The notes beneath the pieces are model-generated. The model was not told where the DNA came from. It ran no database searches and saw only the letters and a program-made list of their open reading frames with translations. A stretch of DNA of 33,540 nucleotides from a virus, in the IMG/VR virus record IMGVR_UViG_3300046511_000161, positions 1-33,540 of that record, one strand, 5' to 3'. The position numbers and the translations under genes are program-made. Below are positions 1-33,540 of this stretch, in pieces. Position 1 is the stretch's first letter. Each line of letters begins with the position of its first letter.

Positions 1-570
1 CGCGCGCGGTTCGAGATCCTCTATCCCGAGCTCGGCGTCGAGCGCCGCAGCCTTGCCCTTCGGCCGCCAGGCGACGATGCCTTCGGGCGTGCGCGAGCCT
101 GGCAGGGGCCGTGAGTAGCGCGTGAGCCCCTTGACGGTCTTGGTTGGCGGCGTCGAGGCCCTGACCGTCGTCTCGGTCCAGTGGCCCCGCTTGTCCTTGT
201 AGCCGCGCGGCCACAGCTGCGCCGCGACGGGATCCTCGACCTTGAGAATGATCGACGAGATCTGGTTGACCCCGAACGCCGCTCGGGCGTCGACGTCGAG
301 GTGCGCTGCAGCAAGAAAGAACGCATGTGCGAAGGCGTCGTCCGCGGCCTTGATATCGAGTTCGAGATAGCCGTCCTCCAGGCGGACGCCGAGATTGTTC
401 TCGTTGGCGCTGTCCCAGGATCCGATGTCGATGTCGAGCGCGCCGGCGAGGGCGTCCTTGGCGTGCGGGGTGTCGGCGTGCGGGCGGAAGAAGACGGCCG
501 GGGCGGTGAGCCGGTGGCGAGCGATGAAATGCGTGGTTAATTGCCGCTGGGTGGCGACGTCGGATGGCAT
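1..570 (-). CDS. Probable primase-polymerase (prim-pol) replication protein, N-terminal part
   Basis: The reading frame is open from an ATG at 570 to the window edge, giving 190 residues without a stop, so the C-terminus lies outside. After about 50 residues comes NNLGVRLEDGYLELDIK, then FGVNQISSIILKVEDP. I read this as the N-terminal part of a bifunctional primase/polymerase domain, in which phage members carry 'NIGVRLG..LVDLD' followed by 'FGR.S.P.SH..Y'. That family makes primers and is usually fused to a helicase or AAA+ ATPase, which would lie to the left. The expected second acidic residue after 'LD' is Lys here, and the usual SH is SS, so the active site may be altered or my family call may be wrong. 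The start has the ACGCC-ATG context shared with neighbouring genes, with GGAAAG further upstream. It sits 23 nt downstream of the GNAT-like gene. Confidence 0.5.
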   Translation of the reverse strand, partial: MPSDVATQRQLTTHFIARHRLTAPAVFFRPHADTPHAKDALAGALDIDIGSWDSANENNLGVRLEDGYLELDIKAADDAFAHAFFLAAAHLDVDARAAFGVNQISSIILKVEDPVAAQLWPRGYKDKRGHWTETTVRASTPPTKTVKGLTRYSRPLPGSRTPEGIVAWRPKGKAAALDAELGIEDLEPRA

Positions 571-593
571 GGCGTGCGTCTTTCCGGAAAGGG

Positions 594-1043
594 TTAGGTT
601 TGGGCTTCTTTTGCCAACAGGGTCAATCCCCCTTTGGACATGCCTCTTTTTGTCCAACCCGCTTTTTTGAAACAAAAACCGGGATTGACTGATTTTATTT
701 TTGTCCCATCGACATAAGTGTAAACCCGATTAGGTCCCCATTTTGTAAAAGCCATCGCTTCAGCCTCAAGGATGATGTCGGACGCGCGGCGCTGCGACTC
801 ATTGCGGAAGATCGCGCAATTGTACCCTTTCTGCCCATCCATCCGCATGTCCTCCTCCGGCCAAAGCCAGCCAAAGACGACGAGGCCAGCGGTATCGCGC
901 AGGACAAGCTTGCGGCCTGAGTAAAGGAACTGCCGCGCCCCAACTGTTCGCCGACTGTAGTGGCGATCTGCCAATTGCGAACATTCAGCATCGAAATGAT
1001 TGGTGGCGACCAAACCATCCCAAAGGGGTAACATCACTTGCAT
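594..1043 (-). CDS. GNAT-like conserved phage protein
   Basis: A 149-residue protein. It carries LADRHYSRRTVGARQF near the N-terminus, a central LVVFGWLWPE, then YNCAIFRNES and ASDIILEAEAMAF, and ends with VNPGFCFKKAGWTKRG. I recognise this layout from conserved phage and prophage proteins with an acetyltransferase-like (GNAT) fold, loosely reminiscent of Mom-type DNA-modifying acetyltransferases. The substrate is unknown and the Mom comparison is only a suggestion. Two starts are possible, ATG at 1043 or ATG at 1034. AGAGGA lies just upstream and spaces better with the second, which would give MLPLWDG. It is the penultimate gene of the leftward chain, just before the primase-like gene, so a role in DNA metabolism or modification would fit. 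Confidence 0.6.
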   Translation of the reverse strand: MQVMLPLWDGLVATNHFDAECSQLADRHYSRRTVGARQFLYSGRKLVLRDTAGLVVFGWLWPEEDMRMDGQKGYNCAIFRNESQRRASDIILEAEAMAFTKWGPNRVYTYVDGTKIKSVNPGFCFKKAGWTKRGMSKGGLTLLAKEAQT

Positions 1044-1141
1044 TATCCTCTGTGGACGGCTATGGATGTTCAGGGGCTATTCGCGTCCAGCCCCTCCTTT
1101 CGGGGCCCTCGTTGCATGGCGTGGCGGGGGCCCCAGTCGTT

Positions 1142-1363
1142 TCAGCGTCTCAAAAGATTGCCGCGCGCCGGAACGCAATTATAGAGCGCCTGCGCCTGCT
1201 GCGCCGCCATCTGCGGATAGTCGTTTCGCGCCGCCCGGGCCTCCAGATCGCGAATGCGATCGTCCAGTTCTCGGATCCTGGCCTCGGCTGCCTCAAGGCG
1301 CGCATCATTCCGTTTCGGCGCCGCGATCGCCGGCAGGAAAGCAAGCAGGCTCATCAGTGACAT
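1142..1363 (-). CDS. Small coiled-coil protein with hydrophobic N-terminus
   Basis: A 73-residue protein. The first 16 residues are hydrophobic (MSLMSLLAFLPAIAAP), followed by a charged segment with heptad character (ARLEAAEARIRELDDRIRDLEARA), so an N-terminal membrane anchor plus a short coiled coil is likely. I chose ATG at 1363 because AGGAG lies 7 nt upstream; the frame stays open further upstream but has no ribosome site there. It overlaps the end of the preceding gene by 59 nt, a longer overlap than others in this chain. I do not recognise a family. Membrane-anchored coiled-coil peptides of this size can be lysis or superinfection-exclusion factors, but nothing here identifies one. Confidence 0.55.
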   Translation of the reverse strand: MSLMSLLAFLPAIAAPKRNDARLEAAEARIRELDDRIRDLEARAARNDYPQMAAQQAQALYNCVPARGNLLRR

Positions 1364-1805
1364 TGGTTTCTCCTCTTCGTTGCGTCTCGAGCGCGGCCGC
1401 GGCCTTCTCGACATAGCCCGCCCATTTCGCTCGGCCGAGATCAATCTGCCATTCGTCGCCGAATGAGTTCAGCATCAACATGCCGTCCTCGACGCCCAGG
1501 ATGCGCCAGGCGCGGTCCTGGCTGATCAGCCAGCAATGAGCGTCGCTCTGTTCCTCGAACACCCCTGGCGGCCGCGGCGGGGTCAGGGAGGGGTATAGGA
1601 CGCCGGCCTGGGCAAGCGCGATGATCCCGTCGGTCGCCGGCGCCGGGTTGCGCTTCTCCTCGCCGTTGATCAGGACCAGGGTGGCGTGCCAGCGGCGCCA
1701 CTGGAACAGCGTCGCCTGGTAGGCGGAGAACTCGCCGCCGAAATCCCGGAACATCTCCGCCCAGTCCGGCTCTTCGGTCGCGGCGGCCGCCTCGGCGGGG
1801 CTCAT
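1305..1805 (-). CDS. Hypothetical phage protein, 166 aa
   Basis: A 166-residue protein of unrecognised family. The middle is rich in Trp and Leu (FQWRRWHATLVLINGEE), followed by a Pro-rich stretch (LTPPRPPGVF) and a compact globular-looking part (DAHCWLISQDRAWRILGVEDG). The ATG at 1805 is preceded by AGGAGAGG at good spacing and overlaps the stop of the upstream gene in an ATGA junction, so the start is well supported. The last 20 or so residues overlap the next gene. No metal-binding or catalytic motif stands out. The position in the leftward early cluster is its only functional clue. Confidence 0.6.
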   Translation of the reverse strand: MSPAEAAAATEEPDWAEMFRDFGGEFSAYQATLFQWRRWHATLVLINGEEKRNPAPATDGIIALAQAGVLYPSLTPPRPPGVFEEQSDAHCWLISQDRAWRILGVEDGMLMLNSFGDEWQIDLGRAKWAGYVEKAAAALETQRRGETNVTDEPACFPAGDRGAETE

Positions 1806-1981
1806 ATCAGCCTCTCCTTGGCCAGCAGCGCCTCATAGTCGGCCAGGATAGCGCCGAGGACCGATATCTCGTAGTCGGCCTTCCGTTGGCTCATCCGGCC
1901 TTCGGACACGCGCCTGGGATAGACCCGGGCGCGCAAGGTCATCTCGCGTTTGAGGCAGTTGATCTTGTCCTCGGTGGTCAT
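1802..1981 (-). CDS. Conserved small coiled-coil phage protein ('RMSQxKADYEI' family)
   Basis: A 59-residue protein with the pattern KINCLKREMTLRARVYPRRV followed by RMSQRKADYEISVL and ILADYEALL. I recognise this arrangement (a helix, 'VYPRxVxxGRMSQxKAxxEI', a second helix) as a short conserved protein found in many phages and prophages of Alphaproteobacteria, with no established function. It should fold as a helical hairpin. I chose ATG at 1981 because it forms an ATGA overlap with the upstream stop. A GTG at 2005 would add eight residues, but I see no ribosome site for it. It ends in an ATGA overlap with the next gene. Confidence 0.65.
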   Translation of the reverse strand: MTTEDKINCLKREMTLRARVYPRRVSEGRMSQRKADYEISVLGAILADYEALLAKERLI

Positions 1982-2190
1982 GTAAGGGCGATTTTCTTGA
2001 TCCACTCGGCCAGCCCGGGGGCCTGGTAGTCGATCTGGTCGCGGTGCTGATCCATCAGCGCCTCGAGGCTGTAGCCAAGCCCGCGCAGGTCATCGAGACA
2101 TTCGCGCGCCGACTCGGCGCTGTCGCAGGCCTTGCCAGGACGAGCCCCAACCTGGCCGCAGCAAAGACAGACGCGCTTATCGATCCTCAT
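1978..2190 (-). CDS. Small cysteine-containing phage protein
   Basis: A 70-residue protein with VCLCCGQVG near the N-terminus and two more cysteines (Cys23 and Cys31), so a small zinc-binding knuckle is possible. The remainder, ECLDDLRGLGYSLEALMDQH and onward, is predicted helical. The ATG at 2190 is preceded by GGAAAGGAAG and joins the upstream gene by an ATGA overlap. Function is unknown. Early-region proteins of this kind often bind nucleic acid or a host protein, but that is only inference from size and position. Confidence 0.55.
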   Translation of the reverse strand: MRIDKRVCLCCGQVGARPGKACDSAESARECLDDLRGLGYSLEALMDQHRDQIDYQAPGLAEWIKKIALT

Positions 2191-2525
2191 GCCCGCTTCC
2201 TTTCCGCGACGATGCCCGCGTTCTCCTCGTTGACGATCCGGATCATCTCTTGGGTGACATAGCGCTCACGCGCGGCGTCGATCCCCATCGCCTCGATGAT
2301 GTCGTTGATCTCAGCCGCCTTGCCGTAGCGATAGCTCGGCGCGTCGCCGGTCAGGCAGGAATAGTAGATCGTGTTTTTCGCCCGCCCGAAGATCTTCATC
2401 AGGACGCGCAGCCGCACGCCATCGCGCCAGAGCACGTTCATGGCGATGCGGTCGGCGAGGGGAACCTCGTTCTTGGCCGGCGCCCGTCGCGCCTGGCGGA
2501 TGAGGTCGTGGTCCAGCTTGGTCAT
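2187..2525 (-). CDS. HTH-like small protein
   Basis: A 112-residue protein. Residues 23-60 or so (PLADRIAMNVLWRDGVRLRVLMKIFGRAKNTIYYSCLTG) look like a helix-turn-helix unit in which 'MKIFGRAKNTIYY' would be the turn and recognition helix. The C-terminal half is helical and charged. It may be a small DNA-binding regulator. The upstream 163-residue protein at 4304-4795 has a comparable unit (AKNMVVARAFDISLTTASNI), so the phage may encode two such factors. The start at 2525 is supported by GGAAGG upstream and by the ATGA overlap with the preceding gene. Confidence 0.55.
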   Translation of the reverse strand: MTKLDHDLIRQARRAPAKNEVPLADRIAMNVLWRDGVRLRVLMKIFGRAKNTIYYSCLTGDAPSYRYGKAAEINDIIEAMGIDAARERYVTQEMIRIVNEENAGIVAERKRA

Positions 2526-2707
2526 GGCGGCGGCCTTCCGAAAGCGCGGGCCAGATTGACCCGCATGGCGTCCTTAGCACGGTCCTCCTCGACGATCGCG
2601 CGCTCGGCCTCCTTGAGCGCGGCGACGTCGATCGCGCGCCGCTTGGCGGCGAACATCAGCGCCCAATGCCGATTGACCTTGGGATTGCGCCCGGGCCCGA
2701 CGTTCAT
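2522..2707 (-). CDS. Hypothetical basic helical protein, 61 aa
   Basis: A 61-residue protein, mostly helical and strongly charged (AAKRRAIDVAALKEAERAIVEEDRAKDAM). No family is recognised. It sits between the membrane peptide gene at 2704-2805, whose TGA it overlaps by ATGA, and the HTH-like gene, and so belongs to the tightly linked chain. Ribosome-site evidence is weak (CTGGAG about 8 nt upstream). The reading frame is short and rests mainly on the unbroken series of overlaps. Confidence 0.45.
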   Translation of the reverse strand: MNVGPGRNPKVNRHWALMFAAKRRAIDVAALKEAERAIVEEDRAKDAMRVNLARAFGRPPP

Positions 2708-2805
2708 GTCAGGCTCCAGGCGTAGAACGCGATCGAGCCGAAGACGAGGACGCCGGTGAGGGCCAGGACGAGGACGGCGAGGGTCACATCCTTAAGCTTC
2801 TGCAT
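2704..2805 (-). CDS. Single-span membrane peptide, 33 aa
   Basis: A 33-codon frame: MQKLKD, then a hydrophobic run of about 22 residues (LAVLVLALTGVLVFGSIAF), then YAWSLT. A GGGAGGA ribosome site lies 5-6 nt upstream of the ATG at 2805, which is strong support for such a small gene. The start lies within the last 14 nt of the preceding gene and the TGA overlaps the next ATG. The short basic N-terminus followed by one transmembrane helix suits a small inner-membrane phage peptide. Function is unknown. Confidence 0.6.
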   Translation of the reverse strand: MQKLKDVTLAVLVLALTGVLVFGSIAFYAWSLT

Positions 2806-3010
2806 GGTTGTCCTCCCAGTCGATGTACTCGAGCGCGGTGCGGGCCTCGTTCCACGACATAAAGGCGAGGAGCTCGGCCATTGCGTCTTCATGCGAGCAG
2901 TCGGGCCATTCGGTGAACTTTTGCAGGCGCGCGCGCGCGTCGCCGGCGAGCATCTTGACGCGGTCACGCTCCTCAAGGTCGCGCTTGGCGGCGGTGAAGG
3001 GGTCGGTCAT
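2792..3010 (-). CDS. Hypothetical acidic helical protein, 72 aa
   Basis: A 72-residue protein: MTDPFTAAKRDLEERDRV, then a helical region and CSHEDAMAELLAFMSWNEAR, ending in an acidic tail (YIDWEDNHAEA). No family is recognised. The ATG at 3010 overlaps the upstream TGA (ATGA) and has the ACGCC start context. A second ATG five codons upstream (3025) lies inside the preceding gene and is less likely. The stop overlaps the membrane-peptide gene by 14 nt, which suggests translational coupling of the two. Confidence 0.55.
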   Translation of the reverse strand: MTDPFTAAKRDLEERDRVKMLAGDARARLQKFTEWPDCSHEDAMAELLAFMSWNEARTALEYIDWEDNHAEA

Positions 3011-3144
3011 GGCGTGCGTCTCCATCGAATGTAGTCGCTTCGCAAGGCGAAGCACATGAACCCGCCAGGCGCGCGGGCGATGACCTGGGCGCGCGGGTAG
3101 CGCCGGCGCGCGGTCTTGTAAGTCTTGCAGGGGCAGAAGATCAT
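3007..3144 (-). CDS. Micro-protein with CxC motif, 45 aa
   Basis: A 45-codon frame bounded on both sides by ATGA overlaps. It begins MIFCPCKTYKTARRRYPRAQ, has a third cysteine (GGFMCFA), and ends RWRRTP. It is very basic and has three Cys, so metal or nucleic-acid binding is possible. The last codons, ACG CCA TGA, also supply the ACGCC start context and ATG of the next gene. The filled spacing and the double ATGA coupling support it, but it has no clear ribosome site of its own and I know no family for it. Confidence 0.5.
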   Translation of the reverse strand: MIFCPCKTYKTARRRYPRAQVIARAPGGFMCFALRSDYIRWRRTP

Positions 3145-3392
3145 GAGACGTTCCCCGGCTTAAGGGGGACGAGGCGGCCCGCGGTCCAAGCATAAGTGAC
3201 CGGATCGCTGGACGGAACCGTCCGCCAGGACTTGACCGAACTCCAGCGATTGAAGAGGTCAATCGCGTATGAGCCGGCCTCGCTCTGGGTGGCGAAGCGC
3301 AAGGCATTGGAGGTGTATTGGCCGCTCGAGTCGGCCAAGACCTCGGCCTTCCAGCTGGTGGCCGGCTCTTCAGCTTCGGTTTGCGCGTGCAT
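3141..3392 (-). CDS. Small conserved phage protein (SWK-AEV-ALRFAT type)
   Basis: An 83-residue protein. The core, SWKAEVLADSSGQYTSNALR then FATQSEAGSYAIDLFNRWSSV, matches a short family I have seen repeatedly in phage genomes ('WKAEVxADxSGxWxxNxLRFATxxEAxxYAxDLxxRW'). It is probably a small alpha/beta domain, and its role is unknown. The ATG at 3392 is preceded by AAGGGGA and the ACGCC context. The first 23 nt overlap the end of the preceding gene, and the stop overlaps the CxC micro-protein gene. Confidence 0.65.
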   Translation of the reverse strand: MHAQTEAEEPATSWKAEVLADSSGQYTSNALRFATQSEAGSYAIDLFNRWSSVKSWRTVPSSDPVTYAWTAGRLVPLKPGNVS

Positions 3393-3636
3393 GGCGTTCC
3401 CCTTCGTAGACGGGTTTCGAGGTGGTGGCGTCGAGGCCGCCGGTCCAGCGCGGCAGGCATTCCTCCCAGGTCGGCCAATAGCGCCGGCTTGGCCGGTGGT
3501 TGCCTCTGATCTCGGGGTCGGGATGAAACATCCAGCCCGAGTTTTGGGTGTAGCGGGCGACGCCGAGATGGGTTCCCGTCCCGGGCTTTTGCCCGATTGG
3601 GGTCCAATAGAGGTGGATGGCGGGGACTTCGATCAT
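3370..3636 (-). CDS. Hypothetical protein, 88 aa
   Basis: An 88-residue protein rich in Trp, Pro and Arg (IHLYWTPIGQKPGTG, GWMFHPDPEIRGNH, YWPTWEECLPRWTGG). No family is recognised. The ATG at 3636 has GAGGAA upstream at good distance and the ACGCC start context, and it overlaps the upstream TGA. The C-terminus overlaps the next gene by 23 nt. The unusual aromatic content suggests a compact or partner-binding protein, but no specific function can be read from it. Confidence 0.5.
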   Translation of the reverse strand: MIEVPAIHLYWTPIGQKPGTGTHLGVARYTQNSGWMFHPDPEIRGNHRPSRRYWPTWEECLPRWTGGLDATTSKPVYEGERHARANRS

Positions 3637-3809
3637 GGCGTTTCCTCATTGGCGACGAGGGCGAGGCTCTGGTCGACTGCGGTGCACACCAGGGTGAAAT
3701 CGGATGGCCGGGAGAACGCGGCGATGAACGCCTCGGCCCCGGCGCGGGTGGAGAAGGCCTGGGCGTAGGGGCCTTCGCCGTCGCGGTAGACAACCAGGAA
3801 AATGGGCAT
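3633..3809 (-). CDS. Small protein with YRDGEGPYAQAFSTRA segment, 58 aa
   Basis: A 58-codon frame. It begins MPIFLVVYRDGEGPYAQAFS, continues with TRAGAEAFIAAFSRPSDFTL, and ends NEETP. It looks like a small beta-alpha-beta unit, similar in feel to the 75-residue protein encoded just upstream. The ATG at 3809 follows GAAAGGAAACACGCC, so both ribosome site and start context are good. The final ACG CCA TGA codons overlap the next start, as in the CxC micro-protein gene. No family is recognised. Confidence 0.6.
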   Translation of the reverse strand: MPIFLVVYRDGEGPYAQAFSTRAGAEAFIAAFSRPSDFTLVCTAVDQSLALVANEETP

Positions 3810-3830
3810 GGCGTGTTTCCTTTCGTTTGA

Positions 3831-4058
3831 TCAACTGTCCTCGGGCTCGACGGCGAACTGGCGCAGCGCGCCGCGGTGCGCGACCATAAAATCAATCGCG
3901 TCGTTCTCGTCGTCGTTGTCGCGGCAGATGATAGAGCCGCGAAACTCGGTCACATAATCGATCAGCCACGCCTCGGCCGCGCTGCGACGGGGGAAGTCGC
4001 CGCACAGGGTCGGGATGCTGTAGGCGGAGATGAGCTCCTTGACTTTGTAAGTGGCCAT
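3831..4058 (-). CDS. Hypothetical protein, 75 aa
   Basis: A 75-residue protein: MATYKVKELISAYSIPTLCG, then FPRRSAAEAWLIDYVTEFRG, then an acidic stretch (CRDNDDENDAIDF) and an acidic end. The alpha/beta pattern suggests a small globular domain. It is the first gene downstream of the 25-bp promoter-like element at 4090-4114, so it probably heads the long leftward transcript. The ATG at 4058 is preceded by AAAGGACACGCC, one of the clearest copies of the shared start context. Function is unknown. Confidence 0.6.
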   Translation of the reverse strand: MATYKVKELISAYSIPTLCGDFPRRSAAEAWLIDYVTEFRGSIICRDNDDENDAIDFMVAHRGALRQFAVEPEDS

Positions 4059-4089
4059 GGCGTGTCCTTTCGGGTCGATGTTCGTGGCG

Positions 4090-4114
4090 TAGTCCTATTT
4101 ATTGTCCTTGTCAA
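4090..4114 (-). promoter_or_regulatory. 25-bp promoter-like element, copy 1
   Basis: Read on the minus strand the element is TTGACAAGGACA, then ATAA, then ATAGGACTA. It starts with a perfect -35 hexamer and matches a second copy at 5992-6016 in 21 of 25 positions. It lies 31 nt upstream of the ATG at 4058 and overlaps the last codons of the preceding gene. No good -10 hexamer occurs at 17-nt spacing in this copy, so the conserved AGGAC repeats may be an operator or part of a phage-specific promoter. Confidence 0.5.
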
Positions 4115-4301
4115 TAGAGGTTTGGTGAAGATTGGCGTAAATTTCGCTGAACGCCTTACGCCATTTTTTCGAGCCCTTGGGATAAGGAATGGCGGCGATT
4201 TCGCGTTTGATGCGCGCCTCGTCGTCCCACCATTTGGAGGCGGCAGCGTAAAAGCGGCTGGCCCAGCTGCGGGCGCGTTCCAGTTCATCGCTGCGGTTCA
4301 T
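4095..4301 (-). CDS. Hypothetical charged helical protein, 68 aa
   Basis: A 68-residue basic protein: MNRSDELERARSWASRFYAA, then SKWWDDEARIKREIAAIPYP, and KGSKKWRKAFSEIYANLHQT before a charged tail. It is mainly helical with many Trp and Lys/Arg residues, and no family is recognised. It starts 2 nt after the stop of the HTH-like gene, with GGAATAACC as a weak ribosome site, so the two are probably co-transcribed. Its C-terminal codons contain the promoter-like element that starts the next unit. Confidence 0.55.
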   Translation of the reverse strand: MNRSDELERARSWASRFYAAASKWWDDEARIKREIAAIPYPKGSKKWRKAFSEIYANLHQTSIDKDNK

Positions 4302-4303
4302 GG

Positions 4304-4795
4304 TTATTCCAGCCCTTTGCTGATGCGCCAGGCCTGGATTTCTTTGCCGCTCATGCCCTCCAGGTTTTTCGGGCGCCCGCGGGGTTTGGGATTGCGCTCG
4401 GCGCGAATTTCGCGGTGCGCCTGGCGGATGCGCTCGAATATGTCAACGCCGAGCGCCTCGAATTCGCGCGCGACGTTTTCATAGCGCCGCGATCGGTTGG
4501 GGTTGCGAATTTTGTTGTGGTCGCGCGGCCGGATATTTTCGACCATGGCGCCGTCGCGGTAGATCATTTCGCGCTGCCAAGGGGTCGGGTCTTGCTCGAG
4601 ACATCCGGAGATATTGGAGGCGGTCGTCAGGCTGATATCGAAGGCCCGCGCGACCACCATATTCTTTGCGCCGCCGTACATTGCGGCAAAGGCCGCGCAC
4701 TGGTCGTTGAATGACATCTTACGCCCGCCGCCGGTGTTACTCGCGCGGAGCTGCGCCATGGCGTTTTCGACATTCCAGCTGGTGTTTTCTGGCAT
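4304..4795 (-). CDS. HTH-like DNA-binding protein, 163 aa
   Basis: A 163-residue protein. Residues 28-65 or so (MSFNDQCAAFAAMYGGAKN, then MVVARAFDISLTTASNISGC) look like a helix-turn-helix: an N-terminal helix, 'VARAFDIS', a turn, and 'LTTASNISGCL' as recognition helix. The C-terminal half is strongly basic (RNPNRSRRYENV, RAERNPKPRGRPKNL) with an AT-hook-like GRPK, consistent with DNA binding. As first gene of its unit, behind a good promoter, it could be an early regulator. The ATG at 4795 has CGGAG 8 nt upstream. An internal ATG at 4759 carries the shared ACGCC context and would remove 12 residues, so it is a possible alternative start. Confidence 0.6.
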   Translation of the reverse strand: MPENTSWNVENAMAQLRASNTGGGRKMSFNDQCAAFAAMYGGAKNMVVARAFDISLTTASNISGCLEQDPTPWQREMIYRDGAMVENIRPRDHNKIRNPNRSRRYENVAREFEALGVDIFERIRQAHREIRAERNPKPRGRPKNLEGMSGKEIQAWRISKGLE

Positions 4796-4831
4796 CCTGG
4801 TTCTCCGAAGTTTCTCAACTTAAGATCAAAT

Positions 4832-4859
4832 GATTTACCGTTATTTCATTTTAAGTCAA
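4832..4859 (-). promoter_or_regulatory. Sigma70-like promoter for the HTH-like gene
   Basis: On the minus strand TTGACT (4859-4854) is followed after 16 nt by TAAATC (4837-4832), in an AT-rich stretch that contrasts with the GC-rich surroundings. The ATG of the 163-residue protein is about 37 nt downstream. This is the best bacterial-type promoter I see in the window. It suggests that the host RNA polymerase reads the leftward early genes. Confidence 0.55.
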
Positions 4860-5020
4860 GCCTTACTATCGCGCGCGAGGAAGGGGGTTTTTTCGGACCT
4901 TGCGCTTTTTTTCCTCTTACCTTTTTCGAGGCCTCTTCAAATGAATTACCAATATAAAGAAAATCAAGTTGAGGCCCGGAGGCCCAAACCTTCGTTCGCG
5001 AAATGAGGCCGCGGCCGGGC
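4860..5020. other. Non-coding spacer between leftward units
   Basis: This spacer lies between the intrinsic terminator and the promoter near 4832-4859. I see no convincing gene. It contains palindromes (TCGCGCGCGA at 4869-4878, GGCCGCGGCC at 5007-5016), a third copy of GAGGCCTC (4928-4935) that also forms the terminator stem, two pyrimidine-rich runs on the plus strand (T6 near 4888, T7 near 4906), and an AT-rich patch near 4937-4968. No ATG-initiated leftward frame with a ribosome site occurs here. Confidence 0.4.
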
Positions 5021-5048
5021 AAAAAAAAGAGGCCTCTTGCGAGGCCTC
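5021..5048 (-). terminator. Intrinsic terminator after the GP88-like unit
   Basis: Read on the minus strand: GAGGCCTC, loop GCAA, GAGGCCTC, then eight T. The 8-bp stem is perfect, the loop is a GNRA tetraloop and the U-tract is uninterrupted, so this is a textbook rho-independent terminator. The hairpin overlaps the stop codon of the 22-residue peptide gene. It isolates the GP88-like gene as a separate transcription unit. Confidence 0.9.
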
Positions 5049-5115
5049 AAATCCGGTCCGTAGCGATCGCCCATAGGGCGAGCGCCAGGGATAGGGCGAG
5101 GGCGATCTCAGGCAT
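5047..5115 (-). CDS. Hydrophobic micro-peptide, 22 aa
   Basis: A 22-codon frame starting one base after the stop of the GP88-like gene: MPEIALALSLALALWAIATD and two further residues. It is nearly all hydrophobic with one acidic residue at each end, so it would form one short transmembrane helix. Its TGA sits inside the terminator hairpin. The ribosome site is weak and translation would depend on coupling to the preceding gene. It may be a real membrane peptide or chance, and the sequence alone does not settle this. Confidence 0.35.
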   Translation of the reverse strand: MPEIALALSLALALWAIATDRI

Positions 5116-5116
5116 G

Positions 5117-5950
5117 CTATGAGGGTTCTTGAAGATCGACCACTTGGTACTGCGGCCATCCGATAGTGGTGGTTGGTTTTCTCATTGCCTCCGAGCGGAC
5201 CACAAAGCCGCTGCGATCGCGTCGCGCCTTCGGGCCTTTGGGCGAGAGGCCAATGATGACCCCGCGCGGCCGACGTGGGTCCAGGTGGCGCAAGTCGTGT
5301 TCATCGCCATTGACGAGGCCGGCGCCCATGAAGGCGTCTGGCATAGCGTCGGCAAAAACCACAGCGACATTGCCGCCGGCCGCGAGAATGGCTTTGCATT
5401 GATCGCCATTGGTTTCCGACCGTGAGAATGTCAGATGGTAGTTTGCGGGGAACCGGCCGACGGCGTGGTCATAGGCGCGCGAATAGTTTTTGGTGTAGTC
5501 CACAAACTGGACATCGGCGAATAGCTCAATGATCGATTGTCCCGGGTTAACCTTTATGCGCTCCCATGCGATATCGGTTGCGCCATTGAGCCGGACGCAC
5601 AATTTAAGGCCTTCGCGATTGGCCTTGCGTTTGGCGCGTTCGATGCCAGCGATGAGCTCGCCAAAGAATGTCGCGCGATCGCGCATGAACATGCGCGCCT
5701 TATCCTGTCGCGATCGCCTAACGGCGTTAAGCGCATTGGTTCGGCCGCCTTTGACCATGCCAGCTTGTCCAGAGTGCCACCCTAAACACAAGGCCAGACA
5801 TCCTGGCGACGCATGAGGGCAAAGATTGCCCACGCCGGCGAGCGCCGCTGGGGCCATGTAGTTTATGGCGTTCATATAACCATAGGCGCGCGCTTTGATC
5901 GCTTTCGGACTGTCGAGACTGAAAAACTGTGAGAACCGATGTTTTGCCAT
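5117..5950 (-). CDS. GP88-like phage protein with Cys cluster
   Basis: A 277-residue protein. It contains LCPHASPGCLALCLG (Cys44, Cys51, Cys55), then QAGMVKGGRTNALNAVRRS, LCVRLNGATDIAWE, VQFVDYTKNYSRAY, YHLTFSRSETN and VAVVFADAMPD. I recognise this set as the 'gene product 88' (GP88) type found in many phages, whose biochemical role is not established. Three clustered cysteines and a series of beta-alpha units suggest a TIM-barrel-like, possibly radical-SAM-related, metalloprotein, but the spacing is CX6CX3C and not the classic CX3CX2C, so an iron-sulfur cluster is inference. The start is ATG 5950, following GAAAGGCCACGCC; the frame extends to a TTG five codons earlier. It has its own promoter-like element upstream and a strong terminator downstream. 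Confidence 0.65.
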   Translation of the reverse strand: MAKHRFSQFFSLDSPKAIKARAYGYMNAINYMAPAALAGVGNLCPHASPGCLALCLGWHSGQAGMVKGGRTNALNAVRRSRQDKARMFMRDRATFFGELIAGIERAKRKANREGLKLCVRLNGATDIAWERIKVNPGQSIIELFADVQFVDYTKNYSRAYDHAVGRFPANYHLTFSRSETNGDQCKAILAAGGNVAVVFADAMPDAFMGAGLVNGDEHDLRHLDPRRPRGVIIGLSPKGPKARRDRSGFVVRSEAMRKPTTTIGWPQYQVVDLQEPS

Positions 5951-5991
5951 GGCGTGGCCTTTCAAGCGCGGAATTGCGCTTAGGCCTCACA

Positions 5992-6016
5992 TAGTCCTAT
6001 TCGCTGTCCTAGTCAA
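5992..6016 (-). promoter_or_regulatory. 25-bp promoter-like element, copy 2
   Basis: On the minus strand: TTGACTAGGACA, GCGA, ATAGGACTA, followed by TATGTG-like sequence at a 17-nt spacing from TTGACT. It is the second copy of the element at 4090-4114 (21 of 25 identical) and lies 41 nt upstream of the GP88-like ATG. Two copies, each in front of a leftward unit, support a shared promoter or operator. Confidence 0.55.
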
Positions 6017-6251
6017 GCTCATGCTCATGCCTTATCGCCATAGCCTATCCCATCTTGTGTTAATGCGTGAGTGTTAATGTGCTGCTGCTGCAGCAGCGCT
6101 CGAGCGCCTCGGCCTCGGTCGAACATGTTTGGCGTGTATTAGGCGCGCGGCCTCGAGCCCCCCTCCACCACCCTTTCGTAGGTCCGGAGCCGGGGGTGTC
6201 CCCCGCCCATCAATCTGCTAAAATAATAAAACAACCCAAAAAGGGATAACC
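6017..6251. promoter_or_regulatory. Divergent intergenic control region
   Basis: This is the only sizeable spacer between the leftward and rightward arms and holds no convincing gene. It contains a direct repeat GTGTTAATG (6057-6065 and 6071-6079), two overlapping perfect palindromes (GCTGCTGCAGCAGC at 6084-6097 and GCGCTCGAGCGC at 6096-6107), and a hairpin CGGGGG-TGT-CCCCCG at 6191-6205. An AT-rich stretch with TAAAAT near 6219 lies in front of the AGGGA ribosome site of the small terminase gene; it may hold the late promoter -10, but no good -35 is visible. The palindromes are good candidates for repressor or packaging-protein binding. Confidence 0.5.
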
Positions 6252-6719
6252 ATGTCCGACATGGACGAAGAGTTTCTTCCTCTCCCGCACTTCCCCTATG
6301 ATGAGCGGCCCGCCACGACTCCGCTCGAGATCGAGGAATGCGCCACCGCGCTTTACCTCGCCCAGGGCGACACTGACGAGGCCGCCCTCCGTTTGAAGGT
6401 TCATCCTCTCAGGCTGCAGCGTGCAATCAGCCGCAGCCCCCGGCTGCAGCGCCTGCAAGCCGAGCTCGTCGCGCTTCTCAACAATCGGGTGCTCAAGGAG
6501 TATAAGCGCGCCTTCCAAGAGGAAGACGCGCGTCGCCGGGAGTGGGCCGCCAGCAAGCTTGCCCAGACCGCGCAGTTCCAATCCCACCCGCTCGCCCCCA
6601 ACAGCCAATCCTCGCCCCAGCTCACCCTTGCTGGCCCGACGCGCATTGTCATAAGCTGGGACGATGGATCCTCAGACGATCGACCAACCATCGACCACCA
6701 AGGTTCGGATCCCTTATAA
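6252..6719 (+). CDS. terS: Terminase small subunit (probable)
   Basis: A 155-residue protein directly ahead of and overlapping the large terminase gene. Residues 25-65 (PLEIEECATALYLAQGDTD, then EAALRLKVHPLRLQRAISRS) form a helix-turn-helix of the kind that recognises packaging sites. The central part (LLNNRVLKEYKRAFQEEDARR) is a likely oligomerisation helix, and the C-terminal 55 residues are Pro/Ser-rich and probably bind the large subunit. Small terminases are poorly conserved, so the call rests on position, size and the HTH. The start has AGGGA 5 nt upstream. It would recruit phage DNA to the packaging motor, possibly at the palindromes just upstream. Confidence 0.7.
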   Translation: MSDMDEEFLPLPHFPYDERPATTPLEIEECATALYLAQGDTDEAALRLKVHPLRLQRAISRSPRLQRLQAELVALLNNRVLKEYKRAFQEEDARRREWAASKLAQTAQFQSHPLAPNSQSSPQLTLAGPTRIVISWDDGSSDDRPTIDHQGSDPL

Positions 6720-7980
6720 GCCGCGGCCGCATTTCATTCCGCTGCATGACAGCGACAAGCGGTGGATGTTCGTGGTGGCGCATCGGCGCGCCGGCAAGAC
6801 GGTGGCGTTGGTCAATCAGCTGATCCGGGCGGCCAACCTCAACCCCCGGGCCACCCCGCCGCCCAGATACGCCTATATCGGGCCCAGCTTCGATGCGGCG
6901 AAGGATCTGGTTTGGGGGTATCTCAAGCACTACACCCAAGGCATTCCCGGCATTCACTACATGGAGGGCGAGCTCAGTGTCACGCTTCCGAACGGGGCCC
7001 AGATCCGGCTTTATGGCGGCGCTTTGGCTTACGAGCGCATGCGCGGCATCTATCTCGACGGGGCTGTCCTCGACGAGTACCCGCTTCTCCATCCCAACGC
7101 CTTCACCAGCGTCGTCCGACCTTGTTTGGCGGATTACCGGGGTTTCGCCATTGTGTCGGGAACCGCCGCCGGCGAGGACCATTTCCACGCCCTTAAGCTG
7201 AGGGCCGACGACGATCCGAACTGGGACGTGTTCGACATTCCGGTGACCGCCACCGGAACGTCCGCGCTCAACCCGGACGAGGTCGAGGAGATGCGTTCGG
7301 ACATGAGCCCGGACGAGTTCGCGCGTGAGATGCTGTGCTCGTTCGCCGCGCCGGTCGAGGGGGCGTATTACCAGGAGGCGCTCAACGCGCTTCAGCTGCA
7401 GAAGCGGGTGGCCCGCGTCCCTGTCGACTTGAACGCCTCGGTCATCACCGCCTGGGATCTCGGGATCCGGCATTTGCAGGTGATTTGGCTATTCCAGATT
7501 GCCGGCCGCGAGCTGCATTGGATCGACTACATCGAGGGCAAGGGCAAGAAGCTTTCCCATTATGTCGATCTGCTGGCGTTGAAGGCCAAGACTGGGGGTT
7601 TCGAGTATCGGGCTCATTTGCTGCCCCATGACGTCGAGGTCAAGGAATTGACCACCGGCTTCAGCCGCCGCCATGAGCTTACCAGTCTGCTCAAGGAGCC
7701 GGTGATTACGGTTCCCAACCACTCGACCGAGGACGGGATTACGGCGACGCGCGGTTGCCTGGGGGTGAGCTGGTTCGACGAGGAAGCGACCCGCAAGGGG
7801 CTCGCTCGGTTGCGCTCGTATCGCCGCGGCAAGCATGGCCAGGCTGTCTCCGACGAGGCCGAGGACGCCGCCGACGCCTTCCGCACCGGTTGTGTAGGAC
7901 TGCCGTTGATTTCCGGCGGGTTCAATGCCAAGCATGGCGGCGCGGGGCGGCTGCGCCGGCGGTTGAGGGGCTTGGTGTGA
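6664..7980 (+). CDS. terL: Terminase large subunit
   Basis: A 438-residue packaging ATPase and nuclease. Residues 39-46 (AHRRAGKT) are the Walker A loop, 133-138 (GAVLDE) the Walker B strand with catalytic Glu138, and SGTA at 165-168 the coupling motif. The C-terminal RNase H-like nuclease begins at ITAWDLGI (Asp265), with HLLPHDVEVKE and EAEDAADAFRTG supplying further acidic residues. Length and motif order are normal for the family. It cuts concatemeric DNA and pumps it through the portal. The start overlaps the small-subunit gene by 56 nt; GGGA is close to the ATG. The stop overlaps the Tad2-like start (TGATG). Confidence 0.95.
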   Translation: MDPQTIDQPSTTKVRIPYKPRPHFIPLHDSDKRWMFVVAHRRAGKTVALVNQLIRAANLNPRATPPPRYAYIGPSFDAAKDLVWGYLKHYTQGIPGIHYMEGELSVTLPNGAQIRLYGGALAYERMRGIYLDGAVLDEYPLLHPNAFTSVVRPCLADYRGFAIVSGTAAGEDHFHALKLRADDDPNWDVFDIPVTATGTSALNPDEVEEMRSDMSPDEFAREMLCSFAAPVEGAYYQEALNALQLQKRVARVPVDLNASVITAWDLGIRHLQVIWLFQIAGRELHWIDYIEGKGKKLSHYVDLLALKAKTGGFEYRAHLLPHDVEVKELTTGFSRRHELTSLLKEPVITVPNHSTEDGITATRGCLGVSWFDEEATRKGLARLRSYRRGKHGQAVSDEAEDAADAFRTGCVGLPLISGGFNAKHGGAGRLRRRLRGLV

Positions 7981-8198
7981 TGGACATTGGCGTGGCGGTC
8001 GAGGCGCTTCGGGCGGGCGACAAGGTTCGGCGCGCCGGTTGGAACGGCAAGGGCATGTGGCTCGAGCTGCAGACCCCGGACGCTAACTCCAAGATGACGC
8101 TGCCCTATGTTTTCATGTCGACGGCGCAGGGCGATTTGGTGCCGTGGCTGTGCAGCCAGACCGACCTTTTGGCGACCGACTGGGAGATTGTGGATTGA
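7980..8198 (+). CDS. tad2: Tad2-like anti-Thoeris protein (DUF2829)
   Basis: A 72-residue protein that nearly fills the DUF2829 family. IGVAVEALRAGDKVRRAGWN starts the domain, GKGMWLEL follows, and LPYVFMSTAQGDLVPWLCSQ leads to TDLLATDWEIVD at the C-terminus. The last segment is the family hallmark ('PYIxMKTAxGxLVPWxxSQTDxLAxDW'). Characterised Tad2 proteins assemble as tetramers and sequester glycocyclic ADP-ribose, the signal made by Thoeris TIR proteins, so ThsA-type effectors are not triggered. Many DUF2829 homologues are untested and may bind other nucleotides. The ATG at 7980 shares its A with the terminase stop (TGATG), and the next gene overlaps its end, so the pair is translated together. 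Confidence 0.88.
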   Translation: MDIGVAVEALRAGDKVRRAGWNGKGMWLELQTPDANSKMTLPYVFMSTAQGDLVPWLCSQTDLLATDWEIVD

Positions 8199-8431
8199 GC
8201 GACGATCGAGAGCTGACCTTTGGCGAGCGCGCCGTCGGCCTGACCTTCAACCCGAGCGGCGATCCGACCGTGCTCGACTTGAAACAAAAGGCCGCCGCGT
8301 TCATCGACGCCTGCAACACGATGCGAAACGCCGCCACCGACCCCGAGGTCAAGCGCCAGTATTCGATTGCCATCACCGAAGCGCAGACCGCGCAGATGTG
8401 GGCGGTGAAGGCGGCGACATGGCGGACGTAA
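8195..8431 (+). CDS. acb2: Acb2/Tad1-type cyclic-nucleotide sponge
   Basis: A 78-residue protein. LTFGERAVGLTFNPSGD is followed by a first helix (TVLDLKQKAAAFIDACNTM), a linker NAATDPEVKR and a second helix (AITEAQTAQMWAVKAATW). This 'VGxxFNPSG' plus helical-hairpin layout is the Acb2/Tad1 hairpin domain. Acb2 proteins form hexamers that bind the cyclic di- and trinucleotides of CBASS; Tad1 proteins bind glycocyclic ADP-ribose, and some members bind both. Which ligand this one takes cannot be read by eye. I place the start at TTG 8195, overlapping the Tad2-like stop (TTGA), with GGGAG about 10 nt upstream; an ATG at 8144 in the same frame would overlap the Tad2 gene deeply and lies outside the domain. 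Confidence 0.8.
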   Translation: MSDDRELTFGERAVGLTFNPSGDPTVLDLKQKAAAFIDACNTMRNAATDPEVKRQYSIAITEAQTAQMWAVKAATWRT

Positions 8432-8649
8432 TGCCCAAGGGAGCGGAAAGAGTGACGAAAAGCCTGGATCTGCTGGTCGAGCTCGACGAGCCCGAGTCGT
8501 TTGTGCGTGAGGCGATCAAGGCGATCGAGGCCAACTCCAGCGATCGTTGGAAGCCGGTGTTGACGACGCTGCAAACGCTCGAGACGGCGCTCGCGGCGGC
8601 GAACGAGCCGAAGGCGAAGACCCATGATCGATCCGAACCTCAACCCTGA
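8431..8649 (+). CDS. Small helical protein, third gene of the anti-defence pocket
   Basis: A 72-residue acidic protein with two helices (SLDLLVELDEPESFVREAIK and LTTLQTLETALAAANE). The ATG at 8431 shares its A with the stop of the Acb2-like gene (TAATG). Another in-frame ATG exists at 8419. The stop overlaps the endolysin by 26 nt. No family is recognised. Small helical proteins next to terminase and endolysin genes are often uncharacterised accessory proteins, and its place directly after two sponge genes makes an anti-defence or lysis role possible. Neither can be shown from sequence. Confidence 0.6.
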   Translation: MPKGAERVTKSLDLLVELDEPESFVREAIKAIEANSSDRWKPVLTTLQTLETALAAANEPKAKTHDRSEPQP

Positions 8650-9310
8650 CTTCAATCCCGATCTCCACCGGCCTATTCCGCCGCCGGTCGAGCCGGTGGT
8701 TCCGGAACCGGAAGCGCCTCTTTATGACCGCAAGACATTCTTCGATGCGGTGCGCGCCAATCCGTTCCAGGGCAACCTGACCCAGAGCCAGGTCGACGGG
8801 ATGGAGTACCTGCTCGGGATGTGGGAGAAGCACTTCGCTCCGAACAACCCCAACGACGGCACGATGTGGCTCGCCTACTGCCTGGCGACCGCCTACCATG
8901 AGACGGCGGCGACGATGCAGCCGATCGCCGAGTATGGCGAGGGCGAGGGCCACAGCTACGGCGAGCCGGCTGGCCCTTATGGCAATTGCTACTATGGCCG
9001 CGGCTACGTGCAGCTGACGTGGGAGGAGAACTACGCCAAGGGAGAAGACATTCTGCGCGACAAGTACGCCCACCCGGCGTGCGAGATCCACCAGTACCCC
9101 GACAAGCTGTTGGAGGAGCCCGAGGCGTCGGCGCTGATCCTGTTCGACGGCTCGGTCTATGGCTGGTTCACTGGGGCGAGCCTGCAGCAATATTTCTCGA
9201 AGGCGAAGGGGATCGAAGATCCGGTCAACGCCCGCCGCGTCATCAATGGCACCGACAAGGCTGATTTGATCGCGGGTTACTACTGGAGTTTCAAGGCCGC
9301 GCTGGAGTGA
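8624..9310 (+). CDS. Endolysin, GH19/chitinase-like lysozyme fold
   Basis: A 228-residue protein with a Pro-rich N-terminus (residues 5-32) and a glycosidase-like domain. Characteristic segments are LAYCLATAYHETAATM (Glu93 the likely catalytic acid), IAEYGEG, then YYGRGYVQLTWEENY (123-137) and NARRVINGTDKADLI. This set is typical of phage lysozymes of the chitinase class 19/lysozyme superfamily, which cut peptidoglycan glycan strands at the end of infection. I see no signal peptide or SAR anchor, so a holin should be needed. The candidate membrane proteins at 15355-15713 are 6 kb away, so the lysis genes are not in one cassette. Confidence 0.85.
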   Translation: MIDPNLNPDFNPDLHRPIPPPVEPVVPEPEAPLYDRKTFFDAVRANPFQGNLTQSQVDGMEYLLGMWEKHFAPNNPNDGTMWLAYCLATAYHETAATMQPIAEYGEGEGHSYGEPAGPYGNCYYGRGYVQLTWEENYAKGEDILRDKYAHPACEIHQYPDKLLEEPEASALILFDGSVYGWFTGASLQQYFSKAKGIEDPVNARRVINGTDKADLIAGYYWSFKAALE

Positions 9311-9320
9311 GGGCGCTCTG

Positions 9321-12032
9321 ATGGCGATGGAACGGATCTTCGCTTCCTTCAAGGGCGACACCGAAGACGCCGGCGGCGGCAATTCCGGCAGCTACGATCC
9401 CAGCGATCCCCAGAGTTACAACGCCTACATCCAGGCGATGATCTCGGACGCGCGCGACTATGAGGGCACCATTCTCGCTCACAGCCGCAACGAGTCGCAG
9501 AGCTACTATTACGGCTACCTGCCGAGCATGAACCCGGACGGCAGTCCGTACACCGACACTTTCATCGTTCAGGATCCGACCAAGACCTACGAACAGATCC
9601 TTGGCCACGACGAGGAGACGGCGAACCGCTCGACTTATGTTTCGACCGACGTGCGCGACGCGGTGATGCTGATGCTGCCGGCGCTGATCCGGCTGTTCGG
9701 GGCGAGCGAGAGCCCGGTCTATCTGGTGCCGCGCACTCAGGAGGAGGTCGACCAGGCGCAGCAGGCGACCGATTACGTCAACTATGTTTTCTGGTGCGAC
9801 AACCCGGGTTTTTTGATCCTCTATGGGGCGCTCAAGGACGCGCTCACCGTCAAGACGGGGTTCGTAAAATGGTGGTGCGACGAGAACAAGGAGACGGTCC
9901 GGAAGAAGTTCACCCGCATCACCGCGGAGCAGATCCAGCAGCTGATTTTGGAGAACCCGTCGGCAAGGCTGGTGAAGGTCGGCAGGCCGATATCGAACGG
10001 GATGCCGACGCCGCCCTCGCCGCCTCCCGCGGCTTCGCCGCCGCCTGGCGGGCCGCCCATGCCAGGCTCTGCGCCACCGGGAGCGCCGCCCTCTCCATCG
10101 CCTTCATCGATGGGCGGCTTGTCTGGACCCATGTCGTCGATTGGGCCGCCCCCGCCCCCGCCCCCGACATACGACGAGATCACCATCCAGTTTGAGCTTA
10201 ACAAGCCGCTGATCAAGATCGCCGGCGTGCCGCCGGAAGAGATGCGGATCGACCGTTACGCTCGGACTTTCAAGGACAGCCGGATCATCGGCCATGAGCG
10301 GGTGGTGCCGGTCGATCAGATGATCGCCATGGGTTACCCGCGCGAGCTCTGCCTCGACCACGTCCAGTCGCAGGACATCAACCAGTTCACGATGGAGAGC
10401 CAGCTGCGCAACGCCGGCCGGTTCATGTCGACCCGGGTTGGCGACGGCGTGCTCTATGGCGAGTGGTTCATCAAGGCCGATCAGAACGGCGACGGCGTTC
10501 CGGAGCTCCGTTACATCTGCACCATGGGCGAGACGCACAAGATCGTCCACGACGAGGAGGCGAACCGGGTCAAGTTCTCGCTGTTCTCCTGCGATCCGAT
10601 CAGCCACACGATCGTCGGCGACTCGATCGCCGACTACACTCAAGACATTCAGAAGATCAAAACCAATATGATGCGGGGCATCCTCGACAGCCTCGCCGAG
10701 AGCATCAATCCGAAGACGGTCGTGAACGAGCTCACGGTCAATCTCGACGATGCGCTCAACGACGATCTCGGCGCCGTGATCCGGACCCGCGGCGACCCGA
10801 ACGCGAGCGTGATGTTCACCGCGACGCCGTTCGTCGGCCAGGCCGCGACGCCGATCCTCGACATCCTCAATGACATGCTGGCGCGGCGGACCGGCCTCTC
10901 CGACGCCGCCAAGGGATTGGACCCGAAGGCGCTGCAGAGCTCGACCCAGATCGGCGTCGAGGCGGTGGTGAACGGCGCTCAGGAGCGGGTCGAGCTGGTG
11001 GCGCGGGTTTTGTGCGAGACGGGCTTCAAAGACCTGTTCACCGGGCTCTACAACGAGATCTGCGAGAACCCGAACCCGCCGCGCACGCTGCGCATTCGCG
11101 GCAATTTTGTCCCGTACGACACATCGACGTTCGACGCCTCGATGTCGGTCGAGGTCAATCCGAACTTGGGCAAGGGCTCCGACATGGTTCGGATGATGGC
11201 CCTGTCGGGGATCAAGAACGACCAGCAGGCGCTGATCGCTCAGATGGGGCTCTCGAACCCGATCTGCGGCGTCCAAGAGATGCTGAACACGATGACGGAC
11301 ATGCTCTCGCTCGCCAACGTGAAGAATGTCGGCCGCTACTTCAAGACGCCGAACCCGCAAGAGATGCAGCAGCTGGCGAGTGCGCCGAAGCAGCCTGACG
11401 CCCAGATGATGGCGGCGCAGGCGATGCTCGAGAAGGTGCGGATGGATGGGGCGAAGGCGGTCGGGCAGCAGCATCTCGACACCCAGAAGATGGAGACTGA
11501 GAACGCTTTCAAGCATCAGCAATTGCATGCCAAGACTGCCGTCGATCTGCAGAAGCTCGAGCTGCAGGGTCAACAGATGGGCGTCGATCGCCATGTCGCG
11601 CTCGCGCAGCTGGCGTCGAAGCTGATGTCCGACCAGCAGGACAGCGAGGCGCAGGATCAGCAGAGCCAGCAAGACACGGCCGAGTCGCAGATGAAGCAGG
11701 ACCAGCTGGCGCAGCAGGGCCAGGAGTCCGAGCGCCAGGCGAACCTGCAGGCGGCCTCGGCTTTGGCGGCGCACCGAGAGAACATGGCCAAGATCTCGAG
11801 CGATCACACTCAGGCCATGACCGACATGGCGGCGCGGCACCACCAAGCGATGACGGGCCATGCGGTTTCGACCGGCAAGATCCTGTCGAGCGCGGTCCTC
11901 GACGAGGCCGGCCGCCAGCACGACGCCGAGCAGGCGCGGCTCGATCGCCAGCATCAGGCGACGACGACCGCGGCGACGCTGGCGCAGCAGGAGAAGATCG
12001 CCAAGATGCGGCCTAACGGGGCGGCGAATTGA
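9321..12032 (+). CDS. Portal protein (P22-like, 903 aa)
   Basis: A 903-residue protein that forms the dodecameric ring at the head vertex through which DNA is packaged and ejected. Supporting segments are NRSTYVSTDVRDAVMLMLP, YGALKDALTVKTGFVKWWC, then GVPPEEMRIDRYARTFKDSR, HTIVGDSIADYTQDIQKIKT and LTNMMRGI-like stem residues. The C-terminal third is a long Gln/Ala-rich helical region, as in the barrel of P22-type portals. Unusually, residues 230-284 or so are a Pro/Gly/Ser-rich insert ending in a run of seven or more prolines. It would be a disordered loop within the wing. GAGGG lies 8 nt upstream of the ATG. The stop overlaps the next gene's TTG. Confidence 0.9.
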   Translation: MAMERIFASFKGDTEDAGGGNSGSYDPSDPQSYNAYIQAMISDARDYEGTILAHSRNESQSYYYGYLPSMNPDGSPYTDTFIVQDPTKTYEQILGHDEETANRSTYVSTDVRDAVMLMLPALIRLFGASESPVYLVPRTQEEVDQAQQATDYVNYVFWCDNPGFLILYGALKDALTVKTGFVKWWCDENKETVRKKFTRITAEQIQQLILENPSARLVKVGRPISNGMPTPPSPPPAASPPPGGPPMPGSAPPGAPPSPSPSSMGGLSGPMSSIGPPPPPPPTYDEITIQFELNKPLIKIAGVPPEEMRIDRYARTFKDSRIIGHERVVPVDQMIAMGYPRELCLDHVQSQDINQFTMESQLRNAGRFMSTRVGDGVLYGEWFIKADQNGDGVPELRYICTMGETHKIVHDEEANRVKFSLFSCDPISHTIVGDSIADYTQDIQKIKTNMMRGILDSLAESINPKTVVNELTVNLDDALNDDLGAVIRTRGDPNASVMFTATPFVGQAATPILDILNDMLARRTGLSDAAKGLDPKALQSSTQIGVEAVVNGAQERVELVARVLCETGFKDLFTGLYNEICENPNPPRTLRIRGNFVPYDTSTFDASMSVEVNPNLGKGSDMVRMMALSGIKNDQQALIAQMGLSNPICGVQEMLNTMTDMLSLANVKNVGRYFKTPNPQEMQQLASAPKQPDAQMMAAQAMLEKVRMDGAKAVGQQHLDTQKMETENAFKHQQLHAKTAVDLQKLELQGQQMGVDRHVALAQLASKLMSDQQDSEAQDQQSQQDTAESQMKQDQLAQQGQESERQANLQAASALAAHRENMAKISSDHTQAMTDMAARHHQAMTGHAVSTGKILSSAVLDEAGRQHDAEQARLDRQHQATTTAATLAQQEKIAKMRPNGAAN

Positions 12033-12283
12033 CCGATCCGATCCCGATCCGGCCAGAGGAGCGCAAGGAGCTCGCCACTGAGGCGAGGGAGTTGCTCGAC
12101 AACAAGGCGTTCACGACGGCGATCCTTGATTTGCGCAAGCGATGGTTTGCCGAGATGATGGTGTCGGCCGACGAGGCGGTTGATCGATCGTTGAAGGCGA
12201 AAATTCAGGCGCTCGAGGCGATCCCGCAGGAATTGCAGATCCTGATCAACAACCAGAAGATGGCAGAGGCGCGTAAGAAGTGA
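12029..12283 (+). CDS. Small helical protein between portal and scaffold
   Basis: An 84-residue helical protein: MTDPIPIRPEERKELATEAR, then FTTAILDLRKRWFAEMMVSA and QALEAIPQELQILINNQKMA. It is translated from a TTG whose last two bases start the portal stop (TTGA), with GGGGC upstream; no ATG alternative lies nearby. Small genes at this place in podovirus-like genomes are generally head-assembly accessories, but I do not recognise a family. The downstream scaffold start (GTGA) overlaps its stop, so portal, this protein and scaffold form a coupled trio. Confidence 0.6.
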   Translation: MTDPIPIRPEERKELATEARELLDNKAFTTAILDLRKRWFAEMMVSADEAVDRSLKAKIQALEAIPQELQILINNQKMAEARKK

Positions 12284-13389
12284 CCGAAGAGCTCGACAAA
12301 GCGGCGGAGGCCTTCACCAACGAGATCGCGCCGACGTCCCGGCCGCGCGACCAGGGCGGCAAGTTCGTCCAGACGGTTGGGCCGCCGCAGCCGCTATTTG
12401 AGGATCGTCAAACCGAGGACGCCGGCGACGCCGGCGATGATCCGGCGCGCCGCGCGCAGGAGAGGGAGGTCACCCGTGCAAAGAGGCAAACCGATGTCGA
12501 CGACCTATACGGAGCCAAGCCCGCGGGTCCAGAGAGGGTTGGACCTGGGAACGACGGAGGAGAGGATGGAGAACTCGACCCGGATGAGCTCGCCGCAGCC
12601 ACCGGCAAGGAAGTCGCCGAGCGGCGGGAAGCCCCTGACGAGGGGGAGAAGTACGAGGTAATTGTTGACGGCAACCCGGTCGAGGTTTCGCTCGGCGAGG
12701 CGCTGAATGGCTATGTTCGCCAGGAGACGTTTCATCGGCGGATGACCGAGCTCAGTAATTTCCGCAATGCCCTTGAGGAGGACTCGCGCCGGCAGCAGGC
12801 GAACTGGGGCCTCCTGATGAATGCGAAGGCGGCCTACGAGGCCGATGTTGCGACCATGTTGCCGCAAGAGCCGGACTGGGACCGCGCGTTCCTCGAAAAT
12901 CCAGTTGAGGCGCACAAGAACCAGAAGATCTTCCAGGCGCTGTACGCCAAGCTTAACCAGTCACGCGCCGAGCGGGCGCAGATGGAGGCGATTAAGGCCG
13001 ACGAGGCTGATCGACAGCTGAAAAAATATGCGGTAGATGGGTTTTCACGCTTCGTTTTCGACAGCAAAATTCCAGACGAGGCGGCGCTGAAGAAAGAAAT
13101 CCAGTCGATGCGCAAAACTGCGTTCGCGGCTGGATTTAGCGAGCAAGAAGTCGCCACGGTCTATGACCCCAGGATGCTTTCTATCCTGCGAAAGGCGAGC
13201 AAGTACGACCGGATGATGGCGGCGGCAAAACCACAGGCTGTCGTCCCGGGCAAAGGTCGAACATTAACTCCCGGCGCGGCTACACCCTTAGGGAATGCGC
13301 CCCGGAAAGGGCTCGACGAAGCAAGTCGCCGGTTGGCGAACAGCGGCCGTCTTGATGACGCCGTGGATGTGTTTCGACGATTGCTCTAA
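12280..13389 (+). CDS. Scaffolding protein (probable)
   Basis: A 369-residue, highly charged protein between portal and capsid, the usual place for the scaffold that shapes the procapsid and then leaves. The N-terminal 110 residues are acidic and likely disordered. YEVIVDGNPVEVSLGEALNG, followed by YVRQETFHRRMTELSNF, is a recurrent segment of podovirus scaffolds. A long helical part follows (FQALYAKLNQSRAERAQMEA), and the last 20 residues are basic, which may contact the coat protein. The start is GTG at 12280 overlapping the upstream stop (GTGA). Confidence 0.8.
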   Translation: MTEELDKAAEAFTNEIAPTSRPRDQGGKFVQTVGPPQPLFEDRQTEDAGDAGDDPARRAQEREVTRAKRQTDVDDLYGAKPAGPERVGPGNDGGEDGELDPDELAAATGKEVAERREAPDEGEKYEVIVDGNPVEVSLGEALNGYVRQETFHRRMTELSNFRNALEEDSRRQQANWGLLMNAKAAYEADVATMLPQEPDWDRAFLENPVEAHKNQKIFQALYAKLNQSRAERAQMEAIKADEADRQLKKYAVDGFSRFVFDSKIPDEAALKKEIQSMRKTAFAAGFSEQEVATVYDPRMLSILRKASKYDRMMAAAKPQAVVPGKGRTLTPGAATPLGNAPRKGLDEASRRLANSGRLDDAVDVFRRLL

Positions 13390-13404
13390 CCCGGGAGATC
13401 CCCA

Positions 13405-14451
13405 GTGCCTGTCGTAACCAATGCCTTCACGACCTATCAAGCGGTCGGGAACCGAGAAGACCTGTCAAATGTGATCTACAATATCGACCCGTTCGACACG
13501 CCGGTCATGTCGGCGGTGCGGCGGCGCAACGTCAAGAACCGGCTGTTTGACTGGCAGACCGAGTATCTGCCGACGGTGGCCAACCCTATCATCACCGCCA
13601 CCGGCGCGATCGACACGGCCAACGCCAATGCGCAGCTCGAAGGCTTCGCGCTCGCCCCCCATGCCGCCCAGCCGACGATCCGCCTGAATAACATCACGCA
13701 GATTTCCGAGCGTGATGCGACGATCGCCGGCTCGCAGGAAGAGGCCGACGCTGCCGGCAAAGGGTCCGAAATGGCCCACCAGATGGCGATGGCGTCGAAA
13801 GTCCTGAAGTCGGACATGGAAACCGCGATGTGCTCGCGCCAGGCGCGTTCGCTCGACACGTCCGGAAACTACACCACCACGCCGAGAACGACCGAAGGCA
13901 TCTCTCACTGGCTTGGCCGCCAGCCTCTTCCGCCCCGACTGGGCGGCGGCGTCGGCGGCTGTATCGCGCCAGGCACCGCGGCCGCTCAAACCACCGGCGC
14001 GGCACCGCTGGTTCTTTCGACGGACCTGTTCATCGCGCCGGCCATCGTCTCCGTCACCGAGGCGATGCTGGGCGATGGGATGCAGAAGGCTTACTCTAAC
14101 GGCGCGTCGCCGACGCTTTGGGTTGTAGCCCCCGGTCCCAAGCGCACGGTGTCGACGTTCGTTGGTCGGTCGACCACCCAAGTTTTGGTGGGCAAGACCG
14201 AGGTCGTCAGCACCGTTGACGTGCTGGCGACCGACTTTGGCAGGGTCAAGTGCATCCCGAGCCGCTGGGTGCCGGCCGACGTCGGGCTCTTGATCGATCC
14301 CGATTATATCGCGGTGTCCTTCTTCAGGAGCTTCCGTCAGTACCTGATGGCGCGCACCGGCGACGCCGAGGTTCGCATGATCGTGGTCGAGTGGGGCGTA
14401 GAGATGCGCAACGCGCTCGCTCACATCCTGTTCAACGGCATCCAGAAGTAA
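13405..14451 (+). CDS. Major capsid protein, SU10/DUF5309 type
   Basis: A 348-residue coat protein. The N-terminal VVTNAFTTYQAVGNREDLSN, then VIYNIDPFDTPVMSAVRRR and LFDWQTEYLP, is the start of the DUF5309 (SU10 major capsid) family, which has the HK97 fold. ISERDATIAGSQEEADAAGK, ALWVV-type strands and the C-terminal FRSFRQYLMARTGDAEVRMI, with VVEWGVEMRNALAHI, complete it. The start is GTG, preceded by GGGAG 8 nt upstream, in a 15-nt gap. As the most abundant virion protein it would be expected to have strong translation. The next gene begins on its stop (TAATG). Confidence 0.88.
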   Translation: MPVVTNAFTTYQAVGNREDLSNVIYNIDPFDTPVMSAVRRRNVKNRLFDWQTEYLPTVANPIITATGAIDTANANAQLEGFALAPHAAQPTIRLNNITQISERDATIAGSQEEADAAGKGSEMAHQMAMASKVLKSDMETAMCSRQARSLDTSGNYTTTPRTTEGISHWLGRQPLPPRLGGGVGGCIAPGTAAAQTTGAAPLVLSTDLFIAPAIVSVTEAMLGDGMQKAYSNGASPTLWVVAPGPKRTVSTFVGRSTTQVLVGKTEVVSTVDVLATDFGRVKCIPSRWVPADVGLLIDPDYIAVSFFRSFRQYLMARTGDAEVRMIVVEWGVEMRNALAHILFNGIQK

Positions 14452-14756
14452 TGGGCGAAGCTCGCCGCCGCTACGACGCCCGAAATGGCGTCCAGCGGAC
14501 CCTGATCACCGACGACGCGACGCCTGGGGTGTTTCATGTAAAACACTCCCAGGACGTCGAGCCGATTCTCGACAGCATTGCGCGCGATCGCGAGATCATG
14601 CGCAATGACGGCGACTTCAAGCTCACCCATCGAATTCCGACGGTCATCTACGAGCAGCTGCAGCGCCAGGGCATCGCGGATGACCCGGACCTATTCAAGG
14701 CCTGGCTCAACTCGAGCGAGGCCAATCCTTGGCGGATCTGGAAGGGAACGCTGTGA
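14451..14756 (+). CDS. Conserved phage protein after capsid (VKHSQDVEPILD type)
   Basis: A 101-residue protein. FHVKHSQDVEPILDSIARDR and EIMRNDGDFKLTHRIPTVIY, then LFKAWLNSSEANPWRIWKG, match a short protein seen behind capsid genes in many podovirus-like phages ('xxHSQDVEPILDxNKxLR...HRVAxIPxVVxEQW...WLNDPDNRxWR'). Its role is not established; a head decoration or completion role would suit the position. The ATG shares a base with the capsid stop (TAATG) and its stop overlaps the first MAKSM gene (TGATG). Confidence 0.7.
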   Translation: MGEARRRYDARNGVQRTLITDDATPGVFHVKHSQDVEPILDSIARDREIMRNDGDFKLTHRIPTVIYEQLQRQGIADDPDLFKAWLNSSEANPWRIWKGTL

Positions 14757-14962
14757 TGGCGAAAAGCATGGGAAAAGGCGGCGGTCAGCTGAGGACCGGG
14801 CGCACTTATGCCGGTCCTCCTTCAAAGAGCGACACGCGCGAGCCGATGCGGAGCAAGTCCGGATCCGGGGCGCCGACGAAGACGAAGCTGTTTTCTGCTC
14901 CGGGCACAGCCGGCAGCTCGCCGCGCGGATTTCCGTCCGCAACGCCGCGACATCCACGATAG
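14756..14962 (+). CDS. Basic 'MAKSM' protein, copy 1 of 3
   Basis: A 68-residue, very basic, Gly/Ser/Pro-rich protein that begins MAKSMGKGGGQLRTGRTYAG and ends PRGFPSATPRHPR. It is the first of three consecutive genes with the same beginning; copies 1 and 2 also share the ending 'PRGFPSATPR'. The DNA of the starts is also near-identical. Low complexity and high charge suggest a disordered DNA- or capsid-binding virion protein, but no function is established. The ATG overlaps the preceding stop (TGATG). Confidence 0.6.
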   Translation: MAKSMGKGGGQLRTGRTYAGPPSKSDTREPMRSKSGSGAPTKTKLFSAPGTAGSSPRGFPSATPRHPR

Positions 14963-14972
14963 GGAGGCCCTG

Positions 14973-15161
14973 ATGGCCAAAAGCATGGGCAAGGGAAGCT
15001 TGCGGGGTCCGTTGACGCCGCCGCTGCAAAGGCAGGGGGGCCAAGGCGTCAAGCCTCGGCCGGCTGACCGCATCATAACCGATACGTCGATAGGGCCTCG
15101 CCGGCCTTCGGGCGGCGCGCCCCGCGGGTTTCCGAGCGCGACGCCGCGCCCAGGGAGGTGA
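14973..15161 (+). CDS. Basic 'MAKSM' protein, copy 2 of 3
   Basis: A 62-residue basic protein starting MAKSMGKGSLRGPLTPPLQR and ending PRGFPSATPRPGR. Head and tail match copy 1, while the middle (ADRIITDTSIGPRRPS) differs, so these look like an old duplication with a fast-changing centre. AGGGAGG lies a few bases upstream of the ATG in a 10-nt gap. It has the same likely nature as copy 1: a disordered basic virion or DNA-associated protein of unknown role. Confidence 0.6.
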   Translation: MAKSMGKGSLRGPLTPPLQRQGGQGVKPRPADRIITDTSIGPRRPSGGAPRGFPSATPRPGR

Positions 15162-15163
15162 CA

Positions 15164-15358
15164 ATGGCCAAAAGCATGAGCGGCAGGGTCAAGACGACCG
15201 GCTCGTTTCACGGCAAGAGCAACGCCCTCGGCCACGGCGGGCGGGCCGCGCAACTGAAGGCGCAGGGCGTTCCGGGCGGCGTGATCGGCGAGCTCGCGCG
15301 CAAGGCGCAAGCGGCGCCGGGACAGAAGAACTATCACGGGGGCAAGCGCGGTAAATGA
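15164..15358 (+). CDS. Basic 'MAKSM' protein, copy 3 of 3 (GKSNALGHGGRAAQL type)
   Basis: A 64-residue basic protein. It starts MAKSMSGRVKTTGSFHGKSN, continues ALGHGGRAAQLKAQGVPGGV, and ends APGQKNYHGGKRGK. The central part is a conserved sequence I recognise from small proteins in phages of Alphaproteobacteria; the function is unknown. It shares only the N-terminal MAKSM with copies 1 and 2. AGGGAGG precedes the ATG at 15164; an in-frame GTG at 15158 falls just after that ribosome site and is less likely. Its TGA overlaps the next ATG (ATGA). Confidence 0.65.
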   Translation: MAKSMSGRVKTTGSFHGKSNALGHGGRAAQLKAQGVPGGVIGELARKAQAAPGQKNYHGGKRGK

Positions 15359-15534
15359 CCCAGCTCGGCCTTGAGACGATCGGCGCGCTGAAGACTTCTC
15401 CGCTTTTGCTTGTCGTCGTCGTGCTCAACGCCGGGATGATCTTCGCCCTTTTGTACGTCGCTAACGTGCAGAGGGACGAACGGCAGACGTTGACCAAGAT
15501 GCTGATCGAAAATTGTCAGGGAGCGAAGCCATGA
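15355..15534 (+). CDS. Single-span membrane protein, 59 aa (holin/spanin candidate)
   Basis: A 59-codon frame: MTQLGLETIGALKTSPLLLV, a transmembrane helix of about 21 residues (SPLLLVVVLNAGMIFALLYV), then a charged tail (QRDERQTLTKMLIENCQGAK). The pattern 'TSPxLLxxVLxNxxFxxxxxY...C' is recurrent in small phage membrane proteins of alphaproteobacterial phages. With one helix and a C-terminal charged segment containing a Cys it could be a holin or part of a spanin-like system, but no function is proven. It joins both neighbours by ATGA overlaps. Confidence 0.65.
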   Translation: MTQLGLETIGALKTSPLLLVVVVLNAGMIFALLYVANVQRDERQTLTKMLIENCQGAKP

Positions 15535-15713
15535 GCCTGCTCGGCATCGTCCTTGTCGTCCTTCTGATTTTGATCCTGCTCGGCGGGATCGGGCCGTCGA
15601 TCTACCCCGGTAGCCCATGGCCGTACGGCTACGGCTATAGCCACGGTGGGGTCGGCATCATCGGCGTCATTTTGATCGTCATCCTCATCCTGGCGCTGAT
15701 GGGGCGGGTATGA
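15531..15713 (+). CDS. DUF3309-like two-span membrane protein
   Basis: A 60-residue protein with two hydrophobic helices (SLLGIVLVVLLILILLGGIG and GVGIIGVILIVILILALM) joined by a Pro/Gly/Tyr loop (SPWPYGYGYSHGG). This is the layout of DUF3309 proteins, which occur in bacteria and phages and have no established role. Two helices with both ends likely on the same side is compatible with a class II holin, so with the preceding gene it is the best holin candidate here. The ATG overlaps the upstream stop (ATGA) and the stop overlaps the adaptor start. Confidence 0.7.
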   Translation: MSLLGIVLVVLLILILLGGIGPSIYPGSPWPYGYGYSHGGVGIIGVILIVILILALMGRV

Positions 15714-16336
15714 CCGACTTCGCCGACTTTAAAGCTCAGATCGCTGAATGGGCCAATCGCGGCGATTGGTCCGACGTCCTGGTGACGTCGTTTATCCGCA
15801 TGGCGGAGCAAAAGCTGAACGCCGAGCTGCGCGTCGACCGGATGATCAAGACGGCGCAGAACACGGTCACCTGCCGCTGCTCGACCTTGCCCGACGATTG
15901 GTTGCAGATGGACTTCGTCTCGATCGCCAATCCGAACGCCGCCAACGGCTGGCTTCCGCTGCGCTATCGGGCGCGCGATCAGTTCTTCAACACCGTCGAT
16001 AACTGGACTTATGGTTTTTACACGCTCGAGGGGCGCGTCCTCACCTTTGGCGGAACCCCGGACACGACCGAGGGCATCGCCTATCAGATCTCCTACTACG
16101 GCGAAGTGCCGGTGTTTTCCGACACCATCCCGAGTTGGATCTACACGAAATATCCGTCTCTTTATCTCAGCGCCGCGATGATGCACGCCGATTTGCATGC
16201 GGTCGGCGAGGAGGACAAGGCCGCGGGGGCGAAGCAGCTGACCGAGGACACGATCAATAAATTGAATGCGCTGCACTTGCTGGCGAAGGCGAGCGGTTCG
16301 CGCGTCACGCGCACCCGGGGCAGGAGCTTTGGTTGA
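15710..16336 (+). CDS. Head-tail adaptor protein (gp4-like)
   Basis: A 208-residue protein. It begins MTDFADFKAQIAEWANRGDW, followed by FIRMAEQKLNAELRVDRMIK, then LPDDWLQMDFVSIANPNA and YEIDY-type strands (IAYQISYYGEVPVFSDT), and ends with a basic tail. This is typical of the podovirus adaptor that attaches beneath the portal (comparable to P22 gp4 and the 'phage adaptor protein' family). The helical N-terminus and C-terminus bracket a small beta-domain. It follows the usual order for such genomes: portal, capsid, adaptor, nozzle. ATGA overlap with the DUF3309-like gene. Confidence 0.75.
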   Translation: MTDFADFKAQIAEWANRGDWSDVLVTSFIRMAEQKLNAELRVDRMIKTAQNTVTCRCSTLPDDWLQMDFVSIANPNAANGWLPLRYRARDQFFNTVDNWTYGFYTLEGRVLTFGGTPDTTEGIAYQISYYGEVPVFSDTIPSWIYTKYPSLYLSAAMMHADLHAVGEEDKAAGAKQLTEDTINKLNALHLLAKASGSRVTRTRGRSFG

Positions 16337-16947
16337 TGACCAGCTGGTCCCCCATCGGCGTAGCGGGGAGCGATTGGGTTCCGGTTGGCCCGTGCGCGCC
16401 GCCGCCGGTTCCTCCGTCTCCTCCGGTATTTCCGGTTGCGACCAGCTTATATTATACAGCGACCGCCGGGCAAACGGCGTTCCCCCTCCAGACGCCGGAT
16501 GAATTCGGGAATGTGGCGACGATTGGCGACGAGGCGCTGTTCGTTTACCGCAGCGGCAACCGGCTGGTTTATTTCGACGGCTACACCGTCGATGCGCCGG
16601 GGAACACGGTCACCCTGAGATATCCGGCCGGGGCCGGCGAGCCGATCGTTTTCGACGTGGTCAGCTCGACCTCGACCGGGCCGCCAGGACCGCCGGGGCC
16701 AGCCGGTCCAGGCGGTGGCATGCTCATCGCGATGGATGCTCTCCCGATCTCCATCCTGAACACGATCCCGCCGCTCTCGTTTGCCCCTGACAACGTCGTG
16801 CTGATGCTGACGATCAACGGGACGACCTTCTTCGCTGTGGGTTCGCAGGCCGCCTTTACGGTTAGCGGCAACACTCTGACCTGGACCAGCACGTTGTTCT
16901 CGATCCCGGTGGGGGCGGCGGTCATCGCTGTGTATTCTCATGCTTAA
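16336..16947 (+). CDS. Tail-associated protein with collagen-like segment
   Basis: A 203-residue protein. The N-terminal 35 residues are Pro-rich. Residues 38-112 resemble a beta domain (TSLYYTATAGQTAFPLQTPD and VYRSGNRLVYFDGYTVDAPG). Residues 115-128 are GPPGPPGPAGPGGG, a short collagen-like Gly-X-Y run, followed by a second beta domain. 'TAGQTxFxL...xVYxNGxxLxxxxDYT' domains are common in phage tail fibres and spikes. The short collagen part would force trimerisation. The ATG at 16336 shares a base with the upstream stop (TGATG). Confidence 0.6.
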   Translation: MTSWSPIGVAGSDWVPVGPCAPPPVPPSPPVFPVATSLYYTATAGQTAFPLQTPDEFGNVATIGDEALFVYRSGNRLVYFDGYTVDAPGNTVTLRYPAGAGEPIVFDVVSSTSTGPPGPPGPAGPGGGMLIAMDALPISILNTIPPLSFAPDNVVLMLTINGTTFFAVGSQAAFTVSGNTLTWTSTLFSIPVGAAVIAVYSHA

Positions 16948-18235
16948 GCGATGGCTGGCGGCGCTTGGACTTAGCCTGCTCGCAGGGGCGGCGGTTGCGC
17001 AAACGCCTTCGCCGGGGCAGCTCGGCCTTGTCATCGCCACGCCCAACGTCGTCCAGGTGCTCGACAGCTCAAAGCATTGGTCGTCGATCGGCACCATCGA
17101 CGCGACGACCCACTTGTTCACGCCGACCAATGCGTTCCCCGAAGCACCTAATGACGCCACGCTCTACGGCCGCAAGAGCCTGGCCTGGAGCCACATAACC
17201 CACAACGACATCACCGACTGGGCGGCGAGCGTCCCGCCTCCCACGCCCCCCGGCGGATCGTCCGGACAGGTTCAATTCAACTCAGGCGGGAGCGCGTTCG
17301 GCGGCTTCACGGCGAGCGGCGACGCCACGATCAATACCGCGACCGGCGCGGTTTCGGTCACCAAGACCGGCGGGACGGCGTTCGGGGCCCTGGCTACGCT
17401 TACGCCAGGCGCCGGGGTCGCGACTGCCCTAGGGGCGGCGACGAATGCGAATGGCGGCGTCGCGCTTGCCAACACCGGGCTTACGAACGGTAATTTAACC
17501 AAGTGGTCCGCGACTGGATTAGTTGATGGCGGCGCGGCTGGGGCGTCGATCGTCTTCCCGCAGACCGTTTCGGGAACTGCCAATAGCGGCGGTATTCCCT
17601 ACTTCAGCTCGGCGACGGTAATGTCGTCCAGCGCGGCTCTGTCAGCCAATTCTATAGTAATTGGCAAGGGCGCGGGCGTTGCTCCGACAACTACGGGTAC
17701 TGGTTCGAACGTTCTTTCGGCACTTGCTATCAATGTTAACACTGCTGGTGCGATCGTAACTAATGGCGGTCAGTTAGGTACACCCTCGAGCGGAACCCTT
17801 ACCAACGCTACGGGCTTGCCAATCTCGACCGGCGTGGCGGGCCTCGGAACCGGCGTTGCGACGGCGGCCGGATTAGCGATGAATAGCAATGGCGGTCTTG
17901 CGGCCGCCGTTATCCCGACCGCGGTGGGTGGAAGCGGCTCATTGTCGGGCGCTGATGGGTACTACATCTGCACCGGAGTTTGCACCGTCACCCTGCCGAC
18001 GCCCGCCGCCGGGTTCCAATTTTGCATCCGCAACGACTCGGCGGTCACGACCGTGATCACGATCGCGGCGATCTCCGGAGTGCAATTCGAAAAGACGACC
18101 TACAACGGCTACGGCACGGTCACCACCGGCACGATGGTTTCGGGCGGCGCGCTAGGCGACAAGGTCTGCCTGATCGGGCGCGACGCCACCCACTATCTGG
18201 TCGGCGCGTTCGTCGGAACGTGGACGAACTCATGA
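16940..18235 (+). CDS. Fibre-like protein 1 with Sec signal peptide
   Basis: A 431-residue protein. Residues 1-20 form a standard signal peptide: MLKRW, a hydrophobic core, then an AVA|Q cleavage site. Just after it comes TPNVVQVLDSSKHWSSIGTI, then VQFNSGGSAFGGFTASGD, a segment typical of tail-fibre and tail-spike repeats ('SGQVQFNSGGxFxG'). The middle is low-complexity, Ala/Gly/Thr/Ser-rich. The C-terminal domain has four Cys (YYICTGVCTVTLPTPAAGF, FCIRND, DKVCLIGRD). Fibre-like architecture is clear, but an export signal on a tail protein is unexpected. The start overlaps the preceding gene by 8 nt, and the first five residues are basic. Confidence 0.65.
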   Translation: MLKRWLAALGLSLLAGAAVAQTPSPGQLGLVIATPNVVQVLDSSKHWSSIGTIDATTHLFTPTNAFPEAPNDATLYGRKSLAWSHITHNDITDWAASVPPPTPPGGSSGQVQFNSGGSAFGGFTASGDATINTATGAVSVTKTGGTAFGALATLTPGAGVATALGAATNANGGVALANTGLTNGNLTKWSATGLVDGGAAGASIVFPQTVSGTANSGGIPYFSSATVMSSSAALSANSIVIGKGAGVAPTTTGTGSNVLSALAINVNTAGAIVTNGGQLGTPSSGTLTNATGLPISTGVAGLGTGVATAAGLAMNSNGGLAAAVIPTAVGGSGSLSGADGYYICTGVCTVTLPTPAAGFQFCIRNDSAVTTVITIAAISGVQFEKTTYNGYGTVTTGTMVSGGALGDKVCLIGRDATHYLVGAFVGTWTNS

Positions 18236-19602
18236 TGCGCCGCTGGATCGCTGCACTCTGTTTCTATCTGGCGTCTCTGGCGGCGCAAGCCCAGATGATG
18301 CCCGACATCGTCAACGCGGGTGCGGGTTTCATCCCCTGCACTGTAAACTGCATGGTCACGCCGATCTTGCAGAATGGCGTTGGCGCATCGCTCAACGCCA
18401 CGCCGACTTTCAGCGGCTTTTTCAGCGGCCCCGCCAACGGCACAATGACAACGCGCACCAGCGCGATGGCGATCGCGGGGACCGTCTCCGCCTTGCAAGT
18501 TTCCTCTGCTGGGGGCGCAACCGGCATCACCACAAACAACGTCACTTACACTCTCTACAAAAATGGGGTTGCGACTGCATTACAATGTAGTGTCGGGAAT
18601 GGAGGCGGTGCAAACCCTGGGACTGCTCTTCTATGCAGTGACACCAATTCTGCTGATAATGTTTCTTTTGTTCCCGGCGACACGCTGGTGTGGGGAGTTG
18701 CGGCCCTCAATGGAACAGCGACAGGATCTGCTCCCAATGTTCTTGGCGCTCTAGTTACCTCGACGGTTGGCCAAGAAAGTATGGTCGGTAATTCCGTACA
18801 GGCCCCGTCGACTACCGCTATTATGTATTCGTCGCCTGCGGCAAACAATACAGTATTTAGTACAGACATTGTCGCGTCGGTCATCATGCCGACTGCGGGG
18901 ACGTTCGACCATTGGCGTGGTCAATTCTTCGCGTCGTTGGGTGGCGGCAAGCTTGAAGTGTCGCTGTTTAAGAATGGCGTCAAAACGGCTCTCGATGTTG
19001 CATGCACCGGCGGAACGACTTGCGCTGAACTCACCGACAGCGTGGCTGTCGTCGCTGGCGATACGGTTTCGCTCCAACTTTGCCCCGGCGGCGTTGCCGG
19101 ATGCGTCGCAGGAAGCGCCGCTTCGGGCACATTTCTCAACTGGTCGATGCGGTGGGTGCCGACGACGCCCAATCAGGCGTTGGCGCTCACCATTCCCGGC
19201 CAGTCGTTCCCCACGGCCAGCGCCAGCACCGTTTCAGGGGCGCTCAACGGTGGCAATTATGCGATCACAAGCGACCTTGGCTTCCGCAATATGATGCCGG
19301 TTCTGCCGTCGACAATCACGTTCAGCAATCTGTGGGTTGCCCAATGCCCCGGCCCCGACAGCACCGGAACGGGCAGCGTTAGCCGGTCGTTGGTGACCCG
19401 CCTGAACGCCGTCACTCAAACTTTGGCGGTAACTTTGCCGGGAACGGCGATCAACGCTTGCCCGACGCTGACCGTCGCCCATGACAGCACCCACTCTTTC
19501 ACGACGAACAGTGCGGGCTTGGTCGGCATCCAAACCGCGCCTAGCGCCGCGACCGTAGCCACGACCGTATTCAAAACTGGCGCAGTGGTGACAGTACCAT
19601 GA
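18232..19602 (+). CDS. Fibre-like protein 2 with Sec signal peptide and Cys-paired repeats
   Basis: A 456-residue protein. MMRRWIAALCFYLASLAAQA|Q is a clear signal peptide, cleaved after residue 20. Three similar beta-type repeats follow, around residues 80-165, 207-300 and 345-435. Repeat 1 has YTLYKNGVATALQCS and VPGDTLVWGV, repeat 2 VSLFKNGVKTALDVACTGG and VAGDTVSLQLC, and repeat 3 a weaker match (SLVTRLNAVTQTLAV). Cysteines come in plausible pairs (119/135, 258/264, 284/291, 372/410), suggesting disulfides made outside the cytoplasm. Either ATG at 18232 or ATG at 18235 may start translation. No enzyme motif is visible. It is probably a receptor- or surface-binding protein. Base composition dips toward AT between about 18540 and 18870. 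Confidence 0.6.
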   Translation: MMRRWIAALCFYLASLAAQAQMMPDIVNAGAGFIPCTVNCMVTPILQNGVGASLNATPTFSGFFSGPANGTMTTRTSAMAIAGTVSALQVSSAGGATGITTNNVTYTLYKNGVATALQCSVGNGGGANPGTALLCSDTNSADNVSFVPGDTLVWGVAALNGTATGSAPNVLGALVTSTVGQESMVGNSVQAPSTTAIMYSSPAANNTVFSTDIVASVIMPTAGTFDHWRGQFFASLGGGKLEVSLFKNGVKTALDVACTGGTTCAELTDSVAVVAGDTVSLQLCPGGVAGCVAGSAASGTFLNWSMRWVPTTPNQALALTIPGQSFPTASASTVSGALNGGNYAITSDLGFRNMMPVLPSTITFSNLWVAQCPGPDSTGTGSVSRSLVTRLNAVTQTLAVTLPGTAINACPTLTVAHDSTHSFTTNSAGLVGIQTAPSAATVATTVFKTGAVVTVP

Positions 19603-22600
19603 CGAAGAGACTTTACTTAGCGGCGCTATTCTTGCTGCCGGCGCTCGGCGCGCTGGCGCAGGCCTTGCCGCCGGCGAATATCACCACCGATCCCACCACC
19701 ACGCCGGAAGTGGTCCAGGTGCTCGATCGAGCCGGGCATTGGGCTCCGATGGGGACGGTGGATTCGTCCACTCACATTTTCACGTCGGTTGGCGGCGGTG
19801 GTCCGATCCCGACCGACACGGTTCTCGGCAACGCAAGCGGCGCGACCGCCGCGCCCGCGCCCATTTTCATGCCGGCTTGCAGCAGTGCGCTAATCTACAC
19901 CCTTGGGGGTGGATTCGGTTGCAATTCCAGCGGCGGCGGCGGCGTAACCAACGCCTTCAATGGTTTCGTTAATGCCCTCGATCCATCTATCGGCATGCAA
20001 ACCGACAATGGTTTTGACAACTCTCCGCTGGTTGACACGCTTAACAATGCGATGGGGCCATTTCTCGGGCGGGGATATAGCTCGTATGAGGCAGTGTTCC
20101 CCGGCAAATTGGGGCAGTACTCGACCAACTACTATTTCACCCAGCCACTTCATGCCTCTCGCTCGGCCAAATATAGTTGCGTCTCTGGCGGTGGATCGGT
20201 GCGTCTGTGGTTTGCTCCCGGTGTTGACGGAATCATTCAGGATCAAGGGGGCAGCTTCGAAGGATGTCAGGTTGCAAGCGCCGGTCAAAGTCTCTTCTGG
20301 GGCAATGCGCTTTCCAATAATATCGTCAGCCTTCAAAACTATAGCGGCGGATTGTACGGCACGCCCCCGGTATCATGGCATGTCGGCGACGGCTTCATGG
20401 CTGCGCCTCTGGCGGGGTACTACCCGGTTGACGCCTTTCCTCCCTATCCGATGGACACCGTTGTCACCTCCATCAACGGAGGTACTTTTACCGGATATAT
20501 CGATGATGGCGCGGGCAACGCAGGAAGAGTTCTAACAGTCGTCGTCGGCAATCCCGGCCCTCCCGGCGGGCAATTGACCGGCAGCGGCCTTGCAGCGAAC
20601 ACCTATCTCGCAGCAGGAACATCCAATCCGTACACGGTTACCGTGACCCAAAAGCTGGGGTCTGCGGGCGCTCCGGTCACGATGACTGCGGCGCAAACGC
20701 TGACCGTCTCCAATCCAGCCAGCCCATATCTGGGCGCCACCTCTCCAAGTTTTATCTTTCCCCAGGTTGGGGGTCAGCCGCCGCCGATCCCGAATAATGG
20801 CCTAAGCCCGGCGAAAAGCACGGCGACCTTCACCCAAACCGGCAACAACAACTTCAATAGCGGCGACACGATCAATGTCGCCGGGGTAACATATACAATG
20901 GTGTTGGGCGGCTTAACTCAGCCGCACCAAGTGTTGATCGGTCCTAGCTTCGATGCCTCGGCGGCGAACATCGTCGCTGCGGTGATGAATACGTCTGGGC
21001 AATGGGAGACATATGTCCCGTCAACCAGCGGGCGCGATTATTATTTGCGCAATCAGTTCGTCACTGCGGCGCATGTTTCAGGTTCCGGCGTGATCGCGTT
21101 TACGTCGATCTTTGCCGGTCCCATCGTTAATACCTTTCCCTCTGTGTATACGGTCGCTAGCGGCAAGACGCCGACTGGAGCCTTTGGCGGCGCGACCTTT
21201 ACCGGCGGCGATGACGCAACTACATGCCCCTCGCCCTGCCTCTATATTACTGCTCAGTTGAGAGTGTGGCAGTTGCCCGCGTCGGTGGCGTTTCACATCA
21301 CGACAGCGGTTGGTAACAATTACATCGGCTGGTCGCCTCCGGTTCCGATGCCGATACCGCCTGCGCTGCCGCTGGGGTTTCCAATCCTGTTTAACGGCGA
21401 CAAGGTGTGGTCGGGCGCCTTTCCGTTCGGCACCACGGTAGGTCAGGTTTTATCAGCGGCGCTGTTTGTCGAGAATGGAACCAACAACTTCCATAACGGC
21501 GACACGCTCCAGGTCGGCAACAACACCTTCACCTTCAGGACCGCGCTGACTGCGGCGGCGGGCGACATCCTGATCGGCGTGGACTTCCCGACTTCGCTGG
21601 CGCACCTGAACGAGGGCATTCAGAACAGCCCTGCGGGCGATCGGGGCGTGATCTTCAATCCGCCGACCAACGTCTCCAACGTCTCGATTTCAGGATCGTA
21701 TGGCCCGACCTGGGCCACGTTCCACAGCAATGCTTTCTTGCAAGCCGTCACCAACGCCTTCCCGGCCATCTACACACCTAGCGGAACGGCTGCGGGTAGC
21801 TTCACGACAGGAGCCGATTTTTCTCATTACGTATCCGCCAGCATGGCTCAACCCGGCGCGGGCGGTCAGATCGCCACCAAGAGCTATGCACCGGGAGCGG
21901 AGGGGCTGCTGTGGATCATACCGACAGCGCTTAAAAAGCGCGTCACCTCAAATAGCCGTGACATGGGACTGAACTATTGGGGCATTGGCGAGAGCATGAT
22001 TTGCTCAGCCGGTTGGGGCTTTAATTGCGACCTGTCACGCGATGAAAGGAATTTTCATCAATATAACTTGGTTGGCCGCTGGGCGGAAGGCGACAATTAT
22101 TCCACCGCCAGTTCTAGGGATGAGCAGTATTCGGACAACTTTGTCGCCGATGATTTGGAACTAGGCACGCTCGGCGAAAGCGTCATCAACCCAAATTATG
22201 AAAGCACCGAAAGCGGAACGTCGCATTATGGCGGCTTGGTCTTTTGCGGCAGCCAGAACGCGACCACGATTGATGGCGGGTATATCGGCGGCAGCAATTA
22301 TTGCTCTGATCCGGTGAAGGTCATTCCCGGCCTTCCGTTCTCTGGCATGGCTTCATTGGGTCTGAACGCTGGCAGCACTGGCGGGTCTAATTTTCTTGCA
22401 AGCACCGTATGTTGCAATAAACAACTCGTTGTTAAGGGCGGAAATGATGGAACTGGGACTGTTACGCTAGGAGGCGGTGGGGGGACGACCGTCGGCGCAT
22501 TTGGGTTTGATCCGCTTGGTAACGGCGCGACACTTCCGATGGGCTTCGGGTTTAACACAGTGACCAACGAATGGACGTGGACGTTTGGCATAGGGACGCC

Positions 22601-23846
22601 ATCCACGGCGATGCAATTCCGCAATTCCGGTTCGACTGATTATTCCGGCTCGGGAGCTTTTACTGCCGCATTTCCTCCCGGTGTCCTTGTGGGCGGCGAC
22701 GGCAGCGCAACCGTTCCCCGCCTGTTCGGCATGTCCAATAACAAGCCGACCAACCTCTGGCATCTGCCTGGCGACTTTGAAATCAACATCGGCTCCTCGA
22801 CTGGCCCCGGCAGCATGGGGGGCTGGTACAGCGTCGGCGGCTCAAGCCAGCCGAACGTGACCATCAACGGCACACTGCTCTCGGTGAACCAGGAGGTTGA
22901 TCCTACGCCAGCGCCAACGATTGCAACCGGCGGTTCCGGTTATGCGTCCGGGGCCAACGTCAACGGAACCATGACGGGGAATTTCGCCGGATGCACGACG
23001 CAGCCGGTCCTCCCTGTCACGGCTTCGGGCGCCACCGGGGCGATCATCAGCGTCAACGCCGGAATTACCAAGGGCGTTTGCCCGCCGCCAGCGAGCCTCG
23101 ACGGCGTCATTGCTGGCACCGCCCTGACGGCGTCAAACATCACTGGCGCGATCGCGGTTGGCGATCTTCTCACTGGAGCGTCTGTCGCGCCCGGCACGCA
23201 TATCGTCAGCGGCTCGGGGACGGCCTGGGTTGTGGACACCAGCCAGACGGTGGCGTTCAGCGTGATGTCGTCGACCCACCTTTTCACTGGGCCTCCTGAC
23301 GCTCCAGCCTGGACCCCTGGCGGCGCGCTACTGGCGGGGACTGGCGCATCCTTCAATGCCGTTTGGGAGCAGGCGCTGGCGATCCAGTTCGGCGTGCCTT
23401 CGGGGCCGCCCGGTCTGCATCAACTGCTGGTGGGAACAGGCATCGTCGCCAACACGCACATCATCTCGGTCGCGGGCGTCGGCGTTGCGGGCAATTATTG
23501 GACGCTCGATCAGACTTACGGCTCGCCAATCGGGCCGGAAATCGTCAGCGGCTCAAGCTGGTATCCCGCGATGGCGATCTCCAATGACCCGACCAACCCC
23601 GATTTCACCGCGACGACGTTGCGATCGGGCGCGGCGGCGAACAAGGATCTCACCGGCAGGATCGCGCTCGTCGGCGGCGTGGCGACCTACACGCTCACTG
23701 GGATCTACGCGAGCCCGCCGAACTGCATCACCGCCGACGCGACGACGCCCGCCAACGCCAATTCGGTTTTGGAGAGTACGACAGTCCTGACCTTCTCAGG
23801 CACGGGCACAGACACGCTCAAGTGGATCTGTGCGGGGAGAAACTGA
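19599..23846 (+). CDS. Large fibre/adhesin protein (1415 aa) with Sec signal peptide
   Basis: A 1415-residue protein, the largest here. [21 protein letters not shown] is again a signal peptide cut after residue 20. [20 protein letters not shown] then repeats the segment found after the signal of fibre-like protein 1. Two similar units follow at about residues 409-545 and 620-755 ([20 protein letters not shown] versus [20 protein letters not shown], each ending in an 'AxxNAFPxxYT...GxxF' segment). The middle (residues 770-970) contains [14 protein letters not shown] and [18 protein letters not shown], and the C-terminus has further Gly/Ser/Thr-rich beta repeats. I read it as a long receptor-binding fibre or spike. 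No glycosidase or lyase motif is identified with confidence. Confidence 0.6.
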
Positions 23847-24385
23847 TGGCTGACAGCCTGACCCCAAATTACCATTGGACCAAGCCCGAACCCGGCGCGA
23901 GCCCGACGACTTGGGGCGCGAAAATCAATACCGATCTGGACTCGATCGACGGCCAAGTGTTCGCCAATGCGGGGGCTGCCGCGACCGCGGCGACCGCGGC
24001 CGCAACCGCTCAGACCGCCGCGAACGCCGCGCAGACTACGGCCAACGCAGCTCAGACCGCGGCGACTGCAGCCGGGCTCGCCGGCGTGCCGATCGGGGGC
24101 GTTTTGATGTGGATGACGGCGACCGCGCCGGCGAACTTTTTCCTCTGCGACGGGACGGTGCGCGCCAACACGCTCGCGCCCGCGCTGGCGGCGCTATTTG
24201 GCGTGACGTTCGGCGGCGCGTCGGGGTCGACGTTCGGGGTGCCGAATCTGAAAGGGCAAGTTCCCCTTGGCTTCCTCGCCGGCGATCCCGTTGCCGGAGT
24301 TCTGTTGAGTAAACAACCCGCCGCCGCGCCCGCCGGCGACGACGTCTCCTATTTCGTCCTGAACTACATCGTGAGGTATCAGTGA
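23846..24385 (+). CDS. Tail collar-domain protein
   Basis: A 179-residue protein. Residues 43-77 are an Ala/Thr/Gln repeat ([20 protein letters not shown]) expected to form a trimeric coiled coil. Residues 82-145 are a phage tail-collar domain: [31 protein letters not shown], then [15 protein letters not shown]. This 'P.GFLLCDG...LF...FGVPNLxGxVPxG' pattern is the hallmark of the tail collar family found in receptor-binding fibres. The N-terminal [20 protein letters not shown] is a common virion-attachment start. The ATG shares a base with the stop of the large fibre gene (TGATG). Confidence 0.8.
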
Positions 24386-24388
24386 GGG

Positions 24389-26167
24389 ATGTCGACCCAG
24401 TTCCGTCCAATTGAGATCCCGCCGGGCGTCGTCGCTACCGCGACCAAGGCGATGCGCTCGTCGAATTGGGCCGAGGTGAACCTGTGCCGATGGGTCGAAG
24501 GCCAGCTCGCCCCGGTCGGCGGCCAGTCGCAGTACGCCTATCCGCCGTTCGCCTCGCGCTGCCGCGCCGTGCATTCATGGTTTGGCCTGAACGGTATTAG
24601 GTACATCGCCTACCTGTGCGAGAAGAATGTCTATGTCGACGCCGGCGGCGAGCTGACCGAGATCACGCCCGCGGGCGGCCTCGCGCCGACAGTCGTGCTC
24701 GGCGTCGGCGGCTACGGCGATGGCCTTTACGGAACCGGCGGCGAACTGTCTGCAACGACCTCATTCGACACGACGTCGCCCAATATCAACATGGTCGCCA
24801 ATCCCGGCTGGGTAATCCCTGGAACCCACGTCTTCGACATCACGATTGATCCGGTTAACCCGCCTCTGGTCGGCGTGGTGTCGAGCTATGTCGGGACGAC
24901 GCTCTCCCTGGCGGCCAACGCTGCGGTAAATAGCGGCGGCGCGAACGATGTGCTGATGTTCGGCGGCTACAACGAGGCGCGCGAAAGCGGCGGCATCATC
25001 CCGATCGACGTTCTGCCGAACGCCTGGAGCCTGGACAATTTTGGCCAGATCTTGCTTGCGATGACGAGCGCAGACGGGCGGCTGCTCGAGTGGGATCCGA
25101 GCATTGGCGGTCTGATGATCCCAGTGACGAGCTCCGACACCGGCACCGGTTTCGCCCCCAATGGCCGACTGTTCGTCGTCACTCCGGAACGCTTCGTCCA
25201 GATCTTCGGCATGATCAACGACGGCACATCGAACGGCGGCTCGTTCCGGAGGTTTGGGTGGTGCGACCAGGAAAATTATCACAGCTGGAATTTCTCGGAC
25301 GTGACCAGCCAAGCGGGCTTCCTCGATATCGAGCCGGCGAGTCCGATCGTGACCGCGAAGTCGACGAGAAACGGTACGGTATTTTGGACCGCGCATAAGG
25401 CCTATCATTCGGCCTTTCTCGGGATCCCCTACGTCTATAATTATGTCGAGCTCGGCGACAGCTGCACACCGTGGAGTCCGAACAGCGTCGTCACGACCTC
25501 GTCGATGCTGCTGTGGTTCAGCCAACAAGGGCTGTTCTCGTTCGACGGCACCTCGATCCTACCGGTCGCTTGCAAGGTTCGATCTTGGGTCGACGACGAC
25601 ATCGACCTCGTCAATGTGCGCGAGCAGGCGTTCGCTTGCCATGTCGGCAACTTCAACGAGTTCTGGTGGTTTTTCCCGCAGGCGCAGCAGCCGTACAACA
25701 CGCGGTGCATAATCTACAATTATAAAGAGGGATGGTGGTCCCAGGGGACCATGAGTCGCTCGGCGGGCATCGCGGCGTCATTCACCACCCAGACGATCAT
25801 GGCGGATGGGACGATCGCCTTTCAGCATGAGCTCGGTGCGGCTTACGGCAATGCGGTGCTGCCCTGGGCGGAGACGTTCGATCTCAACCTGACCTCGGGA
25901 TCGAAGCTGATGACGGTCAAGCAGATGATCCCCAATGTCGAGGGGAGCATCGAAAACATCCTCTACTCGTTGTTCTACCGCAATAGCCGCAGCCAGGGCG
26001 ATCCGGAGTTGCAGTCGCCGCCGCAGCCGGTGCGCGCGGACGGCTATGTCGACTTCCGCACCACGGGCCGGGACGTCAGGCTCAAGCTCGAGGTCAGCGG
26101 TGCGCCTGTGCTGCCCTTCACCATTGGCGAGCACCTGATCGACGCCGTGCCGCGAGGAGACCGCTGA
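24389..26167 (+). CDS. Tail nozzle protein / DNA-stabilisation protein (P22 gp10-like)
   Basis: A 592-residue protein. It begins MSTQFRPIEIPPGVVATATK, then AMRSSNWAEVNLCRWVEGQL. Later segments include NDVLMFGGYNEARESGGIIP, FGWCDQENYHSWNFSDVTSQ, AGFLDIEPASPIV, and LLWFSQQGLFSFDGTSILPV with YNYKEGWWSQGTMSRSAG. Such repeated W/F-rich beta-propeller-like blades fit the podovirus tail nozzle (P22 gp10 family), which closes the portal channel and carries the fibres. Size and position after adaptor and fibres agree. The start is 3 nt after the collar gene. Confidence 0.75.
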   Translation: MSTQFRPIEIPPGVVATATKAMRSSNWAEVNLCRWVEGQLAPVGGQSQYAYPPFASRCRAVHSWFGLNGIRYIAYLCEKNVYVDAGGELTEITPAGGLAPTVVLGVGGYGDGLYGTGGELSATTSFDTTSPNINMVANPGWVIPGTHVFDITIDPVNPPLVGVVSSYVGTTLSLAANAAVNSGGANDVLMFGGYNEARESGGIIPIDVLPNAWSLDNFGQILLAMTSADGRLLEWDPSIGGLMIPVTSSDTGTGFAPNGRLFVVTPERFVQIFGMINDGTSNGGSFRRFGWCDQENYHSWNFSDVTSQAGFLDIEPASPIVTAKSTRNGTVFWTAHKAYHSAFLGIPYVYNYVELGDSCTPWSPNSVVTTSSMLLWFSQQGLFSFDGTSILPVACKVRSWVDDDIDLVNVREQAFACHVGNFNEFWWFFPQAQQPYNTRCIIYNYKEGWWSQGTMSRSAGIAASFTTQTIMADGTIAFQHELGAAYGNAVLPWAETFDLNLTSGSKLMTVKQMIPNVEGSIENILYSLFYRNSRSQGDPELQSPPQPVRADGYVDFRTTGRDVRLKLEVSGAPVLPFTIGEHLIDAVPRGDR

Positions 26168-26445
26168 TGGCTGCGCAAGCGCCCCCGCTCTCGACCCAGC
26201 AGCCGCCAGAACTCACCGGAGTCAAGGGCGACGAGCTCTTGATAAACTATCTGCGCACGTTCTCGCTTTGGGCGAAAAACGGCTTGTCCAGTAAACTCGA
26301 TCGGCGCTCGGCCTCGCCCGGGATCCTGTTGCAGGCCAATGACGCGCCGGTTGGGACAGCGCCGGCGGTGTTTATGCTTCAGGTGACGACGGCGGGCGTG
26401 GTTGTCGTGACGCCGGTGCCGCTCGGGGGAGCGAACCCCGGATGA
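26167..26445 (+). CDS. Small virion-associated protein, 92 aa
   Basis: A 92-residue protein with Pro-rich N-terminus (MAAQAPPLSTQQPPELTGVK), a helix GDELLINYLRTFSLWAKNGL, then a beta-type end (AVFMLQVTTAGVVVVTPV). No family is named with confidence. The position between the nozzle and gp13-like genes suggests a minor tail or internal protein. Both ends are joined by overlaps (TGATG and ATGA). Confidence 0.6.
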   Translation: MAAQAPPLSTQQPPELTGVKGDELLINYLRTFSLWAKNGLSSKLDRRSASPGILLQANDAPVGTAPAVFMLQVTTAGVVVVTPVPLGGANPG

Positions 26446-26798
26446 TGCATCCCTATCACAAGAAGCTCGCGCGGGTGCTCGACCGGATGGGCGGCCTGTA
26501 CACGGTCAACGACATCCTTGAGGCGATCGCTGCGCGCCGGATGCAGTCGTTCGTCGAGGGCGAGTCCTGGGCCTTGACCCGCATCGCGATCTATCCGCGC
26601 TGCAAGGTGGTCGAGGTGCTCGCGGTAGTCGGCCGGCTCGACGAGGCGCGCGTGCTGCACGACCGCGTGCTCGTCTTCGCGGCGGAAGTAGGCGCAAGCG
26701 TGATCCAGGCCTATGGTCGTTCGGGGTGGATGCCTGACGCGAAGCGCCATGGCTGGAAAGTCAAAGCCAAAAACTACGTCTATCAAAAGGATATGTAG
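26442..26798 (+). CDS. GNAT-fold protein, T7 gp13-like internal virion protein candidate
   Basis: A 118-residue protein. DILEAIAARRMQSFVEGESW, then ALTRIAIYPRCKVVEVLAVV, LVFAAEVGASVIQAYGRSGW and the final KAKNYVYQKDM form an alpha/beta pattern similar to small GNAT-fold proteins that T7-like phages encode beside their internal core genes ('MQxWxGxxSxxVTEIxxYPRxKVLxVFLAGG...GRRGWxRALxxxGWK'). It probably works as a virion-assembly factor. The start ATG overlaps the previous stop, and the three internal-protein genes follow. Confidence 0.65.
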   Translation: MMHPYHKKLARVLDRMGGLYTVNDILEAIAARRMQSFVEGESWALTRIAIYPRCKVVEVLAVVGRLDEARVLHDRVLVFAAEVGASVIQAYGRSGWMPDAKRHGWKVKAKNYVYQKDM

Positions 26799-28385
26799 AT
26801 GGGCGGCGGCAGCACGACTACCCAGGACACCACAAGCAATCAGATCAATCAGATCCCGCAGTGGATGTCGGATGCCGGTCAGCAAAATTACGCCTACGCC
26901 CAGAACGTGGCGCAGCAGCCGCTGCAGCAATACCAGGGGCAGATGGTCGCTGACGTCAGCCCGCAGACGCAGCAGTCGTGGGACGTCGCGGCCAATAGCG
27001 GTAACGTCGGCTCCGATCAGTTCAACGCCGCCACCGCCGGCTATCTCGGCGCGCTCGGCCAGACCCCGGCGAGCGTGACCGCAGGTCAGCTGTCGAACAC
27101 CAATCTTCAGCCGTACATGAACCCCTACACGCAAGACGTGATCAACGCGACGCTGCCCCTGATGCAGCAACAGAACGCGCTCTCCCAGAACCAGCAGGCC
27201 AACGCAGCGAACTCGGCCAATGCGTTCGGCGGCTCGCGCCAAGGCATCCAGCAGGGCGTGGCGCAGGCGCAAGGCGCGCTCAACATCGGCGAAATGGCGG
27301 CGCAGTTAAACCAAGCCAATTTCGCCCAAGCGCAAGCCGGCGCGACCGGCGATCTCAACCGCACGCTCCAGGCGCAGCAGGGCAACCAGACCGCGGACCA
27401 GGCCAAGATCAACTCCGACATCCTGGCGTCACAGGGCCTGACGAACACCGGCCAGCAGATGAACGCCTCGAACGTCGCCAACTTCAACATGCTGCAGTCC
27501 GCCGGCGCGGCGCAGCAGATGCAGGCGCAAAACGACATCAACGCCCAGATGGCGAAGTTCAACCAGGCCTTCAACTATCCGCAGCAGCAGCTCGGCGTGC
27601 TCGAGAGCTCGCTCGGCATGACCCCACACGACACCTCGACCTCGGGCCAGTCGAACACCACAACGACGACCCCGACCGACTGGGCGAGCATCATCGAGGG
27701 CGGGGCCAAGTCCGCGGCCGGCGTCTTTGGCGCGCTGGGGGCGTCGGACCGCAGCCTGAAAACCGACATCACCAAACTCGGCAAGGATCCCAAGACCGGC
27801 CTCGACATGCACGCCTACCGCTACAAGGGCGACCCCAAGTCGTACCCGAAGGTGGTCGGACCGATGGCACAGGACGTCGAGGAGAAGTATCCCGGCAAGA
27901 CCGAGCGCGTCGGCGGCAAGCTCGCGGTCAGTCCGGACATCATGTCGGCGGCGGGGGTGAAAGGCTACGCCGCCGGCACTCCCTTCGTCGGCCAGCCGTC
28001 GCTCGCCGCCTTCACGCCGCCGTCGTCCAAGGGCGTCGCCAAGGGCATCCTGGCGATGTCGGCGTTCCGGCCGCCGACGCGCTTCCCGCGCGGGGCCGGC
28101 GTGCCGAAGATGCAGCATTTCGCTGGCGGCACGCCCTATGTCACTGACGCCCGCAGCGTGAACGCGAGCGACACCGTGCCCGCCATGCTCACCCCGGGCG
28201 AGGCGGTCCTCACGCCTCCGGTAGCCGATCACATCGGCCGCAACAGGATCGCGCGCCTCAACGCCATGATGCCGCACCCCGGCATCAGCGCCACCGGTTC
28301 GCCGCGCGCGGGCGCGCGAGGCATCCACGGCGCGCTCGCCAACACCAAGCTGCGTCCCAAGGTCGCGGGAGGCCTGAGTGGCTGA
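26799..28385 (+). CDS. Internal virion protein with central peptidase S74 domain
   Basis: A 528-residue protein. The N-terminal 290 residues are Gln/Asn/Ala-rich and helical, typical of podovirus internal or ejection proteins. Residues 316-385 are an S74 intramolecular chaperone domain: SDRSLKTDITKLG (Ser316 and Lys321 at the usual spacing of five), then HAYRYKGDPKSYPKVVGPMA and QDVEEKYPGKTERV. S74 domains self-cleave just before the Ser and usually sit at the very C-terminus of spikes. Here about 140 more residues follow, including FAGGTPYVTDARSVNASDTV and PAMLTPGEAVLTPPVADHIG, a segment seen in phage tape-measure or virion proteins. Cleavage would yield two pieces. The ATG has AAGGA upstream and follows a TAG directly. 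Confidence 0.75.
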   Translation: MGGGSTTTQDTTSNQINQIPQWMSDAGQQNYAYAQNVAQQPLQQYQGQMVADVSPQTQQSWDVAANSGNVGSDQFNAATAGYLGALGQTPASVTAGQLSNTNLQPYMNPYTQDVINATLPLMQQQNALSQNQQANAANSANAFGGSRQGIQQGVAQAQGALNIGEMAAQLNQANFAQAQAGATGDLNRTLQAQQGNQTADQAKINSDILASQGLTNTGQQMNASNVANFNMLQSAGAAQQMQAQNDINAQMAKFNQAFNYPQQQLGVLESSLGMTPHDTSTSGQSNTTTTTPTDWASIIEGGAKSAAGVFGALGASDRSLKTDITKLGKDPKTGLDMHAYRYKGDPKSYPKVVGPMAQDVEEKYPGKTERVGGKLAVSPDIMSAAGVKGYAAGTPFVGQPSLAAFTPPSSKGVAKGILAMSAFRPPTRFPRGAGVPKMQHFAGGTPYVTDARSVNASDTVPAMLTPGEAVLTPPVADHIGRNRIARLNAMMPHPGISATGSPRAGARGIHGALANTKLRPKVAGGLSG

Positions 28386-29652
28386 CCACGTCGTCTACAC
28401 CGGGTTTGATCCTGCATTCGGAGATCGGCTGGATCAGCTGATCTCCCGCGCCAAGGCGGAGGGATATTCTCCCAACCTGATCTCAGGCGTGCGCAGCGCC
28501 TATGGTTGGCCGGGGATGAAGGGCCAGTCGCAGGCCGATCTTTACAGCCAGCTCGGCAAGCCTGGCGGCCCGAGAGCGGCGGCGGCCCCGGGCTATTCTC
28601 CGCATCAGTACGGTCTTGCCGGCGACGTGACGGGCATACCGCAATCCGAGCTCGAGCGGCTGGCGCCGGGAGTTGGATTGCAGGCGATCCACGGCGACCC
28701 AAATCACGTCGAATTGGCGAACTGGCAGCAGGCTGCGGCGACGCAACCGTCGAACACGCCCTGGGATCAGACCAATCCGGAGAACGTCCCGTCGAAGTAC
28801 GCCTCGAATATCTCGGCGGGGAACCAGCCTGCTGGCGGAGGTTTCGCCGTTCCGCCAGGCGGGAGGATGTCGCCGGAGCAAATCTATCAATTGGCGATCA
28901 AGCACGGGTTTGCGCCGGGGCAGGAGGCCACCACGGCGACTGCAGTCGCCATGGGTGAAAGCAGTGGCAAGATTGACGCCTTCAATTCCAAGGACTCGCA
29001 TGGCGGCAGTATCGGCCTCATGCAGATCAACGGCGCTAACGCCGGCCTGATCGGCGGAGAAAACTGGAAAACCGCCGGCACAGACCCAGACGCGAGCATG
29101 GCCGCGGCGCACGCCCTGTTTGAGCGGAAAGGCGGCTTTGGCGACTGGGGAGCCTACACCGATGGCTCCTACAAGCAGTATCTCAACCAGGCGACCGCAG
29201 CGGCGTCGGCTCCAGGCGTCACATTGACCTCGGTTCCCCCTGGTCCGATGGACCCGTCCGCCCAGGCGCACGGCTCGACGGTCAACCCAGCGATCCCAGA
29301 TGCGGCGGCGTCGGAATTGAACCCGCTGCAGAAATTCTTCACCCGTCCGCCGTCGACGAAGGACGCTCAGGGCAACGACGTTCAGGGCAAGAGCCAGGCC
29401 GAAAAAATTGCTGATCTTCTCCCCAGCGGCAAGCAGGGCGGCCAGCAGCAGCAGGCCGCAACGTCTCAGCCCGCTCAGTTTGCCCCGGCACAAGATCCGA
29501 CGGCTCAATTGGCGGGCCCCGCGGCGCAATTGTACAACACCGTTCAAGCAACTGCGGCGAAGCCCCTGTCGTGGAACTCTCGCCCCTACGGCTGGAACGC
29601 AGGCTTGCAGCAAATTCCGGGGATGACCCTCAACTCAGCGGGATACGGCTAA
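28378..29652 (+). CDS. Virion peptidoglycan hydrolase: M15 peptidase fused to lytic transglycosylase
   Basis: A 424-residue protein with two cell-wall enzymes. Residues 30-113 resemble an M15 (VanY/L-alanyl-D-glutamate) peptidase: LISGVRSAYGW, then SPHQYGLAGDVTG (His76, Asp83) and GDPNHVELAN (His110), the three zinc ligands. Residues 164-265 resemble a lysozyme-like transglycosylase (SLT): EQIYQLAIKHGFAP, VAMGESSGKIDAFNSKD (Glu194 as catalytic acid) and GGSIGLMQINGANAG. The C-terminal 150 residues are Gln/Ala/Pro-rich. By position it is an ejected internal protein that opens the cell wall, like the transglycosylase of T7 gp16, with an added peptidase. It starts at GTG 28378, overlapping the preceding gene by 8 nt. 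Confidence 0.8.
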   Translation: MADHVVYTGFDPAFGDRLDQLISRAKAEGYSPNLISGVRSAYGWPGMKGQSQADLYSQLGKPGGPRAAAAPGYSPHQYGLAGDVTGIPQSELERLAPGVGLQAIHGDPNHVELANWQQAAATQPSNTPWDQTNPENVPSKYASNISAGNQPAGGGFAVPPGGRMSPEQIYQLAIKHGFAPGQEATTATAVAMGESSGKIDAFNSKDSHGGSIGLMQINGANAGLIGGENWKTAGTDPDASMAAAHALFERKGGFGDWGAYTDGSYKQYLNQATAAASAPGVTLTSVPPGPMDPSAQAHGSTVNPAIPDAAASELNPLQKFFTRPPSTKDAQGNDVQGKSQAEKIADLLPSGKQGGQQQQAATSQPAQFAPAQDPTAQLAGPAAQLYNTVQATAAKPLSWNSRPYGWNAGLQQIPGMTLNSAGYG

Positions 29653-30494
29653 TGTCTGACGGCAGCGACAACCCAATCCTCGACATGGGGCTGCTGCAAA
29701 TGATGCAGCCCAACAAGTATTTGAACCCCGCATACGCGGGGAAGCCACTTGGAATGCCCGGCTTCTACACCGGGTCAGCAGGGGACCAGCCGCCGACGGA
29801 CGCCTCGGGCAAGCCGATCCAGAGTTTCGTCGACTACAACAACAACGCTCAAGCGGACTATCAGAAGGCGTTGACGGCCTATAACGCGCAGCCGGCGGGC
29901 GGGACGCCAGGAACGACGCTGAACTCGACGCCGGGGCAGCCACAGGTGCAGACGTCGGGGTCGTGGCCGGGCCAGGCGCAGGGCGCGGCGGCGCCGGGCA
30001 GCCTCATGGCGACGCCGGCGATGCAGCAGATGCAGGCAGGCATCACCGCGGCGCAGGCGAGCAAGACCCCGCAGCAGCTCTATGCCGACCAGCAAAACAC
30101 CGCCATGCGCAATCAGATGCTGCAGCAACAAGCCAACATGAGCACCGTTCAGGCGGGGAACGGCGGGTTCGGGAACATGCCAGGGGGCGCGTTCAACCCG
30201 GGCAGTTATATGCCGTTGCAGGCGCTTATGCCCCAGGGCGGCGCTGCCGCCGCACCGGCTGGCAAGGGCCCGCCGCCGTCGCCGCCCGATCTGCGTCAGG
30301 CTTATCTCGACGCGCTCGCGAACCCGGGCCATGTCACCACCCCGGGCGCCAACGTGCCGGCGAGCCAACCCCTCGGCGTGCCCTCGGTGCTGAGTTCGTT
30401 CTTGGCGGCCCATCCTAGCGGCGGGGGCAAGGGCGCAGGCGCGTATGACAATAGCGGCTTCTTCAACACGCTGAACAAGCTGGGAGCGGCCTGA
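29652..30494 (+). CDS. Internal virion protein, Gln/Ala/Pro-rich, 280 aa
   Basis: A 280-residue low-complexity protein: MSDGSDNPILDMGLLQMMQP, then AQADYQKALTAYNAQPAGGT, MQQMQAGITAAQASKTPQQL and MLQQQANMSTVQAGNGGFGN. A short C-terminal helix (FFNTLNKLGAA) closes it. Composition matches the other ejection proteins around it. The ATG shares a base with the preceding stop (TAATG) and the stop overlaps the next start (TGATG). No specific function can be read. Confidence 0.65.
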   Translation: MSDGSDNPILDMGLLQMMQPNKYLNPAYAGKPLGMPGFYTGSAGDQPPTDASGKPIQSFVDYNNNAQADYQKALTAYNAQPAGGTPGTTLNSTPGQPQVQTSGSWPGQAQGAAAPGSLMATPAMQQMQAGITAAQASKTPQQLYADQQNTAMRNQMLQQQANMSTVQAGNGGFGNMPGGAFNPGSYMPLQALMPQGGAAAAPAGKGPPPSPPDLRQAYLDALANPGHVTTPGANVPASQPLGVPSVLSSFLAAHPSGGGKGAGAYDNSGFFNTLNKLGAA

Positions 30495-31870
30495 TGGCTT
30501 ACGGCGTCGGGAACATGTTCACCGATCTCCTCAATCCGGGCATGAACGAGCAGATTGGGCAGGCGATCACGCCGAACCCCAATCCGCTCGCGCAGCAAGG
30601 TCAACCGCCTGCAGCGGCGACCTCCGGATCGCAGAACATGCCCAATTCTGCGGCGACCAAGCAGGATCCGGTAAGCGCCAACCTGGCGACGCTATTGCTG
30701 CGAAGGGACCAGCAGGCGCGCGCGGCGGAGGGGATCAACCAGGGGCTTGATCAAATGGCGGCGGGCTTCGGCACCGCGCAGCAGCAGGCGTCGAAGCAGG
30801 CCGCGCTGCGCGGCGGCGCGGGCGGCGGCAACAATCCGATCGGCAATGTCGACGACATCATGAAGATCCAGCAGGAGGTCACAAACCAGAACGAGCACGC
30901 GCGCTTCATGGCCAACGCCAATGTGTTTGCGCAGATCATCGGCAAGCCGATCGACCAGGCCACCGAGATTATGAACGGCGGCGCAGAGACGATGCGGCCG
31001 TTCTTGCAGAACCTCACAACGCCAGACTCGCTAAAGCTGGTCAATGCTTGGGAGCAGAGCGCGCGGGCGAGCGGCATGAGCGACAAGGAAATTCAGGACA
31101 ACAAATCGATCATGCTCGGCGGTCTGGCCAGTGGCGGCCAAGATCCCGCTTTGAAGGACATGAACCATGATCGCATGGTCTGGCAGGCTGCTCCGGAAAA
31201 CGCCGGTAAGCCGGTCCCATCGTACCTGACCAATGTAGAAGAATACAAACTCAACATAGTCGCTAAGACCGGGAAGGAAAAAGACCTTATCGCCGATCAG
31301 CATAACTTTGCGCCGGCGCTGACGAACTACGATAAGACCATCTCGGCCCTCGATGAGTTTATGAAGCCGGATATGCAGGAGGCCGCCAAGGAATTTCTCG
31401 GCACGACGGGTCAGTATAACCCGGTGGCGAACATGACCGACAAAGGCAAAAAGGCCTGGTCACTCTACAAGCAAATCATGGGATCCCAGTTCTCGTCTGG
31501 CGTGCAGGACTTCAAGGGCGCCGGCCGCATCACGCAGCAGGAACTGAACCAAGATCTGCCATCGCAGAGCACGATGGGGCAACTCAATCAAACCCCGGAG
31601 GATTTTGCGACCGCCACTCAGACCTATCGCGATCAGCTGGCGCGCCGGCGCGCCGGCCTGTTCGGTGCGGCGCAATTGGGGAACGATCCGAGGCTATCGG
31701 ATGAAGACTATGCAAAATATGTGGCTCCAAACCTCGATGTGGCCGGCGGTCCGCGCAGAGCAAATGATTTCAGCAATCTCAGCGACAATGCGGCTCTGGC
31801 CAAAATAAGCAGCCTTCCATCGGGAAAGAAATTCATCGGGCCTGATGGACAGGTTCATACGAGGAAGTGA
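30494..31870 (+). CDS. Internal virion/ejection protein, 458 aa
   Basis: A 458-residue, mostly helical protein. Segments include ANLATLLLRRDQQARAAEGI, NQGLDQMAAGFGTAQQQASK, VDDIMKIQQEVTNQNEHARF and TNYDKTISALDEFMKPDMQE; the C-terminus ends in a short beta hairpin (GKKFIGPDGQVHTRK). Helical, Gln-rich and in the internal core cluster, it is a candidate for the trans-envelope channel proteins (comparable to T7 gp15 or gp14 in role). That is inference from context. No enzyme motif is seen. Joined to both neighbours by TGATG overlaps. Confidence 0.65.
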   Translation: MAYGVGNMFTDLLNPGMNEQIGQAITPNPNPLAQQGQPPAAATSGSQNMPNSAATKQDPVSANLATLLLRRDQQARAAEGINQGLDQMAAGFGTAQQQASKQAALRGGAGGGNNPIGNVDDIMKIQQEVTNQNEHARFMANANVFAQIIGKPIDQATEIMNGGAETMRPFLQNLTTPDSLKLVNAWEQSARASGMSDKEIQDNKSIMLGGLASGGQDPALKDMNHDRMVWQAAPENAGKPVPSYLTNVEEYKLNIVAKTGKEKDLIADQHNFAPALTNYDKTISALDEFMKPDMQEAAKEFLGTTGQYNPVANMTDKGKKAWSLYKQIMGSQFSSGVQDFKGAGRITQQELNQDLPSQSTMGQLNQTPEDFATATQTYRDQLARRRAGLFGAAQLGNDPRLSDEDYAKYVAPNLDVAGGPRRANDFSNLSDNAALAKISSLPSGKKFIGPDGQVHTRK

Positions 31871-33369
31871 TGGCTGACTGGCGTGACCTGACAACCACGG
31901 CGCCGGCTCCCGTCGCGGCGACGCCTGCCGCTCCGCAAACAGGGGGGTGGCGAGATATTTCGACGCCGGTGACGACGCCGGCCCCCGTGGACGCATCGAC
32001 GAAGCCTGTCGCGCCAGTGGATCCCAACGCCTACACGCCGCCGAGCTGGTTGCCGGGAGCGGGCTGGCTACACAACGCCGGCAACGAGATCGACGATGCT
32101 CTGACCCATGGCTATGCCGACGTCGCCACCTCCAAACTCGGCGGCCCGGACATCGACACGCTGCGCGCCCAGACCGCGCAGGGGCGAAAGGATCTTGGCC
32201 CTATAGCGGCGAACGCGATCGACATCGCCACCGCAATGACCGGCGGCATAGCTAAGGCGCCGGCTGCGGTCGCTGACCTGGCGCGCGCCGCGACAGGATC
32301 AAAGCTCGCCGGTTATGGCGCTGGCGTGCTGGCGTCAGGGGCGCAGGGGGCGGGCGAGTCGGCTCTCACCGCATTCGGCCACGGCGGCTCGGCGGAGGAC
32401 GCCAAGTCGAGCGCCAAGTGGGGAGGCACTATAGGCGCGCTTTTGGGGCTGCTCGGAGTTGGATCGGCCGCGGCTCCAGCCGCCGCCAAGTCATCCCTCG
32501 AAGCGGGAGCCGATCAGGCCGCCGCTTATAGTCAAATGAAGCCGATCGGCTTTGATGCGACCGATATCGCCCCAGCTTATCGCAGGGCCTGGAACGCCCT
32601 CACGCCGTCCCAGGTCAACGATCTCACGGCTGATTTTAGAAGCAGAGCGGGGACGCTCGCCGATCAGCTCAACATGATCAAGAACCGTGGCGGCGCGTCG
32701 GCCGATACGTTGGACGGCTTTGCGCGCAATCTTCAGACTGCGGCCAAGTCATCCGGCGATGGAGTTCTGGCCAACAAGATCGAGGCGAATATTCGCGGCG
32801 TGATGGACAACGCAACGCCGGTCACCAACCACCCCGTTGGCCTCGCCGGTAAGTTGCAGGATCAGGCGAATGTTGCGACCTCTCAGGCCAAGAACGCAGA
32901 GATGCTCGAGGAAGCGCAGCGCGTCGGCGGATTGCCCGGGGGCGGCGGCCAGGGCGCAAGCATACCCGCAGCCGCGCAGAGCGCCTTGAAGAATGACCCG
33001 CAGTTCTTCAAAGGGGACAACGAGGCGGCGATGAGATCGCTGGCCGGGGCGGGGCAGTTCATTCCGTCGAGCTGGCTGCTCAAGCATGCCGTCGGCTACC
33101 CAATCGCCGGGGCGCTCGCCGGCGGAATTTTCGGCGCTGGGCACGGGTACGCCACTGGCGGTGCAGATCCTTGGGCGCAAGCCGGCAAGGAGGCGCTCGA
33201 GTACGGCGGCACCGGATTTGGCGTCGCTGCAGGGGCTCCTCTGGTCAAGAATTATTTGGTCAGAAAAGCGCTTTCCACTGCGGCCCCCACGCTGACGGCC
33301 GGCGCTCCCTACGGTCCTCCGCAGGCTCCGGTTAATCAACTGCTACAAGCAATATTGCACAGCAGATGA
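31870..33369 (+). CDS. Ejection protein with central Gly/Ala membrane segments, 499 aa
   Basis: A 499-residue protein and last gene of the late operon. The first 55 residues are Pro/Thr-rich. Residues 140-205 are Ala/Gly-rich with weakly hydrophobic segments (AGYGAGVLASGAQGAGESAL, WGGTIGALLGLLGVGSAAAP). Residues 225-300 are helical (AYRRAWNALTPSQVNDLTAD). Near the C-terminus VGYPIAGALAGGIFGAGHGY is a GxxxG-rich potential membrane helix. These suit a protein that inserts into the host inner membrane during DNA ejection. ATG 31870 shares a base with the previous stop, with GAGGAAG upstream. Confidence 0.65.
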   Translation: MADWRDLTTTAPAPVAATPAAPQTGGWRDISTPVTTPAPVDASTKPVAPVDPNAYTPPSWLPGAGWLHNAGNEIDDALTHGYADVATSKLGGPDIDTLRAQTAQGRKDLGPIAANAIDIATAMTGGIAKAPAAVADLARAATGSKLAGYGAGVLASGAQGAGESALTAFGHGGSAEDAKSSAKWGGTIGALLGLLGVGSAAAPAAAKSSLEAGADQAAAYSQMKPIGFDATDIAPAYRRAWNALTPSQVNDLTADFRSRAGTLADQLNMIKNRGGASADTLDGFARNLQTAAKSSGDGVLANKIEANIRGVMDNATPVTNHPVGLAGKLQDQANVATSQAKNAEMLEEAQRVGGLPGGGGQGASIPAAAQSALKNDPQFFKGDNEAAMRSLAGAGQFIPSSWLLKHAVGYPIAGALAGGIFGAGHGYATGGADPWAQAGKEALEYGGTGFGVAAGAPLVKNYLVRKALSTAAPTLTAGAPYGPPQAPVNQLLQAILHSR

Positions 33370-33471
33370 TTAGCCAAGAAGCAAGTGAGAAAAGTAGACC
33401 CACGCGGCGATGGCGATAAGCCAGAAGAACACCGGCGCGCCATATCCAAAGAACTGTTTATCTTCTTTCAT
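33370..33471 (-). CDS. Single-span membrane peptide, 33 aa
   Basis: A 33-codon frame on the minus strand: MKEDKQFFGYGAPVFFWLIA, then IAAWVYFSHLLLG, giving one transmembrane helix behind a short charged N-terminus. It has the same length and layout as the peptide encoded at 2704-2805, though not the same sequence. The ATG overlaps the upstream stop by ATGA. Its TAA directly abuts the stop of the last late gene, so the two operons converge with no spacer or terminator visible. Confidence 0.55.
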   Translation of the reverse strand: MKEDKQFFGYGAPVFFWLIAIAAWVYFSHLLLG

Positions 33472-33540
33472 GCCGGCGCCGTCTCTTTGAGGTTTCGGAA
33501 CACGCTGCGATAGAGCTCGTCCTTGCGTTGCAGCGCCCTG
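33468..33540 (-). CDS. C-terminal end of a leftward gene (partial)
   Basis: The last 24 codons of a minus-strand frame that enters from beyond the window, ending RKDELYRSVFRNLKETAPA. It has a charged helical character and joins the membrane-peptide gene by an ATGA overlap. The visible part is too short to name a family. It shows that a second leftward cluster begins right of the window. Confidence 0.5.
   Translation of the reverse strand, partial: RALQRKDELYRSVFRNLKETAPA

What the first reader, a model, noticed from the sequence alone, without database searches (positions are those of the whole stretch)
28378..29652. Ejection protein combining a peptide-cutting and a glycan-cutting domain
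M15-type zinc ligands (His76, Asp83, His110) precede a lysozyme-like domain (Glu194, GLMQIN). Internal ejection proteins usually carry only a transglycosylase. Two activities could open the wall more efficiently for DNA entry.
Basis: partly seen in the sequence, partly recalled or inferred. Interest (0 to 1): 0.6.

Follow-up and report, generated by a model that had tools for sequence, protein, structure and literature searches.

The report
Mix-and-match two-blade phage entry enzyme
This phage gene encodes a probable injected enzyme with two different wall-cutting domains, one for the peptide links and one for the sugar chains of the bacterial wall, and related uncultured phages carry the same gene with both cutters swapped almost freely, which suggests that such phages re-tool their entry enzyme by recombination.

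Summary
ORF 28378-29652 (424 aa) holds an M15 (VanY/LdcB/Ply500-type) zinc peptidase module (R39, H76, D83, D107, H110), then a lysozyme-like SLT_3 module (E194, GLMQI) and a Pro/Gln-rich tail. The genome is an SU10/LUZ24-like podovirus; the gene directly follows, and overlaps, a phrog_4287 DNA-ejection gene. The gene in the same position in Sinorhizobium phage phiM5 is annotated as an internal virion protein/exolysin detected in particles. An injected virion lysin is the best reading (0.8); activity and location are inferred.

Beyond the finding: in 53 related loci this gene is a plug-in cassette. 32 carry a peptide- or amide-cutter plus a glycan-cutter, always in that order, in at least 23 combinations; 18 carry the glycan-cutter alone. 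Close neighbours differ in one or both modules while the tail stays up to 100% identical. A 2017 review lists two-domain virion lysins only from phages of Gram-positive bacteria; the listed isolate relatives here infect Gram-negatives. A short motif, PGTTLNS, marks linkers, C-termini and the next gene, and is unexplained. I found no report of such free pairing in an ejection protein (limited, open-access search).

The parts
28378..29652 (+). two-cutter ejection lysin gene (424 aa, GTG start; start overlaps the stop of the upstream ejection gene by 8 nt)
28393..28740 (+). M15-type zinc peptidase module (residues 6-121, class M15a)
   Evidence: Pfam VanY E 3e-5; family profile vs PDB E 8e-14; Foldseek Ply500 E 4e-5
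28492..28494 (+). Arg39 codon (SGVRS), invariant in 16 modules
28603..28605 (+). His76 codon, first zinc ligand
28624..28626 (+). Asp83 codon, second zinc ligand
28696..28698 (+). Asp107 codon, presumed catalytic acid three residues before His110
28705..28707 (+). His110 codon, third zinc ligand
28879..29205 (+). lysozyme-like SLT_3 module (residues 168-276)
   Evidence: Pfam SLT_3 E 4e-9, SLT E 2e-6; alignment A10
28957..28959 (+). Glu194 codon, presumed catalytic acid of the glycan-cutter
29014..29028 (+). GLMQI motif of the lysozyme-like module
29212..29232 (+). linker copy of the PGTTLNS-type motif (PGVTLTS, residues 279-285)
29233..29649 (+). Pro/Gln-rich tail, the part conserved among relatives whose cutters differ
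29617..29637 (+). C-terminal copy of the motif (PGMTLNS, residues 414-420)
26799..28385 (+). upstream gene, phrog_4287 DNA ejection protein with C-terminal S74 chaperone domain; used as anchor to find relatives
29652..30494 (+). next ejection-cassette gene (+1), also carries PGTTLNS
24389..26167 (+). virion structural protein (phrog_3287); position suits a tail nozzle/stabilisation protein (inference)
9321..12032 (+). SU10-type portal
8624..9310 (+). separate candidate endolysin (phrog_181, E 3e-20)

Best explanation
The gene encodes a virion-associated, injected lysin of an SU10/LUZ24-like short-tailed phage of a probably Gram-negative host. It is packaged with the other ejection proteins. 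On DNA ejection it passes into the periplasm, where the M15 module cuts the stem peptide and the SLT_3 module cuts the glycan strand, opening a local hole for the ejection channel. The Asp (DPNH) in place of the Glu typical of VanY points to an L-Ala-D-Glu endopeptidase of the Ply500/EndoT5 kind rather than a carboxypeptidase. The Pro/Gln-rich tail is the constant part, probably for packaging or docking; the cutters are exchangeable cassettes moved by recombination between related phages. Shown by computation: both domains, intact active-site residues, synteny, module exchange, fixed order. Inferred: catalysis, bond specificity, packaging, role of the tail.
For: Both domains by profile, invariant ligands, M15 fold hits. 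Position directly after, and overlapping, the ejection gene. The phiM5 gene at the same position (L008 8988-10532) is annotated as internal virion protein/exolysin, detected in phage particle proteome, and phiGT1_18 sits in the same order. SU10 gp20-24 are lost on genome release, and gp20 is a transglycosylase (PMC9509320). A separate endolysin candidate exists. Module exchange: 32 two-cutter and 18 glycan-only lysins, fixed order, 23 distinct dual architectures. On the anchor tree at least 22 changes of N-module class and 28 of glycan-module class among 50 phages. No detectable preference in pairing (mutual information, P 0.22-0.24). Neighbours that differ only in cutters: L027 v L041 (ejection protein 88%, tail 100%, both cutters different); L075 v L071 (96%, tail 94%, both different); L030 v L037 (94%, glycan module 96%, M15 class different).
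Against: No enzyme assay or particle proteome is at hand for this phage or any two-cutter relative. The isolate relatives in this position (phiM5, vB_OspP_OH, phiGT1) carry only a glycan-cutter. The VanY match of the window protein alone is just below Pfam's cut-off. No full-length structure of use was obtained. The host is unknown; Gram-negative is inferred from isolate relatives of the portal.
Confidence: 0.8

Rival explanations
1. It is the endolysin used for release at the end of infection, placed by chance among structural genes.
For: Two-domain endolysins are common and are known for domain shuffling (PMC10684548).
Against: It overlaps an ejection gene; the syntenic phiM5 gene is annotated as found in particles; another endolysin candidate is present at 8624-9310; no cell-wall-binding domain was recognised in the constant tail.
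Confidence: 0.08
2. Only the glycan-cutter matters; the M15 module is a degenerate or wall-binding passenger.
For: 18 of 53 relatives do without a peptide-cutter, and the isolate relatives too.
Against: R39, H76, D83 and H110 are invariant across 16 divergent modules and the residue at 107 is always acidic. Unrelated peptide/amide-cutters (Amidase_2, CHAP-like) take the same slot, which points to catalysis.
Confidence: 0.09
3. The M15 module is a D,D- or L,D-carboxypeptidase (VanY/LdcB activity) that trims stem peptides and does not cut the L-Ala-D-Glu bond. (A variant of the best explanation, not an alternative to it.)
For: The best sequence matches are LdcB and VanYB carboxypeptidases; class M15b has Glu (EFNH/EWNH).
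Against: The window's class has Asp in the DxxH position, as in Ply500 and EndoT5 (own knowledge); the best fold hit is Ply500, an L-Ala-D-Glu peptidase.
Confidence: 0.25
4. The apparent module exchange is an artefact of chimeric metagenome assembly.
For: All two-cutter relatives come from metagenome contigs.
Against: The same modules recur in different combinations in many independent samples; order is always kept, frames are open and tails continuous.
Confidence: 0.03

Closest known systems
SU10 gp20 and other podoviral ejection lysins (T7 gp16 N-domain)
   Same: Injected lysin encoded among ejection genes; transglycosylase activity (PMC9509320, PMC8954989).
   Different: Described there with a glycan-cutter only; here a peptidase module precedes it and both are exchangeable.
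Sinorhizobium phage phiM5 gene 28 and Sulfitobacter phage phiGT1 gene 18
   Same: Same gene order and a lysozyme-like module of the HEQF class; phiM5 product annotated as detected in particles.
   Different: No peptidase module recognised; tail not similar.
Two-domain virion lysins of phages of Gram-positive bacteria (CwlP of SP-beta, HydH5 of phiIPLA88, gp49 of phi11)
   Same: A glycan-cutter joined to a peptidase or amidase in one virion protein (PMC5380687).
   Different: Tail or baseplate proteins of long-tailed phages of Gram-positives, not ejection proteins of a short-tailed phage; the review states that all two-domain virion lysins then known were from phages of Gram-positives.
Ply500/EndoT5 (M15C) and VanY/LdcB (M15B) peptidases
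   Same: Fold, H...D...H ligands, Arg in SGxR.
   Different: Endolysins or cellular peptidases, not fused to a lysozyme-like module in an ejection protein.
Domain-mosaic endolysins and tail fibres
   Same: Recent exchange of whole domains on a constant part (PMC10684548).
   Different: Here it happens in an ejection-cassette lysin, a class not mentioned in that survey's main text (no hit for ejection, virion-associated or internal virion).

Membership tests
Peptidase family M15 | H...D...H zinc ligands | tested here: met
   H76, D83, H110 invariant in 16 modules
Peptidase family M15 | Profile match above curated cut-off | tested here: inconclusive
   Window 24.2 v 25 bits; nine relatives of the module above cut-off; 16-row profile v PDB E 8e-14
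Peptidase family M15 | M15 fold | tested here: met
   Foldseek hits Ply500, VanYB, LdcB, LysB4; TM only about 0.5, loops 40-72 unsure; ligand distances not measured
Peptidase family M15 | Zinc-dependent peptidase activity | not testable with these tools
   needs assay
SLT/lysozyme superfamily (Pfam SLT_3) | Profile match above curated cut-off | tested here: met
   SLT_3 37.1 v 27 bits; SLT 28 v 21.3 bits
SLT/lysozyme superfamily (Pfam SLT_3) | Catalytic Glu followed by GxxQ motif | tested here: met
   E194 and GLMQ
Podoviral ejection (internal virion) protein | Encoded in the ejection cassette after the tail genes | tested here: met
Podoviral ejection (internal virion) protein | Present in virion and lost on ejection | not testable with these tools
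   only the phiM5 gene at this position is annotated as detected in particles
SU10/LUZ24-like podovirus | SU10-type portal, major capsid and adaptor | tested here: met
   Pfam E 2e-151, 5e-72, 8e-21

The most novel reading that the evidence does not exclude
The lysin is a true plug-in cassette: recombination between uncultured podoviruses pairs any peptide/amide-cutter with any glycan-cutter on a constant tail, and the PGTTLNS motif shared by the lysin and the following ejection-cassette proteins is a common packaging, docking or processing tag that lets foreign cutters be loaded into the virion.
Probability: 0.35. Interest if true: 0.75.

Novelty: new variant of a known kind. Interest (0 to 1): 0.58.

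Why it matters
Two-domain virion lysins were reviewed as a trait of phages of Gram-positive bacteria. A large, combinatorial set in podoviruses of probable Gram-negative hosts suggests that entry through the wall is under diversifying selection, as receptor binding and lysis are. It offers a natural library of paired wall-cutting enzymes, and the shared motif gives a testable lead on how ejection proteins are recognised for packaging.

Tried and rejected
tblastn of the window lysin against 50,697 phage records found nothing; the 458-aa gene +2 also found none. The ejection protein found nothing in bacterial and archaeal genome contigs. The full-length AlphaFold model was too poor to use (pLDDT 38) and was not searched. 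The N-module of L025/L035/L041/L072 looks like a YkuD L,D-transpeptidase by eye (HSG...GC), but no Pfam, NCBIfam or PDB profile supports it for the members tested, so it is left unnamed. The CHAP-like reading of L042/L023 has weak Pfam (E 0.006 and 0.07) and TIGR02594 (E 2e-5) support and better PHROG support (phrog_1259, E 2e-14), but no PDB match. The idea that PGTTLNS is a DNA-level recombination site was set aside because synonymous codons vary. Rfam gave nothing in the window.

Full report
The window is a 33.5-kb IMG/VR virus record. Pfam finds an SU10-type portal (E 2e-151), major capsid (5e-72) and adaptor (8e-21). The listed isolate relatives of the portal infect Ochrobactrum, Sinorhizobium, Pseudomonas, Vibrio, Pelagibacter and Microcystis, so a Gram-negative host is likely but not shown. 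The relevant gene order is: structural protein phrog_3287 (24389-26167), two small genes, phrog_4287 DNA ejection protein with an S74 domain (26799-28385), the lysin (28378-29652), and three further cassette genes.

The lysin has two cutter modules. Residues 168-276 are a lysozyme-like SLT_3 module (E 4e-9; E194 and GLMQI present). Residues 6-121 match the VanY profile at E 3e-5, 0.8 bits below the curated cut-off. An alignment of 16 homologous N-modules from related loci keeps R39, H76, D83 and H110 without exception, and D or E three residues before H110. Its profile finds M15 structures at E 8e-14. The AlphaFold model of the module, weak in loop 40-72 but at pLDDT 86-95 for residues 81-110, has M15 peptidases as its best structural hits, led by the Listeria phage endolysin Ply500. 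The DPNH form of the last motif, with Asp as in all class M15a and M15c modules aligned, suggests an L-Ala-D-Glu endopeptidase of the M15C kind; this step rests on own knowledge of Ply500 and EndoT5.

To see what this gene is elsewhere I used the upstream ejection gene as an anchor, took the next gene in each locus, and classified its modules with iterated HMMs and Pfam. Of 53 loci, 32 carry a peptide- or amide-cutter followed by a glycan-cutter, 18 a glycan-cutter alone, one is truncated, and two have an ADP-ribosyltransferase-like gene next, with the glycan-cutter one gene further on. The order is the same in all 32; none has two cutters of one kind. N-modules are M15 (four classes), Amidase_2, CHAP-like, and one class I could not name. 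Glycan modules fall in about a dozen classes, and 45 of 48 carry the Glu...GxxQ signature. The SleB (Hydrolase_2) module in L033 and L039 comes from Pfam, because the HMM set missed it.

The modules are exchanged. On a tree of the anchor protein (53 rows, 37 of 49 inner branches well supported) presence of a peptide-cutter changes at least 10 times, N-module class 22 times and glycan-module class 28 times. Shuffled labels give 15, 29 and 33 on average, so inheritance is detectable but weak. Pairing of N and glycan classes shows no detectable preference (P 0.22-0.24). The clearest pairs: L027 and L041, ejection protein 88% and tail (last 110 residues) 100% identical, both cutters different; L075 and L071, 96% and 94%, both different; L030 and L037, glycan module 96% identical, M15 class different; L070 and L071, glycan module 97% identical, M15 class different; the window and L004, M15 module 91% identical, glycan module of a different class.

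Role. In Sinorhizobium phage phiM5 the gene in this position is annotated 'internal virion protein/exolysin, detected in phage particle proteome'; Sulfitobacter phage phiGT1 has the same order with a lysozyme-like internal virion protein. SU10 loses gp20-24 on genome release, and gp20 is a transglycosylase (PMC9509320). A separate endolysin candidate lies at 8624-9310. Together these favour an injected lysin. That it is packaged, active, and that both cuts help entry is inferred.

Comparison. Ejection proteins are known to be mosaic: the hydrolase domain sits on gp16 in T7 and on the gp15 homologue in K1E and K1-5 (PMC8954989). Endolysins and tail fibres shuffle domains (PMC10684548). A 2017 review found two-domain virion lysins only in phages of Gram-positives (PMC5380687). 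Free pairing of two cutters in an ejection-cassette lysin of podoviruses is, as far as the held open-access library shows, not described; subscription papers were not searched.

Unexplained. A motif near PG[T/M/V][T/S][L/I]NS occurs in 41 of 53 lysins (0.15 expected by shuffling) and 30 of 48 next genes (0.06 expected). In lysins it lies only in linkers and C-termini, never inside a cutter. It is rare elsewhere in the genomes: 2 hits in 377 distant genes and none in the ejection gene. Codons differ, so selection acts on the peptide. The regular expression was drawn from the lysins, so the next-gene and distant-gene counts are the fairer test; the loci are related and not independent.

Noticed in passing
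29212-29232, 29617-29637 and 29652-30494 (about residue 86 of its protein); lysins and +1 genes of L001-L090: Short peptide motif PGTTLNS-like, confined to lysin linkers/C-termini and the following ejection-cassette genes; role unknown.
   Followed up: partly
L067 10760-12340; L045 11334-12803: A gene with an ADP-ribosyltransferase (ART-PolyVal) match just below cut-off lies between the ejection gene and the lysin; it might be a phage protein injected into the bacterial host.
   Followed up: no
28370-28390: The lysin start GTG lies inside the last codons of the ejection gene (8-nt overlap), an arrangement kept in most relatives; possible translational coupling and a fixed junction for module exchange.
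   Followed up: partly
L025, L035, L041, L072 N-terminal 130 residues of the lysin: N-module class with HSG...GC motif and no profile match in the members tested; occupies the same slot as M15 and amidase modules, so may be a new peptide-cutter.
   Followed up: partly
window 8624-9310: Candidate endolysin (phrog_181, weak GH19) directly upstream of the portal gene.
   Followed up: no
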